DNA from: Calothrix sp. PCC 7507
Lineage (GTDB): Bacteria > Cyanobacteriota > Cyanobacteriia > Cyanobacteriales > Nostocaceae
Assembly (NCBI RefSeq): GCF_000316575.1
Contig: NC_019682.1
Location: 6,559,501 to 6,623,500 of the forward strand
Length of the DNA stretch: 64,000 nt
Direction: 5' to 3'
In this document: positions 1-64,000 of the stretch, one piece after another
How the letters are laid out: each line of letters opens with the position of its first letter
Position numbering within the stretch: the stretch's first letter is position 1
Program-made: the position numbers and the translations under genes
Notes under the pieces: model-generated
The model's input: the letters and a program-made list of their open reading frames with translations, nothing else
The model's database searches: none
What the model was told of the DNA's origin: nothing

Positions 1-90
1 GAAATGCCTACCATATCCCACCAATCATGTCAATATTAGCTTGTGAGCGGTCTTTCAACTCAGCACTCTTCATTGATAATGGGCTGTGAT

Positions 91-119
91 CTCCCCGACT
101 TCTTGAAGAAGTCGGGGAG
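91..119. repeat. perfect 29-bp palindrome downstream of the deaminase-family gene
   Basis: Two 14-bp arms, CTCCCCGACTTCTT and its exact complement, surround a single G. It lies 25 bp past the stop of the minus-strand gene ending at 144, so it could form a 3' hairpin on that mRNA. No T-run follows on either strand, so intrinsic termination is not shown; it may be a dispersed palindrome. The preceding bases (about 33-65) resemble, in reverse complement, the sequence at about 14147-14182. Confidence 0.6.
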
Positions 120-143
120 CTGAACACCACTAACCCTGTAAAA

Positions 144-1085
144 TTAATGAGTTTTTGATGATTTTTGCAGCCGTTGCTCAATACCAACATTTCCTTGTAA
201 GCCGCCAGTGTGTATTAATAATAGGCGATCGCCTCTCGGAAAAAATCCCTGCTGTAGCAAATGCATCACGCCATAAAACATTTTTGCGGTATACACGTAA
301 TCTAGAGCTACGTTGTGTTCTTGGGTGAACTGCTGGCTGAATAACAATAGTTGATCATTTACCTTGGCATAGCCGCCCATGTGATAATCACACAACAATT
401 CCCAAGGTGCGGGATAGTCAAATGGTGCAGGGAAATTTGATGTGAGATAATTTTTCAGCAGATCGTCTATTTCTTGGTTTAGGAATTCTCCTGCTTTCAA
501 CACAGGAAAACCGATAACTCGTTGCTGTTTGTCTAGTGAAAGTGCAATCCCAGCAAGGGTTGTTCCTGTGCCGCAGGCTAAACATACAGTATCAAATACA
601 TCTAACTTACTAATTATTTCCGTACAACCGCGCACACCGTTGAGGTTGTTACCACCTTCGGGAACGATCAGCACCTCACCAAAGCGTTGCTGTAAATCCG
701 CCTGCAATGCTGTTGTGTGACGCTGTCGGTAAGTTTCCCGGTCGATGTATACAAGCTGCATACCCTGCTGCACAGCAAAACTCAGCGTAGGATTTAAAGG
801 TAGCCTTTCCTCTCCACGGATCACGCCAATGGTGCGGAAACCAAAAAGATTACCGGCAGCCGCAGTTGCATAGATGTGGTTAGAATAAGCACCCCCAAAA
901 GTCAGCAGCGTCGTAATATTTTGCTGCTTGGCTTCTAAAAGGTTGTATTTCAACTTGAACCATTTATTACCGTTAATCAAGGGGTGCATCAGATCCAGAC
1001 GCAGCAAGGACAAATCAACACCAGCCAAGCGGGCGATCGCACTGTGAATTTGTTGTCTAGGAGGCGGAAGAAAGTTTGAGTACAT
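144..1085 (-). CDS. PLP-dependent ACC deaminase / D-cysteine desulfhydrase family protein
   Basis: The 313-residue product has the fold-type II PLP enzyme layout. An early NGNKWFKLKYN segment (about residue 39) carries the lysine expected to bind PLP. It is followed by a TFGGAYSNHIYATA segment and a C-terminal IHTGGLQG motif that would hold the cofactor phosphate. Length fits the family (300-340 aa). The family deaminates 1-aminocyclopropane-1-carboxylate or desulfhydrates D-cysteine in the cytoplasm; sequence alone does not settle the substrate, and in bacteria without ethylene metabolism D-cysteine is often the better guess. The gene stands alone with an ATG start; the next gene upstream is divergent. 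Confidence 0.85.
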   Translation of the reverse strand: MYSNFLPPPRQQIHSAIARLAGVDLSLLRLDLMHPLINGNKWFKLKYNLLEAKQQNITTLLTFGGAYSNHIYATAAAGNLFGFRTIGVIRGEERLPLNPTLSFAVQQGMQLVYIDRETYRQRHTTALQADLQQRFGEVLIVPEGGNNLNGVRGCTEIISKLDVFDTVCLACGTGTTLAGIALSLDKQQRVIGFPVLKAGEFLNQEIDDLLKNYLTSNFPAPFDYPAPWELLCDYHMGGYAKVNDQLLLFSQQFTQEHNVALDYVYTAKMFYGVMHLLQQGFFPRGDRLLLIHTGGLQGNVGIEQRLQKSSKTH

Positions 1086-1189
1086 GGGAGGGTTACGGCA
1101 AGATAGCTAAAAAATCTGCATATTACTGCCCATAAGTGCTGATATCTAAGGACTACCAGTGCAAACTCAGTTAATCTTAGGATTTCACA

Positions 1190-1396
1190 GTGCTGCAATA
1201 CGCCGAACATTCCTGCTTTGTCTGTAAGAAAATTATTAGTTATCGCATGGAGGTAGAAGTGACTAGCAGTGGAATTAATAAAATTTTTTGGCAACCAGTG
1301 GACTCAACGCCTAATCAACAAGAGATTAGCAGGTGTCCAAGATGTCGCGCTCAAGTATCAAGATACTTTGGATATTCATTTAAAGCCAGTCAGTAA
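1190..1396 (+). CDS. small putative zinc-ribbon protein
   Basis: A 68-codon frame starting at GTG holds two CxxC knuckles, CFVCKK near residue 9 and CPRCR near residue 50. This spacing fits a zinc ribbon. The knuckles are about 40 residues apart and the linker contains an FWQP segment. An internal ATG at 1247 would lose the first knuckle, so the longer GTG start is preferred although its ribosome site is weak. Function is unknown. It is divergent from the deaminase-family gene. A chance ORF is possible. Confidence 0.45.
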   Translation: MLQYAEHSCFVCKKIISYRMEVEVTSSGINKIFWQPVDSTPNQQEISRCPRCRAQVSRYFGYSFKASQ

Positions 1397-1823
1397 ATAT
1401 GTGAGATACAGAAAACATTGACACCCAGAGACTTTTAAGCCTGTTCCCTGCTATAGCAGTCCCCATCTAAATGGGAACCGTTATATAAGCTTAGTTAAAG
1501 GCGATGCTTTTCACAATATCGCCATTTGAAAATGTGGACAAAGTAATCATTTTTTGCTATTCATTTTCTGGTTGATTGCTAGCCAGTTGTAATGAAGCGG
1601 TGAGCGATCGCTGCTTGATCGTGTAGCGTTTTTCCCTACAGCGATCGCTCAACAACTGGCGATGGTTGGGAGTTTTGAGGTAGTAAGCTCTTGCTCTTTT
1701 CCTCATGCGACTTGTTCACTCTCCCGTCCTGTTCATATGTCAATTTAAACTGCAACAGAAAACTTTTGGCTGCCAAATTGCCATAATATTTTTGCCTAGA
1801 CTTGATTAAGGTGAAAATGTTAA
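1397..1823. other. intergenic region without a gene
   Basis: No credible ORF is seen. It contains the inverted repeat at 1582-1660 and the upstream region of the glycosylase gene. No clear sigma-70 promoter can be assigned by eye. Confidence 0.6.
1582..1660. repeat. long interrupted inverted repeat built around two HIP1 sites
   Basis: Outer arms GCCAGTTGT (1582-1590) and ACAACTGGC (1652-1660) enclose inner arms TGAGCGATCGCTG (1601-1613) and CAGCGATCGCTCA (1639-1651). The two-level symmetry could form a long stem with a loop of about 25 nt. It resembles a small non-autonomous palindromic element more than a terminator, because no T-run follows. Confidence 0.6.
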
Positions 1824-2435
1824 ATGGACTACTCTTTTGCCATTGCTGCGCTCAAAACGAGCGATCGCATCCTCGCCCCCATAATTGAGCAAATCGGTGT
1901 TTGTCAACTTGACCAAGTGCAGCAAACTGGAGACTTATTTTATTCCCTATCTCGGTCAATCCTCTACCAACAACTTTCTGGCAAAGCCGCCGCAGCTATC
2001 CATCACCGATTTCTCCAGCTTTATGCTGATGAACCCTTTCCTACCCCAGAAGCTGTCCTCAACACAACCGATGAAACATTGCGCGGGGTAGGGATTTCCC
2101 GTCCCAAAGTTGTCTATCTCAAAGACTTGGCGCAAAACATCCTCAATGGGTTGCCGACTTTAACAGAATTAGAGGCAATGGAAGACGAAGCCATCATTAA
2201 AATCCTCACACAAGTCAAAGGCATAGGACGTTGGACAGTACAGATGCTATTAATTTTTCGCCTGCATCGCCCTGATGTGCTACCTGTCGATGACTTAGGT
2301 ATTCGTTCCGGAATCCGTCGCATCTATTCCCTACCCGAATTACCCGACAAAAAGACTGTGGAAAAATTGGGACAACAATGGAAACCCTATTGTACAGTTG
2401 CCTCTTGGTATATATGGCGGAGTCTGGAGTTATAA
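1824..2435 (+). CDS. DNA-3-methyladenine glycosylase II (AlkA-type, HhH-GPD)
   Basis: The 203-residue protein belongs to the HhH-GPD superfamily of base-excision repair glycosylases. It has a QQLSGKAA segment (about residue 50), the helix-hairpin-helix LTQVKGIGRWTVQMLL (about 132-147), and the downstream LPVDDLGIRSG segment (about 154-164) with the catalytic aspartate. It lacks the C-terminal Fe-S cysteines of MutY/Nth and the extra N-terminal domain of E. coli AlkA, as in other short bacterial 3-methyladenine glycosylases. Expected role is removal of alkylated purines from DNA. It stands alone and is followed by a good terminator. Confidence 0.88.
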   Translation: MDYSFAIAALKTSDRILAPIIEQIGVCQLDQVQQTGDLFYSLSRSILYQQLSGKAAAAIHHRFLQLYADEPFPTPEAVLNTTDETLRGVGISRPKVVYLKDLAQNILNGLPTLTELEAMEDEAIIKILTQVKGIGRWTVQMLLIFRLHRPDVLPVDDLGIRSGIRRIYSLPELPDKKTVEKLGQQWKPYCTVASWYIWRSLEL

Positions 2436-2590
2436 GTTACTAGACTGAAAAACCAACACCCAACAAGGTTTCAGCAAATTTTCGAGTTTGACCCATCATC
2501 AAATTAGTTTATTTTCTGCAAACTTGCATAATCTTGCGGCGATGAGGTGAGAAGTATACAGAACGACGACCTCCTAGAAGTTGATACCTC

Positions 2591-2613
2591 CCCCTGATCT
2601 CCAGGGGTTTTTT
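2591..2613 (+). terminator. Rho-independent terminator after the glycosylase gene
   Basis: Stem CCCCTG (2591-2596) pairs with CAGGGG (2602-2607) across a 5-nt loop and runs straight into a T-rich tract. It is 155 bp past the glycosylase stop and just before the convergent phospholipase-family gene. The stem is short, so the call is moderate. Confidence 0.55.
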
Positions 2614-2676
2614 GTTTTTATAGACGTAGACAGGTGGGCAACTGCCCACCATATCAGGGTTTTAGCCGAAAATACC

Positions 2677-4401
2677 TTATTGACAAGGCTGTTCGCCAGG
2701 TTGGAGCATAAAAATCTGCTTGTAGGCTTGACAGTTCTCAGCTACAACCATTTTTTGTTGGGGATGTGTGGGTGCTTCTCTTCCCCCTCTCCACTCATTA
2801 TCACCATCGAGAGTCTGGATAAAGCCCAACATAATGTTTGACTCTTTCAGCCGGGAACTACTCCCTAAATCTGTTAATAGCTGATTCACTCCATCTTTAC
2901 TTACTAGTATTAGCTTGCTGATTGTCGCCGTATTATAAGCTGCCGGAAACTGTTGGTAGTCAAACGACTCTGAAGGATTGGTATAGCCTGAATCATTAAT
3001 CCGCAAATATTTTTTGTTGAATGTTTGCAAGTTCACATGTTCTCCAGCACCTTGAGAAAACACCTGATCAAAGTACCTTTCTGGGTTTTCCAGGTATGCT
3101 TTTAGCTCATCTATACTCATACCAGTAGCACTCTTGACAATGGCATCATAAATATTAGCTTTCAGTTGTCTGATAGGGGCAGCTAATGGGCCCAGAACAT
3201 CACCAATAATGCTACTAAGTTTGCTAGCTAATGCGGCGAACTGTCCCACAGCATCCGGTGCGCCAGACATTGATATCAAGTGATTGTTGACGTAATTTTG
3301 GAGAATAGTTTTAGCTTCTTCTACTTTCGCCTTGCGATCGGGATTAAAGAACAGCGCCTTAGCAACTTTGTCACTGACTTGAGGCCATGCTTTCAAACCG
3401 CTGTTGATATCCTCACGCCAATATTCTTTGTAAGTTACTGTTAAACCATTAGCAGTCACATAAGCACCTTTTTGTACCTGAATTGCTGCTGCTTCAGCAT
3501 ATAACTTTGTGGCACTACAAGAAAAATCTAGGGCTTTGCAAGCTTTGGCTTTGCGAACTTTATCGTCATAACGTCGGTCATAGTCTGACTTCGCGGCATA
3601 ATAAGCATCAATATCACGTTGTAATCTCGCTCTCAAGGTAGAGTAAATGCGTGGTATTGAGAACTCAGTTCCGCCGCCTCCTGGTTTCAACAGTGTTGTG
3701 TCTAAATATGAACCGGGTTTGGCATCGATCATGTTGTTATAGATGAAATCTTCAACTCCGGCAATACTAGCGTTGAAAAAATTAGCGTTGAGTTCTTGCT
3801 TATTCAAACGCTTATCAACATATCCTTCTACCAGAATGTGTTTAATTGCATTTCCTGGTGGTGCAATTACAAAATGACCACCACTAAAATTATTGATGAA
3901 TGTGTGACCATACATATCTCCCGCTGCATGGGTGAGATAACCAGTCACGAATGCTTTTTTCTGTGGTGTATTGTTACCTGGACTATTACTGAGGTTCCAT
4001 AAATATTTTAGCCAAGTACCAGATCCACCCGCTATTCCTGTATCGTTTGGGGATGGGTGAATCACCTGCTGGCCAGTGAGGATATCTGGGTATGCATCTG
4101 GGCCTAATATACCGGCCCGGTATTGAGCAGGGTAAGCTTTCAGCGCTGCCAGAATAGTAGGATCAACCGGATAATCGCCTAGTTTAGAAAGGACTTTTCC
4201 ATTTTGATAGTCAACACGATAAATGGTGACTTTGCCATCATCAAGGGCATCATTGAGTGCTTGTTGACCGAGATAAACATGGGTAGTTGGCTTCCACGCC
4301 AAAGCAGCATTTGGACAAGCTAACATTCCCACGAAAGTTGCAGCGATCGCTAATCGTAAATATCTCTTACTAAAAGAGATTAGGTGGTGAGATAGTGCCA
4401 T
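2677..4401 (-). CDS. secreted zinc-dependent phospholipase C family protein
   Basis: The 574-residue precursor has a Sec signal peptide (about residues 1-35) ending in ALA, directly followed by Trp36. In the zinc phospholipase C family (B. cereus PLC, clostridial alpha-toxin) the mature protein begins with Trp, whose amino group and carbonyl coordinate zinc. His41 follows, then GILGPDAYPD with acidic ligand candidates, and a THAAGDMYGHTF cluster that supplies the H/D/H zinc ligands. The C-terminal half (about 300-574) does not match a family I recognise. It probably acts in the periplasm or outside the cell. Substrate is not established; family members split phospholipids to diacylglycerol. 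Confidence 0.78.
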   Translation of the reverse strand: MALSHHLISFSKRYLRLAIAATFVGMLACPNAALAWKPTTHVYLGQQALNDALDDGKVTIYRVDYQNGKVLSKLGDYPVDPTILAALKAYPAQYRAGILGPDAYPDILTGQQVIHPSPNDTGIAGGSGTWLKYLWNLSNSPGNNTPQKKAFVTGYLTHAAGDMYGHTFINNFSGGHFVIAPPGNAIKHILVEGYVDKRLNKQELNANFFNASIAGVEDFIYNNMIDAKPGSYLDTTLLKPGGGGTEFSIPRIYSTLRARLQRDIDAYYAAKSDYDRRYDDKVRKAKACKALDFSCSATKLYAEAAAIQVQKGAYVTANGLTVTYKEYWREDINSGLKAWPQVSDKVAKALFFNPDRKAKVEEAKTILQNYVNNHLISMSGAPDAVGQFAALASKLSSIIGDVLGPLAAPIRQLKANIYDAIVKSATGMSIDELKAYLENPERYFDQVFSQGAGEHVNLQTFNKKYLRINDSGYTNPSESFDYQQFPAAYNTATISKLILVSKDGVNQLLTDLGSSSRLKESNIMLGFIQTLDGDNEWRGGREAPTHPQQKMVVAENCQAYKQIFMLQPGEQPCQ

Positions 4402-4526
4402 ATTTTTTACTGTTCACTTCTGTAGATATGGAAGTGAATCATATCAAACAATTAGGTATTATTAGCTACCTAATTTATTGAGAAATTATTAATTAATTCT
4501 TTGAATTTTGCTGAGTCTGATTTGGG

Positions 4527-4982
4527 TTAAGAGTGAGATGATTTCAGCGGTTCTTGCCACTTTTTGCTCCTAATTTGGGGTAATCGCATCCATTGCAAAG
4601 CAACAAAATTTAATACTAAACCAATGATGAATAAAATCACCATCAAAGTAATTTGATACCAAAAAACTGGCTTAATCAATAAATCTGAAACAAGATGAAA
4701 CAAATTGAGGATACTGTAAAATACAGTCAAGCCAAAATGAATGATTCTATAGCCTCTGGCATCAGTAAAAGCGGTGGCAATAATTGTCAACATTGGTAGC
4801 ACAAAAAAGCCCAACATCAACCACATAATTACCGAAATTTCACTCATGGTTGTGGCTTGCTGAGACTCAGCAACAGGTAAACCGTGGAATAATGGCATTA
4901 AAGCCAGTTGCGTATGAAATAAAATCCCTAGTAGAAATACGATCCAAAGGACAATGATTCTTTCTTGATAATTAATAGCCAT
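4527..4982 (-). CDS. four-helix integral membrane protein of unknown function
   Basis: The 151-residue product has four hydrophobic stretches: about residues 9-30, 50-72, 80-100 and 108-130. The ends are polar and the tail is basic. No catalytic motif is visible. The start ATG is preceded by a strong AAGGAGG about 8 nt upstream, which supports it as a real gene. It may be cotranscribed with the phospholipase-family gene 125 bp downstream, but nothing links their functions. Confidence 0.7.
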   Translation of the reverse strand: MAINYQERIIVLWIVFLLGILFHTQLALMPLFHGLPVAESQQATTMSEISVIMWLMLGFFVLPMLTIIATAFTDARGYRIIHFGLTVFYSILNLFHLVSDLLIKPVFWYQITLMVILFIIGLVLNFVALQWMRLPQIRSKKWQEPLKSSHS

Positions 4983-5006
4983 AAATCCTCCTTATACAAA
5001 AAGGAT

Positions 5007-5085
5007 GAAGTCTGAAGTCTGAAGTCTGAAGTCTGTACCCCTGCGGGGAAGCAAGCTACGCGTAGCGTCTCCGTAGGAGAAGTCT
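5007..5085. repeat. heptamer array GAAGTCT x4 with adjoining dispersed palindromic repeat
   Basis: Four exact copies of GAAGTCT run from 5007 to 5034. They are followed by the imperfect palindromic stretch containing GCTACGCGTAGC and CTCCGTAGGAG. Such arrays are known in Nostocales as STRR sequences. Related palindromic text recurs near 14940 and 45355. Confidence 0.8.
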
Positions 5086-5250
5086 GAATAAACTTGTAGA
5101 TTCAAATCCGCTAATTTTAATTATGGGGATTTCCCTGTTTTCCGTTCCCCTTTAATGCTAGTACAGCACAGCGAAAGCAAACATACCATTCCCAATGGCG
5201 CAAAAGCTCGGAATACAATTCTTTTGACTTTTGACTTCCGCCTTGCGGTA

Positions 5251-5733
5251 CTAGTGCTTGTAACCAATCTGACGCATTAACTCCTGGCGTGCTGTCACAT
5301 CTGAAGATGTTTCTAATCCTCTGGGTACAAATCCATCAACTACACCGAGAATGCTCCTGCCTTGCTGCGTTTGTGCCACAATGACCTCTACCGGGTTAGC
5401 TGTTGCACAATAAATCGTACAAACTTCAGGACACTGCTTGATAGCATTCAGAAAGTTGATGGGATAACCTTCCTTGAGCAGGATCACAAAACTGTGTCCA
5501 GCGGCGATCGCCTGAGCATTCTGATTTGCGATATCTTGGAGAGAGCGATCGCTTCCTGTCGTTCTGATGAGGCAAGCTCCCGATGCTTCACAAAAAGCAA
5601 TACCAAACTTGACCTGTGAAGAGATGCCGATCATAATTTCGTACAGGTCTTCCACGGTTTTGATAAAGTGAGCCTGTCCCAAAATGAAGTTGCAGCCTTC
5701 AGGGATTCGCATTGCCACTGATTTGAGTTCCAT
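5251..5733 (-). CDS. adenosine-specific kinase family protein (DUF355)
   Basis: The 160-residue protein matches the DUF355 family by its opening (ELKSVAMRIPEG, NFILGQAHFIKTVEDLYE), by GIAFCEASGACLIRTTGSD in the middle, and by a C-terminal CTIYCATANPVEVIVA segment leading to GVVDGF. Length is normal for the family. The archaeal member PAE2307 was described as binding adenosine. The physiological reaction in cyanobacteria is unknown. It is monocistronic on the minus strand with a well-placed ATG. Confidence 0.8.
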   Translation of the reverse strand: MELKSVAMRIPEGCNFILGQAHFIKTVEDLYEIMIGISSQVKFGIAFCEASGACLIRTTGSDRSLQDIANQNAQAIAAGHSFVILLKEGYPINFLNAIKQCPEVCTIYCATANPVEVIVAQTQQGRSILGVVDGFVPRGLETSSDVTARQELMRQIGYKH

Positions 5734-6200
5734 TTTTTTGCCCTCTTAGCCCAGAACTCAACTAAACAAAGTTGTTAGTAACTATTTTTATATTTTTTTG
5801 AGTGACTAGCTCCATAAGTACATATTTCCTGACATAAAAAATCGGGTTCACATTTTCTCAGAAAAGTTTGGACTGGAAATGTCAATCTGTACAAGGGATG
5901 ATATTTTTAGTTATTCACAGAATTTGAGAGAGTAATAAGCTGATAATTCCCCTTTTGCCGGGGGATTAGGGGAGTTAAAGCTTTATATCAACCATATTGT
6001 GTAAAAAGTGAAGTTTTCAATAACTTTTATTTATTAAATTGAAAAGTAAAAATATTTGCTTCTATCGTTGAGAGTGACTAAAGTTAAATCAGTCAGTCTA
6101 TCAAAAATTGAGTGTTCAATTTCGCTCATTAGCAAGTCAATAGAAAAATTAATAGTGACTGTGCAAATTTAATTACAAATATCTATCAAAAATTACATCT
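5734..6200. other. AT-rich intergenic region between divergent genes
   Basis: It separates the DUF355 gene (minus) and the Rrf2 regulator (plus), so it should hold both promoters. Several T/A-rich tracts are present but no unambiguous -35/-10 pair. A CCCC..GGGG stretch near 5947-5965 could form a weak hairpin. No gene is seen. Confidence 0.5.
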
Positions 6201-6638
6201 GTGGAACTCTCTAACAAATCTGAATATGCGCTTCTAGCCCTGTTAGAGCTGGCGAGTCGTTACTCTAGTGGCGAATCTTTGCAAATCCGACAGATGGCAG
6301 TGCTGCAAGATATACCAAATCGATACTTAGAACAATTACTAGCAACCTTAAGACGTGGGGGTTTGATTAAGAGCATACGCGGGGCTAAAGGTGGTTATGT
6401 TCTAGCACGAGATCCGCGAAAAATCACCCTACTCGAAATTTGGAGTTGCATTGAGGGCGTAGAGGCTGTTGTCCCTCATGTTGATAAGACTCCTGGAACC
6501 CTAGAAAATCAACTGATTCATGAAATTTGGCAAGAAGCGCGTCAGGCTGCTAATGCTGTCTTACAAAAATATACACTCCAAGACCTTTGTGAGCGGCGAG
6601 GTAAAAAGCAGCAGAAGCAATTGATGTACTACATATAG
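6201..6638 (+). CDS. Rrf2 family transcriptional regulator
   Basis: The 145-residue protein begins at GTG with the characteristic ELSNKSEYALLALLELA helix. The winged helix spans about residues 28-72 and includes IPNRYLEQLLATLRRGGLIKS and the wing IRGAKGGYVLA. Family members include IscR, NsrR, CymR and RirA. The three-cysteine cluster that binds Fe-S in IscR/NsrR is absent: only one Cys occurs in the SCIEGVE region and one near the C-terminus. It is therefore more likely CymR-like or sensing through another route. It is monocistronic and its targets are unknown. Confidence 0.85.
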   Translation: MELSNKSEYALLALLELASRYSSGESLQIRQMAVLQDIPNRYLEQLLATLRRGGLIKSIRGAKGGYVLARDPRKITLLEIWSCIEGVEAVVPHVDKTPGTLENQLIHEIWQEARQAANAVLQKYTLQDLCERRGKKQQKQLMYYI

Positions 6639-7077
6639 GAGTGTGCGGGGAATGGGGAATAGTTAGGAGTGTGGATTAAATAAAGTGCAAAAGTATTAGC
6701 GTGTCTAGACTAAAATAGTGCGTTAACCAAAAATAAATCGTACGGGCACGGCACTAGTAAGATTATCGGCTGACCGAAAAGATTTAGGATATCGTACGGG
6801 CACGGCACTAGTAAGGTTATCGGCTTGCCGAAAAGATTTAGGATGCCGTGCCCCTACTTCGCAACTCAATGAGATTGTCTTTTATGGGTGGTTCATTTGA
6901 TTGAATTAATGCAACATTTAAGCCACGCCAGTAGGGTGTGTTAGCGTTCGCTTTTAGCGTTCCCGTAGGGAAGCGTAACGCACCATTTCAGGTTCTACAA
7001 GAATTGCAGGTTATTAAATTCGCGTTCCTTAGTAATATTCTCTCCCTGCTCCTTGCTCCCTGCAACGTCCTAATTGA
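6639..7077. other. intergenic region filled with repeats
   Basis: It holds the 54-bp direct repeat at 6737-6844 and a GTAGGGTGTGTTAGCG-type element at 6931-6984, whose ends are imperfectly inverted. Related elements are at 38050-38140 and 52563-52670. No gene is seen. Confidence 0.6.
6737..6844. repeat. 54-bp unit in two tandem copies
   Basis: Units 6737-6790 and 6791-6844 both start ATCGTACGGGCACGGCACTA and differ at only a few positions. The second unit is followed by ATGCCGTGCCCCTAC, complementary to its own start. One unit plus this tail therefore forms an inverted repeat. This looks like a small hairpin element whose internal part was duplicated. Confidence 0.75.
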
Positions 7078-7518
7078 CTATTTCGACGGCTGCTGTTGTT
7101 GGGAAATCGAAAGGGTGTAGCTATGCTGTGCTGGGGATAGTTCGCCCACATATAGCGAGTAATTTCCAGGTTGCCAATAACCAGAAAATTGTGGTTTTCC
7201 TCCAGAATAACTATCTGCTAGGATACAGAAACGTCCGCCAGGCCCGTCAATCAAAAGTGTGGGTTTTCCTGCACTTTCGACTGTTAATCGTAAATAGGGC
7301 AGAGATTCCTTAATCTGGATAACTTGAGCAGGTTTTTTAGTGATATTACCGCAATTACTTGATACCGCTCCTCCAGATGTGCCATTTACAATCAGGGGAT
7401 CTTGTGGGAGAGTCCGACTAATTTCGATTGGCGGTGTCTGAGCTAAAATAGCCTGGGTAAGAACCAAATTCATGACCAAGGCTATGGGAACAACCTTAAA
7501 TGCCTGATGCGTCTTCAT
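7078..7518 (-). CDS. secreted hypothetical protein
   Basis: The 146-residue product has an N-terminal signal peptide, with cleavage likely after ILAQ near residue 26. Two cysteines (in SNCGN and RFCIL) could form a disulphide. The body contains LTVESAGKPTLLIDGPGG and YWQPGNYSLYVGEL segments, which resemble small beta-sandwich periplasmic domains of cyanobacteria. No enzyme motif is visible and I do not recognise a named family. It is monocistronic. Confidence 0.65.
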   Translation of the reverse strand: MKTHQAFKVVPIALVMNLVLTQAILAQTPPIEISRTLPQDPLIVNGTSGGAVSSNCGNITKKPAQVIQIKESLPYLRLTVESAGKPTLLIDGPGGRFCILADSYSGGKPQFSGYWQPGNYSLYVGELSPAQHSYTLSISQQQQPSK

Positions 7519-7941
7519 TTTAAATTATTGCTCAAGACTGTTGCTAGAGCGATACTTTTTATATATAAGTCTGGATCTTTAGACGGTGGCGATTTGTCTG
7601 TAGTTCCTTGTTTACTTTTCTTCACTCAGTTTGCTTTTAGGTTACTGAGCTTGTCGAAGTATTGTGCCGATTTACTTACGCAACACTGATACGATTTCAG
7701 AATATCCGGATTTGCGACTATAAATGATGAAATCCTTGCTATGAAGCTGTTTGAAAAATTGATGAGTGTATATCTTAAACAAAACTAGATGGCAGCCAAC
7801 CCCAAAGAAATCTGATTTTTCCTTGTGTGAAAGGGTCTTGTTCACACAGACATTAGCTAAAATCACAGACACAACCACCAACAATTAGATTTAGTTGGTC
7901 TGTTTTTGAATTAAGTGTCCTAGCTGAGGTAAAACAGATTT
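7519..7941. other. intergenic region, no gene supported
   Basis: It lies between divergent genes and should carry their promoters. The fragment GAGCTTGTCGAAGTATTG near 7646 resembles a dispersed repeat in this window (GAGCGCAGTCGAAGTA near 45325). A 70-codon minus frame (7672-7884) lacks coding features. Confidence 0.5.
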
Positions 7942-8286
7942 ATGAACCCTCAATCTGAAGAAGAGTTGCAGCGGCGTCTCCAAAAACTAGAGGCAGAGAT
8001 TAAATCCTCATCAGTGGGGAGTACTCAAAAAGAAGCGCCAAGACAGGAATCTCAGTTTAGTTTTCCTAGCTTAAAGTTGCTCCTAGAGCGATCGCTAAAC
8101 CGGTTGAATAGTTTGTCTGGGACAAAAAAGCTAGTGGTTTTGGGTACAACAGCAGTATTAGGCTTAGTGGTGCTGCAAACAGTGCTAAAACTCGTTGCAT
8201 CCGTGATCAGTATGGCACTGTTAGCAGTGTTGGTGTATGTTGGATACAAATTTTTTGTATCTAGTGGCGTTCAACATAAAAAATAG
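7942..8286 (+). CDS. small membrane protein upstream of the HglK-like gene
   Basis: The 114-residue product starts with a charged helix (EEELQRRLQKLEAEI, about residues 5-19) that could form a coiled coil. A polar linker follows, then a hydrophobic C-terminal half with two close membrane spans (about 64-83 and 86-104). It ends 56 bp before the HglK-like gene on the same strand, so joint transcription is likely. Function is unknown; the layout suggests a membrane-anchored scaffold or partner. Confidence 0.7.
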   Translation: MNPQSEEELQRRLQKLEAEIKSSSVGSTQKEAPRQESQFSFPSLKLLLERSLNRLNSLSGTKKLVVLGTTAVLGLVVLQTVLKLVASVISMALLAVLVYVGYKFFVSSGVQHKK

Positions 8287-8342
8287 TCTATTTTTAATGG
8301 CGCTGAGAGCGGTGTAGAAATAAAGTCAAAGGGAATTATGTA

Positions 8343-10493
8343 ATGGTGACCCCGATTGTCAGGAGAAGTAATAATCAATCTAGTCCAGAAAAAGCCCATT
8401 CGCTGCCGCTAGCAACGAGGCGCTTTGCTGCTTGGGCAGCCGAAATCACACTGGTGGTTGCCAGTGGGCTGATTCCCTTCGGACTTGGCGTATATGCCAA
8501 TTCTAGAAGCGATCTGAACCGCGTGCCGTTGAATCCTGTGTTGGTAGTTACAGAAAGAGCGATCGCTCGCCCTCTCGCCCTACCTGTCAGCTATGGCATC
8601 CGTAACGTCGCATGGCCAACTAATATCCTGTGGACAATAGCCCTATTAGCACCCGTCACACTCTCAACATGGCAATTATATTTACTGGCTAAAACAGGTA
8701 GCACCATTCCCAAACGTTGGCTGGGTGTGCGAGTTGTCAGCGAACAAATCACACCCCCTGGTATTGGGTCAGTTTTGGTACGAGAAGGAATTGGTCGAAC
8801 GACTGTTCCCCTATCTGTGGCCTATCTATTGTGGCGCTACAGCTTAGTATTTCCTCACCTAGGAGTTTTCGCGGTTTTAGCCATGCTGATGGTGATGGCA
8901 GAAGGAATTGGCTGGCCATCAAAACAGGGGCGAAGGGCTTTGCACGATCGCCTCGCAGGTACTTACACCATAGATGCTACCCGCCCCTTGCCAGCCGCAA
9001 TCTCAGGTAGCAACAGGCGCAATCAGTCCAGTCTGAACAATGTCACTGAAGAATGGCAAGAAGAAAACGAACCTGGAGCTATCTCACCACAACCCACACA
9101 ACCACCATTCACAGTGCGTGGCTGGCTACAGCAGAATCCCAGTCAGATCCTGCTGGCGGTGGCACTTGTCGGCATGGCTTCTGTGTTATCAACTTTAGTT
9201 GGTACTCAGGTATACATCCAAAGTCAGGAAACCCAGCGCAAATCTCAGCAAATCAATAGTCAACAATTTCTCACACTGGTAAAACAGTTAAATTCCAACT
9301 CTACCGCCACCGATGAAGAGCGTCGGAGTGCAATTTTAGCGATGGGTACTCTCAAAGACCCCCAAGCAATCAAATTTTTGGCGGATCTGCTGGTGAAGGA
9401 AACCAACCCTGTCCTACTGGATACAATTCAACAAGCTTTAGTCAACACGGGACCCCAAGCCATCCTAGAATTAAAACGCATTAATCAGTTTCTGGCTGGC
9501 GAGATAGAATCTCTAGGTAATGCACCCCAAGAGCGGGAAGTGCGACAACAGCGCCTACAAATCAACCAAAAAGCGATCGGCAAAATTCTCGCCGTCTACG
9601 GTGGACAAACTCAAGGCATCGATTTGAGCCGCACCCAATTGGGTCAAACTGGCATTGGCGAAGGTTCCTCAATCAACTTGGTGCTAAATAACGTTGATTT
9701 ATCAGGAGTTAAGTTTAAATCTGCAAATCTTAGCCAAGGCAGTTTTAAAGGTAGCCGCTTCCGGAGTCCGGGTGAAGATGGACGTTGGGACACCTACGAT
9801 GATGTGATTGCGGACTTGAGTCAAGTTGAGATGAAGCAAGCCAATCTCACCGATGCTAACCTTAGCCGCGTCGTCATGAACCGCAGCGATTTGAGCCGCG
9901 CCACTCTTAACCGCGCCAACTTATCTAATACACGTCTAATTGCCGCTAATCTCAGCAGCACCCAACTAGTAGGAGCCGATTTAACTGGTGCAGTTTTAGA
10001 AAATGCCAGCTTGACAGGGGCAGATTTAAGCGATGCCAAATTGAACGAAGCTGATTTATTTGCTGCTCATTTAGGTCGCGTCACTGCGATCGGCACGCAA
10101 TTATCTTATGCCAACTTAACTAAAACTGATTGGCAAGGAGCAGATTTATCTGGCGTCTATTTGGATCATGCCAACCTCAGCAATGCTAATTTGAGTGCCA
10201 CTCGTTTAACTGGTGCTGTTATGCGTTCAGCCAATCTGGAAAACGCCAACTTGCAGAATGCCGACCTTTCTCATGCAGATTTACAAGGGGCAAATCTCGC
10301 AGGGGCTGATTTTCGAGGAGCAATTCTTTCGCCTACCAAACAAGATCCAGCCGACCAATTTGTACAAACACCAGTTCAAGGCTCACAATCTGCTTTAGTC
10401 CAAGGTGTTGATTTTTCTCAAGTTAAAAATTTAGATTCCAAGCAAATGGCTTACATTTGCACTCAAGGAGGTATTCATCCTCATTGTCCGTAA
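8343..10493 (+). CDS. hglK: HglK-like RDD/pentapeptide-repeat membrane protein
   Basis: The 716-residue protein has an RDD-type membrane domain (about residues 25-200, several spans), a further span near 267-288, a HEAT-like stretch (about 318-375), and a long C-terminal series of A(N/D)LXX pentapeptides (about 430-680). The end, CTQGGIHPHCP, carries two cysteines. HglK of Anabaena PCC 7120 is described as a protein of about 727 residues with four membrane spans followed by many pentapeptide repeats. It is needed to place heterocyst glycolipids in the envelope. Size and architecture agree, and a DevBCA-type exporter lies elsewhere in the window. The symbol rests on architecture, not alignment. 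Confidence 0.75.
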   Translation: MVTPIVRRSNNQSSPEKAHSLPLATRRFAAWAAEITLVVASGLIPFGLGVYANSRSDLNRVPLNPVLVVTERAIARPLALPVSYGIRNVAWPTNILWTIALLAPVTLSTWQLYLLAKTGSTIPKRWLGVRVVSEQITPPGIGSVLVREGIGRTTVPLSVAYLLWRYSLVFPHLGVFAVLAMLMVMAEGIGWPSKQGRRALHDRLAGTYTIDATRPLPAAISGSNRRNQSSLNNVTEEWQEENEPGAISPQPTQPPFTVRGWLQQNPSQILLAVALVGMASVLSTLVGTQVYIQSQETQRKSQQINSQQFLTLVKQLNSNSTATDEERRSAILAMGTLKDPQAIKFLADLLVKETNPVLLDTIQQALVNTGPQAILELKRINQFLAGEIESLGNAPQEREVRQQRLQINQKAIGKILAVYGGQTQGIDLSRTQLGQTGIGEGSSINLVLNNVDLSGVKFKSANLSQGSFKGSRFRSPGEDGRWDTYDDVIADLSQVEMKQANLTDANLSRVVMNRSDLSRATLNRANLSNTRLIAANLSSTQLVGADLTGAVLENASLTGADLSDAKLNEADLFAAHLGRVTAIGTQLSYANLTKTDWQGADLSGVYLDHANLSNANLSATRLTGAVMRSANLENANLQNADLSHADLQGANLAGADFRGAILSPTKQDPADQFVQTPVQGSQSALVQGVDFSQVKNLDSKQMAYICTQGGIHPHCP

Positions 10494-10527
10494 ACAGTTA
10501 TCAGTAAACAACATGATAACTGTTTAC
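10490..10527 (+). terminator. hairpin overlapping the hglK stop codon
   Basis: GTAAACAGTTATCA (10490-10503) pairs perfectly with TGATAACTGTTTAC (10514-10527), and the TAA stop lies inside the left arm. No long T-run follows, so it may stabilise the 3' end rather than terminate. The AACAGTTATCA arm is a dispersed sequence also seen near 17891-17928, 29525, 29640 and 62343-62428. Confidence 0.5.
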
Positions 10528-10753
10528 TGTTTACAAAATATCGGCAATAGCGATCGCAACCTACATCGTCGAAAATCAGGGTAAGATTTCAAAATTGCGT
10601 TAAGAGGCAATAAGCGATCCCCTGAAATACTCATGGTTGGCGTATGAATGCAGTTGAAATTGAAGAAGCCGTTTCCCTTTGCCTTCCTCGAAGCCTTTGG
10701 CAACAAGCCGACGACGATCAAGCGGCTGAAAAGCAATAGCTCAGACCAATCTG

Positions 10754-10854
10754 ATACCATTTTGGATTTTAGATTTTAGATTTTGGATTGTCAGAGAGCT
10801 ACTGTATAAGCTTCCGCCCATTCCATCTGTCGCATTCTTTTTTTTAATTGGTAT
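10754..10854. mobile_element. MITE-like element ending in ATACCA/TTGGTAT
   Basis: The ends ATACCATTTT and AATTGGTAT are partly inverted. The right part in reverse complement reads ATACCAATTAAAAA then AAGAATGCGA, AGATGGAATG and GAAGCT. The same order occurs at 19387-19440. It contains GATTTTAG-type short repeats. It abuts the first base of the truncated MmeI-like fragment at 10857, so its insertion may mark the island boundary. Confidence 0.5.
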
Positions 10855-10856
10855 GA

Positions 10857-11400
10857 CCTACCCGGTGGCGTACTCCAGCGCAACAATATCCAGAAGTTAG
10901 ACAACCATCAAATAGCCCACCTTTGGTAGTACCGAAAGTGAGTTCGGAGCAGCGACCATTTCTGCCAGTGGGCTATATGTCTGCGAAAACGATCGTTTCC
11001 GACAATGCCTTCGCCCTCTACGATGCCCCGCTCTGGAACATGGCACTCATCGCCTCACGCCTGCACCTCGTCTGGATCGCCACCCTCACGGAGCAAAACA
11101 AAGCCGACCTCACCCGCTGCGCTGAAGACATCCTGCTAGCGCGGGAACACTACTTCCCAGCGACAATCGCCGACATGTACAATCCTGATCGTATGGACAG
11201 AGTTTCCCTTGGTCAGGGAAGCCCACGATTTGCCTGCGGCAACGCTACGCGAACGCAACGACGAAATCCTAGAGCGCATCTACATCGGTCGCCGCTTCAA
11301 AAACGATACCGAACGCCTAGAGAAACTGTTTGAACTCTATACCAAAATGACCACACAGCAGGCTTCGCAGAAAAAGTCTAGCAACGCAAACCTAAAGTGA
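10857..11400 (+). pseudogene. C-terminal fragment of an MmeI-like restriction-methyltransferase, copy 1
   Basis: Translation from 10857 gives a target-recognition segment (PKVSSEQRPFLPVGYM, then SDNAFALYDAPLW and SRLHLVWIATL) and the C-terminal helical tail (LLAREHYFPATIADMYNP, RNDEILERIY, RRFKNDTERLEKLFELYTKM). This order matches single-chain MmeI-type (type IIG/IIL) enzymes. The nuclease and methyltransferase domains are missing. A stretch between WIATL and TEQNKADL appears deleted, and a 2-nt loss near 11200 shifts the frame. A short insert (about LPAATLRE) relative to copy 2 resembles a dispersed repeat. It is not functional. Confidence 0.7.
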
Positions 11401-11516
11401 CCTAGATTGGATGGAACGTAAGCTCACCCAACACCAGCAATAGTGAGTTATTTCGCCATGCTACACCCAACCTTCACGTTAAAATCAGACCATTCCCACT
11501 AGAGTAAAACGAGCCA

Positions 11517-11747
11517 ATGCTAACCTTAGACCAACTCATTGCAGAAGCCACTGCATTACCCGATGCAGACAAGGCTATTCTCATTGACAAAATTGTGGAA
11601 AGCATGACAGGACAAATCGACCAAGATATTTTGATAGCAGGCGTGCAGAAAGCTCAAGAACGCATTGCCGAAATTGATAGCGGCGCAGTCCAAACCATTC
11701 CTGGAGATATCGCCTTGGCTCAAGTCCGGCAACTTCTAGGAAAATGA
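11517..11747 (+). CDS. antitoxin, addiction-module component family
   Basis: The 76-residue acidic protein (LTLDQLIAEATALPDADKAI, then LIDKIVESM) fits the addiction-module antitoxin component family that pairs with ParE/RelE toxins. Its stop overlaps the next start as ATGA (11744-11747), which implies translational coupling. It should neutralise the toxin at 11744 and repress the operon. It appears intact despite decayed neighbours on both sides. Confidence 0.82.
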   Translation: MLTLDQLIAEATALPDADKAILIDKIVESMTGQIDQDILIAGVQKAQERIAEIDSGAVQTIPGDIALAQVRQLLGK

Positions 11748-12034
11748 AATATGAATTTCACCCCGCCGCCTTGCAAGAATATGCAGAAGCTGTGCAATTT
11801 TTTGCCCAGTATGACAAACATCAGAATTTTATCGACATTATAGAAAACTCTATATTTCACATCGTTGGTACACCAGAGCGCTGGCCGATCATTGAAGGGC
11901 AGATTCGTCGTTATTTGACCTCCAAGTTTTCCTATTCCATCTTGTATAGAGTCTATTCAGATCGCATTGTGATTGTCGGGATCATGAGTTGTCGTCGCGA
12001 TCCAGACTATTGGAAAGATCGCCTAGAATCGTAA
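11744..12034 (+). CDS. RelE/ParE-family toxin
   Basis: The 96-residue protein has the ParE/RelE pattern: an N-terminal FHPAALQEYAEAVQFFAQY helix pair, a central PERWP segment, the RRYLTSKFSYSILYRV strands, and a terminal RRDPDYWKDRL. Such toxins either cleave mRNA at ribosomes or poison gyrase; sequence alone does not say which. Start overlaps the antitoxin stop by 4 bp. It is intact, so the module may still be addictive. Confidence 0.85.
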   Translation: MKYEFHPAALQEYAEAVQFFAQYDKHQNFIDIIENSIFHIVGTPERWPIIEGQIRRYLTSKFSYSILYRVYSDRIVIVGIMSCRRDPDYWKDRLES

Positions 12035-12320
12035 AATCAACCTTATCCGTTGCGCCCAAGAGATTCTGCTAGCACGCGAACAATACTTCTCTATCACCAT
12101 TGCCGATATGTACGATTGCGATCGCATGGACAGCGAATTCCCCATAGTCCGAGAAGCCCACGACCGCAATGACGAAATCCTAGAGCGCATCTACAGCGAT
12201 CGCCGCTTCAAAAACGACACCGAACGCCTGGAAAAACTCTTCGAGCTATATACTAAAATGACCAACCAGCCAGCATCATCCAAAAAGTCTTTCAACCGCG
12301 CACCTAAAGGTACTCAATAA
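12028..12320 (+). pseudogene. C-terminal fragment of an MmeI-like enzyme, copy 2
   Basis: The frame opens at about 12028, overlapping the toxin's 3' end. It reads NLIRCAQEILLAREQYF, TIADMYDCDRMDSEFP and VREAHDRNDEILERIY, then RRFKNDTERLEKLFELYTKM. It is homologous to the tail of copy 1 at 11090-11360, but without the frameshift and without the LPAATLRE insert. The toxin-antitoxin pair thus sits between two tails of the same type of gene. Likely non-functional remnant. Confidence 0.7.
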
Positions 12321-12570
12321 GGAAGACGTTACACTATACACGGGGATTCTAGTCATGGCTAAAACAACTGTAGAACGGCAAATACGGAATGCTAAAATTA
12401 GGCTAGATTCCTTGGCGCAAAACGATAACTTATAGAAAAATGAAATAAGCTGTTGCGTATTTAATTTGTATACTAGACGCGGGCAAGATGCCCGCACTAC
12501 AATAATTTTGCATTTTTGTGTTATTCAATTTAGCTGCACATCAGCTGATGAATTTCACCCCTTAAAAATC

Positions 12571-12804
12571 ATGACAGCCACCGAAAAACTCTACCAGCTA
12601 ATCCAATCCCTCTCAGAAAACCAAATCAACGAAGTCCTCAACTTCGCCGAATTTCTCCACCAAAAACAACTCACCCCCCCTCAAGCTATCACCCCCGGCA
12701 CCCTCACCGGACTCCGGGGCATCGCCAAACGTCCCGGATCAGCCCCAAACGATGATGACCTGCGAGCAGAATATACCGACTATCTCACCCAAAAATACCA
12801 ATAA
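12571..12804 (+). CDS. DUF2281-type antitoxin
   Basis: Starting at ATG 12571 (a longer frame upstream lacks coding character), the 77-residue product opens MTATEKLYQLIQSLSE and contains VLNFAEFLHQKQ. This resembles the DUF2281 antitoxins that precede VapC genes in cyanobacteria. A LRGIAKRPGSAPNDDDLRAE segment follows near the C-terminus. Eight bases separate it from the broken VapC gene. It would bind the PIN toxin and the operon promoter, but the toxin is now defective. Confidence 0.75.
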   Translation: MTATEKLYQLIQSLSENQINEVLNFAEFLHQKQLTPPQAITPGTLTGLRGIAKRPGSAPNDDDLRAEYTDYLTQKYQ

Positions 12805-12812
12805 GCCTGCCC

Positions 12813-13129
12813 GTGAAAATTCTCATCGATACCAACGTTGTCCTCGATCTACTCCTGGAAAGAGAACCCTTTGTCGAGAATGCGATCGCCCTCTTCGAGC
12901 AAATTGAACAGGGCAACTTGGAAGGCTTCATCACTGCAACCACCATCACCAATATTTTCTACATCATCCGTCAATCGCCAGACCATCGAAACCGCTCTCA
13001 GCTTGGGACTGAAAGACTTTGAAGACAGCATCCAACTAGCTTGATGGGATTGTCACCCGCGATCGCAAAGACTTCATCGGTAGCAATCTCCCCATTTACT
13101 CCCCTGCCGAACTCTTAAATCAGATATAG
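12813..13129 (+). pseudogene. broken VapC-type PIN-domain toxin
   Basis: It starts at GTG with MKILIDTNVVLDLLLE, carrying the first PIN aspartate. After IFYIIRQS the reading frame is lost, and the homologous text resumes in another frame as VNRQTIETALSLGLKDFED. It resumes again after a stop as LDGIVTRDRKDFIGSNLP, ending in SPAELLNQI at TAG 13127-13129. The pieces fit one VapC with two internal deletions, one of about 20 codons and one of a few codons. All catalytic blocks survive but not in one frame. Confidence 0.75.
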
Positions 13130-13267
13130 CTGCTCCACACCAGCCTTCCACCCTCACCGATCAAAGTCTACCAAACGTCAGTAAAGGAACTAAATAGTAA
13201 GAAGCACCCCTCCAGTCTTGCCACAAAGCCATAAAATCCAACGCCGAACACACTCAAAGCCAGTGCC

Positions 13268-13873
13268 GTGACCTACACACCAGCGAAAACCCTCACTGTT
13301 GATCAATTCATTGCCCAATATGGCGATGATTCCCGCTATGAACTTGCCGATGGAGAACTGATTGACATGGAACCGACAGGTCCCCATGAAACCGTTAGTG
13401 ATAAGCTTGCCACCCAAATTGGGATTGCCATTACAAATGCCAAATACCCCTGGTTTATTCCCCGCACTTGCCTCATTCAACCCTTCGCAGAGGTTGCCAC
13501 CGCTCGTCATCCCGACATTATCGTCCTAGACGAAACGCTCTTGGACAATGAACCCCTCTGGCAGCGGCAACCTGTGATTATGTCCGGTCGCTCCATCAAA
13601 CTGGTTGTTGAAGTGGTCAGCACCAACTGGGAAACAGATTATGCCCGCAAGGTTGAAGAATATGCGCTGTTAGGCATCCCCGAATATTGGATTGTCGATT
13701 ATCGGGGGCTAGGGGGCATCGCCTTCATTGGTAAACCGAAACAACCCACCTTCACCGTCTGCCAATTGGATAGAGAGGAGTATCGTCAGCGCCAATATCG
13801 ACTCGGTGAGGCGATCGCCTCAGGACTGTTACCCGACTTGCAACTGCGATTAAACGATATTCTTCCTCTATAG
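13268..13873 (+). CDS. Uma2 family nuclease (DUF820)
   Basis: The 201-residue protein begins at GTG. It shows the Uma2 signature of cyanobacteria: DQFIAQYGDDSRYELADGEL (about residues 12-31), RHPDIIVLDE (about 79-88), a VVEVVSTNWETDYARKVEEY core (about 114-133) and IPEYWIVDY (about 138-146). These contain the residues of the PD-(D/E)XK fold: the D of PDI and E..K of the VEVVS region. Role is not known; these proteins are abundant in cyanobacteria and often sit in mobile or defence regions. It is intact. A fragment of the same family lies at 49829-50181. Confidence 0.85.
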   Translation: MTYTPAKTLTVDQFIAQYGDDSRYELADGELIDMEPTGPHETVSDKLATQIGIAITNAKYPWFIPRTCLIQPFAEVATARHPDIIVLDETLLDNEPLWQRQPVIMSGRSIKLVVEVVSTNWETDYARKVEEYALLGIPEYWIVDYRGLGGIAFIGKPKQPTFTVCQLDREEYRQRQYRLGEAIASGLLPDLQLRLNDILPL

Positions 13874-13886
13874 CTGCTGCCAACCC

Positions 13887-14150
13887 ATGAGCAACCCGAT
13901 TGCCATTCCTGCTGTTTCCGTCACCTACGCCCAAGATGGCACATCTACAACTCCAAATGCCCTTGGTATGCGCCCCATGCAGGAACGTGCCTACCAAAAG
14001 CGCGGCGAACAATACCTCCTGATTAAATCGCCCCCTGCCTCCGGCAAAAGTCGGGCATTGATGTTCATCGCCCTAGACAAGCTCGAAAACCAATTGAAAA
14101 AATCAAAGAAGGAACCATCGATCAATTTCGATATGATCCGAAGACAATGA
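13887..14150 (+). pseudogene. truncated DEAD/DEAH helicase of a restriction-type system
   Basis: The first 70 codons read like the start of a large superfamily 2 helicase: MSNPIAIPAVSVTY, LGMRPMQERAYQKRGEQYLL, and the Walker A region SPPASGKSRALMFIALDKLE. The protein then ends after 87 residues. The last codons (from about 14098) read in another frame as IEKIKEGTIDQFRYDPKTMK, as if a distant coding segment had been joined by a deletion. No helicase motif beyond Walker A remains. Starts 14 bp after Uma2. Confidence 0.65.
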
Positions 14151-14176
14151 AGAGTGCTGAGTGCTGAGTTGAAAGA

Positions 14177-14245
14177 CCGCCCACAAGGGGCGGGGTATCA
14201 ACCTTCTCCCGATTGTTGATTCCGCCCACAAGGGGCGGGGCTTTT
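14177..14245. terminator. two copies of a GC-rich hairpin, the second followed by a T-run
   Basis: CCGCCC-ACAAG-GGGCGG hairpins occur at 14177-14193 and 14222-14238, 45 bp apart. The second is followed by GGCTTTT, which gives it intrinsic-terminator form. They lie at the right edge of the accessory island. Two copies with one spacer are not enough to call a CRISPR array. Confidence 0.5.
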
Positions 14246-14427
14246 ACCATAGTGCAAAAGTACTGAGTATTCAATCTTCTTTACTCAGCACTCAGTACTG
14301 AGTACGGTAAACCTCACGCGATCGTAATGTTACCCAATTCTCAATACTCAAAAAATATCCACAATAGCGATCGCATAAAATATTCAAATACATCTTTAAA
14401 ATCCAAGATGGTGAGAGGAAACGGGCA

Positions 14428-14922
14428 ATGAAGCATCTTCCGTATTTGGTTGCAGTTCTAGGGGCTAGTTCGGTGTTGAGTCTGGCTGTGATTACCCAAC
14501 CAGCACAAGCTCAAGTAGCCTATGGTAGTTATGTCGGTATAGGCCCGGCTATTGGACTTTCTGATGGTTCTCAGATTGGCGGGGTGATAGCTTTCCGCTA
14601 CAAACTGCTAGAAACACCGATTTCTTTACGTGCCCAAGCTTTAGTTGGTCAGGGTACTGCAGTTGTGCCCACTGTTTCTTATGATGTCCCACTGAACTGG
14701 CAAACTGATGCCTACTTGGGTGCTGGGTTAGTGTTGGCTAGTGGTAACGACCCTTCACCTGTTGGTAATAAAATTAGCTTTGCCTTGCAACCAGGGATTG
14801 ATTACATGATACCGAATAGCAACGCCGTGATTTTTGGTAACGCTATCATTGCCTTCGATGCCTACCGCAACGGCGGTGGTACGGCTTTTTCCTTGCAAGG
14901 TGGTGTGGGTTTGAGATTTTAA
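14428..14922 (+). CDS. secreted outer-membrane-like beta-barrel protein
   Basis: The 164-residue precursor has a signal peptide cleaved near AQA (about residue 29). The remainder is rich in alternating strands with glycines and ends GGVGLRF, with the terminal Phe typical of outer-membrane barrels. Mature length (about 135 aa) suits a small eight-stranded barrel. No ligand or enzyme motif is seen. Expression and partner genes are unclear; it lies alone between the accessory island and the cobalamin genes. Confidence 0.7.
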   Translation: MKHLPYLVAVLGASSVLSLAVITQPAQAQVAYGSYVGIGPAIGLSDGSQIGGVIAFRYKLLETPISLRAQALVGQGTAVVPTVSYDVPLNWQTDAYLGAGLVLASGNDPSPVGNKISFALQPGIDYMIPNSNAVIFGNAIIAFDAYRNGGGTAFSLQGGVGLRF

Positions 14923-15003
14923 TGTTTCTTGGTGTCTGGGCGTAGCTTGCTTCTCCGTCAGGAGTACAACCGTACCCTGCGGGTTCCGCTTTAGCGGTAC
15001 GCC

Positions 15004-15116
15004 CTAGTGGTTTGTCAATTTTGTTTTGAGGGGTTTTTGGTAGTGCGGGCCGAAAAGCCCGCGTGAGCGAGACGCTCACACTACAGTCCCTCATTTCAAC
15101 CCTGACAGACTACTAG
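15004..15116. mobile_element. 113-bp MITE, copy 1
   Basis: Bounded by CTAG on both sides, with inverted ends TGGTTTGTCA and TAGTCTGTCA (reading inward). The core holds two strong hairpins (GTGAGCG/CGCTCAC and GCGGGC/GCCCGC) enclosed by GTAGTG/CACTAC, so a transcript would fold as a three-way junction. It is identical over its whole length to the reverse complement of 37914-38026. It has no coding capacity. Confidence 0.85.
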
Positions 15117-15397
15117 GTATGCCCTTACAATGATGATTGCGTGGTGATTTTTATTCCAGAAATCTCTTTTGCTAGATATCTGCAATGAACAAGCAGTAGT
15201 AGGGGCAAGGTGTCCACAATTGCACGGTTAGGGACTTCCGGAAAATAACTTATCCAAATTTCCTCAGATAATATTTTTCTTTCTCCCCCTGCTCCCTGCT
15301 CCCATTCGGCTACGCTCACGGCAAGCCTGCTCCCTGCCGACAAAGCGATAGGATATTTTTTTAGTTGGAAGTCCCTTAGTGTATGATCAAACAAGTC

Positions 15398-15535
15398 ATT
15401 CGGTTTTGGTGGGTATCAGCCACCAAAGGTAACGGGGAAAGTTAGGTGTAAGTCCAACGCTGTCCCGCAACTGTGAACTAACTTGAGATTTTAGAGCCAT
15501 CTCAAATTGAGTGAGTCAGAACGCCCGCCAAAGGT
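15398..15535 (+). ncRNA. cobalamin (B12) riboswitch
   Basis: The region carries the B12-box elements in order: GCCACCAAAGGTAACGGGGAA, then GGTGTAAGTCCAACGCTGTC, CCCGCAACTGTGAA, a variable stem, and GAGTCAGAACGCCCGCC. It ends about 30 nt before the start codon of the DUF1636 gene. It should turn that gene down when adenosylcobalamin is plentiful. The cobK gene further downstream may share the transcript. Confidence 0.93.
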
Positions 15536-15551
15536 GACTTTTTTTTCTACA

Positions 15552-15570
15552 CATCTGCGAGGTACAGATG
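15552..15570 (+). promoter_or_regulatory. hairpin masking the ribosome site and start codon (riboswitch expression platform)
   Basis: CATCTG (15552-15557) can pair with CAGATG (15565-15570). The loop CGAGGTA contains the GAGG ribosome site, and the right arm contains the ATG start at 15568. This would allow translational control by the riboswitch. A T-run at 15538-15546 just upstream could alternatively serve a terminator. Confidence 0.55.
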
Positions 15571-15987
15571 ACTGCTGCTACAAATATTAAGACCAGCAAT
15601 GCTTTGGATGTCTCTACTCATAGCCTATTTGTTTGTAAAACCTGTGCCAGTGTTTGGCAAGATGGGAAACGTGTAGGCGAAAGTGGAGGTCAAAAGTTAT
15701 TACGACAGCTACAAGATTTAGCACAAGATTGGGACTTGCAAGATGAGTTTCCTATTCAGGAAGTGGAATGCATGAGTGCTTGTAACCGTTCCTGTGTCGT
15801 CGCTTTTGCTGCCCAAGACAAAATTACATATCTCTTTGGCGATTTAGCCGCTGATGGTAGTGCCTCTGCTGTTCTGGAATGTGCTGGTCAATATTATACT
15901 AAAGCCAATGGTGTACTGCCTTGGTCAGAACGACCTGAAGCGCTAAAAAAAGGTATTTTGGCTAAAATTCCCCCATTATCTCAGTAA
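15568..15987 (+). CDS. DUF1636 (2Fe-2S) ferredoxin-like metal-binding protein
   Basis: The 139-residue protein has a thioredoxin-like ferredoxin cysteine pattern: CKTC at residues 23-26 and CMSACNRSC near 71-79, enough to bind a 2Fe-2S cluster or a metal. DUF1636 proteins are found near cobalamin and cobalt genes. Here the gene follows a B12 riboswitch directly, which ties it to B12 status. A role in cobalt handling or corrin-ring redox steps is inferred. cobK follows 210 bp downstream. Confidence 0.85.
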   Translation: MTAATNIKTSNALDVSTHSLFVCKTCASVWQDGKRVGESGGQKLLRQLQDLAQDWDLQDEFPIQEVECMSACNRSCVVAFAAQDKITYLFGDLAADGSASAVLECAGQYYTKANGVLPWSERPEALKKGILAKIPPLSQ

Positions 15988-16067
15988 ACAGTTATCAAGA
16001 TACAACATCTGAGTGGAGGACTTTGTAGAGCAACGGCTTGCAGCAGTTCTGGTGCTGATAACTGATA

Positions 16068-16171
16068 ATACCATTTCACTTTAATAATGATACAGATGCG
16101 TTTGTAAGGGCACGGCATTGCCGTGCTGCTACGAGAAATCTGTCCGTATCAGTGTTTTCTTGAATTGGTAT
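16068..16171. mobile_element. MITE-like element between the DUF1636 gene and cobK
   Basis: Ends ATACCATTTCA and TGAATTGGTAT are inverted. Next inside are TGATACAGAT and ATCTGTCCGTATCA, also inverted, and the centre is the palindrome GCACGGCATTGCCGTGC. Length is 104 bp. It probably inserted in the intercistronic region and may supply a hairpin there. Confidence 0.6.
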
Positions 16172-16197
16172 AACTATTGAAAATCGCTGCAAATATT

Positions 16198-16941
16198 ATG
16201 CGGGTTTTAATTTTGGGTGGAACGGGAGATGCTGCTGAACTAGCTGCGAGAGTTGCTGCTATTGAGGGAGTTGAGGCGATTACATCTTTAGCTGGTCGTA
16301 CTCGTGAACCATCAATCCCGTTAGGTGATTTCCGGATTGGTGGTTTTGGCGGGGTGGCGGGATTAGCTAACTATCTTCGTCAGATGAGAATTGATTTGTT
16401 GATTGATGCTACCCATCCTTTTGCAACTCAAATTTCCTGTAATGCGGTAGATGCGGCTAGTGAAGTTGGAGTCCCCCGTCTGATGTTAATCCGTCGCCCT
16501 TGGCAAAAAGTAAGTGGCGATCGCTGGATTGAAGTAGATACGGTGGAAGCCGCCGCAAAAGCACTCCCACTCCAAGCACAGCGGGTATTTTTAACTGTCG
16601 GTAGGCAAGAACTAGGCACTTTTGCCAACCTGAAAGATATTTGGTTTTTGATGCGAATTATTGATCTACCAACTCCTGATGCTGTAATGCCGCCAGGGTT
16701 AATATTATGCGATCGCGGCCCTTTTGCCCTACATCATGAAAGGGAAATTATTATTCACCACAAAATCGACACCATTGTCAGCAAAAATAGCGGTGGTGAT
16801 GCCACCTATGCCAAAATTATCGTCGCGCGGGAACTTGGATTGCAAGTTGTCATGGTAAATCGTCCAGCCAAACCTCCAGGGGAGCAGGTTATGGATGTTG
16901 AAGAGGCTTTAGCTTGGCTGCTAGATAAATGCAAACAGTAA
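16198..16941 (+). CDS. cobK: precorrin-6A reductase (CobK/CbiJ)
   Basis: The 247-residue protein opens MRVLILGGTGDAAELAARV, the nucleotide-binding start of CobK/CbiJ. It includes LLIDATHPFATQISCNAVDA (about residues 65-84), LTVGRQELGTF and VSKNSGGDATYAKIIVAREL, all typical of the family. It reduces precorrin-6A with NADPH in corrin-ring synthesis. The ATG at 16198 is chosen over an upstream TTG because the Rossmann strand begins there. Location 3' of the B12 riboswitch and DUF1636 gene suggests feedback by cobalamin. Confidence 0.92.
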   Translation: MRVLILGGTGDAAELAARVAAIEGVEAITSLAGRTREPSIPLGDFRIGGFGGVAGLANYLRQMRIDLLIDATHPFATQISCNAVDAASEVGVPRLMLIRRPWQKVSGDRWIEVDTVEAAAKALPLQAQRVFLTVGRQELGTFANLKDIWFLMRIIDLPTPDAVMPPGLILCDRGPFALHHEREIIIHHKIDTIVSKNSGGDATYAKIIVARELGLQVVMVNRPAKPPGEQVMDVEEALAWLLDKCKQ

Positions 16942-16951
16942 GACTTTCCTT

Positions 16952-17830
16952 TCATTCCCATCTGCCTTCTTCCCAGGCTTTAATGGCATAAAATACCGAC
17001 GAGTAATCATCGTTAGCAAACGACATTTTCATCGCTGCTTGCAATATTTGCCTGACACCTTTAATACTACTGACATCTAAATCGGCTGATTTGGCTTCAG
17101 AAATAAATAAATCTGTATCTTTCAACAAGTGTTTAGTAGGAAAGTTCGGATTAGCAAAATTGCCATCTAACATGCGGGATAGCTTTTTGTCAAAGGTAGG
17201 AGCATAAAGCGCACTTTCCCGCAGAATTTCCATAAACACTTCTGGGTTGATATCTTGACGCTGGATAAAAGCCAGACTGAGAGCAAAGCTGGTGGTGAGA
17301 GATGCAATGAGTTGATTTAGTGCTAATTTTAGAGCTGCTGCCGAGCCTACAGAGCCGATAAGTCTGGGTTCTGGTCCAAAATACTGTAGCAACCTAAAGT
17401 GGCGGTGAAATTGTGTTTCTTGAGCGCCTACCATCACAATTAAGTTGCCAGTTTCTGCTTCGGGAATGCTTCCCAACACAGGGGCTTCTATATATTCACC
17501 ACCTGCGGCGACAACTGCATCTCTAATTTCTTGGCTTTCTGTGGGTGTAATTGTCCCCATTTGGATTACGGTACGTCCTGACAGAGTCCGCCAAGAAGTA
17601 TCAGAAAGCAACACACTATAGATAGCAGCAACATTAGTCAGCATAAGAATTATGCAATCAGCTGCACGAATTGCATGGCGGGGATGTGTCGCAATTTCTG
17701 CACCATCTGCTTGTAGTGGTGCTAATTTTTCTGGGGTGCGGTTGTAAGCAATTAACTCTATATTTGCTGCTAACAACCTTTGCGCCATCGGTAGACCCAT
17801 CAGTCCAGTTCCCAGAAATGCCACCTTCAT
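16952..17830 (-). CDS. NAD(P)-dependent beta-hydroxyacid dehydrogenase family oxidoreductase
   Basis: The 292-residue protein starts with the Rossmann motif VAFLGTGLMGLPMAQRLL. It continues with MGTITPTESQEI and the substrate-loop EAPVLGSIPEAETGNL, then the conserved lysine helix AALKLALNQLIASL. This is the 3-hydroxyisobutyrate/tartronate semialdehyde/glyoxylate reductase family. Substrate cannot be assigned; cyanobacterial homologues are often listed as glyoxylate or succinic semialdehyde reductases. It converges with cobK, with only 10 bp between the stops. Confidence 0.87.
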   Translation of the reverse strand: MKVAFLGTGLMGLPMAQRLLAANIELIAYNRTPEKLAPLQADGAEIATHPRHAIRAADCIILMLTNVAAIYSVLLSDTSWRTLSGRTVIQMGTITPTESQEIRDAVVAAGGEYIEAPVLGSIPEAETGNLIVMVGAQETQFHRHFRLLQYFGPEPRLIGSVGSAAALKLALNQLIASLTTSFALSLAFIQRQDINPEVFMEILRESALYAPTFDKKLSRMLDGNFANPNFPTKHLLKDTDLFISEAKSADLDVSSIKGVRQILQAAMKMSFANDDYSSVFYAIKAWEEGRWE

Positions 17831-17890
17831 GTTTACGTTCCTTTAATACAGCGTAGGCGTAGCCCATCGTAGACATCGCGTTTCTATTAT

Positions 17891-17928
17891 CAGTGAACAG
17901 CTAACTGATAACTGATAACTGTTCACTG
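17891..17928. repeat. AACAG/CTGTT inverted repeat of the dispersed GATAACTG type
   Basis: CAGTGAACAG (17891-17900) pairs with CTGTTCACTG (17919-17928) around repeated CTGATAA units. It lies 15 bp past the stop of the 31-codon frame on the minus strand and could act as its 3' hairpin. Confidence 0.5.
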
Positions 17929-17943
17929 TTCACTGTTTGGTGA

Positions 17944-18039
17944 TTAGCCACCTGCGGCAAAAGTTGCCATAATCACGACTGACAGTAAGATACCAGGGGT
18001 GAGTAATGTTGCTAGCATTAACAGGTCGTGGGTGTTCAT
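17944..18039 (-). CDS. 31-residue single-span membrane microprotein (candidate)
   Basis: An ATG-to-TAA frame encodes 31 residues: a short polar start (MNTHDLLM), then one hydrophobic helix (about residues 9-27, including TPGILLSVVIMATF), ending AAGG. This is the form of small subunits of photosynthetic or respiratory complexes, but I cannot match it to a known Psb, Psa, Pet or Ndh subunit. The ribosome site is weak. A hairpin lies just downstream. It is too short for normal ORF calling. Confidence 0.5.
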   Translation of the reverse strand: MNTHDLLMLATLLTPGILLSVVIMATFAAGG

Positions 18040-18130
18040 GATTGTTACTTGCAGAGTAGTTTTTGATCACTGTAATCACTGTTATGCTAGTCCATTGACA
18101 CTAACGCTGCCTTAATAGAGTTTTAACTTT

Positions 18131-19369
18131 TTACTCTGGCACAGTTAATCCTTTGAGGGTTTGAGATATTTCTCTGTCTTTCAATCCTTTGCTTTGAACT
18201 AGGACACCAAAGCCGCCTAAGCCGGATGGGTCAATTAACTGGTGTAGTGTTTCCCGGCGCTGTAGCAACTGAGAGAGGGATTGTTGTTGATGAGAGAGGG
18301 CGGCAATTCTGTCGCCTAAACCCAAAACCATCAAAAATAAGCCCTGTTGTGTAAAACCAGCTTGATTTAAACCGCAGCGATCGCCCCATTTCTCCAATGC
18401 CGTAAAATCAACGTGGGCTGTAATATCTTGCCGCCCGATGTTGATATAAGGGTTATTGTGGTGGCGATGGTGGTAGTAGCACTGCAATGTTCCCTGCGAT
18501 CGCCTGGGATTATAATAACGACTAGCAGGGTAGCCATAATCAATTGTTAACACATACCCGCGTTGCAAGCGGTCTGCTACTATACTCAACCAGTCTAAAG
18601 CCGCTAAATTAATTTCACTGCGATAACCATCTTCGTAGACCTTTTGGGTCAAATCAATCCCGACTAAATTGAAATACTCAGCCAATTTAGGTGTAGACGC
18701 TTCCCCTGTCACCTCCATGAAGAAGCAGGGAGCAGGGGGCGGGGAGCAGGGGGAAATTTCCTCAGTTCTATCCCCCTTGCTTCCTACTCCCTGTTCCCTC
18801 TCCTCCTCTCCCCGCACGGTTACATAAACTTCTCGCAGTTCCCCAGCCTCTAAAATAAACTGATGCACTGGCAAAGCATCTACTAATTCGTTAGAAAAAA
18901 AGCAACCAATAATTGAGTTAGGTGCTATGTCTTCAAGATTGCACCAATCTACAGGGAAATCTTGCAAACGTTGTTGTTGTTCTTGCTTTAAAGACGGAGA
19001 TTTCTCTACAATCACATACTTTAAAATGGCAAAAAAATCTGGATAATGCTGCTGATGGTATTCAAGGATATGGGTTGCTAGCAGTCCTTGACCTGCTCCC
19101 ATTTCTACCAAATAAAAGGGTGCAGGTTGCCCCAAAATTTCCCACATTTGGATAAATTGTACCGCTAATAACTCACCAAAATCAGCGCCGAGGTGAACAG
19201 AAGTGAAGAAATCGCCACCTTTTAGCCCCAATTTAACCGCGCTGGAATAGTAACCATGTTCAGGGTGATATAGCGCCATATCCATGTATTCAGCAAAAGT
19301 AATTCGCTGTTGGGGACTCTTGGCGATTTGGTTCGCTATAGCTAAACACAGTGCTGGATTGAAATCCAT
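18131..19369 (-). CDS. MidA/NDUFAF7-like SAM-dependent methyltransferase with an in-frame repeat insert
   Basis: The 412-residue protein fits the DUF185/MidA family: ITFAEYMDMALYHPEHGYY near the start, GGDFFTSVHLG, the SAM-binding LVEMGAGQGLLA (about residues 86-97), SNELVDALPVHQF, and LTIDYGYPASRYYNP near 285. The mitochondrial relative methylates an arginine of complex I subunit NDUFS2; a role in NDH-1 assembly is therefore possible but inferred. Residues of about 186-215 are low complexity (EEEREQG, PCSPPPAPC) and are encoded by a dispersed GCAGGGAGCAGGG-type repeat inserted in frame at 18721-18813. Confidence 0.85.
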   Translation of the reverse strand: MDFNPALCLAIANQIAKSPQQRITFAEYMDMALYHPEHGYYSSAVKLGLKGGDFFTSVHLGADFGELLAVQFIQMWEILGQPAPFYLVEMGAGQGLLATHILEYHQQHYPDFFAILKYVIVEKSPSLKQEQQQRLQDFPVDWCNLEDIAPNSIIGCFFSNELVDALPVHQFILEAGELREVYVTVRGEEEREQGVGSKGDRTEEISPCSPPPAPCFFMEVTGEASTPKLAEYFNLVGIDLTQKVYEDGYRSEINLAALDWLSIVADRLQRGYVLTIDYGYPASRYYNPRRSQGTLQCYYHHRHHNNPYINIGRQDITAHVDFTALEKWGDRCGLNQAGFTQQGLFLMVLGLGDRIAALSHQQQSLSQLLQRRETLHQLIDPSGLGGFGVLVQSKGLKDREISQTLKGLTVPE

Positions 19370-19386
19370 AAACTTTTAGATTTGAT

Positions 19387-19440
19387 ACCAATTAAAAACA
19401 AGAATGCGATAGATGGAATGAGCAGAAGCTGAGAGGATTT
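19387..19440. repeat. second copy of the ATACCAATT element end
   Basis: ATACCAATTAAAAAC, AAGAATGCGA, AGATGGAATG and GAAGCT follow in the same order as in the reverse complement of 10806-10854. Only this end is recognisable here; the other terminus was not found. Confidence 0.55.
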
Positions 19441-19596
19441 TTGAAAAGTCTCCTTCTATGTCATGCTGAGGAACGAAGCATCTTACCCGCTACGGCAATA
19501 TGTGAGCTTTTAAAACTATGTTCTCAAAATAGATGTGGTTTAGATCCTGATTTTACTTTCCAGAGATTGACAAAAGTAAAATTAGTCCTGACTACT

Positions 19597-21156
19597 TTAA
19601 ATCATAAAAGGCTCCATCTCGTAACTGTGCCACTGTTGCTCTAGACGCTCTGCAATCAATGGTCTAACGATAAACTTGGGTGGGATACCGTCTTGAACAT
19701 CAATCCGCACACATGAGTAAGGTAATCGCTTGTGTAAATTAAAGCCATTGCGACCTACATAAAGCCTTGAATCTGCTACTTTCCGGGGAATGTTACTAAA
19801 ATTCTCCAGCAATTCCGCCCCCTCTGGGCGTTGACGGCGGGGACGACGACCACTGCCACCAGAGATAATGCAATTGATATTAGAGTCGGCATATCCTGTA
19901 TTCACTGTGCGGAGATATTCTAGACAGTGGGCGTGACCATTTAAAATTAAATCGACTATTGGCCGCTCTTTAACTAGAAAACCCAGAGTTTCTGCTACCT
20001 GTTCCAAAACCCAACGTAGACGGTGGCGCACGGCTAAGGTTTGTGCTTGGTTCCACTTAGTCGCTTCTGTAACATAAGGCGGATGGTGGAAATAAATGAT
20101 GCGTCCCCTGACTTCGGAGGTATGCCAAGATTCGATAAGTCGGCTGCGTAACCAGTCCAACTGTTCAAAGTCGATAGTAGATGTTTCGTGGGATGCTAGT
20201 TGTTTTTCAATATCAATTTTGACTTCGTTGATTTGGTCTAGTTTAGCGCTGAGGTCATCGAGTTGTTCAGCTTCGCTAGGGATATTGGCGTTAAGTTTGT
20301 CGCAGGTTGCTAAAATCTGCAATTCTTCTTGTTCGATTTCTTGGCGACGTTTTTGCAGTTCGCGGCGGTTGGTATCGCCTGCTTGGGTTGCAGGTATGGG
20401 TGATGGTGTATTAAAGGTATTAGAATCTAGGGCGAAAAAGTCGATACCACCGTAGCGGAATGTGTAATAGCGGTTGGGTAAACGAGTAAATTGTCCCGGT
20501 TCGTAACGCAGACAACGCCCTGTGTGAGTTTTAGCGGTGTAGTGGCTATCTAAATGATGTTGTAATTCTTCTGGAGATGCAATTGCTGCCATATAATCTA
20601 GAAACGCTCTTGCATAAGCGTCACCTTGATTTGAACCATGCCAGCCAATCTCAAAATCTTTGTAGCGGAAAAGACGGCGTAGTTGCAGTGTGCTGCCTGT
20701 AAATAAACGATACATTAATGGCACATCATAATAATCATGATTGCCTAAAACTGGCAGAAACGGTAGATTAAAGGTCATGCGATCGTAGGAAATGCGTTTA
20801 GGGTTTTCGCCGCCTACTAAAAACTCGCGGTAAGGTTCGATAAAGTTGGCTGGGTAATATTCGCGAGAACCAACTACATAAATGACATCGCCAGTGTGCA
20901 ACACAAAACGACACTCATCTTTGTGGGGAAGCATCAGTTCTGCAACTTGTCGTTGGGGATGGTGTCCATAATGGGACTTTGTACCACTATCACCAATGAC
21001 CATGAAAGAAAATTCGGGATTATCATCAAGGCGATCGCTGATCACCATACTAGTTTGATCAATTCCCCGCTGTAAAATACTTGGGTGCTTCCATCTGACC
21101 CTTTCTTGCATCTTTTGAATTTTTTCAGGAATTGTTGGTTCGGATATCAAGTTCAT
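19597..21156 (-). CDS. calcineurin-like metallophosphoesterase
   Basis: The 519-residue cytoplasmic protein has all metal-site motifs of the family in order: VIGDSGTKSH (about residue 53), HTGDVIY (about 87), LGNHDYYD (about 138), YFHHPPY (about 355) and LNGHAHCLEY (about 410). A helical insert with coiled-coil character (about 265-320, rich in E, Q, L) sits between the third and fourth motifs. No signal peptide. The family hydrolyses phosphomono- or diesters; the substrate here is unknown. The minisatellite at 21203-21475 lies directly upstream of the start. Confidence 0.85.
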   Translation of the reverse strand: MNLISEPTIPEKIQKMQERVRWKHPSILQRGIDQTSMVISDRLDDNPEFSFMVIGDSGTKSHYGHHPQRQVAELMLPHKDECRFVLHTGDVIYVVGSREYYPANFIEPYREFLVGGENPKRISYDRMTFNLPFLPVLGNHDYYDVPLMYRLFTGSTLQLRRLFRYKDFEIGWHGSNQGDAYARAFLDYMAAIASPEELQHHLDSHYTAKTHTGRCLRYEPGQFTRLPNRYYTFRYGGIDFFALDSNTFNTPSPIPATQAGDTNRRELQKRRQEIEQEELQILATCDKLNANIPSEAEQLDDLSAKLDQINEVKIDIEKQLASHETSTIDFEQLDWLRSRLIESWHTSEVRGRIIYFHHPPYVTEATKWNQAQTLAVRHRLRWVLEQVAETLGFLVKERPIVDLILNGHAHCLEYLRTVNTGYADSNINCIISGGSGRRPRRQRPEGAELLENFSNIPRKVADSRLYVGRNGFNLHKRLPYSCVRIDVQDGIPPKFIVRPLIAERLEQQWHSYEMEPFMI

Positions 21157-21202
21157 TAGTTATTACTCCTGATTTGGGCATGGGGAATTGGGTAGCAAAC
21201 TT

Positions 21203-21475
21203 GAAGTTTCGAGTTCCGAGGTTGAAGTTTCGAGTTCCGAGGTCGAAGTTTCCAGTTCTGAAGCTGAAGTTTCAAGTTCCGAAGCTGAAATTTTGAGTTC
21301 CGAGGCTGAAGTTTCGAGTTCTGAAGCTGAAATTTCGAGTTCTGAAGCTGAAATTTCGAGTTCCGAGGCTGAAATTTCAAGTTCCGAGGCTGAAATTTTA
21401 AGTTCCAAGGCTGAAATTTCGAGTTCCGAGGCTGAAATTTCAAGTTCCGAGGCTAAAATTTCAAGTTCCAAGGCT
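21203..21475. repeat. minisatellite: 13 tandem copies of a 21-bp unit
   Basis: Thirteen contiguous units like GAAATTTCGAGTTCCGAGGC(T) fill 273 bp with no indels. Variation is limited to a few positions (GAAGTTT/GAAATTT, CGAG/CAAG, CCGAGG/CTGAAG). Because 21 is a multiple of 3, several frames stay open on both strands. The plus frame repeats EISSSEA and one minus frame repeats SELEISA, but none begins at an ATG with a ribosome site. It lies between the exporter gene and the phosphoesterase gene. Confidence 0.92.
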
Positions 21476-21510
21476 AAATAATTATTTTCCCTGTCCCCCT
21501 ACTCCCTTTC

Positions 21511-23331
21511 CTACTGATACCCCGCCGCTTGTAACCAAAACAGTTTGGCATAACGTCCCCCAGATGCTAGTAACTCTTTATGATTCCCTTGTTCGACAAC
21601 TTCGCCACTTTCTATCACTGCAATATTGTCAGCCATGCGGACTGTAGAGAAGCGGTGGGAAATCAAGAATACCATTTGATTTTGAGTATGAGTGCGAAGA
21701 TGATTGAAAATATCAAACTCAGCTTGAGCATCCATTGCTGATGTTGGCTCATCCAACACTAAAATATCTGCCTGAGTCCGCATAAAAGCACGGGCTAGAG
21801 CAATTTTTTGCCACTGTCCCCCAGAAAGTTCTTGTCCGCCTTTGAACCAGCGCCCAAGTTGAGTTTCAAAACTTTGGGGTAATTGCTTAATGAAAGGTTG
21901 AGCATTGCCTTTTTCGGCAGCAGTTAACCAACGGCTTCTATCTTCTAGATGTTCTACATCACCAACGCCGATATTCTCTCCGACGGTGAACTGGTAGCGG
22001 ACAAAGTTCTGAAAAATTACACCTATCCGCCGCCGCAACACATCTACATCCCATTCTTGTAAATCCAAGCCATCTAATAAAATGCGTCCTGAATCTGGGG
22101 TATACAGTCGAGTCAGGAGTTTGATTAAAGTCGTCTTACCGGAACCGTTTTCACCGACAATTGCTAATTTTTCTCCGGGTTTTAAATGTAGGGAAATGTT
22201 CCTCAATGCAGGCTGGGAACTTCCCGGATAAGTAAAGGATACATCCTCAAACCGGATACCATCTTGAGAATCTAAACCTTGAGTGGCTTGACCCCAAGAC
22301 TTTGGTACTTTCTCTTCTAGGAAATCATAAAGATTCGATAGATACAAGTTATCTTCGTACATTCCCCCAATAGAAGTTAGGGCTGCGGAGAAGGTAGATT
22401 GTCCTTGGCGAAACACGATGAGATACATGGTCATATCCCCCAGAGAAATCTTACCCATCGCTGTTTCTACGACAATCCAGGCGTAGGCGATATAAAAGGC
22501 AGCCGTACTGACTAAACTCAGGAGATATCCCCACCAGCCACGCCGTAGCGTCAAGTCGCGGTCTTCACCATACAGTCGTTGAAAAAGTAGGCGATAACGC
22601 CCTAGCAACATCTCCCCCAGTTGGTAGAGTTTGACCTCTGTGACAAAATCTTCTCTCGCCAATAAATTTTCTAAGTAGTGCTGTTGACGAGTTTCTGGCG
22701 CACGCCAACTAAACAGACGAAAGGCTTCGCCAGCAAATTTTGTTTCAGTGATAAATGCCGGCATTGCTGCTAAAATTAGCACCACCACTGCCCATACAGA
22801 AAAATTCACTAGCAAAATGCCGTAGGTAATCAGAGAAAGAGCATTTTGCACTAAACCAAAGGTGCGGGTGACTAAAGATAGGGGACGCACTGAGGCTTCT
22901 CGCCGTGCATTGGCTAATTTGTCATAAAATTCCGAGTCTTCAAACTGGGTGAGGTCGAGTGTGAGGGCTTTTTCTAAGATAAGTACATTCACCCGTTGAC
23001 CAAGTAACGCCCGCAACAATGACTGAGAGATAATCAGTCCTCGCTGACTCCCCGCTAAGAAAGCTACAGCGATCGCTTCTAAGCCAACATACAATAAAGC
23101 ATGAGAAATATTCCTTGCTGCTCCCGTTGTTGAAGAGACAACTACAGCATCAACAATCAACTTACCAATGTAGGCGATCGCCGCCGGTAACAAACCAGCG
23201 ATTAAAGTTAAAGTAGCCAGAATAATTGTCAAAGTGCGGCTAGTAGTCCACACCAGGTTAATCGCCCGTCCACTATAACGGAACACTGACAGTGATTTAC
23301 GCAGGGCTTTTTGTTGCTTTTTGGTCTTCAT
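21511..23331 (-). CDS. ABC exporter, fused permease-ATPase (MsbA/MDR type)
   Basis: The 606-residue half-transporter has an N-terminal membrane domain (about residues 25-330, six spans) and a nucleotide-binding domain. The latter shows Walker A GENGSGKTT (about 392-400), the signature ELSGGQWQK (about 503), Walker B ILVLDEPTSAMD (about 527) and a switch His in FLISHRFST. It would act as a homodimer in the cytoplasmic membrane. Substrate is unknown; lipids, drugs or peptides are all handled by relatives. It is not clearly in an operon with the phosphoesterase, since 355 bp with the minisatellite intervene. Confidence 0.9.
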   Translation of the reverse strand: MKTKKQQKALRKSLSVFRYSGRAINLVWTTSRTLTIILATLTLIAGLLPAAIAYIGKLIVDAVVVSSTTGAARNISHALLYVGLEAIAVAFLAGSQRGLIISQSLLRALLGQRVNVLILEKALTLDLTQFEDSEFYDKLANARREASVRPLSLVTRTFGLVQNALSLITYGILLVNFSVWAVVVLILAAMPAFITETKFAGEAFRLFSWRAPETRQQHYLENLLAREDFVTEVKLYQLGEMLLGRYRLLFQRLYGEDRDLTLRRGWWGYLLSLVSTAAFYIAYAWIVVETAMGKISLGDMTMYLIVFRQGQSTFSAALTSIGGMYEDNLYLSNLYDFLEEKVPKSWGQATQGLDSQDGIRFEDVSFTYPGSSQPALRNISLHLKPGEKLAIVGENGSGKTTLIKLLTRLYTPDSGRILLDGLDLQEWDVDVLRRRIGVIFQNFVRYQFTVGENIGVGDVEHLEDRSRWLTAAEKGNAQPFIKQLPQSFETQLGRWFKGGQELSGGQWQKIALARAFMRTQADILVLDEPTSAMDAQAEFDIFNHLRTHTQNQMVFLISHRFSTVRMADNIAVIESGEVVEQGNHKELLASGGRYAKLFWLQAAGYQ

Positions 23332-23439
23332 TATTCTTTTTATAGCGCGGAAATACCCCTAATTGCTCACTGTACCCTCACGCCAATACCCCGCATTTTG
23401 GTTTTCAAAGTAAAATGCGTGGATGAACATAAATGACTT

Positions 23440-23580
23440 CAAAGACTAAGAAAATGGGCATCTCAACAATGGGGACAAGTAGAATAACGAGATGCTAGAC
23501 GCAACCAACAAGCAACTCAGATTAGGCAGGTGATGACAGCAATCATCCAAATGCAAGTCTGCAAGAAAAAATGGAGCGCT
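23440..23580 (+). pseudogene. N-terminal remnant of a Tn5/IS4-like transposase
   Basis: From about 23436 one frame reads LQRLRKWASQQWGQVE, a stop, then RDARRNQQATQIRQVMTAII. A neighbouring frame continues NASLQEKME. This order (W..Q.WG....GDARR..R, then P..SLP..M) is the DNA-binding start of Tn5-type transposases. A stop and a frameshift within 50 codons, and no downstream catalytic domain, show a dead fragment. Confidence 0.45.
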
Positions 23581-24482
23581 AACTATCGTGGTGATTGCAA
23601 TTCCACACACATCTGTACTAAAGTATAGAAGCGGGGGTCAACGCGTCAAAGAGAGTCCGCAAGCCTGTTGAAAATTTGTAGCCAGTAAAGCGACTCAAAA
23701 AAATTGAAAAGGCAACCTGTGTAAGCATCAGCCCTTTTCTATTATGGGGAATTTTAGTTTAATCTCAGCACATTTGCTCACCTCAGTTTATCCGTTTTTT
23801 GGCTTAACTGAAACATATTAACTTGACAAGATGCTGTGTTAGTTGAGTAAGTCCTGTTAAAGCTCAATCTCATAAAATCTCGTTGCTGCCACAAGAACTA
23901 TCTAACCCATATGTTTCCTGAACTGATGAAATTTATTACTACCTCATCTCCCGCTAGTAAATACTCATCTTCGGGACAGAACCTAAGTAAAACATCACAA
24001 AAGTAGCAGTAATACCCTGCGGTAAGCCTTCAACTACATGAATTACCGCTACTCAATAATTAGGTCTTTGGTTACATCCTGCGTAAGTCTTAATAATTAA
24101 GATTAAAGTCAGTTACACTCATGCGCGCTAATTCTTAGCTCTTCAATTTGATGCTTGGGTACTTATTTGGGCTGACGTTTTTTCTTGATTATTTCCACTG
24201 AGAGTTAAATCCGTTTTAGGCAACTTCTGATGCTACTTGTTGCCTGACATCCTGTAGAAGCAACGCGAAAAAGTAAGGTGCTGAAATCGGCAATGCAAAT
24301 AGCCTATTTCAGTGTGCGTATGCATAAACTGCCGCAGATATCGCAACGACGATATCTAGGTTTGTTGAGAATTAAAGCCCAATCTTACAAAATCGCGTTA
24401 CTTCCTTGCCGATATGCCATACATCACATCGGACGTGACAACTTTCTTAGCCTATTGCAATTCAACTCTTGAGGATAGAACA
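23581..24482. other. 900-bp intergenic region without a supported gene
   Basis: It separates the exporter gene and the secreted protein gene at 24483. A 33-bp sequence beginning TTAAAGCTCAATCT near 23858 recurs in diverged form near 24373. An exact AGATATCG/CGATATCT inverted repeat is at about 24337-24358. A 64-codon frame at 24278-24472 has no coding signs. It probably contains decayed mobile DNA plus the promoter of the next gene. Confidence 0.5.
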
Positions 24483-25625
24483 ATGAAAATTTCATTACTC
24501 TGTGCATTAACTATTTTTTCCGTATTAGGAATATCTCACCAAGCCAAAGCATATAATGCGGAAGCTTGTCTGAAAAACCCGATGGCTAACAAACCTCAAA
24601 CGATTAACTTACTCCAGCCTATCGACCAAAAAATAGTAGATTGTATTCCTCGATTAGATTCAATTGCTAGTCAATGGCAATCTCAATCACGTAGTATTGC
24701 TTCCAAAGTCAATCGGTTCACAATTGGCAATCAGGGTAACACCAGCCTGGAAAAGCTTGAATACAATGTGGTAGGTAATACTATCTATCTTGTTGCAAAG
24801 ATACGACCTAAACACACTTGGAGCGTAACAATTCCTGCTACAAGAATGCACGTCCCTGTGACCAAGTATAGAGAAGTAAGCTATTGCGTTACTAAGATTA
24901 TGGGAACATGTATTGGCTTTGAGACTAAGAAAATGCCATATGTAGTCATGGAATTACAAACAGTTACACCAGCAAGCACTGTATCGAAGACTGCATCAGT
25001 TACTTGTAATTATGAATATACATTCAACTTGTCAACTAAAGAACGAAAACCTGGTTTTAAATGTGGTCAAGGTTGGACGGGTAATATTAAGCTGGATGCT
25101 AGTGCAATTACCTCAATTTTAAATGGAGAAATACCTGGCTTAGGCAGTTTAATAAGTAACGTTGACATGACGCCACCTTTACTTAAGGATGTCACTCGTG
25201 ATGAGTATACTACAACTAGAGATAACATAATTGCTCAGAATCCCAACTCAATAGTTTACTTTGCTTCCGAGTCCTTTGTGAATTGGGCATCAGTAAAAAC
25301 CCAAGCAGCCAACGTAATTTTGACTGCCCTTTCTGGTGGAGGATATAGTGCAGAGTTTCTTCGCGAACTTGAAGAAAAATTAAGAACTGAGCTTATGTAT
25401 ATGAGCAATTTCGCCTCTCAGACTGCAATCAATCTAAGCACTAAGCAAATACTCTCAATGATCCAAGAAAGGAAAATACTCAATCTGGATCGTTATACAT
25501 TTTCTGTAAAGGTAGTAGATACGCCACAAGTGCAGCAGAAATGTGTAGTTAATCGTAGTGAGTGTACTCCTCCAGTCAAGTTGTCGCGTTTAGGTTTTGC
25601 TATCATTGCAACACCGAGTAAGTAA
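24483..25625 (+). CDS. secreted hypothetical protein, cysteine-containing
   Basis: Starting at ATG 24483 behind a GAGGAT ribosome site, the 380-residue precursor has a signal peptide ending SHQAKA (about residue 23). The mature part has paired cysteines (SYCVTKIMGTC, VTCNYEY.., FKCGQGW, QKCVVNRSEC) likely to form disulphides. The middle is strand-rich, and a helical segment lies near 270-320 (FLRELEEKLRTELMYMSNF). No family is recognised. It is a periplasmic or exported protein by inference. Confidence 0.7.
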   Translation: MKISLLCALTIFSVLGISHQAKAYNAEACLKNPMANKPQTINLLQPIDQKIVDCIPRLDSIASQWQSQSRSIASKVNRFTIGNQGNTSLEKLEYNVVGNTIYLVAKIRPKHTWSVTIPATRMHVPVTKYREVSYCVTKIMGTCIGFETKKMPYVVMELQTVTPASTVSKTASVTCNYEYTFNLSTKERKPGFKCGQGWTGNIKLDASAITSILNGEIPGLGSLISNVDMTPPLLKDVTRDEYTTTRDNIIAQNPNSIVYFASESFVNWASVKTQAANVILTALSGGGYSAEFLRELEEKLRTELMYMSNFASQTAINLSTKQILSMIQERKILNLDRYTFSVKVVDTPQVQQKCVVNRSECTPPVKLSRLGFAIIATPSK

Positions 25626-25901
25626 TAAGGGCAGATGTAGCGGTGCAGTGTAGAAGTTGAATGTTAAATAAATCCTTACAAGGCCAAGCGGTAACTTCTT
25701 CCCCATACCCCTAATTCTCATGCCCAAAAACTCCATCCCCTTGTGGCGTGGAGTTTTTCATTGTGATTGAATTGGTCAAGAGTATTCCAAAATCCACACA
25801 GGTAGACTTTGTACCTCTAGCCCTACTCTTGGTGAGTGAGAGCTTTCGCAGTACCATATAAGCAAGCGCGAAGCTATCTCTCCACAGATGGATGTACGAG
25901 G

Positions 25902-26747
25902 ATGTTTTTACGTCAAACCCTATCAAAACCTGATATCCAACTGTCTTACTTGGAGTGGCATCAAGGTCAAGAACCCTTGCTGTTATTACACGGCTTAGGC
26001 GACCATGCCCTTGTCTGGTCTAGCCTGGCGGCATACTTGGCCGTTGATTACCACATCGTCGCCCCAGATATGCGCGGTCACGGTGAAAGCAGCAAGCCAG
26101 AATGGGATTATAGTTTTGAGAGTGCGATCGCTGATTTAGAAACACTCATGGATCATCTAGGATGGTCTAGCGCTCACATTGTCAGTCACTCTTGGACAGG
26201 TAAATTAGCCGCCATCTGGGCAAAACAAAGCCCCGAACGTCTCCGCAGTGTCATTCTAGTTGATCCCATCTTCATCTGGAAAATGCCCAGTTTCCTGAAA
26301 GTGACATTTCCGCTTTTGTATCGCGTCTTGCCTTTTCTCAAAAGCATGGGGCCTTTTGCCAGTTATGAACAAGCCGAACAACAAGCGCGTCAGTTAAGCC
26401 AATATCAAGGATGGACGCCCTTACATCAGCAAGTCTTCCAAGCCGGAATTGAGCAAAAACCTGATGGTAGTTGGGGTAGCAAATTTACAATAGCCGCCCG
26501 TGATGGAATTTTTGCCGACGTGATGCGGGTTCCCGGCTTGACAACCCCTATTGAAATTCCTACCCTCTTCATCCAGCCAGAAAAAGGTGTCAACCGCCAA
26601 GAATGGCAACTCAAACCCTACAAAACCTATCTCAAAAACTTAAGCATCTGCCAAGTCCCCGGCAATCATTGGCCATTTTTGACCCAACCAGAGGCATTTA
26701 ACCAGACTGTCAAAGCCTTCCTAAAACAGCACAGTCAAAAAAAGTAA
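25902..26747 (+). CDS. alpha/beta hydrolase with an atypical catalytic set
   Basis: Starting at ATG 25902 (ACGAGG upstream), the 281-residue protein has the fold's HGLGDH oxyanion loop (about residue 32), DMRGHGES (about 58), a nucleophile elbow SHSWTG in place of GxSxG (about 98), and GNHWPF with the catalytic His near 262. The strand where the acidic residue normally sits reads LFIQPEKGVNR, with Gly at the usual Asp position. Substrate is unknown. The kinase gene follows 48 bp downstream, separated by a heptamer array. Confidence 0.8.
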   Translation: MFLRQTLSKPDIQLSYLEWHQGQEPLLLLHGLGDHALVWSSLAAYLAVDYHIVAPDMRGHGESSKPEWDYSFESAIADLETLMDHLGWSSAHIVSHSWTGKLAAIWAKQSPERLRSVILVDPIFIWKMPSFLKVTFPLLYRVLPFLKSMGPFASYEQAEQQARQLSQYQGWTPLHQQVFQAGIEQKPDGSWGSKFTIAARDGIFADVMRVPGLTTPIEIPTLFIQPEKGVNRQEWQLKPYKTYLKNLSICQVPGNHWPFLTQPEAFNQTVKAFLKQHSQKK

Positions 26748-26768
26748 AAAGAAATTTGCTCTTTTTAT

Positions 26769-26789
26769 TTTTTACTTTTTACTTTTTAC
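26769..26789. repeat. heptamer array TTTTTAC x3
   Basis: Three exact copies end 6 nt before the ATG of the kinase gene at 26796 and occupy the place of a ribosome site. Confidence 0.8.
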
Positions 26790-26795
26790 TTAGCT

Positions 26796-28457
26796 ATGAG
26801 TATTTGTATTAATCCCGTTTGTCCTCAACCCAACCAATCGGATCAGGATGAAAACCGCTTTTGTCAAAGTTGTGGTTCTCAGTTGGAATTGCAAGGGCGT
26901 TATCGGGTGATGCGCTTATTAAGTGAAAATACTGGTTTTAGTAAAGTCTATGAGGTATACGAAAAAGACACGCCAAAAATCCTCAAGGTACTCAAAGAGG
27001 ATTTATCAGAGGATGCTAAAGCCGTAGAACTATTTCAGCAAGAGGTAGCCGTACTCGCACAACTAAAACATCCTGGCATTCCTCAAGTAGATGGCTACTT
27101 TCAATATCAAACCAGAAATGGTTTGGTATTGCACTGCATTGTTATGGAAAAAATCGACGGGCTTAACTTAGAACAATGGTTACAGCAACAAGAGTATAAA
27201 CCAATCTCCCAAGTGCAAGCTATAGCCTGGTTAAGACAGTTAGTAGAAATTTTGGATTTATTGCATAGTCAGCAATACCTCCATCGTGATATTAAGCCAT
27301 CTAATATTATGGTTAGATCCCCTCTAGTTCAAGAAGATGGGGAGAATTTGGTGTTAATTGACTTTGGCACTGCTGGTGAAATAACCAGTGGGACAACACC
27401 AATTATGTCATCTGGCTATAGTGCAGTAGAACAAATGAGTGGTGAAGCCGTGCCGCAATCAGATTTTTATGCTTTGGGACGCACCTTTGTATTTTTACTG
27501 ACAGGACGGCATCCTTTGGATATGTGTGATATCCAACAAAATGTTTTGCATTGGCGGAATCATGCCACTCATATCTCACCTTTGCTATTAGATTTAATCG
27601 ACTGGTTAATGGCATCAGAAATCGATAACCGTCCTGCCAATGCCCAGGAAATTTTACAACATCTAGCGGAAATTACACAACAGCCAACAGCGAATACTGG
27701 AGAGTTACCCCCACCAATTAATCAAACTTTATTGCCTCAAAAGAAGCCGCGAAAAAAACTGCCGTTACTGGCATTATTGGCAGCGCTAATTGTATCATTA
27801 GGATTAATTATATTAGCGGCTTTCGCTATGCGATCGCTAAAATTTATTCCCACTATAAATTATGGACAATCACCAGCAAGAAAAGGCAAGGTTGATTATT
27901 TTTCCTATATAGAAGGTAAGGATAGCAAAGGTAAAATTGCCGAATTTAACATCGCAGTTTTATCAGTAGAATATAAATGGCTTCCAGGCAGTAATTTTCA
28001 AATTAAATATAACGATAAAGTTATTAGTCTTGACTTATTAAAGTTGAATTTAGAACAAGAAGGCATACAGAAGATCATGGAAGAACCCAGTGAGATTATT
28101 TCTGTAGGTACTGCTTCTTGTGAAGGTAAAATAGCATTTGAACAACGCCGCGCTTTAGAACGCTCTAGACAAGTCAAAAAATTAGCAAAAAAGTTATTTA
28201 ATAATACATCCAGTGTCAAAAATTATCGTTTATTAAATCTTGGGAGATTTCAGCGGAGTGATTGTCAATCAAACCAAGATTCCACAGCATATCAAAGAAG
28301 TATTATGATTATTGGCGTGAGAAAAAAATCAGCTGGTGTGATTCTCGATGAAGCCTTAAGAGATAGGTTAGAGAAAAAGCCTTTTGCTGATTTTAAATTA
28401 GAAGATTATTCTTTGGGTTCAGTAGAGAAATTTAAGACCATAACCAGTAATTTGTAG
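26796..28457 (+). CDS. membrane Ser/Thr protein kinase with N-terminal zinc-ribbon cysteines
   Basis: The 553-residue protein begins with a four-cysteine motif (C4, C9, C23, C26; FCQSCGSQL) typical of cyanobacterial Hanks-type kinases. The kinase domain (about residues 35-290) has the VLKVLKED lysine region, catalytic LHRDIKPSNIM (about 166), DFGTAGE (about 190) and APE-like SGYSAVEQ. One membrane span (about 325-345) precedes an extracytoplasmic or periplasmic domain (about 360-553) with a single pair of cysteines. It could sense an envelope signal and phosphorylate cytoplasmic targets; none are known here. Confidence 0.9.
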   Translation: MSICINPVCPQPNQSDQDENRFCQSCGSQLELQGRYRVMRLLSENTGFSKVYEVYEKDTPKILKVLKEDLSEDAKAVELFQQEVAVLAQLKHPGIPQVDGYFQYQTRNGLVLHCIVMEKIDGLNLEQWLQQQEYKPISQVQAIAWLRQLVEILDLLHSQQYLHRDIKPSNIMVRSPLVQEDGENLVLIDFGTAGEITSGTTPIMSSGYSAVEQMSGEAVPQSDFYALGRTFVFLLTGRHPLDMCDIQQNVLHWRNHATHISPLLLDLIDWLMASEIDNRPANAQEILQHLAEITQQPTANTGELPPPINQTLLPQKKPRKKLPLLALLAALIVSLGLIILAAFAMRSLKFIPTINYGQSPARKGKVDYFSYIEGKDSKGKIAEFNIAVLSVEYKWLPGSNFQIKYNDKVISLDLLKLNLEQEGIQKIMEEPSEIISVGTASCEGKIAFEQRRALERSRQVKKLAKKLFNNTSSVKNYRLLNLGRFQRSDCQSNQDSTAYQRSIMIIGVRKKSAGVILDEALRDRLEKKPFADFKLEDYSLGSVEKFKTITSNL

Positions 28458-28523
28458 ATCAGGCAAGATGAGTGCGATCGCCCCTTTAGCAATTAAACTA
28501 CTAAAGTGGTCATCTACTCTCCT

Positions 28524-29393
28524 ATGGCTAAAGCAGCAGATATTAGCACCAAGCGATTAATCAGCCTTGCCCCCGAAAACTGGGTAAAATGGGTAACGCA
28601 AATTCCCGACATTGTCACCGGAGAAATCATCAACTCCGAATTCCAATGGATTAGCCGGGAAAGCGATGTATTAGTCAAAGCCGTCAGTCCCCAGTATGGC
28701 GAATTTCTAGTACTCAACGAGTTACAATTACGCTATAAGCCGGAAATGCCTAAACGAATGCGGGCATACACCGCATTGGCAGAAGAAAAGTTCAATCTGC
28801 CTATCTATCCCGTATTGATTAACATCCTCAAAGAAAGTGATGTGGCAATTCCCACACGCTATGAATCAGCATTTGCAGATTTACAGGCGCGTCAAGACTA
28901 CCGCGTTATCAATCTTTGGGAAGTCGATGTCGAAATAGCATTTACCCAACCTGTTCCCTCGTTGCTTCCCTTTGTGCCTATCCTTAAGGGTGGCGCGGAA
29001 GCATCGACAGTACAAAGGGCATTGCAAATGCTCCGCGCCGATGAGCAATTGAGCCAGTTAGAAACCGTTATGGCTTTTTTTGCTACTTTCGTATTAGACA
29101 GTGCTTTAGTCAAGCAAATCATGAGGTGGGATATGGCAATATTAAGCGAGTCTCCTTGGTATCAGCAAATTTTGAGAGAGGGCGAACAAAAGGGGGAAAA
29201 AAGAGGCATATTGTCAGGTATTGAACAGGCGCTAGAAGTAAAATTTGGCACTGAGGGATTGCAAATGATGTCAGAAATCTCTCAAATTGCCGATTTGGAG
29301 CAATTAAAGGCGATTCAACGAGGTGTTCTGACACTTAATACTGTAGAAGAATTGCAGGAACTCTTCCAGAGCATTCAAACTGCCTCAAGTTAG
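28524..29393 (+). CDS. Rpn-family / DUF4351-like putative nuclease protein
   Basis: From ATG 28524 (a GTG at 28506 is possible), the 289-residue product opens with KAADISTKRLISLAPENWVK. It carries SRESDVLVKA, then FLVLNELQLRYKPEMPKRMR, the acidic and Q/K positions of a PD-(D/E)XK nuclease of the Rpn type. A helical tail with ILREGEQKGEKRGI and repeated E/Q helices ends the protein. Proteins of this type are very abundant in cyanobacteria. Rpn proteins of E. coli promote recombination; no function is shown for this branch. Confidence 0.8.
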   Translation: MAKAADISTKRLISLAPENWVKWVTQIPDIVTGEIINSEFQWISRESDVLVKAVSPQYGEFLVLNELQLRYKPEMPKRMRAYTALAEEKFNLPIYPVLINILKESDVAIPTRYESAFADLQARQDYRVINLWEVDVEIAFTQPVPSLLPFVPILKGGAEASTVQRALQMLRADEQLSQLETVMAFFATFVLDSALVKQIMRWDMAILSESPWYQQILREGEQKGEKRGILSGIEQALEVKFGTEGLQMMSEISQIADLEQLKAIQRGVLTLNTVEELQELFQSIQTASS

Positions 29394-29519
29394 CCAAATC
29401 ATGGAGCGTGAAAAGATTTAAATTGAAATTTTGAATTACTCACCAAGCCCTTCTTCTGTGGAGAGGCTGCGCCAATTAACAGGCAATAGGGTTAATTATA
29501 GGGATTTGCCTATTGCCTT

Positions 29520-29660
29520 TTAACAGTGAACAGTGAACAGTAAACAGTTATCAATTAAATACGAAGAGTCTAAATCCCCCACCAACTGATGGAAGACGTT
29601 AGGGCGGGTTTAAACCTACGCCTATACGCCTATACGCCTGATAACTGATAACTGATAACA
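29520..29660. repeat. clustered short repeats (GTGAACA, GCCTATAC, TGATAAC)
   Basis: Arrays of AACAGTGAACAGTGAACAG near 29522, CGCCTATACGCCTATACGCC near 29620, and CTGATAACTGATAAC near 29638 lie between convergent genes. The flanks are inverted (CAGTTATCA and TGATAACAG), so a hairpin serving both 3' ends is possible. No gene is seen. Confidence 0.7.
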
Positions 29661-29663
29661 GTT

Positions 29664-30452
29664 TTAAGCTCCCATCCCAGAATAGCGCTTCAATCCTACA
29701 CGCCACAACCAGCGATTTACACCTAAAAACAGCAATATCCACCCCAACATTGACCAAAATCCCCGCCCTAAATCTACAGGTAGTCCCACCAAAATGCTGA
29801 CAGGAAAATCAACTAAATAGGGAAAGGGTGTCAACATAACTATTTCCCTCACAGATTCGGGAAATACCTCTAAAGGTGCAATCAATCCAGATAAAAATAA
29901 ATAAAACAACATCCAAAGATTTTCCAAAGCACTAGCCCGTTCTGTCCAAAAGGCTAACATAGCAAAAGTATACTGAATAATAAATCGCAAAATAAAAGCC
30001 ATTGATACTGCCAATATAAACAAGAAAAAATTCCCTAATTTCGGCAACCAAAAAGCTTGGGGATAAAGAATAAAAAATAGTACAACTAATATCAGCGCAA
30101 ACTGTATCCGAGCAAATCTGTCAGCCACATGGGATGCAACATGATGCCATACAGGATCAAGTGGTTGTAATAATCTTGGTGAAAGCTTACCTTCTACTAT
30201 CTCTCTTTCAAAATCCCAAATTACCCAAACAGCGGTAAATTGCCTAACAAGAAACACTGCCAGAAAATAACGGGCAAAATCTACAGGTGTCAAACCGAAG
30301 TTTCCACCTTGCGCCGCCTGCATCCAGACACCCATAAAGATAATAGGTATAGAACCAGACAAAACCCATAAAATCATTTCTGCTCTATATTCCAGCGTAT
30401 AGGCGTAGTACACCGAAAGCAAAGTTAAGGCTTTTCTGATAATCTGCTTCAT
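29664..30452 (-). CDS. ABC-2 type transporter permease (DUF990-like)
   Basis: The 262-residue protein has six hydrophobic spans and the cyanobacterial ABC-2 permease pattern: an N-terminal YRAEMILWVLSGSIPIIFMG span, a DFARYFLAVFLVRQFTAVW segment, IVEGKLSPRLLQPLDP in a cytoplasmic loop, and SGLIAPLEVFP before the last spans. It lies 148 bp from the ATPase gene at 30601 on the same strand, so they probably form one exporter. A second permease is commonly adjacent in this family but is not in this window. Confidence 0.85.
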   Translation of the reverse strand: MKQIIRKALTLLSVYYAYTLEYRAEMILWVLSGSIPIIFMGVWMQAAQGGNFGLTPVDFARYFLAVFLVRQFTAVWVIWDFEREIVEGKLSPRLLQPLDPVWHHVASHVADRFARIQFALILVVLFFILYPQAFWLPKLGNFFLFILAVSMAFILRFIIQYTFAMLAFWTERASALENLWMLFYLFLSGLIAPLEVFPESVREIVMLTPFPYLVDFPVSILVGLPVDLGRGFWSMLGWILLFLGVNRWLWRVGLKRYSGMGA

Positions 30453-30600
30453 TAAATCTCTTGCATCAGTTCGTTTAAATTACGTAGGGTGGGCAGTAAC
30501 CACCAAAACCAGGACTACAGATAATTAAAATTTTTCGGTAATCATTATACGATTACTGTATATTCTCTTGGGTAACTCAAAATTTAGCACTCAGCACTCA

Positions 30601-31581
30601 CTAGACAACCCCTGCCTGAAAAACCTTTCCAATCACCTCTTCTACAGGCGGCTCGGTGACTTTTAAATCAATTACTTCTAAATCCGCCAAAATCTGAGAA
30701 ACTGTGCGTGTCAGCGCTTCTTGCGGCACTAAAAAACGCACTGTCCGCCCTTCTAATAGTTGCACATCACCGTAGGACAGAAGTTTTTCTTTGGGCAAAC
30801 ATTGGGCTAACTCCACATGAATTTCTCGGTAAGGTGCGAAGCGTTCCAACAGTCCATCTAAGCTGCCATCGTACATCAGCTTTCCCTGGTGAATCAACAG
30901 CACCCTTTGACATAAAGCTGTGATATCAGCCATGTAATGGCTAGTCAATAGCACTGTCGCCTGATAACGCTGATTGTAATCGCGCAGAAAATCGCGTACT
31001 CCCACTTGAGCATTCACATCTAATCCTAAAGTCGGTTCATCAAGAAACAAAACTTGGGGACGGTGTAAAAGTGCTGCTAAAAGTTCTGCCTTCATCCGCT
31101 CACCCAAAGACAGTTTTCGCACTGGTTGGGTAAGTTTACCTTCTAATGCCAGCATTTCAGTTAATTCTCCTACTCGTCGCTGAAATTCTTTATCAGAAAT
31201 GTTGTAGACAGCGGCGTTAATTTTCAAAGAATCTAAGGCTGGTAAGTCCCAAATCATTTGCTGTTTTTGCCCCATCACCAAGGTGATTTTTTGCAGAAAT
31301 GCCTCTTGGCGACGAAACGGTATTTGTCCAGCTACTTTAACTTTACCGCTAGAAGGATGAATCAGTCCAGTGAGCATTTTCAGTGTAGTGGTTTTGCCGG
31401 CACCATTAGGCCCCAAAAACCCTACAATTTCACCTGAAGCAATTTCAAAGGAGACATCTTGAACTGCTTTAATTGAACGGTAAGTGCGGCGAAAAAAGTG
31501 GGTAATTGTCCCTTTAATACCCGGTTCTTTTATAGCCACCGGATAAAATTTGCTCAGGTTCTCCGCCACAATTATCGACAT
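30601..31581 (-). CDS. ABC-2 type transporter ATP-binding protein
   Basis: The 326-residue ATPase has Walker A GFLGPNGAGKTTTLK (about residue 54), a Q-loop in LVMGQKQQMIWDLP, signature KLSLGERMKAELLAA (about 157) and Walker B VLFLDEPTLGLD (about 178). An extra C-terminal domain (about 245-326) is as in NatA-type ATPases. It should energise the permease at 29664. Likely exported substrates (polysaccharide, lipid or drug) cannot be inferred. Confidence 0.9.
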   Translation of the reverse strand: MSIIVAENLSKFYPVAIKEPGIKGTITHFFRRTYRSIKAVQDVSFEIASGEIVGFLGPNGAGKTTTLKMLTGLIHPSSGKVKVAGQIPFRRQEAFLQKITLVMGQKQQMIWDLPALDSLKINAAVYNISDKEFQRRVGELTEMLALEGKLTQPVRKLSLGERMKAELLAALLHRPQVLFLDEPTLGLDVNAQVGVRDFLRDYNQRYQATVLLTSHYMADITALCQRVLLIHQGKLMYDGSLDGLLERFAPYREIHVELAQCLPKEKLLSYGDVQLLEGRTVRFLVPQEALTRTVSQILADLEVIDLKVTEPPVEEVIGKVFQAGVV

Positions 31582-31677
31582 AAGATGCTTTCAATTAAAA
31601 TTATAGATAATCATGACATTAACACAGATAAATTATCTGTGCTTATCTCATGTTTATCTGTGGTTTAAAATTAATTA

Positions 31678-31804
31678 TATAGGACTAGTGTTTGATTTTT
31701 GAAATACAAGTAGGGTGGGCATTGCCCACCGTATCATAATGTTGGTGGGCAATGCCCACCCTACAAATACTGAGATTTTTTCAATAATCAGATCGGATTG
31801 TTAT
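31678..31804. mobile_element. TATAGGA-family inverted-repeat element, copy A
   Basis: The left end reads TATAGGACTAGTGTTTGATT then TTTGAAA. The right end, more diverged, is TTTTTTCAATAATCAGATCG then GATTGTTAT. The interior is a GTAGGGTGGGCATTGCCCAC palindrome pair. It lies between the ABC ATPase gene and the UbiB-family gene. Confidence 0.65.
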
Positions 31805-31836
31805 GGACTCTTAGGCCCATGATCAAAATAGACATT

Positions 31837-33483
31837 TTATTTCAAACGTCCAGAGCGTAAAATACTAATAATTAACCACAACCCCAATAGACTAGCGGCG
31901 GCAAAAAGAATACTACTGATAAAAGATAGTTGAGTAGTTTGTGCATTATTAGAAATAATTGCTGCACCCATAATCAGTGAACCCACCAAGATGCTGAAAG
32001 ATAGGCGGTTGGCGGCATCGTCCATAGTGCGCCGCACGCCATCTAAACCATGTAGTGATAAATTCCACTGTAGGGTTTCTGAGGTGACTCGGTCTAATAA
32101 TAGTTCAATTTGACGGGGAGATTGGAGTGAGAGACTTTTGATATCTAGTGCTGTTCTTAAGAGCGATCGCACAGGATTATCTCCTAAAAGCTGGCGACGA
32201 AACAAGTCTGTGATTAATGGCTTGATTTCATCGAACAAATTCACCTCTGGGTTAAATGTCCGCGCCACCCCCTCTAAGTTAGCCAAGGTTTTGGCATATA
32301 AGCCCATGTTGCCAGGTAAGCGAATTTTATTGTTGCGGGCGACTTGTAAAATTTCGTAAATTATCTGACTAAAATTAATCTCAGTCAGGTTGACATTATA
32401 ATACTTCCGTAGCATCCGTTCATAATCATTTTCCAACCGAGATAAAATTACTGGTTGATTAGAATCCGCAAGCTGTAACGTTAACTGGGCACATCGTCCC
32501 GCATCTAAATCAACGATCGCCAACAACATTTCTGTTAATATCTGCTGGGTACGGGGATCAAGTCTTCCCACCATGCCACAGTCTAAGAGTGCAACCCGTC
32601 CATCATGAAGATAAAATAAATTCCCCGGATGAGGATCAGCGTGAAAAAACCCATCTATATATAGTTGTTGAAAAAATGCCCGAAATAGCAAAGTGGTAAT
32701 GGCATTACGTTCTATAACATTATCTTGACTGCCGTTTTGATGGCTCAACTTTGCCGACAAAATGGGCACACCGTCTAGCCATTCCATCACCATTAATTTT
32801 TCAGTAGTCAAATCCCAGTTGATTTGAGCAACGACAATTTGTTGCGGATCAAACCAGCGACTAGTGGATAAGTTGCGCCGTAGCTGGTCTGTAAAACCTG
32901 CTTCTAGGGTAAAATCTAATTCAGCCTCTAGAGCTTTGGTGAATTCTTGAGCGATCGCTTTAATTTCATAAGTCTGCCCAAAATCAGTCCGCGCCACTAA
33001 ATCAGCAATCCCTTGAATTAAAGCAATATCTTGAGCAATTGTAATATCAATCCCCGGACGTTGTACCTTCAGCGCTACCTCTTGACCGTTAATTAATGTA
33101 GCGCGATGCGTCTGAGCAATTGATCCCGCTGCTACCGGAACGTGATTAATGGTGGTGAAGGTTTCTTCTAGAGGTCTTTTTAGCTGTTTGCGGATGACTA
33201 CTTCTATTTCTGCCCAGGGAACTTGTGGTACTTCATCTTGGAGAGTTGACAGTTCCTCAATGTAGGCGGCGCTGAGTAAATCTGGACGGGTAGAGAGTAG
33301 CTGACCAAGTTTCACATAAACTGGCCCCAAATCCACCAAAATATTTTTTAAAACTGCAGGTGTAGGTAATTGCGGTTCATCAGCTTTACCACCAGTCAGC
33401 AGCCTTCGCATATAGTCCCAGCCATTGCGGAGGACTACTTCGATAATTTCTCGTTGACGGGGAACTGTTTGGGTGAGGAACAT
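31837..33483 (-). CDS. UbiB/AarF/ABC1-family atypical kinase
   Basis: The 548-residue protein shows the family's VKLGQLLSTRPDLL (KxGQ, about residues 57-70), VALKVQRPGI (about 133), GFFHADPHPGNLFYL (about 278) and LLDCGMVGR (about 297) motifs. Two hydrophobic segments at the C-terminus (about 497-545) anchor it to membrane. Cyanobacterial ABC1K proteins affect prenylquinone metabolism; the particular role of this paralogue is unknown. Its start codon is preceded, within 7 nt, by an 11-unit heptamer array instead of a ribosome site. Confidence 0.88.
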   Translation of the reverse strand: MFLTQTVPRQREIIEVVLRNGWDYMRRLLTGGKADEPQLPTPAVLKNILVDLGPVYVKLGQLLSTRPDLLSAAYIEELSTLQDEVPQVPWAEIEVVIRKQLKRPLEETFTTINHVPVAAGSIAQTHRATLINGQEVALKVQRPGIDITIAQDIALIQGIADLVARTDFGQTYEIKAIAQEFTKALEAELDFTLEAGFTDQLRRNLSTSRWFDPQQIVVAQINWDLTTEKLMVMEWLDGVPILSAKLSHQNGSQDNVIERNAITTLLFRAFFQQLYIDGFFHADPHPGNLFYLHDGRVALLDCGMVGRLDPRTQQILTEMLLAIVDLDAGRCAQLTLQLADSNQPVILSRLENDYERMLRKYYNVNLTEINFSQIIYEILQVARNNKIRLPGNMGLYAKTLANLEGVARTFNPEVNLFDEIKPLITDLFRRQLLGDNPVRSLLRTALDIKSLSLQSPRQIELLLDRVTSETLQWNLSLHGLDGVRRTMDDAANRLSFSILVGSLIMGAAIISNNAQTTQLSFISSILFAAASLLGLWLIISILRSGRLK

Positions 33484-33489
33484 TATGAT

Positions 33490-33566
33490 TGGGGACTGGG
33501 GAATGGGGAATGGGGAATGGGGAATGGGGACTGGGGACTGGGGACTGGGGACTGGAGACTGGGGAA
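33490..33566. repeat. heptamer array TGGGGAC/TGGGGAA, 11 units
   Basis: Eleven uninterrupted 7-bp units directly upstream of the minus-strand UbiB-family start (33483). Next to it (about 33593-33650) lies a CTCCCTGCTCCC-type dispersed repeat also found at 15285-15345 and inside the methyltransferase gene at 18721-18813. Confidence 0.92.
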
Positions 33567-33715
33567 TTGGTTATTATTTATCCGTCTCATCTCCCTGCTC
33601 CCATTCGGCTACGCTCACGGCAAGCCTGCCCCCTGCCCCCCTGCCTCTTCACTCTGCGACATTCAAGTTATAATGGGAGAATAGACTTTTCAGCCTCTGC
33701 CAAGGGTTTTAACTT

Positions 33716-34780
33716 TTACAGCAGGTCAGCAAATCGGGGATCACTCTTGAGGATATTAAGAATTTGCTTAATTTCCTGGGTACGGTCTTTTTTGACAACG
33801 AGAGTGACATTGCGATCGCGCACAATCACCACATCCTCTAAACCTATGGTAACAACTACATCCTCTGGATTAGAGGCATAAATGATCGCCCCCTGCGTAT
33901 CCAGTCCCACATGGGTAGCGAGTTCCACATTGGGAGTCTCTGCAGTTTTCAGTAACCGCTCGATCGCATTCCAATCGCCTAAATCATCCCAACCGAATGA
34001 CACTGGCAAGACATATGCTAAAGTTGTCTTTTCCATAAGTGCATAGTCTATACTCTTCTTAGGTAATTGAGGATATACATCCGGACCATATTGTGCTAGA
34101 GGTTCGATAATTTCTGGAGCATGGGTGTAAAGTTCCTTCAGAACCACCCCAGCCCGAAAAACGAACATGCCACTATTCCAGCTAAAACGCCCTGTGGATA
34201 AAAAAGCTTCTGCTGTTTCCCGGTTGGGCTTTTCAGTAAAGCGGTTGACGTGATAAGCTGGCAACTCATTAAAGCTACCAACTTTTTCACCTTGTTCGAT
34301 ATAGCCGTAACCAGTCGATGGAAAACTAGGTTTGATCCCCAAAGTGACAATCGCTTCTGTGCTTGCAGCCAGCTGGGTAGCAGCACTTAAAGTGTGTGCA
34401 AACACATTTTGGTCAGCTATCCAGTGGTCAGCGGGGAAAAAACCAATAATCGCGTCTTCGCCATAACGCTGTTTAATTTCCAAACTAGTCCAAGCAACGG
34501 CTGCGGCAGTGTCCCTTCCCTCTGACTCAATTAATAAATTTTGTAACGGCAGTTTAGGTAATTGTTGTCGTACTCCTTCAGCTATCTGATTAGAAGTGAT
34601 GACAAATAAGGAATCCCAACCACCTGCTATTTCTAGCAATCGATCAGCAGTTGCTTGTAGTAGGCTCCTAGAGCTACCATCAAGACTTAAAAATTGCTTG
34701 GGGCGATCTAATCGACTCAAGGGCCAAAAACGCTCACCTTTACCACCAGCAAGAATTACGGGGAACAATGGACTAGTCAT
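33716..34780 (-). CDS. manC: mannose-1-phosphate guanylyltransferase
   Basis: The 354-residue protein (ATG 34780; a GTG 12 nt further up is possible) has the nucleotidyltransferase start FPVILAGGKGERFWPLSR (about residues 6-23), with PKQFLSLDG next. GRDTAAAVAW (about 90), GFFPADHWI (about 113) and GYGYIEQG (about 155) follow, and VSFGWDDLGDWNA near 260 completes the GMP family set. It makes GDP-mannose from mannose-1-phosphate and GTP for polysaccharides and glycolipids. Length fits the stand-alone form without a phosphomannose isomerase domain. It is divergent from the LCP gene. Confidence 0.9.
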   Translation of the reverse strand: MTSPLFPVILAGGKGERFWPLSRLDRPKQFLSLDGSSRSLLQATADRLLEIAGGWDSLFVITSNQIAEGVRQQLPKLPLQNLLIESEGRDTAAAVAWTSLEIKQRYGEDAIIGFFPADHWIADQNVFAHTLSAATQLAASTEAIVTLGIKPSFPSTGYGYIEQGEKVGSFNELPAYHVNRFTEKPNRETAEAFLSTGRFSWNSGMFVFRAGVVLKELYTHAPEIIEPLAQYGPDVYPQLPKKSIDYALMEKTTLAYVLPVSFGWDDLGDWNAIERLLKTAETPNVELATHVGLDTQGAIIYASNPEDVVVTIGLEDVVIVRDRNVTLVVKKDRTQEIKQILNILKSDPRFADLL

Positions 34781-34895
34781 TTTGTCATACACACCTACGG
34801 CGGGACACTACAAGTTTACAGTGAGCTTTTCCAGTGGCAAGATTTGTAGCTTGCATTAACATACTTTTAGGGAGTGGTTGAGTGGGGAGATAATT

Positions 34896-36413
34896 GTGAT
34901 TAAACAAGTTCAATGGTCGGAAAATCAAATAACGCCTCAGCAAATACCAGCTTTAGAATTAGATGAGGTCAGACCCCAGCAGTTACAGCAATTGCAACTG
35001 GTGGACAATCAAGCAACACTACAGCACGTACCAGCTTCAGACCTAGAGATTAGCCCAAAACAACCAGCAAATATCTCCCGTAGCGTTGCAGAATCTGTCA
35101 GCGAAATCCCTAACCAGCTTTATGACAGGCTGGGTTTGGCTATGCCTCGCTGGCTACTGTGGATTTTGACGGTGGTTTTGGGGATTATTTTATCTGGGCT
35201 ACTAGCATCGACTCTGGCACTGTGGACTCCCCTATGGAGCAATCTGGATCAAACAGAAGAAGAATTAGGGGTAGCTGGTAAAGATCAGCAAAAAATGCCA
35301 TTGCCAGGTGAGGTATGGGGAAAAATCTCCCAGTATCAGCTATCGAAACCGATGAATATCCTGATCATGGGGATTGAACCAGTTAACGGTACTGTTGATG
35401 GCTCACCAGACAGTTTTGCTGGTAAAAGTGATGCCATGTTCATGCTTAGACTCAACCCTGGCGACAAATCTATTAGGGCGCTTTCCATCCCTAAAGATAC
35501 AATGATCGCTATCCCTGAAAAGGGCTTAACTAAAGTATCCGACGCTAATGCCCAAGGTGGGCCAGTCTTAGCAGCGCGGGTAGTCAGCCGGACTTTAAAT
35601 AATGCACCTATTGACCGTTACATCCGTATTTCTACTAGTGGCTTACGGCAATTAGTAGATCAGTTGGGTGGAGTGGAGATATTTGTGCCAAAACCAATGG
35701 AATATAAAGATTCCTCTGGTCAGATGTCAAGTTTAGTTAGTGGTTGGCAAACCCTCAACGGCGAACAAGCAGAAATGTTTGTGCGGTTCCGGGAACCAGG
35801 GCTAGGTGATTTACAAAGAGTGCAGCGTCAGCAAGCTCTGATGAAAGCATTGGTGGCACGTCTGAATAGTCCCACCGTTTTACCCAGGTTGCCGCAATTA
35901 ACCCGCATTATGCGTAGGTACTTTGATACCAACCTGAAAATAGAGGAAATGATGGCATTGGTGAATTTTTCCCTCAACGTCGAGCGGGATAATTTCCAAA
36001 TGACCGTATTACCTGGTGGGTTCAGCCGTTTTAGCCAAGACCCCAATAGTTATTGGCTGAATATGACGGGACAGCAGAGCCTATTGAATGATTATGTTGG
36101 GGTGAATGTACCGGGTCTCAAGCCAGATGCGCGGGCAGTTCCTAACCTCAAAATTGCTATTCAAAATGCTTCCAATCAACCTCAACTAACTGAAAAAGTT
36201 ATCAAATATCTCAAACAAAAAGGCTTCAAAAATGTTTATCCAGTGCCAGATTGGCCCGATACTCAACGCCAAACCCAGATTATTGTCCAAAAAGGCAATA
36301 GGAATGTAGGTGTTGATTTGCAGACAGTCGTAGGCTTGGGTCAAGTTGAAGTGTCGGGTGCTGGTGATTTGGAATCTGACCTCACAATCCGGATTGGTAA
36401 AGATTGGAAATAG
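34896..36413 (+). CDS. LytR-CpsA-Psr (LCP) family envelope glycopolymer ligase
   Basis: The GTG at 34896 is preferred because GGGGAGA lies 7 nt upstream; a TTG at 34878 is in frame. The 505-residue protein has a glutamine-rich cytoplasmic leader (about 1-85), one membrane span (about 88-112), an LCP domain (about 155-360, with NILIMGIEP, SDAMFMLRL, IRALSIPKDT, DRYIRI and VRFREPGLGDLQRVQRQQ), and a C-terminal LytR_C-like domain (about 415-505). LCP enzymes move lipid-linked polymers onto the cell wall or other acceptors. The neighbouring GDP-mannose gene is divergent, which fits a polysaccharide role. Confidence 0.88.
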   Translation: MIKQVQWSENQITPQQIPALELDEVRPQQLQQLQLVDNQATLQHVPASDLEISPKQPANISRSVAESVSEIPNQLYDRLGLAMPRWLLWILTVVLGIILSGLLASTLALWTPLWSNLDQTEEELGVAGKDQQKMPLPGEVWGKISQYQLSKPMNILIMGIEPVNGTVDGSPDSFAGKSDAMFMLRLNPGDKSIRALSIPKDTMIAIPEKGLTKVSDANAQGGPVLAARVVSRTLNNAPIDRYIRISTSGLRQLVDQLGGVEIFVPKPMEYKDSSGQMSSLVSGWQTLNGEQAEMFVRFREPGLGDLQRVQRQQALMKALVARLNSPTVLPRLPQLTRIMRRYFDTNLKIEEMMALVNFSLNVERDNFQMTVLPGGFSRFSQDPNSYWLNMTGQQSLLNDYVGVNVPGLKPDARAVPNLKIAIQNASNQPQLTEKVIKYLKQKGFKNVYPVPDWPDTQRQTQIIVQKGNRNVGVDLQTVVGLGQVEVSGAGDLESDLTIRIGKDWK

Positions 36414-36436
36414 TTGACGGTGAGCGTAGTCGAACC

Positions 36437-36464
36437 GTCAAGGGTCAAGGGTCAAGAGTCAAGA
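36437..36464. repeat. heptamer array GTCAAGG/GTCAAGA, 4 units
   Basis: Four tandem 7-bp units between the LCP and pentapeptide genes. The related complement CCTTGAC forms arrays at 59135-59200. Confidence 0.8.
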
Positions 36465-36521
36465 GTGAAAATTAATTACACTGGACTTTTGACTTTGGAC
36501 TATTGACTCCAGGAAGAAGTT

Positions 36522-37028
36522 ATGAAGAAGATTTTGCTCAGATTGTGTAGTTTGATTGTGATTTTGATTTTGGCTGGTTTGTGGATAATCATCAATCCTA
36601 GACCAGCCTTTGCGCTGACAAATGTGATCAACTATAACAATATCAATTTAGAGAATCGTGACTTTGCTCATGAGGATTTAACTGGTGCAACTTTTGTGGC
36701 GGCGGAGATGCGGGGGGCGAATTTTCAAGGAGCAAATTTAACCAACGCCGTTCTCACGAAGGGGGTTTTGTTAAAAGCAGATTTGTCAGATGCAAACCTC
36801 ACGGGTGCTTTAGTGGATCGGGTAACTTTGGATGGTGCGAACTTAAAAAATGCCATTTTCACAGAAGCAACTTTGACCCGTAGCCGCTTTTATGATGCAG
36901 AAATTACTGGCGCTGATTTTACGGATGCATTGATTGACCGTTATCAAGTGTCCTTAATGTGCGATCGCGCTGCAGGGATAAATCCAGTTACGGGTGTTTC
37001 CACGCGAGATAGTTTGGGGTGTCCCTAG
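36522..37028 (+). CDS. exported pentapeptide-repeat protein
   Basis: The 168-residue precursor starts behind AGGAAGAAG and has a signal peptide ending RPAFA (about residue 31). The mature part is a run of A(D/N)LXX-type pentapeptides (about 45-140) that should form a right-handed quadrilateral beta-helix. It ends with a CDRAAG..LGCP segment containing two cysteines. Such proteins occur in the thylakoid lumen or periplasm of cyanobacteria; their role is unknown. Its 3' end overlaps the convergent gene by 41 bp. Confidence 0.85.
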   Translation: MKKILLRLCSLIVILILAGLWIIINPRPAFALTNVINYNNINLENRDFAHEDLTGATFVAAEMRGANFQGANLTNAVLTKGVLLKADLSDANLTGALVDRVTLDGANLKNAIFTEATLTRSRFYDAEITGADFTDALIDRYQVSLMCDRAAGINPVTGVSTRDSLGCP

Positions 37029-37707
37029 GCTGATCTAGTCGGAAAACTACCTTGCAGTCAGCACCTTGAAATTTTAGTAGGGGTGCGATCGCTAGACTCT
37101 GGACTTTTTGATCAATACCCTCACCTTTAATTATCACTTGAGAGCGTGATTGAATTATTTCTCGGATTTGCGGACAACCCAGAACCGGAGTCAGATCTGC
37201 TAAAGCCGAGAAGAATTCTATATTTAACTTGTCCAAAGATGGACGCAATATCTGGTTTAAATCTGGCACGTTGGGAAAAGATTTAATGTCTTGCTTTTGC
37301 CAATTTTGAAAATCAGCTTTCTGGATTAGCTTCCCGGCTTCTATTTGTGCTTGAAAAAATGCTGCAACTGTAGTAGGTTCTAGGCTGTAGGTTTTTGCTT
37401 GTTGCCGAACCTTTGATAGCAATTCCTGTTCTCGCTTGGGATCTTCAATCGGTCGTTTCTGATTCCATTTCCAGCGTGCCACGTCGTGGGCAATTAGCGA
37501 TCGCTGTTGGATTAATTTTAGCAGCCTATCTACACGTAGCTGTTGATCTGCTATGGTTATGGCTTGCGGATTTGCTATTTGTAACCTAGAGTTCTGTGAA
37601 GCGGAGTATTTTAACTTAGCAGCAACTAGCGCGCTAGTGAAAAAAAGTCCCAAAAAAACTACTATTACCAAAAACAGTGGATGGTTTCTGAAAAAATTTA
37701 AGTTCAT
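36988..37707 (-). CDS. periplasmic chorismate mutase, AroQ-gamma type
   Basis: From ATG 37705-37707 the 239-residue protein has an N-terminal hydrophobic segment (about 9-28; signal peptide or anchor). It is followed by the AroQ helix pattern LLKLIQQRSLIAHDVARWKW (about 59-78), RPIEDPKREQELL (about 82) and VAAFFQAQIEAGKLIQ (about 109), with the Arg, Lys and Glu/Gln positions expected for chorismate binding. Two cysteines (LGCP and ADCK) fit the conserved disulphide. The family converts chorismate to prephenate outside the cytoplasm. A longer upstream start is unlikely because it lacks coding features. Confidence 0.83.
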   Translation of the reverse strand: MNLNFFRNHPLFLVIVVFLGLFFTSALVAAKLKYSASQNSRLQIANPQAITIADQQLRVDRLLKLIQQRSLIAHDVARWKWNQKRPIEDPKREQELLSKVRQQAKTYSLEPTTVAAFFQAQIEAGKLIQKADFQNWQKQDIKSFPNVPDLNQILRPSLDKLNIEFFSALADLTPVLGCPQIREIIQSRSQVIIKGEGIDQKVQSLAIAPLLKFQGADCKVVFRLDQPRDTPNYLAWKHP

Positions 37708-37906
37708 GTCAAAAATTTTATACTCTCTGCTACCTAGCAGAATTCCCACTAATTTGATGGGAATACAGTATTTTAAATATGAGACAAAATATCTCATAGA
37801 TACTGACAAAAAGCAAGCCTACTAGGCTACCAATTAAATTTTACGGAATCAAGAAGTTAGGAGGACTAGAGTCCTGACTACAAATAATAGGCTTAATATG
37901 AATTTC

Positions 37907-38176
37907 TATAGGACTAGTAGTCTGTCAGGGTTGAAATGAGGGACTGTAGTGTGAGCGTCTCGCTCACGCGGGCTTTTCGGCCCGCACTACCAAAAACCCC
38001 TCAAAACAAAATTGACAAACCACTAGTATTTGATTTTTGAAATATACGTAGGGTGTGTTAGCGTTCCCGTAGGGTAGCGTAACGCACCGTCCTAAGACTT
38101 TGGTGCGTTACAGACTCCGTCCTGACGCACCCTACAAATACGGAGATTTTTTCAGAAATCAAATATGATTCCTATA
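37907..38176. mobile_element. TATAGGA-family element, copy B, interrupted by a nested MITE
   Basis: The left end TATAGGACTAG is split from its continuation TATTTGATTTTTGAAATA by the 113-bp MITE at 37914-38026. The interior GTAGGGTGTGTTAGCG ... CACCCTACAAATAC is inverted, and the right end is TTCAGAAATCAAATATGATT plus CCTATA. Without the nested MITE and one CTAG the element would be about 161 bp. Confidence 0.8.
37914..38026. mobile_element. 113-bp MITE, copy 2 (nested)
   Basis: Exact reverse complement of 15004-15116. It is flanked by CTAG, and the uninterrupted target sequence GGACTAGTATTTGATT exists at 52537-52552. This demonstrates insertion with duplication of CTAG (or of the TA within it). 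Confidence 0.9.
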
Positions 38177-38271
38177 GTTTTTGAAGTTATCAAAATTTGC
38201 CTGACAGACTGTAAAATTTCAGGTTAAATGTTTTCAAATATGCGCTCTGCAAGAGTTGTCGGGTATTATTC

Positions 38272-39876
38272 GTGACACAACAAGACCAAAAACCTTCTCC
38301 TTCTTTCGCTGGTATTGCTGGCATTGTTGCCGCAGCCACATTAATTAGTAAAGTCGTTGGCTTGGTACGACAGTTAGCGATCGCTGCAGCTTTTGGTGTG
38401 GGTTCAGCTGCTACAGCTTATAGTTACGCCTATGTTATTCCTGGTTTTCTATTAATATTACTCGGTGGTGTAAATGGGCCATTACATAGTGCAGTCGTCA
38501 GCGTTTTAGCCAAACGCAAGCGAGAAGAAGCCGCTCCCCTAGTGGAAACAGTGACAACACTAGTGGGTGGAGTGCTGTTATTGGTATCCGTGGCTCAGAT
38601 TTTCTTGGCAGATGAGTTGGTGGATTTAGTCGGTTATGGCTTGGATGGGAAAACCAGAGCGATCGCCATCCAACAAATCCAAATTATGGCCCCAATGGCT
38701 TTATTTTCTGGCTTAATTGGCATTGGCTTCGGCACTCTCAATGCTGCCAATCAATATTGGTTGCTCTCCATCAGCCCTCTATTATCCAGTATTACGGTAA
38801 TTGTTGGCATTGGTGTCATGGCTTTGCAACTAGGCAAGGACATTATCAAGCCGGAATATGCTTTTATGGGTGGCATGGTGTTAGCCTGGGGAACCTTAGC
38901 AGGGGCAATTCTTCAGTGGTTAGTGCAGCTAGTTGTGCAGTGGCGATTAGGACTAGGGACATTACGCCTACGGTTTGATTTTAAATCTCCCAGCGTCCAA
39001 GAAGTAATTAAAATCATGACTCCGGCGACCATTTCCTCCGGAATGATGCCAATTAACTTTGCCACCGTCCTTTACTTCGCGAGTCCCATCCCTGGTGCTG
39101 CGGCTGGCTTTAACTACGCCAATTTGCTAGTGCAAACTCCCTTGGGGATTATTTCTAACATCATTTTGCTGCCCTTATTACCAATATTTGCTAAACTTGC
39201 CGAGCCAGAAAAGTGGCCTGATCTCAAATTACGCATTCGCCAAGGACTGCTGTTGAGTGCTGTCACCATGCTACCTTTAGGAGCGCTGATGGTGGCTCTA
39301 TCTCAACCGATTGTTCAGGTAGTGTATGAGCGTGGTGCTTTCAAGCAAGACGCTACAGAGTTGGTGTCATCCCTACTAATTTTTTACGGTATCGGGATGT
39401 TTGTCTATTTGGGACGTGATGTCTTAGTGCGGGTATTTTATGCCTTGGGTGATGGGCAAACACCTTTCCGCATTAGTACTTTTAACATTTTCCTCAATGC
39501 TTTACTCGATTGGGTTTTAGTCAAACCTTTTGGTGCGCCTGGTTTGGTGTTAGCAACAGTAGGTGTTAATTGCAGCTCTATGTTGATGCTGTTATGGTTA
39601 CTCGATCGCAAACTCAATGGCTTACCTTGGCGGGAGTGGAGTTTACCAATTATCGCTTTAACTGCTGGTAGCGTGGTGGCTGGGGTGGCTAGCTATGGAA
39701 CATTGGTTGGTTGTCAGCAGATATTAGGTAAAGAAGGTTTATTGATTTTGCTGCTGCAGTTATCTATTTCTAGCTTAGTGGGGATTGGTGTATTTGGGGT
39801 TTTAGCTGCGTGGATGAGAATACCAGAGGTGAATAGTTTTTTTGCGCGGATGCGTCAGCGTTTTTTAAAGAGGTGA
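38272..39876 (+). CDS. murJ: MurJ/MviN-family lipid II flippase
   Basis: The 534-residue protein starts at GTG and is almost wholly hydrophobic, with about 14 membrane spans. It contains the family's early GIVAAATLISKVVGLVRQ segment (about residues 17-34), a PGFLLILLGGVNGPLHSAVV loop (about 57), and LGRDVLVRVFYALGDGQTP (about 382-400). MurJ carries lipid II across the cytoplasmic membrane for peptidoglycan synthesis. It is followed by the DUF2252 gene after 40 bp; a functional link is not obvious. Confidence 0.9.
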   Translation: MTQQDQKPSPSFAGIAGIVAAATLISKVVGLVRQLAIAAAFGVGSAATAYSYAYVIPGFLLILLGGVNGPLHSAVVSVLAKRKREEAAPLVETVTTLVGGVLLLVSVAQIFLADELVDLVGYGLDGKTRAIAIQQIQIMAPMALFSGLIGIGFGTLNAANQYWLLSISPLLSSITVIVGIGVMALQLGKDIIKPEYAFMGGMVLAWGTLAGAILQWLVQLVVQWRLGLGTLRLRFDFKSPSVQEVIKIMTPATISSGMMPINFATVLYFASPIPGAAAGFNYANLLVQTPLGIISNIILLPLLPIFAKLAEPEKWPDLKLRIRQGLLLSAVTMLPLGALMVALSQPIVQVVYERGAFKQDATELVSSLLIFYGIGMFVYLGRDVLVRVFYALGDGQTPFRISTFNIFLNALLDWVLVKPFGAPGLVLATVGVNCSSMLMLLWLLDRKLNGLPWREWSLPIIALTAGSVVAGVASYGTLVGCQQILGKEGLLILLLQLSISSLVGIGVFGVLAAWMRIPEVNSFFARMRQRFLKR

Positions 39877-39916
39877 TATATTGCTGAATAAAAATAACGC
39901 CAGATACCGATAAATC

Positions 39917-41110
39917 ATGACAAAGACAATTATTGACAGAATTGACCAATTTAACAAAGGACGTAACCCAAAATTACTTAAACTTAAATACAAGTTAATG
40001 CGTTCCGATATATTTAGCTTTTATCGCGGAACGTGTCATCTGTTTTATGAAGATTTCCCTCAAGATTCACCACTGAATTTAGCACCGTCAGTCTGGATTT
40101 GCGGCGACTTACACTTAGAAAACTTTGGCAGTTATAAGGGGGATAATCGATTAGTCTACTTTGATATTAATGATTTTGATGAGGCTTGTCTCGCTCCTTG
40201 TACATGGGATGTAGTCCGATTCATCACTAGTATATTCGTGGGACATCATGCATTAGGTGTTAATGAATCAGAAGCACCACATTTAAGCAATTATTTTCTG
40301 GATGCTTACACTAATACCTTAGCTAAAGGACAGGCTAGAAGTGTGGAGCAGGAAACATCGAGAGGCTTAGTTAAAGATTTATTAGAAAGTCTCAAGAATA
40401 GAGGACGCTCAGAATTTTTAGATAAAAAAACAAAAGAAAATAAAGGCAACCGTCATTTAGTTATTGATAATAAACATATTGCTGAAATAACAGCAGCACA
40501 ACAGCAAAGAGTTAGAGAATTAATCGCCAATTGGCAACCATCTACAAAATATAGTGCAGATTTTTTGGAAGTTTTAGATGTGCAACAGCGAATAGCTGGT
40601 ACAGGAAGCTTAGGGTTAGAAAGTTATATAATTTTAGTCAAAGGTAAAGGTTCTCCCAACGGCAATTATCTATTAGATTTAAAGCAAGCACAAACAAGCT
40701 CATTACAACCCTATTTAACAGTAACTCAGCCGGAATGGGAAACCCCTGCGGCAAGGGTAGCCGCGATCCAGCAACGAGTACAGGCTACTCCACCTGCGCT
40801 GTTGGGGGTGATAGTTGATGATAGTAAATCTTATGTTTTGAAGGAATTGCAGCCAGCACAAGATAAAGTTAGTTTACAGGCGTGGTCTGGAAAGTTAGGA
40901 CGCTTAGAGAAGTTGGTGCAGACAATGGGTGAGATTACAGCCTGGGATCAATTACGCAGTGGTGGTAGACAAGGTTCTGCGATCGCAGATGATTTAATTA
41001 AGTTTGCTCACTCATCTGATTGGCGTAATCAAATTTTGGACTATGCACGCAGCTATTTAGGTCAAGTAAAACAGGATTATCAAGAATTCTGTGAAAAAGC
41101 CCCGAAATAG
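39917..41110 (+). CDS. DUF2252 family protein
   Basis: The 397-residue protein has the family's FYRGTCHLFYEDF near residue 36, VWICGDLHLENFGSYKG (about 59-75) and VYFDINDFDEACLAPCTWDV (about 80-99). The latter two are the aminoglycoside phosphotransferase/HipA-like kinase signatures (GD.H..N and D.DD/NDFD). A LGLESYIILVKGKG segment lies near 233. Activity is not known; a kinase-like fold suggests phosphotransfer. Same strand as murJ, 40 bp downstream. Confidence 0.88.
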   Translation: MTKTIIDRIDQFNKGRNPKLLKLKYKLMRSDIFSFYRGTCHLFYEDFPQDSPLNLAPSVWICGDLHLENFGSYKGDNRLVYFDINDFDEACLAPCTWDVVRFITSIFVGHHALGVNESEAPHLSNYFLDAYTNTLAKGQARSVEQETSRGLVKDLLESLKNRGRSEFLDKKTKENKGNRHLVIDNKHIAEITAAQQQRVRELIANWQPSTKYSADFLEVLDVQQRIAGTGSLGLESYIILVKGKGSPNGNYLLDLKQAQTSSLQPYLTVTQPEWETPAARVAAIQQRVQATPPALLGVIVDDSKSYVLKELQPAQDKVSLQAWSGKLGRLEKLVQTMGEITAWDQLRSGGRQGSAIADDLIKFAHSSDWRNQILDYARSYLGQVKQDYQEFCEKAPK

Positions 41111-41244
41111 CAACATCTGAAAAAAGCGATCGCTTAGGTATCCATAGCAGGGAATATTCTTGGTTGACTGTTGACTGTTGACCCTTAAACCAAATATATG
41201 TGTGCTAGTTGCATAAGTCCTAAATCATATTCATTTTGTCAGCA

Positions 41245-42075
41245 ATGCCTAAAACAGTCCTCATTACCGGAACATCAAGCGGTATTGGTAAACTAACTGC
41301 AATCTATTTTGCTCAACAAGGTTGGAATGTGGCTGCAACCATGCGAAACCCTGGTAATAGTCAGGATTTGAGCAGCTTCTCTAACCTCAAATTGTATTCT
41401 TTAGACGTTACAGATAATAACAGTATTCAGAAGGCGATCGCCTCGGCTATCCAAGACTTCGGTCAAATTGATGTGTTGGTGAATAATGCAGGTTTTGGTG
41501 TGGATGGCGTGTTTGAGGCGATGACGGATGAAATTATTGAGCAGCAATTTAATACTAATGTGTTTGGGTTGATGCGAGTTACACGCGCCATCATTCCCCA
41601 TCTGCGAGCAAAAGGCGGCGGGACAATTATTCAAATCGCCAGTATGGGAGGTCGAATTACTTTCCCGCTATATAGTATCTACCACAGTTCTAAGTGGGCG
41701 GTAGAAGGATTTAGCGAAGCCTTGCACTATGAATTAGAACCATTCAACATCAAGATTAAAATCATCGAACCGGGAGCGATTAAAACCGAGTTTTATGGCA
41801 GCAGTCGCCAGTTTATCACAGGCGATAATCTGCGTATGTATCAATCGTTGGTGGATACTGTGGAGAAAGTTTCACAGCAAGCTGGTAAAAATGGTGAGCC
41901 GCCAGAATTGGTTGCTCAAGTGATTTTTCAAGCGGCGTGCGATCGCACTCGCAAGATGCGCTATGCTGTCGGAAAACCTGCGCCACTATTGCTGAGGTTG
42001 CGGAAATTGCTGCCCGATAGTTGGTATTTTTCGCTCATCAAACGTAGCTATAAAATCTATAGGATTACTATTTGA
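41245..42075 (+). CDS. short-chain dehydrogenase/reductase (SDR) whose C-terminus lies in a repeat
   Basis: From ATG 41245 (TTG 41236 possible) the 276-residue protein has TGTSSGIGK (NADP(H) site, about residue 8), NNAG (about 83), the catalytic S..Y...K set (IASMGG, then YSIYHSSKWAVEG, about 135-160) and PGAIKTEF. It is a classical SDR; the substrate is unknown. The last six codons, IYRITI, and the stop come from a TATAGGATTACTATTTGATT repeat end (42058-42084), so an earlier gene end may have been replaced. Confidence 0.85.
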   Translation: MPKTVLITGTSSGIGKLTAIYFAQQGWNVAATMRNPGNSQDLSSFSNLKLYSLDVTDNNSIQKAIASAIQDFGQIDVLVNNAGFGVDGVFEAMTDEIIEQQFNTNVFGLMRVTRAIIPHLRAKGGGTIIQIASMGGRITFPLYSIYHSSKWAVEGFSEALHYELEPFNIKIKIIEPGAIKTEFYGSSRQFITGDNLRMYQSLVDTVEKVSQQAGKNGEPPELVAQVIFQAACDRTRKMRYAVGKPAPLLLRLRKLLPDSWYFSLIKRSYKIYRITI

Positions 42076-42084
42076 TTTTTGAAC
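42058..42084. repeat. solo end of the TATAGGA-family element
   Basis: TATAGGATTACTATTTGATT followed by TTTGAAC matches the terminal repeat of the elements at 31678, 37907, 48100, 52134 and 52532. No partner end was found nearby. It overlaps the SDR stop codon (TGA 42073-42075). Confidence 0.7.
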
Positions 42085-42131
42085 AAAACTAGGAGAGAAT
42101 ACGGCTGGTAAAACAGGTGTAAGAGAAGACA

Positions 42132-42278
42132 ATGATAAGTCAGCGTCTGCAAACTATCACACTCCCAGACGTAGTATCACGGCAAGAGATGTCAGAGAAA
42201 GATGTTCAAAGAGCGATCGCCGAACTGCAAGATTTTATAGCTCTGCGTCTAGATGCGCGTGAAGTCAGGTTCAACTAA
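42132..42278 (+). CDS. 48-residue hypothetical protein (candidate)
   Basis: ATG to TAA gives 48 residues: MISQRLQTITLPDVVSRQEM, then a charged helix SEKDVQRAIAELQDFIALRL, ending REVRFN. The balanced amphipathic helix and lack of repeats argue for coding. It may be a partner-less antitoxin-like or regulatory peptide. The ribosome site (GAGAAGA, about 8 nt upstream) is acceptable. No family recognised. Confidence 0.4.
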   Translation: MISQRLQTITLPDVVSRQEMSEKDVQRAIAELQDFIALRLDAREVRFN

Positions 42279-42597
42279 CTAATTCTTCTTATACCGTTTC
42301 TTTGTGAAGCTGCATATAATTCACCCCCCGGCTATCGCCGTCCCCCCTTGGTAAGCAGGGCTGATTCATTCGCTCGTGTTGGGGATTTGTCAAGAGGATA
42401 ATCTCACGCAAAGGCGCAAATACGCAAAGAAAAATTAGGTATTTCGGACTGAAGACGCCAAAATTTTTTGTCTTAATTGTGGACTTGCCCTCAATTTTCA
42501 TCCCTTTGACCCTGGCAATTTTAACCCTTTTAGGGAACGAAACAGCCCTGGGACTACAGGGGGGTATTATTATGTGCATCTTCATACAAAATAGGTA
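42279..42597. other. intergenic region with dispersed repeat text
   Basis: The stretch TCTCACGCAAAGGCGCAAATACGCAAAG near 42400-42430 resembles a dispersed intergenic sequence of this genus. The minus-strand 98-codon frame across it is not supported as a gene. It lies between the 48-codon frame and the PstS-like gene. Confidence 0.5.
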
Positions 42598-43716
42598 TTA
42601 CTTACTTGCTGATTTCAACAACTCTTGATTACCTTTCACTTGCAAAAACTTAGTTTTTGACTCATCCAATACGGTTGGTTTAACTGGAAGGTAGCCCAGA
42701 TGAGAAATTTCTTCGCTCACATAGGTCAAGTAATAGTTAATAAACCCTTCTAATTCCGGTCGCTTCCGAATCGCTTTGGCATCTGCATAAATGTACAAAG
42801 GGCGAGTTAAAGGATATCCTGGTAAGAAAGGGTCTACTTTATCAATAGCGATCGCCTTTAACTTTTCGCGGTTTTCTTGATAGGAGCCATACTCTAAAAA
42901 GCCAACCATGTAGGGATTAATTAAAGCCTCTGAGTGTAACTGCTCTACAAAGTCATAAGATATTGTATTGGGAGCATTAGTAAGTTGGCTGACGTTCCTC
43001 CCCTTGAGAATAGCTTGAGCAAACAAGTCAACTGCTCCCCCAGTACCAGCCCCCGCTGGAATAATGCGTTTAATCAGCTCTTTTGGCCATTTGGGATTGA
43101 CATCTGACCATTTTTGCACAGTGAATACCCTTGCCAGTTCGTCGCGTGTCAGAGTGTTGGGGACGAAATTATTTTGAGAACTAACGACAATAGTCACTGC
43201 ATCGGTAGCAATTTGAAAGCCGATAGGCTGAACACCTGACTTAGCACAGGCGGCTAACTCCTGACTGGTAATCGGGCGAACTGCATTGACAATATCTATT
43301 GTTTTATCCTGGCAAAATAGTTTGAAGCCAACAACCGTATCAATACCAGCGAGATTAATCTTGCTAGGATACCCGTCTTGGATAAAGCGTTGAGCAATCG
43401 CCTCACTAATTGGCAAAACCACCTGAGTTCCCGATATTGCTATTGTTCCCTCTAGTTCTAGGGGGTTAACCTCTGGAAGCACAATGCCCTGTTTAGCGGA
43501 GTCTTGGGTTGAGAGTGGTTTAACTAATTTCCTCTCGACTTTCTGAATACCTAAGTTTTCTTTTGCAGATTTGTCCGCACTAGCTTGATTATCAATATTT
43601 GCTTTTGAGGTTTTTGATGGACCAGTGCAAGCTATTAATAGTAAAACTGTACTGAGCAAAAATAAGTAATTTCGGAAATTTTTAGCTCTAGTTATCCTGA
43701 TCCTAATTAATGACAT
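42598..43716 (-). CDS. PstS-like phosphate-type substrate-binding lipoprotein
   Basis: The 372-residue precursor has a lipoprotein signal ending LLLIAC, with Cys30 as the lipidation site, then a polar linker (about 31-70). The binding-protein domain begins EGTIAISGTQVVLPISEAIA. It includes IDIVNAVRPITSQE (about 138) and IPAGAGTGGAVDLFAQAI (about 205), the positions where phosphate is gripped in PstS. These loops differ from canonical SGAGSTFP and RSDGSGTT, so specificity for phosphate is uncertain. The gene starts only 3 nt after the stop of the MscS gene, implying cotranscription with a channel rather than with pstCAB. Confidence 0.83.
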   Translation of the reverse strand: MSLIRIRITRAKNFRNYLFLLSTVLLLIACTGPSKTSKANIDNQASADKSAKENLGIQKVERKLVKPLSTQDSAKQGIVLPEVNPLELEGTIAISGTQVVLPISEAIAQRFIQDGYPSKINLAGIDTVVGFKLFCQDKTIDIVNAVRPITSQELAACAKSGVQPIGFQIATDAVTIVVSSQNNFVPNTLTRDELARVFTVQKWSDVNPKWPKELIKRIIPAGAGTGGAVDLFAQAILKGRNVSQLTNAPNTISYDFVEQLHSEALINPYMVGFLEYGSYQENREKLKAIAIDKVDPFLPGYPLTRPLYIYADAKAIRKRPELEGFINYYLTYVSEEISHLGYLPVKPTVLDESKTKFLQVKGNQELLKSASK

Positions 43717-43719
43717 ATA

Positions 43720-45210
43720 CTATCTTCTCACTTGCACTCGGCGACCATTTTTATTATTCAGCGGATGAACATCCTCCTTAATTCCTTTAGCAAGTCGAAC
43801 CATCTTTTTCCGTTCTTCGATATACTGAAGAATCTCTGAAGCAAATTTGTTGTTAGACTCTATCGCTTCGGTAATCTCTTTGGCTGGAATCACTACAACC
43901 TCGACATCTTCATTAGCGATCGCTGTAACTGGGCTGACCTCTCCTGGGAAGATAGCCATTTCACCAAATACTTCGTTAAGTTCCAAATCATCTACTATCT
44001 TGCGGTTCCCTTGCTCATCTTTTAGATAAGCCTGTCCCGTGCCCTTAAAGATAATATAAATTCCCTCGTCTTCTTTACCTTCCTGAATAATTAACTCACC
44101 CTGACCGTAGGCTTTAAATCTAGCCCGGTGGGCCAGTTTTTCAATTTGATTATCATTGAGCGTTAAGAAATATGGGAGTGATCGCAAATAAGTTACCAAT
44201 TCCTGTTGGCGGTTCTCGACTACTTGGGGAATCCGGCTTGGTATTCCTTTTTGGGTATCGATATCGTACTGCACTTGAATCGGATAAGGCATAGTAAAGC
44301 CATAACGTTTGGTTATATAGTAAAGTCGAAATTTGAGTTCCGCAGAAACTATCCAATCTTTTTCCGGCACTACTTTATAGGAAAGCTTGTAAGTGATACT
44401 GAAGTCTTCATAGGAACTAACTAGAGCAGGATCTTTGGCTTCGATCAGATCTATACCCTCCGTCAAGGTATTTAGGGCTGAAATCACTTCACTAGGAGAA
44501 TCGTCATAAGAAAATGAGGCGTAAATACTTTTCCAGATTCCTTTCTGACCGTAATTGATAATGCTTGCCTTCGACAACACCCCATTGGGAACGTTGAATG
44601 TCATCGCCGGATTTTTCATAGTGACTGACCACCAGTTTTGTTCAATTACCCGTCCCTGCTTTCCATCTAACTCAATCCAATCACCTGTTTTGAAAGGTTT
44701 GGCAGCTAGCAGCAGTAATCCTGACACCAGGTTACTGAGGGTATCTTGCAACGCGAGGGCAATTACCGCTGAAGCTACCCCTACACTGGAACCCAACCCA
44801 GTAAAATTTATACTCCAAACTCCATTGAGAATGTGATAGCCAATGGCAAAGATAACCACACCCCTAGCTACCTGAAAAAACAGGTTAGGTACATGAATTT
44901 GCCATTTGATCGGTTGTTTTTTTGTGGTCAACAGAGCATTGATTAAAGAAATTCCCGCCACAATCACGGCAACCCAAGTTAACGTTTCCACAAAACGTGC
45001 CCAGGAATCTTTGCCAGCAACGCTTAAAAGCTGTCGCATGACCAAAATTACGGCTAAGGGAGGTAACACATACTCCCGTACCTGATGCAGAGCAACTGCT
45101 AAGGGGTGCTGCTGACGTTCCAATCTTGAGGCCGCTTCACCAAGCAATATACCGAACAATGGAAATCCCAGCCCCAAAAGTAATATCCATCCCAGAAATG
45201 ATTTATCCAT
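43720..45210 (-). CDS. MscS-type channel with C-terminal cyclic-nucleotide-binding-like domain
   Basis: The 496-residue protein has four or five membrane spans, the last being the pore-lining helix GSSVGVASAVIALALQDTLS (about residues 140-159). The MscS beta domain (KPFKTGDWIELDGKQGRVIE, about 171-190) and cytoplasmic alpha/beta domain follow. Residues of about 345-465 form a cNMP-binding fold, with GELIIQEGKEDEGIYIIFKG and VFGEMAIFPGEV (Glu417). The arginine that holds the cyclic phosphate in CAP/PKA is absent (SPVTAIA, about 426-432). It may respond to membrane tension plus a non-canonical ligand. Confidence 0.87.
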   Translation of the reverse strand: MDKSFLGWILLLGLGFPLFGILLGEAASRLERQQHPLAVALHQVREYVLPPLAVILVMRQLLSVAGKDSWARFVETLTWVAVIVAGISLINALLTTKKQPIKWQIHVPNLFFQVARGVVIFAIGYHILNGVWSINFTGLGSSVGVASAVIALALQDTLSNLVSGLLLLAAKPFKTGDWIELDGKQGRVIEQNWWSVTMKNPAMTFNVPNGVLSKASIINYGQKGIWKSIYASFSYDDSPSEVISALNTLTEGIDLIEAKDPALVSSYEDFSITYKLSYKVVPEKDWIVSAELKFRLYYITKRYGFTMPYPIQVQYDIDTQKGIPSRIPQVVENRQQELVTYLRSLPYFLTLNDNQIEKLAHRARFKAYGQGELIIQEGKEDEGIYIIFKGTGQAYLKDEQGNRKIVDDLELNEVFGEMAIFPGEVSPVTAIANEDVEVVVIPAKEITEAIESNNKFASEILQYIEERKKMVRLAKGIKEDVHPLNNKNGRRVQVRR

Positions 45211-45401
45211 AACTGTTTTTTAACGAACAATGAACGGTGAGTAGTAAGTATTTTTCAGCCAATTCAGTTAGTTAGAATCTTGCTTTATTCAGAAGAACAC
45301 ATCTGAATTCTGCCCCCTTGTACTGAGCGCAGTCGAAGTAAGTCGTACCCCTACAGGGAAGCAAGCTACATGGAGCGTCTCGCAGAGAAGGGCTGCCTTC
45401 T

Positions 45402-48002
45402 TCAAACACCTATGTTTGACAACTCAAGTTCTGCTGCTGCTTCTTTCATAATTTCGCTCAGGAATGTGTAAGCTTCTTCCCATGCTTTTCGCACTGGCGT
45501 AGTAAACTCTTCACCCAGTCCTTGAGCTAACGTCCACAGCAACGCTTCGCCGACAATATCGTAGTATTCGGCCTTGACACCATAACCCGCATGGTCGCGA
45601 CCCAACTTTTGGACGGCGGGGATAATCTGATCTGGCTGACGCAAACCTTCCACAGCGAGAGCAAGCGTAGTCATTAGCTTACGCTCCTGTTCTTTCATAT
45701 TCCCCTTAAATAGAGAACGAAAAGAAGGTTCTAATTCAAACAGTCGGTTGTAGAATAGTTCAGCAGCTTGACCAGCGATGGGTTTAACTTTAGCAAAGGA
45801 TGACTGAACCAACTCCACTTGACTTAGAACTAACTTCCTGGTGGTTACTAGCGTCCAGGTTTCTACTTCACCCAGTCCTGGAATTTTCACGACCGGGTTT
45901 TGGATGAATGTGTAGCTATCGGCTATGCGATCGTACACACTCCCAGTCAGTAAAATATAGTTCAAATCAGCTTTATTCTGGAGACTGCTTGTTATATATG
46001 CTGTTTCTCCCCAAATACTGTACCCAAGTCGCTGTGTTCCTACTACCCCTGCTGTCACAGAACCAGCATGAATGCTGATGCGTAAAGCCAAGGCAGAATT
46101 GTAATTAATATTCAGACGCTGGATAATCTCTAACATGGCTAGGGCAAAATCAACAGTTCGCTTGCTGTGGTCAAATCTGGCTTCGCTAAGTCCACACACT
46201 GCCACATAGCTTGTACTCAGGGAGTTCTGTCTTTCCAACCCGTAGCGTTCTACCGAGTTATCGAATTCATCAAATAGCTCGGTGAGCAATTTTGTGATTT
46301 CTGGCGGTGACAGGCGTTTGTTCAACTCAGCAATCCCAGCCAGATGAGCATTGAGAATGGTTACTTGCTTGAAATTTTCTGCAATGGATAGCTCTCCTTG
46401 TTTCCTGCGTTCGGCGATCGCCCTGGGTAGTATATTCTGCAAGAGAATATCGTTCTCCTGCTTCTTGGTTTCCAGCTCTTCCTCAGTTTGGTGTAATTTG
46501 TTCGCCACCTTTTTGAACTCTTTTGCCAATTCCCCAAACTCGTCAAGGGATTTCACCTCAACGTCTACATCCATTTCCCCCGCACTCAGTTTCCGGGCGC
46601 TATCAGTCAAAAGACGCAGGGGAGAAGTAAAAATCCTTGCCGCAATTGCCCCTAAAAAAGCTGTTCCTAGAAGGAAAATCACCGCCGCAATCAACAAAAT
46701 TACCTGTAACGTGTAAAGCGGACGATAAGCTTCCCCTACCTCCATCTCTGCTATAATCCCCCAATTTAACCCGTTCAACTTCAAAGGAGTGTAGGAACTC
46801 AATACTTCTGCCCCTCGATAGTTGCGGTCTACCATCATCCCTTGTTGCCCTTCTAAGGCGGCTTTGGCGGCTGAACTATTGATTTTCTGTAAGCTAATGG
46901 TAGTGTTAAAGTTCTCCATCAGTTGGAGAGTTCTCTTGTCAGTCCCCGTGTAACGAACAACGGTTTCATATTTTTTGGGGTCTTCAACCCAAAAACGGGA
47001 TGTCGAACGCATTAGGAAATCGGTTCCGACTAAATAAGCTTCCCCCGTTTTCTGCAAACCACTGCCTTCCCAATTATTTTTCCGGCTAATAGCTTGGTCG
47101 ATCTTTTCAATAGGAATTTGCACTGCCAAGATGCCAATCATGTTAGAACCGCTATAAATGGGCGTTCCCAGGAAAGCAGCCGGAGCATTATAAGAAGCAC
47201 GGTAAGGTTTGAAATCAACAACCTGAATGCTACCTTGAGTCGGATTTGTCTGGACTGCCTGCACCAAATCCTTTAGTGCATTCTGGGAGTCAAAACTCTG
47301 TAGTGGATTCGTGGCAAAATCTGATTCTTTAAAATAGGAATAGACGATATCTCCTGTTTTATGATTAATCAAAAATAAATCGTAATAACCGAATTGTTTG
47401 ATAATTCCTGCAAAGAATTTTTGATATTTGGTATGAGCTTTGGTGTAAGCGCTGCCATCACCAGCATCAAGGAGATGGTCTTTTTTGCCGACTGGATTGG
47501 GATTAGAAGCAATGTAGTGATACTGAAGATAGCGAGCCGCTTGTCCGAGGGGCTGATAGACACTGGGAATCACTGCTTCAGGAGATAGATTCTTTTGCAA
47601 GCGAGGAAAAAATTGTTCGGTGTAGTAAGCATCCAATGCTGTATCCCATTCGGGGGGAATAAAGTTGCGATCCAGGTTGCGGAAACCCCCATTCAATTCC
47701 ACCATCGCTTTCACGATGTTGCCATCTGCCGCCAGCATCCCCACTTGGTTATTCAAATTTTCAAAGTACGACTCAAACTGTTCGGCTTTGGTTGTACGTA
47801 TACCGGAAAGTTGCTCGGCGATTTTGCTTCTGAGGGTAGCTTGTGTTTGATACCAACCAATCCCACTCACTACTACTACAGAACCAAGGCTAACTCCTAG
47901 GAGCAAGGCTTGTAGCTTCGATTTAATTGTCCAGTCACCCAGTTTTAGACGAATTAGGGAGCCATCACGCAACTTCCGCAAACCTTTTTGGGGATTTAAC
48001 AT
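45402..48002 (-). CDS. transmembrane receptor: dCache + HAMP + degenerate class III cyclase domain + C-terminal globin
   Basis: The 866-residue protein has a membrane span (about 31-51), an extracytoplasmic dCache-like sensor (about 55-430), a second span (about 432-457), HAMP (about 455-508), a signalling helix (about 505-530), a cyclase-like domain (about 545-720) and a globin (about 727-858). In the cyclase domain the two metal aspartates are replaced (Asn551 and Thr597), and the transition-state Asn and Arg positions read Tyr669 and Ser673. The globin keeps the proximal His804 (GRDHAGYGVKAEYYDIVGE), Gln772 at distal E7 and Tyr751 at B10, so haem binding is likely. It is upstream of the MscS and PstS-like genes. 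Confidence 0.85.
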   Translation of the reverse strand: MLNPQKGLRKLRDGSLIRLKLGDWTIKSKLQALLLGVSLGSVVVVSGIGWYQTQATLRSKIAEQLSGIRTTKAEQFESYFENLNNQVGMLAADGNIVKAMVELNGGFRNLDRNFIPPEWDTALDAYYTEQFFPRLQKNLSPEAVIPSVYQPLGQAARYLQYHYIASNPNPVGKKDHLLDAGDGSAYTKAHTKYQKFFAGIIKQFGYYDLFLINHKTGDIVYSYFKESDFATNPLQSFDSQNALKDLVQAVQTNPTQGSIQVVDFKPYRASYNAPAAFLGTPIYSGSNMIGILAVQIPIEKIDQAISRKNNWEGSGLQKTGEAYLVGTDFLMRSTSRFWVEDPKKYETVVRYTGTDKRTLQLMENFNTTISLQKINSSAAKAALEGQQGMMVDRNYRGAEVLSSYTPLKLNGLNWGIIAEMEVGEAYRPLYTLQVILLIAAVIFLLGTAFLGAIAARIFTSPLRLLTDSARKLSAGEMDVDVEVKSLDEFGELAKEFKKVANKLHQTEEELETKKQENDILLQNILPRAIAERRKQGELSIAENFKQVTILNAHLAGIAELNKRLSPPEITKLLTELFDEFDNSVERYGLERQNSLSTSYVAVCGLSEARFDHSKRTVDFALAMLEIIQRLNINYNSALALRISIHAGSVTAGVVGTQRLGYSIWGETAYITSSLQNKADLNYILLTGSVYDRIADSYTFIQNPVVKIPGLGEVETWTLVTTRKLVLSQVELVQSSFAKVKPIAGQAAELFYNRLFELEPSFRSLFKGNMKEQERKLMTTLALAVEGLRQPDQIIPAVQKLGRDHAGYGVKAEYYDIVGEALLWTLAQGLGEEFTTPVRKAWEEAYTFLSEIMKEAAAELELSNIGV

Positions 48003-48499
48003 CTTTTTTATTAATTTTGATGGTGAATACTTAACCTGTTGCTTATGTGTGAAGAAGGCAGGAGGAAAGAAACAACTATTTTTTCAGATATCAAACCGAT
48101 ATAGCAATCCGATTTCATTTCTGAATCACTCGTAGAGGTAAGGGACTCTTTACTGGGGACTAGGAAGAAGGAATAAAGGTGTACTGAGTTTTGTTCAAAA
48201 ATCAAATATGAGTCCTATAAATGTCCTAATTTATATGATCTTTGCTATATCTCCAACAGCACCAAAGAGCGATCGCCGGCACAAAATCCCTGAATATTCC
48301 AAAGCATACTCAGGGAGAGATTTTGAGTTTAACTCGATATTAGCGATCACTTAGGCATTCATAGCAATTCTTAGTCGAGAGCTAGAATATTTCACCCTGA
48401 GCGCAGCGTCTCCGATAGGAGAAGGGTTGAATCCTCCTGAATTCTGAATTCTGATTACCCCATCAAGGGCATATTCCACTCTACCAAGAACCGCTACAA
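48003..48499. other. intergenic region with a repeat element
   Basis: It lies upstream of the receptor gene (minus) and downstream of the TPR gene (minus). Besides the element at 48100-48219 it contains dispersed text (GAGCGCAGCGTCTCCGATAGG near 48400). Promoter sequences for the receptor gene should be close to 48003-48100. No gene is seen. Confidence 0.5.
48100..48219. mobile_element. TATAGGA-family element, copy E
   Basis: Left end TATAGCAATCCGATTTCATT plus TCTGAAT; right end TTCAAAAATCAAATATGAGT plus CCTATA. Its interior (AGGTGTACTGAGTTTTGTTC) is shared with copy D at 52134-52255, which defines a subfamily. It lies about 100 bp upstream of the receptor gene start. Confidence 0.7.
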
Positions 48500-49522
48500 C
48501 TATAAAGCATCAATAAACATCTGGACTTTTTCCAAAAGTGGCTGATATTCGATTTGCTCGGCTAAATCTTGGGCTTGTTCATAGCATGATCGCGCCAATT
48601 TTTTGCGTTTTGTTGTCGCGTAGACACTACCCATATTCAACAAAGTTGAAACTTCTTCCACACAATCACCTAGTTCTTGATAAACTACAACTGCTTGTTT
48701 ATAGAACTTGAGCGCCTGTCGGTAATTGGCGAGGATGCTGTAAGTGAAACCAATGTTGTTGAGGGTTGTTGCTTCGCCGGAGCGATCGCTAATTGCGCGA
48801 CGCGTCAAAAGAACTTGAGAGTAGAGTAATAGCGCTTCTTTCGGTTTGTTTAAATCACTATAGACAGAAGCAATGTTATTCAAGGTGGTTGCTTCACCAA
48901 CTAAATTTTGAAAAGCGCGTTGAATTGGTAGTGCTGCTTGCAAAAATTCTAGAGCTTGTTCAAAGTTACCTAAAGTAATATGGGCGAACCCAATGCCATT
49001 TAGCGTTATCGCCTCACCAGAAAAGTCCCCAATTAATCGACGCATCGCCAAAATCTGGTGTTGTAGTAGCAATGCTCGTTTTGGTTCTCCCAACCGAGTA
49101 TAAATCAGTGCCACATCATTAAGAGTGGAAACTTCACCTTGAGTATCTTGCAATTTTCTGAAAATTTGCAGCGCTTGCTCAAAATAGTCCAACGCTTGCG
49201 AAAACTGTCCCAGACGGTTGTAGGTAGAACCCAAGTTACTGAGTGCAGTCGCCTCTGCTTGAGCTTTACCCAGTTCTTGAGCAACCACAAGCGCTTGCTG
49301 AAAGGACTCTAATGCTAGTTGAGGTTGTGAGCAGCCAAGGTAAGCTAAACCAATATCGTTTAATGTATGACCAACTCTTGCTCGATCTGGAATTGCTCTG
49401 GCTAACTCTAAATTTTCGCTAACAAAATTCAGATATTCTTGGAACTTACCCTGCTTGTAGTAGCGGTTGGCTTCATGACGACGTTCTTCCCACTCTTTGA
49501 CTTGATTGCAAAGTTGCGACAT
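48500..49522 (-). CDS. tetratricopeptide-repeat protein
   Basis: From ATG 49522 (an in-frame TTG 33 nt upstream gives a longer form), 340 residues hold about seven TPR units of 40 residues. Each is of the type LNDIGLAYLGCSQPQLALES or LNNIGFTYSILANYRQALKF. The 40-residue period matches TPR_12/CHAT-associated and AnfR-like repeats. There is no signal peptide and no catalytic domain. It is a protein-interaction scaffold with unknown partners. Confidence 0.85.
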   Translation of the reverse strand: MSQLCNQVKEWEERRHEANRYYKQGKFQEYLNFVSENLELARAIPDRARVGHTLNDIGLAYLGCSQPQLALESFQQALVVAQELGKAQAEATALSNLGSTYNRLGQFSQALDYFEQALQIFRKLQDTQGEVSTLNDVALIYTRLGEPKRALLLQHQILAMRRLIGDFSGEAITLNGIGFAHITLGNFEQALEFLQAALPIQRAFQNLVGEATTLNNIASVYSDLNKPKEALLLYSQVLLTRRAISDRSGEATTLNNIGFTYSILANYRQALKFYKQAVVVYQELGDCVEEVSTLLNMGSVYATTKRKKLARSCYEQAQDLAEQIEYQPLLEKVQMFIDAL

Positions 49523-49828
49523 CTGACCTCGGTTGCACTGAAAATTAATAGGCAAATTATTTGTATCCGTCTCCCTCTTGAGGAATAACTCCTCTGAGGT
49601 TTCTTAAATTTGAGTTAACCATTATTCTCTACCTTTAGGCATAAGACGTAAATAGGTGCATCGTGGTATGTTTATACACCCATAAAGTGATTGCTACAAA
49701 TTCTCTATGTAAAAACCCAAGTGCTGTAATATATAGCACTGGTGGAAATTGAGGTAGATTGAGCCAGTGCTGTATCCCATATAATCAATAAGAAAGGCGA
49801 TCGCACTGTGAAACCAGACAGAGACTTA

Positions 49829-50181
49829 TCTTCAGCGAGAGAGCGATAGAACTAGCCGCCAAATCGGCAGTCGGAACTTCTATCAAGCTTGTCGTAGAAG
49901 TCGTTAGCACCAACTGGCAAAATGATTATGCTCGAAAGGTAGAAGACTACAGTGCAATGGGAATTCCAGAATACTGGATTGTGGATTATTTGGGCTTAGG
50001 TGGACGGGATTATATCGGCAATCCCCAACAGCCAACCATTTCAATTTACTCCTTAGCAGCGAGTGGCGATCGCTACCAACCACCGACACAATTCCGTGAC
50101 AGCACTCGTCTTGTTTCCAGCATCTTTCCCGATTTAATGCTAACGGCTGCACAAGTGTTTGCATCCATAGATCGGAACTAA
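49829..50181 (+). pseudogene. C-terminal fragment of a Uma2 family protein
   Basis: The frame reads TSIKLVVEVVSTNWQNDYAR, then GIPEYWIVDYLGLGG and SSIFPDLMLTAAQVF. It aligns with residues of about 112-200 of the intact Uma2 at 13268-13873. The N-terminal half with the first acidic residue is missing, and no start codon precedes the core; the first internal ATG (49957) lies after the catalytic block. It is a decayed copy. Confidence 0.75.
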
Positions 50182-50238
50182 TCATCCCTAATAGAGTCAG
50201 ATTTATTACAAAAATTTCTGGATAAATTCAGTTAATAT

Positions 50239-51504
50239 ATGAAATTTAAGTCTATTAACGCTGCAATAGCCTTAGCGGTACTCAGTATAGGCGTTTCACA
50301 AACTGCATATACTCAAACTCCCCCCGCAAAAAACACACAACTGACACAACAAGTTACATTACTCCGCTCTCAGGGGCCACAGGGGTTAGAAAAATTTCTC
50401 AATACTCACGCACAGGAACTGAAGAACCCTTCACCGCAGATGCGCGAAGCGTTAGATAAGCTGTGTCAGCAACGGGACTGCTACGCCTCCAAGCTTTACT
50501 GGTATACAGACTTGGAACAAGCCAAAGCCGCCGCCAGAGCCAGTAATAAACCCATCCTCTCACTCCGCTTGTTAGGAAACCTTGACCAAGATTTAAGTTG
50601 TGCTAACAGTCGCTTTTTTCGTGTAGCGCTATATCCCAACGGAGAAATTTCGCAATATCTGCGCGATCGCTATATTCTACACTGGCAATCTGTGCGACCA
50701 GTCCCCAAAGTGACCGTAGATTTTGGCGACGGACGTAAGCTAGAACGCACCATCACAGGTAACAGCATTCACTACATCCTAGACAGTAGTGGTGTTCCCA
50801 TCGATGCAATCCCTGGTTTATATGGGCCGCAAGCATTTCTGCGTCAGCTAGTCGCAAGTGAAAAAGCAGTCAAAGAATATACTAAATCTCAAGGTGTCGC
50901 ACGTGTGAGTTTTTTGCGTGACTACCACCGCCAAAGTTTAGTAGCCAGCCAACGTCAATGGGGTGCAGATTTAGCAAAACTAGGGATCAAAAATCTGCCA
51001 CGCCTTGTGGAAATGCCTAGCGGTAGCAATGAAGCACCCAACGCCACCACCGCAGGTACAATCGCTGTAGCTAAAATGGCAGTCGAATCTCCCATGCTAC
51101 GAAACATCACTTCTGCTAACAGAAATCAAGCATCATTACAAGAAATTACTGACTCTGCAACCTGGCAGCGAATAGCCAAACTCTACACAGCAGATGCCAA
51201 GCTAGATAGTCAAAGTGTGGCATTAATCCGCACCAAACGTTTTGCAGCAGACAAATCTGATAATTTACAGCGCGTTATTAACAATTTTGAAACAGCAATG
51301 GTATTAGATACCGTGAGAAATGAATATACATTGCATAACCAAATTCATCAGTGGTTCATGCAGGGGAATGTCACCAATGATGTCAATGCGTTGAATGAAA
51401 AAGTCTACGCCGAATTGTTTTTAACTCCCAATTCAGATCCCTGGTTAGGACTGATGAATAGTGAAAATTATAGCGCCATTGATAATGATGGAATTCGCAA
51501 GTAA
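50239..51504 (+). CDS. secreted protein with a thioredoxin-like domain lacking CxxC
   Basis: The 421-residue precursor has a signal peptide (about residues 1-25). Residues of about 90-220 resemble a thioredoxin fold: ASNKPILSLRLLGNLDQDL (strand and active-site loop), DRYILHWQSVRPVP, and SIHYILDSSGVPIDAIPGLY (second half of the fold). The active-site position has a single cysteine (LSCANSRFF), so classic dithiol chemistry is unlikely. The C-terminal half is helical and unrecognised. A periplasmic location is inferred. A strong terminator follows. Confidence 0.7.
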   Translation: MKFKSINAAIALAVLSIGVSQTAYTQTPPAKNTQLTQQVTLLRSQGPQGLEKFLNTHAQELKNPSPQMREALDKLCQQRDCYASKLYWYTDLEQAKAAARASNKPILSLRLLGNLDQDLSCANSRFFRVALYPNGEISQYLRDRYILHWQSVRPVPKVTVDFGDGRKLERTITGNSIHYILDSSGVPIDAIPGLYGPQAFLRQLVASEKAVKEYTKSQGVARVSFLRDYHRQSLVASQRQWGADLAKLGIKNLPRLVEMPSGSNEAPNATTAGTIAVAKMAVESPMLRNITSANRNQASLQEITDSATWQRIAKLYTADAKLDSQSVALIRTKRFAADKSDNLQRVINNFETAMVLDTVRNEYTLHNQIHQWFMQGNVTNDVNALNEKVYAELFLTPNSDPWLGLMNSENYSAIDNDGIRK

Positions 51505-51532
51505 TGCAGATAGAGTAACTACTTGATTTACA

Positions 51533-51564
51533 GAGACTAAGAATAATTATTCTTAGTCTCTTTT
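51533..51564 (+). terminator. strong Rho-independent terminator
   Basis: GAGACTAAGAATAA (51533-51546) pairs perfectly with TTATTCTTAGTCTC (51547-51560), followed by TTTT. It is 29 nt past the stop of the secreted-protein gene. The symmetry means it could also work for the opposite gene at 51663. Confidence 0.85.
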
Positions 51565-51662
51565 GCCATTTAAGCAAGATGTAGATACTACCTAATCTTC
51601 CAAAGAATTACTTGCTATTTAGTTGCACAGTATGTAGCTAAATAGCAAATATTGGGGCTATA

Positions 51663-51878
51663 TTAAACTCTCTCATAATGACCAGGAACCCAGTGCCGAC
51701 CACGTCGTGTGTTTTCCCAATGTGCAGGAATCCACTTTTGGTGGACAACTCGACGGGCAACAACATTAGGTCTATGACCGCCAGGTCTAACGATAATCTC
51801 TGCTGCTGAAGCCTGTGTTGAAAAAGCAGAAAATACTAGCGGTAAAGCAATGAGAGTACCAACAATAATACGTTTCAT
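51663..51878 (-). CDS. small secreted protein with W-x-P-x-H-W/Y motifs
   Basis: From ATG 51878 (GGAGAT 6 nt upstream) the 71-residue precursor has a signal peptide ending ASAAE (about residue 26). The mature part is basic, with a duplicated motif KWIPAHWEN and HWVPGHYERV, similar to the WxPGHY repeats of small exported bacterial proteins. Function is unknown; a role at the outer surface or metal binding by His is possible. Confidence 0.75.
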   Translation of the reverse strand: MKRIIVGTLIALPLVFSAFSTQASAAEIIVRPGGHRPNVVARRVVHQKWIPAHWENTRRGRHWVPGHYERV

Positions 51879-52133
51879 GAGCAAATCTCCTGTTAGTTAA
51901 GATTGGTTTAGTTGTTTACATTACTCTGATAAATAATTTGTGGATAGCTTTACCCAGATAGAATATATCGGGTGGTATTGCTAATTTCTACATATTAGTC
52001 AGAGTGCTGTAACATGCCCAGTATAAAAAACTAAATAAAAATAAACTTGTACAAAAAGTCACTATTCTGGGATGACTTGAGTGATAAATAAAATCTTGAC
52101 TAAAGTTATAGTTTTAGCATGACTTTAGACATA

Positions 52134-52255
52134 TATAGCAGTCCGCTTTGATTTTTGAACGTATTTGCGTAGTCAGGCAATAGGCAATAGGCAATAGGGA
52201 CGAAGGGAGTCAGAGGTGTACTGAGCTTTTTCACAAATCAAATATGATTCCTATA
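52134..52255. mobile_element. TATAGGA-family element, copy D
   Basis: Left end TATAGCAGTCCGCTTTGATT plus TTTGAAC; right end TTCACAAATCAAATATGATT plus CCTATA. The interior has GGCAATA x3 short repeats and the AGGTGTACTGAGCTTTTTCA segment shared with copy E. Confidence 0.75.
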
Positions 52256-52531
52256 TATTAACTATTTATTAAATATTTAAAGAATGAGGAAAAATAGCTG
52301 TATTTTTCAAAAGTCAGCAAACATAGTTATTCATCTACGATTGTTGGCAGTGTTACAACCTACTAATTTAAAAGAGTTTAATATATTTAAATCCTTTAAG
52401 AAAATAAAAGTCATTGGTATGAAATGTAAGTCTTTCAAGCTTAAGAGAGGCTTGTTTTTAGCATGTCCAGATAACTGACTGTTTGTCATCGAATCCCCAA
52501 AAAATTCTAATTTATTAATTGAATCTGAAGC

Positions 52532-52706
52532 TATAGGACTAGTATTTGATTTTTGGAATATACGTAGGGTGTGTTAGCGTTCGCTTTTAGCGTTCCCGTA
52601 GGGTAGCGTAACGCACCAAAGTCTTATGACGGAGCCGTTACGGACTCCGTCCTAACGGACCCTACAAATACGGAGATTTTTTCAGAAATCAAATATGATT
52701 CCTATA
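52532..52706. mobile_element. TATAGGA-family element, copy C (uninterrupted)
   Basis: Left end TATAGGACTAGTATTTGATT; right end TTCAGAAATCAAATATGATT plus CCTATA. The inverted GTAGGGTGTG..., ...GGACCCTAC interior includes a TTAGCGTTCGCTTTTAGCGT segment also present at 6941-6960. It represents the empty site for the MITE nested in copy B. Confidence 0.85.
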
Positions 52707-52832
52707 TAAATCAACATTAACTAACTGAGGGAGATAGCTCGATTTTTGCTCATTGTTCAGAGTCGATAAAAATTAGTTACTTTCAAAATTCAACATTTCT
52801 ATTTTTATGCGCCACTAGTAATGAGGTAATCT

Positions 52833-54032
52833 ATGGTGCAAAACTCAAAGCTAGGGTACAGATTGTCCCCTAAGTCTATTCTGCGTCCATCCATTGCTAT
52901 AGGGATAATTACATCTTTATTGGTTAGTGGAATCAGCTTTTATACAATAAAACGCTTGCAAAATGCCGGACTTTCAGAAACACAAACGCCAGCCAAAAAA
53001 TTACTAGAAATCACGACAGTGACAGCTTTAGGCAGACTAGAGCCAAAAGGACAGGTAATTAAACTTTCTGCCACTATGTCTGCACAAAGTAGTCGCGTAG
53101 AACAGTTGTTAGTCAAGGAGGGCGATCGCGTCCAAAAAGGGCAGATAATTGCCATTTTAGATGGACGCGATCGCCTACAAGCAGCATTCCAAGAAGCCCA
53201 AGAACAGGTAAAAGTAGCACAAGCAAATCTCGCCAAAACCCAAGCTGGCGCTAAACCTGGTCAAATCACAGCCCAAAAAGCGGTGATCGATCGCCTAAAA
53301 GCAGAACGCCAAGGTGATATCGCCACCCAATTAGCCACAATTGAGCGATTACAAGCTCAAGTGCAGAACGCCGCCACAGAAAACAACCGCTATCAGCAGC
53401 TATATCAACAAGGTGCAATTTCCGCTTCTCAACAAGACAACAAGCGGTTAACCCTAGAAAGTGCCCGTAAAAGTCTGCAAGAAGCACAAGCACAGTTACA
53501 CCGTACCCAATCAACAAGTCAACAACAACTCAAAGAAGCCACAGCCAACCTCGATCAAATAGCCGAAGTCCGGGGCGTGGATGTCGCTGCAGCCCAAGCG
53601 GAAATCAATCGCGCCCTAGCAGCGATGAATTTGGCCAAAGCAAATTTAAAACAAGCTTACGTGCGATCGCCCCAAAACGGCCAAGTATTTGAAATCCACA
53701 CCCACCCTGGAGAATTAGTTTCAGATGATGGTATTGCCAATATTGGTCAAACCAATCAAATGTACGTCGTTGCTGAGGTTTACGAAAGTGACATCATCAA
53801 AGTACATCCAGGACAACAGGTGCGTGTCGTCAATGATTTCTTACCCAGTGAATTGCAGGGAACAGTTGAGCGAGTCGGCTTACAAGTGCGTCGCCAAAAT
53901 GTGATTAACACCGACCCTTCTACCAATATTGACGGGAGAATCATTGAAGTTCATGTGCGACTAGATGATACTGCAAGTCAGAAAGCCGCAAGATTAACCA
54001 ATATGCAAGTCAAAGTGGTGATTAAAGTTTAA
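52833..54032 (+). CDS. DevB-like periplasmic adaptor (HlyD family)
   Basis: The 399-residue protein has an N-terminal membrane anchor (about residues 19-42), a lipoyl/barrel-sandwich half-motif (VEQLLVKEGDRVQKGQIIAI, about 89-108), a long coiled-coil hairpin (about 115-265) and the second lipoyl half (AYVRSPQNGQVFEIHTHPGE, about 280-299). A beta-barrel and membrane-proximal domain follows. This is DevB-type architecture; DevB with DevC, DevA and TolC exports heterocyst glycolipids. Anabaena has several DevBCA-like sets, so this may export another lipid. Confidence 0.88.
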   Translation: MVQNSKLGYRLSPKSILRPSIAIGIITSLLVSGISFYTIKRLQNAGLSETQTPAKKLLEITTVTALGRLEPKGQVIKLSATMSAQSSRVEQLLVKEGDRVQKGQIIAILDGRDRLQAAFQEAQEQVKVAQANLAKTQAGAKPGQITAQKAVIDRLKAERQGDIATQLATIERLQAQVQNAATENNRYQQLYQQGAISASQQDNKRLTLESARKSLQEAQAQLHRTQSTSQQQLKEATANLDQIAEVRGVDVAAAQAEINRALAAMNLAKANLKQAYVRSPQNGQVFEIHTHPGELVSDDGIANIGQTNQMYVVAEVYESDIIKVHPGQQVRVVNDFLPSELQGTVERVGLQVRRQNVINTDPSTNIDGRIIEVHVRLDDTASQKAARLTNMQVKVVIKV

Positions 54033-54044
54033 CAAGCAACTGTG

Positions 54045-55217
54045 ATGAGATTCATTGAAAAACTGCGACGACGAACACCTCTAGGATGGCTGCAACTCAG
54101 TCATGAAAAAAGTCGGCTGCTAGTAGCATTATCAGGTATTGCCTTTGCTGATGTGCTGATGTTCATGCAATTTGGCTTTCAGAGTGCCCTATATGACAGC
54201 AACACTAGACTACATCGCCGCTTACTCTCAGACATCGTTTTAATCGGTTCTCAAACCCGTAATCTGCAAAGAATATCTACATTTTCACGGCGGCGACTTT
54301 ATCAAGCAATGGATGTTCCAGGCGTGAAGTCAGCAGATGCAATGTATGTCAGCAACATGCTCTGGAAAAATCCGCAAACACATCGGGAAACAGAGATTTT
54401 AGTTATTGGTGTGAATGCAGACAAGCCAACGGTTGACTTACCAGAAGTCAATCAACAATTGCAGGCAATTAAGTTACCTTATAATGTCCTCTTCGACCGT
54501 GGTTCGAGAGGAGAATACAAAGAAACGATCGCTCAAATTGAACAGGGCAAAACCGTAACAACCGAATTAGAAAAGCGCACAATTACTATTAGAGGTTTAT
54601 TCAAAGTTGGAGCGTCTTTTGGGGCTGATGGTACTTTGATCACCAGTGACGAAAACTTTTTGCGCCTATTTACTCGGCAACAAGCCTCTAGTGTCAGCGT
54701 AGGGTTGATTCAATTACAACCAGGTGCAGATTTACAGCAAGTAGTAGCGGTGTTGAAATCCCATTTAAAAGATGATGTCAAAGTACTTACCCACAAAGAA
54801 TTTATTGAATTTGAGAATGACTTTTGGCGCAGAAACTCCCCTATCGGGTTTATTTTCAACCTAGGTGTATCAATGGGGTTTTCAGTGGGAGTAATTCTTG
54901 TTTATCAAGTCCTCTCCACAGATGTGAATACCCACGTTAAAGAATATGCCACCTTCAAAGCAATGGGATATCCCAATTTATACCTGTTAGGTGTGGTATT
55001 TGAAGAAGCAGTAATTTTGGCTATGCTAGGCTTCATACCTGGTACAGCAGTATCTTTGGGACTTTATTATCTCACGCGAAATGCCACAAACTTACCAATG
55101 TATATGACCGTAATTCGAGGATTGCAAGTGCTAATTTTAACTATGATTATGTGTGCAATTTCTGGAGCGATCGCCACTCGCAAATTACAGTCTGCTGACC
55201 CCGCTGATATGTTTTAA
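54045..55217 (+). CDS. DevC-like ABC exporter permease
   Basis: The 390-residue protein (ATG 54045; GTG 54042 in frame) matches the DevC permease family. It has TPLGWLQLSHEKSRLLVALS at the start (about 10-29), the first span ALSGIAFADVLMFMQFGFQS (about 27-46), a large periplasmic domain (about 50-255), and three C-terminal spans (about 263-283, 313-335, 350-372) ending SADPADMF. It is MacB-like in topology. It lies 9 bp after the DevB-like gene. The partner ATPase is 150 bp downstream across three repeat arrays. Confidence 0.88.
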   Translation: MRFIEKLRRRTPLGWLQLSHEKSRLLVALSGIAFADVLMFMQFGFQSALYDSNTRLHRRLLSDIVLIGSQTRNLQRISTFSRRRLYQAMDVPGVKSADAMYVSNMLWKNPQTHRETEILVIGVNADKPTVDLPEVNQQLQAIKLPYNVLFDRGSRGEYKETIAQIEQGKTVTTELEKRTITIRGLFKVGASFGADGTLITSDENFLRLFTRQQASSVSVGLIQLQPGADLQQVVAVLKSHLKDDVKVLTHKEFIEFENDFWRRNSPIGFIFNLGVSMGFSVGVILVYQVLSTDVNTHVKEYATFKAMGYPNLYLLGVVFEEAVILAMLGFIPGTAVSLGLYYLTRNATNLPMYMTVIRGLQVLILTMIMCAISGAIATRKLQSADPADMF

Positions 55218-55223
55218 GATTGG

Positions 55224-55369
55224 TCATTTGTCATTTGTCATTTGTCATTTGTCATTGGTCATTTGTCATTAATTATTCCTTCCTCATCTCCCTCATCTCC
55301 CTCATCTCCCTCATCTTCCCAATCCCCAGTCCCCAATCCCCAGTCCCCAGTCCCCAGTCCCCAGTCCCC
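55224..55369. repeat. three stacked short-repeat arrays between the devC-like and devA-like genes
   Basis: TCATTTG-type heptamers (55224-55272, about seven units), TCATCTCCC nonamers (55284-55319, four units) and CCCCAGT-type heptamers (about 55324-55369) follow one another with little else. They fill the whole intercistronic gap and run up to the ATG at 55370. Confidence 0.9.
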
Positions 55370-56056
55370 ATGTCCCCAGTTATTAGTATCCAAAACCTTG
55401 ATCATTACTTTGGACAGGGTTCACTTCGTAAACAAGTTTTATCTAACATCAACCTAGAAATTAACACTGGTGAAATTATTATCATGACTGGACCATCTGG
55501 TTCTGGTAAGACGACATTGCTGACATTAATCGGTGGATTGCGTTCTGCCCAGTTTGGCAGTTTACAAGTGCTAGGACAAGAACTTTGCGGTGCTAGTACA
55601 CAACAACTAATACAAGCACGAAAAAATAACGGCTATATTTTCCAAGCACACAATCTACATGGTAGTTTGACAGCAATCCAGAACGTCAAAATGGGTTTAG
55701 AACTGCACGATCGCATTGGATGCACAGAGATGCAAACCAGGTCAACCCAGATGCTAGAGCAAGTAGGATTGGGAAATCGCCTCAATTACTATCCCGATCA
55801 GTTGTCAGGGGGACAAAAACAACGAGTAGCGATCGCCCGCGCTTTAGTCAGTCATCCGCAAATTGTCCTTGCAGATGAACCCACCGCCGCCCTTGATAGT
55901 CAATCGGGTCGAGATGTAGTCAACCTCATGCAAAAACTTGCCAGAGAACAAGGCTGTACCATTCTCATAGTGACTCATGACAACCGCATTTTGGATATAG
56001 GCGATCGCCTCATCCACATGGAAGATGGTAAGTTAAAGTCAAAAGTAAAAATTTAA
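55370..56056 (+). CDS. DevA-like ABC exporter ATPase
   Basis: From ATG 55370 the 228-residue ATPase has Walker A TGPSGSGKTTLLTLIGG (about residues 37-53), Q-loop GYIFQAHNLHG (about 86), signature QLSGGQKQRVAIARAL (about 139) and Walker B IVLADEPTAALD (about 160). A GxxLD and HDNRI switch follow. The longer in-frame start at 55220 would translate the repeat arrays, and is rejected. It completes the DevBCA-type system. Confidence 0.9.
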   Translation: MSPVISIQNLDHYFGQGSLRKQVLSNINLEINTGEIIIMTGPSGSGKTTLLTLIGGLRSAQFGSLQVLGQELCGASTQQLIQARKNNGYIFQAHNLHGSLTAIQNVKMGLELHDRIGCTEMQTRSTQMLEQVGLGNRLNYYPDQLSGGQKQRVAIARALVSHPQIVLADEPTAALDSQSGRDVVNLMQKLAREQGCTILIVTHDNRILDIGDRLIHMEDGKLKSKVKI

Positions 56057-56080
56057 ACAGAATAAGGAATAGGAGAATAG

Positions 56081-56115
56081 CAAATGACAAATGACGAATG
56101 ACAAATGACAACTGA
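56081..56115. repeat. heptamer array CAAATGA x5
   Basis: Five units (two degenerate) end exactly one base before the ATG at 56116 of the AEC gene, leaving no ribosome site. Confidence 0.85.
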
Positions 56116-57087
56116 ATGATTGAAACCCTATTCCATGCCTACACCCCTTTATTCACCTGGATAGGCTTAGGATTTTTAATATCTCGTTTCATCCCCGATA
56201 GTTTTCTGAAGCTATTGGGTCAAGCACTTTACTGGGTGGGAGTTCCACTACAGCTTTTAGTTCTGGCCCGTCACACAAACTTATCAAATGGTGGACTCAT
56301 ACCTGCGATCGCCGTGGGAGTATTGCTATTGAGTCTGGTTTTGGCACTGCTAATGTGGTGGGCGGTGCAATGGTTCATGAATAGAAAGGTGCAACCAAAA
56401 CAAGATAGTCTGGATTTGCCTATTGATAATTCATTGAATAGCTCAAGTTTGGGTAGCTTTATTCTAGCGGCAATTTTGGGCAATACAGGCTTTGTGGGAC
56501 TGACACTAACACAGGTACTAGCTAGCCCTGAAAATAATGACTGGGCGGTGTTATTCAGCGTCACCAACAACGTTGTCGGCACATATGGCATTGCGGTCTT
56601 AATCGCTAGCTATTTTGGCAATAGGGAAACCAAAAACCATTGGTGGACTCAGTTGTGGGATTTAATCACTGTCCCCAGCTTGTGGACATTTTTTATTGGC
56701 TTGAACACCCAGTTTGTGAAATTGCCAGAAGTGGTTGAATTAGGGCTAGAACAAGCAGTTTGGGTAGTTATTGCATTCGCCTTATCACTGGTTGGTTTAC
56801 GACTAGGGCGAATGAAAGGCTGGAAAAGCTTGGGAATCGCCTCAATTGCCAGTGTATTGAAAGTTTTGATTGTGCCTGCGATCGTCGGGCTAGGTGCTAC
56901 CTATTTAGGTGTCATTGGCGAACAGCGTTTAGTACTAGTGCTGATGTCTGGAACACCTACAGGGCTTTCAGTGTTGATTTTGGCAGAAGTTTATGACCTC
57001 GATCGCAATTTGTTAGCTAGCAGTATTGCCCTGACGTTTGTCGGGTTATTTTTAGCACTTCCCCTCTGGCTATTTTGGTTTGGGTGA
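56116..57087 (+). CDS. AEC family transporter (auxin efflux carrier type)
   Basis: The 323-residue protein has 9-10 hydrophobic spans in two bundles separated by a polar loop (about residues 85-115). It includes the GNTGFVGLTL (about 124) and SGTPTGLSVLILAEVY (about 280) segments typical of AEC carriers near the crossing helices. The family moves carboxylates, malate, auxin and related ions out of the cell. It is 59 bp after the DevA-like gene and may be in the same transcript, with no known functional link. Confidence 0.85.
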   Translation: MIETLFHAYTPLFTWIGLGFLISRFIPDSFLKLLGQALYWVGVPLQLLVLARHTNLSNGGLIPAIAVGVLLLSLVLALLMWWAVQWFMNRKVQPKQDSLDLPIDNSLNSSSLGSFILAAILGNTGFVGLTLTQVLASPENNDWAVLFSVTNNVVGTYGIAVLIASYFGNRETKNHWWTQLWDLITVPSLWTFFIGLNTQFVKLPEVVELGLEQAVWVVIAFALSLVGLRLGRMKGWKSLGIASIASVLKVLIVPAIVGLGATYLGVIGEQRLVLVLMSGTPTGLSVLILAEVYDLDRNLLASSIALTFVGLFLALPLWLFWFG

Positions 57088-57274
57088 TGCGATCGCTAGA
57101 GTTTCGCCTTGTTAACTGACAACTGAAAACTCATAATTGCCAGCCTATTAGTAGTGAATTAAAATCCCTCACTATCAGCCGCTAATTTTTGTCCACTGAT
57201 TTCATTACTTACCGTTTAAGTTGTTTAGGAAATTTAGGGACTAATTCCGCTCCTGAATTATTCTGCAATTTTAA

Positions 57275-57403
57275 TTATTTAACTGCACTCAATAAAGACA
57301 CAATATACTGATTGAGACTTATACTTTCTCGTTCAGCAGTCTCAGCTAAACGACGATGTAAAGATTTTGGCATTCGCACCAACAACTTACCACTGGAGCA
57401 AAA
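57275..57403 (-). pseudogene. C-terminal fragment of a HicB/RHH-type antitoxin
   Basis: The minus-strand frame, open for about 42 codons to TAA at 57275, reads GKLLVRMPKSLHRRLAETAE then RESISLNQYIVSLLSAVK. This matches the ribbon-helix-helix domain that ends HicB antitoxins. An in-frame stop lies directly upstream, and no HicA toxin is found nearby. It could start at an internal ATG, but more likely is a remnant. Confidence 0.55.
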
Positions 57404-57485
57404 TTATCTGCCGTGATTGGGAAACACTATTGGCGATCGCCTAGTCTGTCTTTCAACAGAAGATAAGGGATTTTTGAGTAACTCT

Positions 57486-58418
57486 ATGACTAGCGATCGC
57501 ACCAGTAATTCCCCAAAAAAGTTGCTTGGCTTGGGAATCAACGCTTTTAAACCCAATCACCGGGTAGCAAAGATGTTAACGGGGATGTTGGCTGTTGTCC
57601 CCCTTGCCCTAGCATTACCTGTAGCAGCGTTGCAAGTAAAGGTTAATCCCACCAATCCCCAGTTGGGAGATACATTGTCAGTGGTGATTACTCAAGATAA
57701 TCAGGGAAATAGTAACAATCCCACAGTAGCGGTTGGAGAAAAGACTTATCCAGCATTTGAAATAGCACCCAATCAATATCGGGCTTTTATTCCCACAACT
57801 CCCTTAGAAAAGGCTGGCGCCAGGACACTACGGATTGCCGGAGATGGACAGGAACAAAATGTGCCTATCCAGGTAAGAAAGCGCACATTTCCTGTCCAAC
57901 GCATTAACTTACCACCAGGAAAAGCTGGATTAGAAGCAACAGAGCTAGAACTCAAGCGTGTGGCAGCTTTCAAGGCACTACAAACACCCCAAAAGTATTG
58001 GAGTGGATCTTTTTTAGCACCAAACGCTGGGCGAATGAGTACAATCTATGGTGTACGTCGCTACTATAATGGTAAATTTGCAGAAGACTACTATCATCGT
58101 GGCGTTGACTACGCTGGTGCAACGGGTTCACCCGTAATTGCACCTGCTGCTGGCCGGGTTGCGTTGGTAGGCACAGTATCCCAAGGGTTCCGGGTACACG
58201 GTAACGTAATTGGCATTGACCACGGTCAAGGAGTAACCAGTATTTTCATGCACCTAAGTCGCATTAATGTCAAAGAAGGCGATTTTGTCAAAGCTGGCCA
58301 ACAAATTGGCGCAGTTGGTGCAACAGGTGCTGCCACTGGTCCTCATTTGCACTGGGGTCTATATGTTAATGGGCTATCTATTGACCCAATACCCTGGCGA
58401 ACCAAGGTCTTTGATTAA
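57486..58418 (+). CDS. M23 family metallopeptidase (LytM type)
   Basis: From ATG 57486 the 310-residue protein has an N-terminal hydrophobic segment (about residues 30-47; signal or anchor) ending ALPVAALQ. It is followed by an Ig-like region (about 50-130) and an M23 domain (about 190-300). The zinc ligands are in HRGVDYAG (H, D), the GPHLHWG end (H), and the HGNVIGIDHG segment. It should cut peptidoglycan in the periplasm, as in cell division or septum remodelling. It precedes the ComFB gene on the same strand. Confidence 0.88.
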   Translation: MTSDRTSNSPKKLLGLGINAFKPNHRVAKMLTGMLAVVPLALALPVAALQVKVNPTNPQLGDTLSVVITQDNQGNSNNPTVAVGEKTYPAFEIAPNQYRAFIPTTPLEKAGARTLRIAGDGQEQNVPIQVRKRTFPVQRINLPPGKAGLEATELELKRVAAFKALQTPQKYWSGSFLAPNAGRMSTIYGVRRYYNGKFAEDYYHRGVDYAGATGSPVIAPAAGRVALVGTVSQGFRVHGNVIGIDHGQGVTSIFMHLSRINVKEGDFVKAGQQIGAVGATGAATGPHLHWGLYVNGLSIDPIPWRTKVFD

Positions 58419-58537
58419 TAAAGACGGAATTAATCATGACTGTATGAGTTGTATATTTTTTTGCTTATAATTGGGCAAAATAAATTGAATTGGTACCGTC
58501 ACTACATTGCGTGGGTGGCTTCAAGGTAATGAGCGTT

Positions 58538-59083
58538 ATGAGTATTGAAAAAATTGTTGAACAAGCTCTCGAAGATGGTTATCTTACGCCAGCAATGGAA
58601 GCAGAAGTCGGGCGCATCTGTGACAATGCCTCGGAACTCTCAATAGAGGAGTACATGGCTTTAGATCGGCTGATGGGGGCGCTGTTGACTGGTGAAGTGG
58701 TGGCGGTACCTCGCAAACAGTTCATTAACGTCATGGAAGAGTTGGTTTTAACAGAAGCGATCGCCCGAGTAGCAGACATTGAAGCTACCAGTGAAAGTTC
58801 CCTGGATGTAGGCGATATTGCGGCTTATGCCCTCAACCGCCTTCCTCCCTTATATGCCACAACAGAAGAAGGTGCTAACTACCAGCGCCAACGTGCTAAA
58901 GCAGAACTTCAGGAATTGATCGCCCAACAAATTGGCGAAGCGATCGGTCGTTATCTAGATCGACCCACCAATGACAACAAGACTCCAGTCACGACTAAAA
59001 ATACTGGCAATGAAGTTCTGCGCCAAGTCAGCAACCTGCTTCAAGTCTACGCACCCAGTTTTGAGCAAAAATCACCAAATTAA
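58538..59083 (+). CDS. cdgR: ComFB/CdgR-type c-di-GMP receptor protein
   Basis: The 181-residue protein (ATG 58538; ATG 58529 possible) opens MSIEKIVEQALEDGYLTPAM. It includes the ComFB segment FINVMEELVLTEAIARVADI (about residues 65-84) and DVGDIAAYALNRLPPLYATTEEG (about 92-114). In Anabaena PCC 7120 a ComFB-family protein, CdgR, was reported as a c-di-GMP receptor governing cell size. The order ComFB, L,D-transpeptidase, small ORF, SigG-type sigma and anti-sigma supports this as the orthologous locus, from memory. The match was not aligned. Confidence 0.68.
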   Translation: MSIEKIVEQALEDGYLTPAMEAEVGRICDNASELSIEEYMALDRLMGALLTGEVVAVPRKQFINVMEELVLTEAIARVADIEATSESSLDVGDIAAYALNRLPPLYATTEEGANYQRQRAKAELQELIAQQIGEAIGRYLDRPTNDNKTPVTTKNTGNEVLRQVSNLLQVYAPSFEQKSPN

Positions 59084-59085
59084 GA

Positions 59086-59200
59086 GTCAAGAGTCCAAAG
59101 TCAAAGGTCAAAGAAGAGACAGGGGGAATAAAAACTAACCCTTGACCCTTGACCCCTCGCCCTGAGCGTAGCCGAAGGGTTGACCCTTGACCCTTGACTA
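59086..59200. repeat. heptamer arrays of GTCAAAG/CTTGACC type
   Basis: GTCAAGA/GTCAAAG units (59090-59115) and CCTTGAC units (59141-59198), inverted to each other, flank a dispersed CCTGAGCGTAGCCGAAGGGT sequence. They separate two convergent genes. Confidence 0.8.
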
Positions 59201-59205
59201 AATAA

Positions 59206-60042
59206 TTAATCACGCACAACCACTGGTGTCCCCACTCCTACCTGCTCATACAGCAATCGGACATCAGGATTACGCATTCTTAGGCAGCCATGAGAAATAG
59301 CAGTTCCCATAACTTCTATGTCCGGCGTGCCATGAAAGCCAATTTGATTGTGCCCATCTGACCAAAAGCCGATCCATCGTTCTCCCAAAGGACTGTCAGG
59401 GCCAGCCTGAAATACCTGATCAGTAATTGGATGACGCCAAATCGGATCATGTTGCATAAACGTCACGCGGAAGTTACCTGTAGGCGTTTCCCAACCCTTC
59501 TTACCCACGGCAATTGGGTAACTAGCAATAACCACATCTGAACGGTAAACGTAGGCACGGCGATCGCTTAAATCAACTACCACCTGCTGTTTACCATATT
59601 CCAGCTTATCGCTGTTAGATGATTTTTCTTGAGCCAAAGCTTTTGGGAATAGCGACTGCGGCAAATTAGACGCAACTAGGTTCTGTTTTTGTCCTTCTTG
59701 CCCCACCAACCGCGTCTTCTGAGTTTCGTCAGTTGCTCTCGCTACATTTTTGCTTGCTGTTCCCGGCTTAGTATTATGAAACTTTGTGGCAGAGGATCGC
59801 GATTTGGCTGCTCTGTGAGTCAGTGCAGACGGTACCACAGACGCGCCTAGCGCTGTTCCCCCTGGATTTTCTGGGGACAATTTCTCAGAGATGCCCTCTG
59901 GGCGGCTACCTTTTGTTGTAGAAGCTAGCTGCTCAAACTGCTTTCCTGCCGTGGTAATGCGCCAATGGACAGCCAGAGATAAGATTGCTGTGCCAAAACA
60001 GAGCCACATTACTATTCGCGCTACAGATTCATTTCTTACCAT
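59206..60042 (-). CDS. L,D-transpeptidase (YkuD domain)
   Basis: The 278-residue protein has an N-terminal membrane segment (about residues 8-25), a long polar linker (about 30-145) and a C-terminal YkuD domain (about 147-278). The catalytic HGT...SHGCLRM motif is visible (NQIGFHGTPDIEVMG, then TAISHGCLRMRN), with the nucleophile Cys near 257. It forms or exchanges 3-3 crosslinks in peptidoglycan. Start is ATG 60042. It converges with the ComFB gene. Confidence 0.9.
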   Translation of the reverse strand: MVRNESVARIVMWLCFGTAILSLAVHWRITTAGKQFEQLASTTKGSRPEGISEKLSPENPGGTALGASVVPSALTHRAAKSRSSATKFHNTKPGTASKNVARATDETQKTRLVGQEGQKQNLVASNLPQSLFPKALAQEKSSNSDKLEYGKQQVVVDLSDRRAYVYRSDVVIASYPIAVGKKGWETPTGNFRVTFMQHDPIWRHPITDQVFQAGPDSPLGERWIGFWSDGHNQIGFHGTPDIEVMGTAISHGCLRMRNPDVRLLYEQVGVGTPVVVRD

Positions 60043-60279
60043 TTGCTATCGCCTATTGTTGATCCCTGACATATCCAATTAACTAATTGGACTAGCTCAT
60101 CATCTAAATATCAAAAATTTATAAATACTTGTCAGTTTCCTTACGAATCTGCTCATACCTCTGGGCACACTAGGGCTATACAGAGGTTTTTGCAAATAAA
60201 TTCCAGATCAGAAACCTGATTTATTGGAACTCTTGAGGTGCAGCAATCAATCATTAATAGTGTGGGTGGGATAAAGACT

Positions 60280-60432
60280 ATGTTTGAAAAACTATTGCTA
60301 GCAGTCACAATCACATTTTCCCTCAATTTGTTTATTCAAGTTCGCGTACCAGATCACAATCAGACTGGTACTAATTATCAACAGCAACAACAAACATCAG
60401 CAACAATTTTAGTCACGAGACCAGATAAATAA
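60280..60432 (+). CDS. 50-residue exported or membrane microprotein
   Basis: From ATG 60280 the product MFEKLLLAVTITFSLNLFIQ has one hydrophobic helix (about residues 5-20), then a polar tail with QQQQQ and ending VTRPDK. It could be an anchored peptide. A frame starting upstream (60238) lacks coding signs. A gene of similar size occurs in this position next to sigG in Anabaena, from memory. Function unknown. Confidence 0.5.
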   Translation: MFEKLLLAVTITFSLNLFIQVRVPDHNQTGTNYQQQQQTSATILVTRPDK

Positions 60433-60852
60433 CAGTTCTTGTAGTTACAGCAGCCGAAAGAATAGAAATTTTTGCCTTTTACACAGATTAGCTAGAGCCT
60501 ATCTAAATTGACATATTTACTACTTATAACTGCATCATCAAAAGTTTTCGAGCATGGCATAGTGGTTTTATCAAATAGGGACGGGATTTCCCCGCCCTTA
60601 TATCTATTTTCTCTTCATGTCAGAAATTTATTCATTCACACACACATTTTATAATATATGTCAAGCGTGCCTAGCCAGATAATATGGTCAGCACAATCTA
60701 CGTAACATTGCTATATTTCTAATGGACGATAACTAAAGGCTGAAAAGATTACTATGCAGTCGCTAGAGTGAGTAATCGGCTCTAGTAATTCATAAAAATG
60801 CCATCAAACTTGTATACATCACTGTTCCAGTCATAAATCCGTCCCTTATCCA
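60433..60852. other. intergenic region upstream of the sigma gene
   Basis: No gene is seen. AT-rich text with no repeat arrays. It ends in the ECF-type promoter at 60853. Possible start-sites for a second, housekeeping promoter cannot be assigned by eye. Confidence 0.5.
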
Positions 60853-60879
60853 GGAACTTAGTACCAATTAGCCGGTCTA
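60853..60879 (+). promoter_or_regulatory. candidate ECF-type promoter of the sigma gene
   Basis: GGAACTT (60853-60859) and GGTCTA (60874-60879) are separated as expected for ECF promoters: 17 nt lie between GGAAC and GTCTA. The start codon follows about 33 nt after the -10. This suggests autoregulation by the ECF sigma factor. Confidence 0.6.
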
Positions 60880-60912
60880 GTATAGAGGGATGATTTAGAG
60901 CCAGTACGATCT

Positions 60913-61569
60913 ATGAGTCAATCGATTACTGTATCCTGGTCAACGGTTGATGCGAGGTGCCCAGAAGCATCGGTGCAAGTTGACAAACTCTCCAATCACG
61001 ATCTGATTTTGCGCTGTCAAACAGGACTGCGCCCCGATCGGGCTGCGTTTGCAGAGCTACTGCGCCGCTATCAAACACAAGTTGATAGGGTTTTATATCA
61101 CCTGGCACCAGATTGGGCTGACAGAGCTGATTTGGCTCAAGAAGTTTGGATTCGAGTGTATCGGAACATCAACCGATTACAAGAGCCATCTAAGTTTCGG
61201 GGCTGGTTAAGCCGCATTGCGACTAACTTGTTTTACGATGAGTTGCGGAAACGCAAGCGGGTTGTTAGTCCTTTATCACTAGATGCTCCCCGTTCGGTGG
61301 AAGACGGTGAGATGGATTGGGAAATCGCCGGAGATACACCAGGGCCGGAAGAGGAACTGACAACTAGAGAATTTTACGAGCAATTGCGAGAAGCGATCGC
61401 CGATTTACCAGAAGTATTCCGGACTACAATTGTTCTTCGAGAAATTGAAGGTATGGCATACGAAGAAATTGCCGAAATCACCGGTGTTTCGTTGGGAACA
61501 GTGAAGTCAAGAATAGCCAGAGCTAGATCCCGATTGCAAGCCCAGTTGCAAAATTATCTAGATGCCTAA
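60913..61569 (+). CDS. sigG: ECF-type RNA polymerase sigma factor, SigG type
   Basis: The 218-residue protein has sigma region 2 (about residues 42-110: AELLRRYQTQVDRVLYHL, DLAQEVWIRVYRNINRL, FRGWLSRIATNLFYDELRKR) and region 4 (about 155-212: LPEVFRTTIVLREIEGMAYE, EIAEITGVSLGTVKSRIAR). It lacks regions 1 and 3, as ECF factors do. The SigG of Nostoc is linked to envelope stress, and the anti-sigma protein follows directly. It has a near-consensus ECF promoter upstream. Confidence 0.85.
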   Translation: MSQSITVSWSTVDARCPEASVQVDKLSNHDLILRCQTGLRPDRAAFAELLRRYQTQVDRVLYHLAPDWADRADLAQEVWIRVYRNINRLQEPSKFRGWLSRIATNLFYDELRKRKRVVSPLSLDAPRSVEDGEMDWEIAGDTPGPEEELTTREFYEQLREAIADLPEVFRTTIVLREIEGMAYEEIAEITGVSLGTVKSRIARARSRLQAQLQNYLDA

Positions 61570-61722
61570 TTTACAATTTCTATTGGTCAATGGCAAAATC
61601 AAAGCATTGATGAAGAATTTTACAAAAAACTTTGAGTGCTTCTGCTGTTAGCAAAAAAATTGTAGAATTTCCCCAGATTATCCCCTGTCTTTACCCGTGT
61701 TTGAATTGGTAATAGTGTTAAG

Positions 61723-62337
61723 ATGACTACTGATTCTCAGTTCTCCGACCGTTTCCCCTCGCAACGTCCTCAAGATTTGCCAGATGAAATGGCTATGCAT
61801 ACCAATGAATCGACGGGTGCTATGGATATGGTGAAGCGCGATCGCTTCGAGTTATTAAGTGCTTACCTCGATGGTGAGGTGACAGCTGCCGAACGCAAGC
61901 AAATAGAAGCATGGCTAACCAATGATGCCTCTGTTCAATGCTTGTATGCTCGACTGTTAAAACTAAGGCAGGGTTTGCAAACACTGCCAGTACCGACAGA
62001 ACAGCCCATCGAGACAACAGTCCAACAGGTATTATCACGGTTGCATCGCCGTACCCAACTAGCTTGGGTATTGGGAGGTGCAGCAGTTGCAGCTTGTGTC
62101 ATCGGCTCAGTCACAGGAATTATCCCCAGTGGTAATTCTGGGACACTGCAACTGGCACAACAACGATTAGAACCAAGGCAAACAACGCCAGAAACACCAG
62201 CCATCCCAGTTTCACCGCTGATGGTGGCTTTAAATAACCCAGTAATTGAAATTCCTAAAGCAGCAGTAGCTTCTCCGGAAAAGCCAGTCAACGAGGAAAA
62301 ACCCGAACAGGGCAAGATTCCCCAGGATATCAACTAA
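61723..62337 (+). CDS. membrane anti-sigma factor for the ECF sigma
   Basis: The 204-residue protein has an N-terminal anti-sigma domain (about residues 38-90, with ELLSAYLDGEVTAAERKQIE), one membrane span (about 109-130, LAWVLGGAAVAACVIGSVTG) and a Pro/Glu-rich periplasmic tail. The usual zinc HxxxCxxC motif is not visible, so it seems a non-zinc version. It sits 153 bp after sigG on the same strand and should hold SigG at the membrane until envelope stress. In Nostoc punctiforme the cognate factor has been called SapG, from memory. Confidence 0.78.
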   Translation: MTTDSQFSDRFPSQRPQDLPDEMAMHTNESTGAMDMVKRDRFELLSAYLDGEVTAAERKQIEAWLTNDASVQCLYARLLKLRQGLQTLPVPTEQPIETTVQQVLSRLHRRTQLAWVLGGAAVAACVIGSVTGIIPSGNSGTLQLAQQRLEPRQTTPETPAIPVSPLMVALNNPVIEIPKAAVASPEKPVNEEKPEQGKIPQDIN

Positions 62338-62342
62338 CCACA

Positions 62343-62428
62343 GTTAAATCAGTAAACAGTTTAGACACCTAGCGGCAAGCCGCAGTTCTCTTTCTGATAA
62401 CTGATAACTGTTAACTGCTAACTGTTAA
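62343..62428. repeat. AACAG/CTGTT dispersed repeats between convergent genes
   Basis: CAGTTAAATCAGTAAACAG and GATAACTGATAACTGTTAAC repeats, inverted to each other around a GGCAAGCCGC stretch. A hairpin serving as a bidirectional 3' end is possible. Confidence 0.5.
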
Positions 62429-62854
62429 ACCGCAGCCGCTCCACCAACCATCAGGTTGGCGGACACCACCTATTTTACTAACTCTGTCCGGAGTCATCAA
62501 GTAAACCCAAGCCCAAGCCAAGGATATTTTTTGGAGGTTAAACACCTCGATTTGCTGTCGATTATAGAGATTTTCTGATACCTGTCTAGCAGGCTGGTAA
62601 TCTTCCAAGTCATCTAGATCATGCAAAACCCCTAAGTCGGCAAAAGAGAGTAAATATCCGTGGACTTGGTCATACCCCAGTGTCATAGCTGGATAGCCCA
62701 TTGGCAAAGCAAACAGTTGACCCTGTGCAGTGGCTCTTTGGGCATCGACTACCTTGTCAGCACAATATTTTTGATAATTAGCTTCACCTGGTTTGAGGGT
62801 GCCGTAGACAAAGACGCTTACCAAACCAGAAAATTGAACTATTAATTCAGACAT
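62411..62854 (-). CDS. gamma-glutamylcyclotransferase family (GGCT/AIG2-like)
   Basis: The 147-residue protein opens with the family's VFVYGTLKPGEANYQKY (substrate loop YGTLKPG, about residues 16-22). It has ALPMGYPAM (about 50), DDLEDY with the catalytic acid region (about 81-86) and a closing WAWVYLM strand. The family converts gamma-glutamyl amines to 5-oxoproline; cyanobacterial members have unproven substrates. It is convergent with the anti-sigma gene and divergent from leuS. Confidence 0.85.
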   Translation of the reverse strand: MSELIVQFSGLVSVFVYGTLKPGEANYQKYCADKVVDAQRATAQGQLFALPMGYPAMTLGYDQVHGYLLSFADLGVLHDLDDLEDYQPARQVSENLYNRQQIEVFNLQKISLAWAWVYLMTPDRVSKIGGVRQPDGWWSGCGLTVSS

Positions 62855-62939
62855 AACCTATTTTTAGCAACTGAATTCCTGTGTCTACCATCTACAATAT
62901 GGAGGCAGATACGATCGCAGTCCAGTAGGAGAGTTTTTG

Positions 62940-64000
62940 GTGGATTTCCGATACAACCCCGCAACAATTGAGGAAAAATGGCAAAAAACATGGGCAGAAC
63001 TTGGCTTAGATCAAACACCCACAGATAACGACAAGCCAAAATTCTACGCTTTGTCCATGTTCCCTTACCCATCGGGCAGCCTCCACATGGGTCACGTCCG
63101 TAATTATACAATTACTGATGTGATTGCTCGCCTCAAGCGGATGCAAGGGTATCGGGTATTGCACCCAATGGGTTGGGATGCCTTTGGTTTGCCTGCAGAA
63201 AACGCCGCTATTGACCGTGGTGTCCCCCCTGCTAAGTGGACTTATCAAAATATTGCCCAGATGCGGCAGCAATTGCAGCGGCTGGGTTTATCCATCGACT
63301 GGGATTGTGAAGTTGCCACCTGTTCACCAGATTATTACAAGTGGACACAATGGATTTTCTTGCAGTTTTTGCAAGCAGGGTTAGCTTATCAAAAAGAAGC
63401 AGCAGTTAACTGGGACCCCATTGACCAAACTGTACTGGCTAACGAGCAAGTTGATAATGAAGGGCGTTCGTGGCGCAGTGGCGCTATAGTTGAGCGTAAA
63501 TTATTACGGCAGTGGTTTTTGAAGATTACCGACTACGCTGAAGAATTGCTGAATGACTTGGATAAGCTGACTGGTTGGCCGGAACGCGTCAAGTTGATGC
63601 AGGCTAACTGGATAGGGAAATCCACAGGAGCTTACTTAGAATTCCCCATTGTGGGGATAGATGAAAAAGTTAGCGTCTACACGACACGTCCAGATACCGT
63701 GTATGGTGTCAGCTATTTGGTATTAGCGCCAGAACATCCCTTAACCAAGCGCGTCACCACTAAAGAACAGCAAGGAATAGTAGACGTTTTTAGTAAAGAA
63801 GTTGCCAATCAAACCGAGTTAGAACGGACTGCGGAAGACAAACCAAAGCGGGGCGTGCCAACTGGCGGTAAGGCAATCAACCCTTTTAATGGGGAAGAAG
63901 TACCAATCTGGATTGCTGACTATGTCCTGTATGAGTATGGTACTGGGGCAGTTATGGGCGTACCTGCCCACGATGTCCGGGATTTTAAGTTTGCCAATAA
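62940..64000 (+). CDS. leuS: leucyl-tRNA synthetase, 5' part (runs off the window)
   Basis: The frame starts at GTG 62940, 6 nt after AGGAGAG, with [18 protein letters not shown]. The class I HIGH motif appears as HMGH (residues 49-52, in [16 protein letters not shown]). [17 protein letters not shown] follows, and the start of the CP1 editing domain ([30 protein letters not shown]) is present. About 353 of the expected 850-880 codons are inside; the KMSKS motif lies beyond the edge. It charges tRNA(Leu). Confidence 0.95.

Follow-up and report, generated by a model that had tools for sequence, protein, structure and literature searches.

The bCNG channels of the MscS family (Caldwell et al. 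2010 and Malcolm et al. 2012, as cited in PMC4560390 and PMC13312541) combine an MscS pore with a C-terminal cyclic-nucleotide-binding (CNB) domain, and knowledge of mechanosensitive channels in cyanobacteria is called limited in PMC13312541. In globin-coupled sensors the globin is N-terminal according to PMC1457004, in agreement with an earlier note on this DNA, and PMC12755159 names HemAC-Lm, the haem adenylate cyclase from Leishmania. PDB entries 7yz9 and 7yzi, of mycobacterial origin, represent the class III membrane cyclases with a HAMP domain, and PDB entry 3wfw represents a globin fused to a Roadblock/LC7 domain.

The locus analyzed here lies in the window, by which we mean the whole 64,000-nucleotide stretch of the Calothrix sp. 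PCC 7507 genome that was studied, and consists of a receptor gene with a channel gene and a PstS-like gene downstream on the same strand. The partner channel resembles the bCNG channels in having an MscS domain followed by a CNB domain, and differs from cAMP-binding CNB domains in that its CNB lacks the Arg; it is, moreover, paired with a receptor of the dCache-HAMP-cyclase type. The receptor shares its cyclase fold and linker with 7yz9/7yzi. A dCache-HAMP-cyclase layout is also common to two rhizobial proteins (L142 and L143; 33.5% and 32.9% identity over about 77–80% of the query), which unlike the receptor keep the full catalytic set DKDDNR and carry no globin, and which have no channel among their annotated neighbours within 7 kb, where the gene tables are incomplete. 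Like the globin-coupled sensors, the receptor joins a globin to a signalling domain, with the globin placed at the C-terminus (residues 727–858 of 866) and not at the N-terminus as in the sensor lineage. The globin of 3wfw is related to that of the receptor and is attached to a different partner domain. HemAC-Lm, a soluble, active cyclase with an N-terminal globin, resembles the receptor in having globin and cyclase in one protein; the receptor differs in being a membrane protein with a degenerate cyclase. Going by titles and the opening lines of abstracts, no open-access paper among the matches listed describes either the dCache-HAMP-pseudocyclase-globin fusion or the receptor-channel pairing. 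We propose, with a probability of roughly one half, that the protein is a membrane receptor in which the cyclase domain now serves as a non-catalytic relay that regulates the partner MscS-CNB channel by contact.

The receptor is encoded by a single open frame of 866 residues on the minus strand (45402–48002), which also carries all window features given below; the plus strand of the same interval contains stops throughout. The order dCache, HAMP, cyclase-like domain and globin, read earlier from the frame itself, was confirmed by Pfam, with dCache_1 under its cut-off. The dCache-like extracytoplasmic sensor region (residues 214–418, 46749–47363) scores 38.2 bits against a cut-off of 45, and is thus supported without a formal call. 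Hydrophobic 19-residue windows that begin at residues 29–33 and 425–442 flank this region, in agreement with two putative membrane segments around it. The HAMP domain (residues 454–505, 46488–46643; 39.6 bits, cut-off 25) leads into a linker ahead of the cyclase fold (residues 491–540, 46383–46532), presumably of the signalling-helix/HNOBA-like kind, for which the HNOBA match at 491–532 reaches 22.9 bits, slightly under the cut-off of 23.4. The degenerate class III cyclase domain (residues 541–718, 45849–46382) passes the Guanylate_cyc profile (PF00211) with 110.2 bits (cut-off 21.9, E 1.2e-31), and the class III fold is therefore present by homology. Within the C-terminal globin (45429–45824), the Globin profile (PF00042) matches residues 750–849 with 51.8 bits (cut-off 22, E 1.4e-13). 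The Calothrix genome (7,023,215 bases in one contig) has nine Guanylate_cyc hits including the receptor, and a single PF00042 globin, the receptor's own. Structure predictions of the cytoplasmic part (8-sequence alignment, mean pLDDT 35.2) and of the channel (7-sequence alignment, mean pLDDT 49.0) were too poor for use.

We compared the former active site with 7yz9 and seven paralogs from the same genome. In the alignment, His553 and Thr597 occupy the metal positions, and Asn593, Glu666, Tyr669 and Ser673 replace the substrate Lys, the adenine Asp, and the transition-state Asn and Arg, respectively, where the positions are named by their roles in class III cyclases. The earlier note had assigned the first metal Asp to Asn551, which the alignment rules out in favor of His553, two residues away; Asp is nevertheless absent from both metal positions, and the assignments to Thr597, Tyr669 and Ser673 stand. 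The window protein accordingly lacks the metal Asp pair and the Asn and Arg of an active class III adenylate/guanylate cyclase. In the fused set of 13 proteins (the window protein, seven from L010–L016 and five from L051–L055, with L017 holding the rest of the Desmonostoc gene), Asp is found at neither metal position and the transition-state Asn in no protein, and this extends to orthologs of 42% and 34% identity. The Arg survives in four of the 13 (L011, L015, L016 and L053) and its loss is thus variable among them, and the claim that all four key positions are changed holds for the window protein without extending to the whole set. From the lost catalysis-critical residues, we infer that the receptor does not synthesize cAMP.

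A former active site may also have kept a use of its own: it could still bind ATP or another nucleotide as an occupancy sensor, or the domain could dimerize with an intact cyclase and tune its cAMP output. The pocket residues do look non-random, with Glu at 666 in 12/13 fused proteins, Tyr at 669 in 11/13, and His or Asn at 553 in 12/13, even though the orthologs are for the most part closely related, and the genome offers eight other Guanylate_cyc hits, seven of which were aligned and all of which keep both metal Asp. On the other hand, the receptor retains neither metal Asp, nor the substrate Lys, nor the Asn, and another cyclase gene lies near only one of the 12 ortholog loci within the stretches examined (a CHASE2-cyclase in Argonema, L015). 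In class III cyclase dimers each site is built from both subunits, and pairing with a degenerate subunit would consequently spoil both sites. We therefore consider nucleotide sensing or heterodimerization unlikely, and retain the contact relay as the preferred reading. The top-scoring cyclase of the genome (L001, contig position 5845947–5846444) carries Ile in place of the transition-state Arg.

Is the receptor gene simply decaying and without function? Its catalytic residues are lost, and among its relatives the L110 receptor is broken up into two frames, with no more than a globin stub left in L107. This is contradicted by the substitution pattern: dN/dS (Nei-Gojobori) is 0.11–0.32 in every domain over seven ortholog pairs, with a synonymous difference (pS) of up to 0.62, and 0.15–0.32 in the cyclase domain alone. 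Furthermore, ten of the 12 orthologs found besides the window protein in a search for the same fusion in other cyanobacteria have full-length frames, and the other two (L012 and L054) are interrupted by contig ends. Decay thus has next to no probability. Taken together with the absence of catalytic residues across the 13 fused proteins, the dN/dS values indicate that the receptor is a maintained pseudo-cyclase under purifying selection, as judged from sequence comparison, and the earlier view of the cyclase domain as degenerate is upheld.

Downstream of the receptor lie the channel gene (43720–45210), whose PF00924 and PF00027 matches exceed their cut-offs and give the bCNG layout, with the CNB domain at residues 366–453 (43852–44115), and the third gene of the cassette (42598–43716), which encodes a PstS-like substrate-binding protein of 372 residues. 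The latter passes PBP_like_2 (74.2 bits, cut-off 27) and falls short of the PstS model TIGR02136 (131.6 bits against a cut-off of 206.6); its N-terminus was judged lipobox-like by eye. A channel gene is found near the receptor and on the same strand in the window and in all 12 ortholog loci, the L055 contig holding only the CNB part, and the PBP gene is found in 11/12, being missing from L054. In the 388 sampled genomes, the PBP profile finds ten copies in nine genomes at 266 bits or more, with all remaining hits at 171 bits or less. The cassette varies in detail. In Lyngbya (L014), a free globin 76% identical to the fused globin of the window is encoded between receptor and channel (L014:10773-11198); in L055, the channel gene precedes the receptor and two further genes stand ahead of the PBP gene. 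Four related cassette receptors (L108 to L111) carry no globin; all four have lost the first Asp and one (L108) keeps the second. In L107 (8738–12430), channel and lipoprotein occur without a receptor, and a LysR gene and the globin stub occupy its place. The L055, L110 and L111 cassettes, which have either no globin or one without the proximal His, also contain a di-haem cytochrome c peroxidase (CCP_MauG) and a DAHL protein; L108 and L109 have no globin and yet no peroxidase or DAHL genes between the cassette genes, so the link between peroxidase and globin loss is loose. Promoter-like sites (8, against 11.0 with s.d. 3.6 in shuffles) and terminator-like sites (7, against 5.6 with s.d. 2.5) show no excess; no terminator-like site lies between the three cassette genes, which is weak evidence.

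The cassette forms a single branch within a broader pairing of cyclases with channels in cyanobacteria. Channel profile hits at E 1e-40 or better occur in 93 of the 388 genomes, at 106 places of which 10 are cassettes. The surroundings were examined for 47 of the other 96, mostly top-ranked, and an adjacent co-directional cyclase gene was found at 43 of these; dCache-HAMP similarity is present in 42 of the 43 neighboring cyclases, and the remaining one (L185) is a cyclase fragment at a contig end. The dCache-HAMP-cyclase/MscS-CNB pairing may thereby give such channels a partner in cyanobacteria. Counting the window and the cassettes and omitting L016 for its inserted gene, 59 channels are paired with a cyclase within reach. 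In these pairs, both metal Asp and the Asn are kept by 20 cyclases, among which L144 alone also keeps the Arg; over all 59, the Arg is kept in four. The adjacency of the genes suggests that the receptor may control the channel directly, in place of making cAMP. The three genes might instead have been co-inherited for a common purpose such as osmotic or redox stress, with the receptor signalling to some other partner. Order and spacing do vary (the cyclase precedes the channel in 56/59 pairs and follows it in 3/59, with gaps from overlap to 960 bp), and another gene separates the receptor from the channel in L016 and the channel from the PBP gene in L010. Against this, the pairing persists over deep divergence with cyclases in all states of decay, and we regard a different partner as distinctly unlikely. 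A conformational or protein-binding output, as put forward previously, fits these observations, with the adjoining MscS-CNB channel as the candidate partner.

An Arg that holds the cyclic phosphate is a trait of cAMP-binding CNB domains. We located this column by means of two Arg-bearing CNB domains of the Calothrix genome, and for the window channel, where the position is Ser426, the match is supported by alignment with solved kinases. Ser is found here in 63 of 65 channels and Thr in the other two, Arg in none, and five rhizobial MscS-CNB channels also lack Arg at the aligned position; hence the loss belongs to the channel family and not to the dead-cyclase branch. The idea that Arg-to-Ser marks the dead-cyclase lineage was dropped, since Ser or Thr occurs in every channel, and Ser at each of the 20 loci where the partner cyclase has both metal Asp. 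The loss may still be compatible with ligand binding. In the CNB domains of trypanosomatid PKA, which bind nucleosides, Glu replaces Ala and the Arg is lost too (PMC10959531); a domain of this type is not indicated here, as the channel motif FGEMA keeps the Ala by our own matching of positions.

To place the cassette within the pairing, a receptor tree of 52 rows was built with the catalytic columns removed; fragments L054, L185 and L188, distant paralogs and six near-identical rows were omitted, and L016 was not in the set. The branch of the window comprises 22 rows (support 100/100), every one of which has lost the first Asp, and all 15 rows with a PBP gene cluster inside it (87/86), so that the PBP requires a single change. 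The fused globin requires at least two changes on the tree (one gain with losses, or two gains), with L055 on a long branch, and the first Asp at least seven across the whole tree. A separate quick tree agrees on the main branches. Downstream of the degenerate cyclase-channel pair in L147, a gene (L147:9675-11714) matches glutaminase and ankyrin-type models in profile searches on that locus, and genes of similar size, grouped with it, lie downstream of degenerate pairs in L148 and L149.

As the earlier note had stated, the globin retains Tyr751, Gln772 and His804; these correspond to positions B10, E7 and F8 and align with the Tyr, Gln and His of globins 3s1i and 3wfw. The set is kept in 12/13 fused proteins, and with the profile match and the proximal His, it points to a globin that probably binds haem. 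The exception is L055, the most divergent fused member, which has Tyr, Val and Tyr at the positions of 751, 772 and 804 and hence neither proximal His nor Gln-E7. Together with the four globin-less receptors, this indicates that haem sensing cannot be ascribed to every member of the wider family; the proposal that a haem signal is read inside the cell thus agrees with the pocket residues of 12/13 fused proteins and does not carry over to the family as a whole. The closest globins are of the flavohaemoprotein type and from Methylacidiphilum, and the best solved relative is 3wfw (99.7 bits). The top curated model is the globin part of an NO-inducible flavohaemoprotein (70.4 bits, far under the whole-protein cut-off of 432), which, along with the Tyr-Gln-His set shared with 3s1i and 3wfw, would suit an enzyme, either an NO dioxygenase or an O2/NO scavenger tethered at the membrane. 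Profile searches detected no reductase domain in the receptor, and regulatory inputs are usually laid out in this way, fused to a HAMP/cyclase stalk; an enzymatic role is very unlikely in our judgment, and the relay model continues to treat the globin as a sensor.

Globins also occur at other channel loci. A separate, same-strand tandem-globin gene lies 187 bp from the channel in L144 and 143 bp from the cyclase in L145; the two are sister rows, and perhaps reflect one event. In two cyanobacterial MscS channels (L028:163-1908 and L032:178-1911), a fused C-terminal globin occupies the place that the CNB domain takes in the bCNG type. These globins join the tandem-globin branch, apart from the fused receptor globins, in a quick tree with many weak forks. 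Tandem globins without such a channel alongside were found at three loci (L146, L152 and L153). The pattern is suggestive of globins reaching the cyclase/MscS-channel machinery by several routes and points to haem control of MscS-type channels, a subject on which no paper appears among the matches listed, by title and start of abstract.

Based on these observations, the relay could work as follows. An extracytoplasmic signal, perhaps presented by the PstS-like lipoprotein, would be sensed by the dCache region, while the globin would read O2, NO or redox state in the cytoplasm through its haem; both inputs would be integrated in the HAMP/cyclase-fold stalk, which as its output would touch and so regulate the MscS-CNB channel encoded alongside. 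From an ancestral pair in which a cyclase makes cAMP and cAMP gates the channel, this lineage may have kept the parts and dropped the messenger. The model draws on the conserved neighborhood, the wider pairing, the lost Asp and Asn, the purifying selection, and the globins found elsewhere at the same machinery. Of its steps, the loss of catalytic residues, selection and the gene partnership are read from sequence, while physical coupling to the channel, channel gating and the role of the lipoprotein are conjectured from them. Several points count against it: the L107 cassette without a receptor, the L055 globin without a proximal His, the four globin-less receptors, the CNB Arg loss that is not tied to a dead cyclase, and the tandem globins of L146, L152 and L153 without a channel.

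A broader evolutionary reading, which we offer tentatively and at somewhat less than even odds, is that: (i) the cassette is a messenger-free descendant of a cyclic-nucleotide circuit that acts through receptor-channel contact, with the globin rendering the channel responsive to haem ligand or redox state; (ii) cyanobacteria hold the steps of the transition, from nearly intact to fully dead cyclases; and (iii) two separate globin lineages were recruited to MscS-type channels. It would provide a testable case, with graded natural intermediates in one phylum, of how a circuit of enzyme, messenger and channel could shed the messenger while its wiring stays in place.

The fused form occurs in at least six of the 388 sampled cyanobacterial genomes, Calothrix included (G000, G339, G089, G365, G141 and G003), and in seven further genomes of a one-genome-per-species collection, where the search reaches close relatives only. 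Between the window and Tychonema (L010), G339 and G089, the synonymous difference is 0.32–0.51 for the receptor and 0.35–0.42 for the channel, against 0.79–0.83 for rpoB (about 1000 codons); for Cylindrospermum (L011), the values are 0.35, 0.27 and 0.55, respectively. G141 does not follow this low-divergence pattern, with 0.80 for the receptor and 0.78 for the channel against 0.83 for rpoB. Since receptor and channel diverge less than rpoB at synonymous sites, the close cassettes have very likely moved horizontally between cyanobacterial lineages. Beside two cassettes (L011:5506-7515 and L052:4277-6301) lies an NADPH-oxidase-like gene, for which Pfam on L011 gives EF-hands together with ferric reductase and FAD/NAD domains, and a gene of similar start and size (L152:11348-13357) is found beside a tandem-globin gene.
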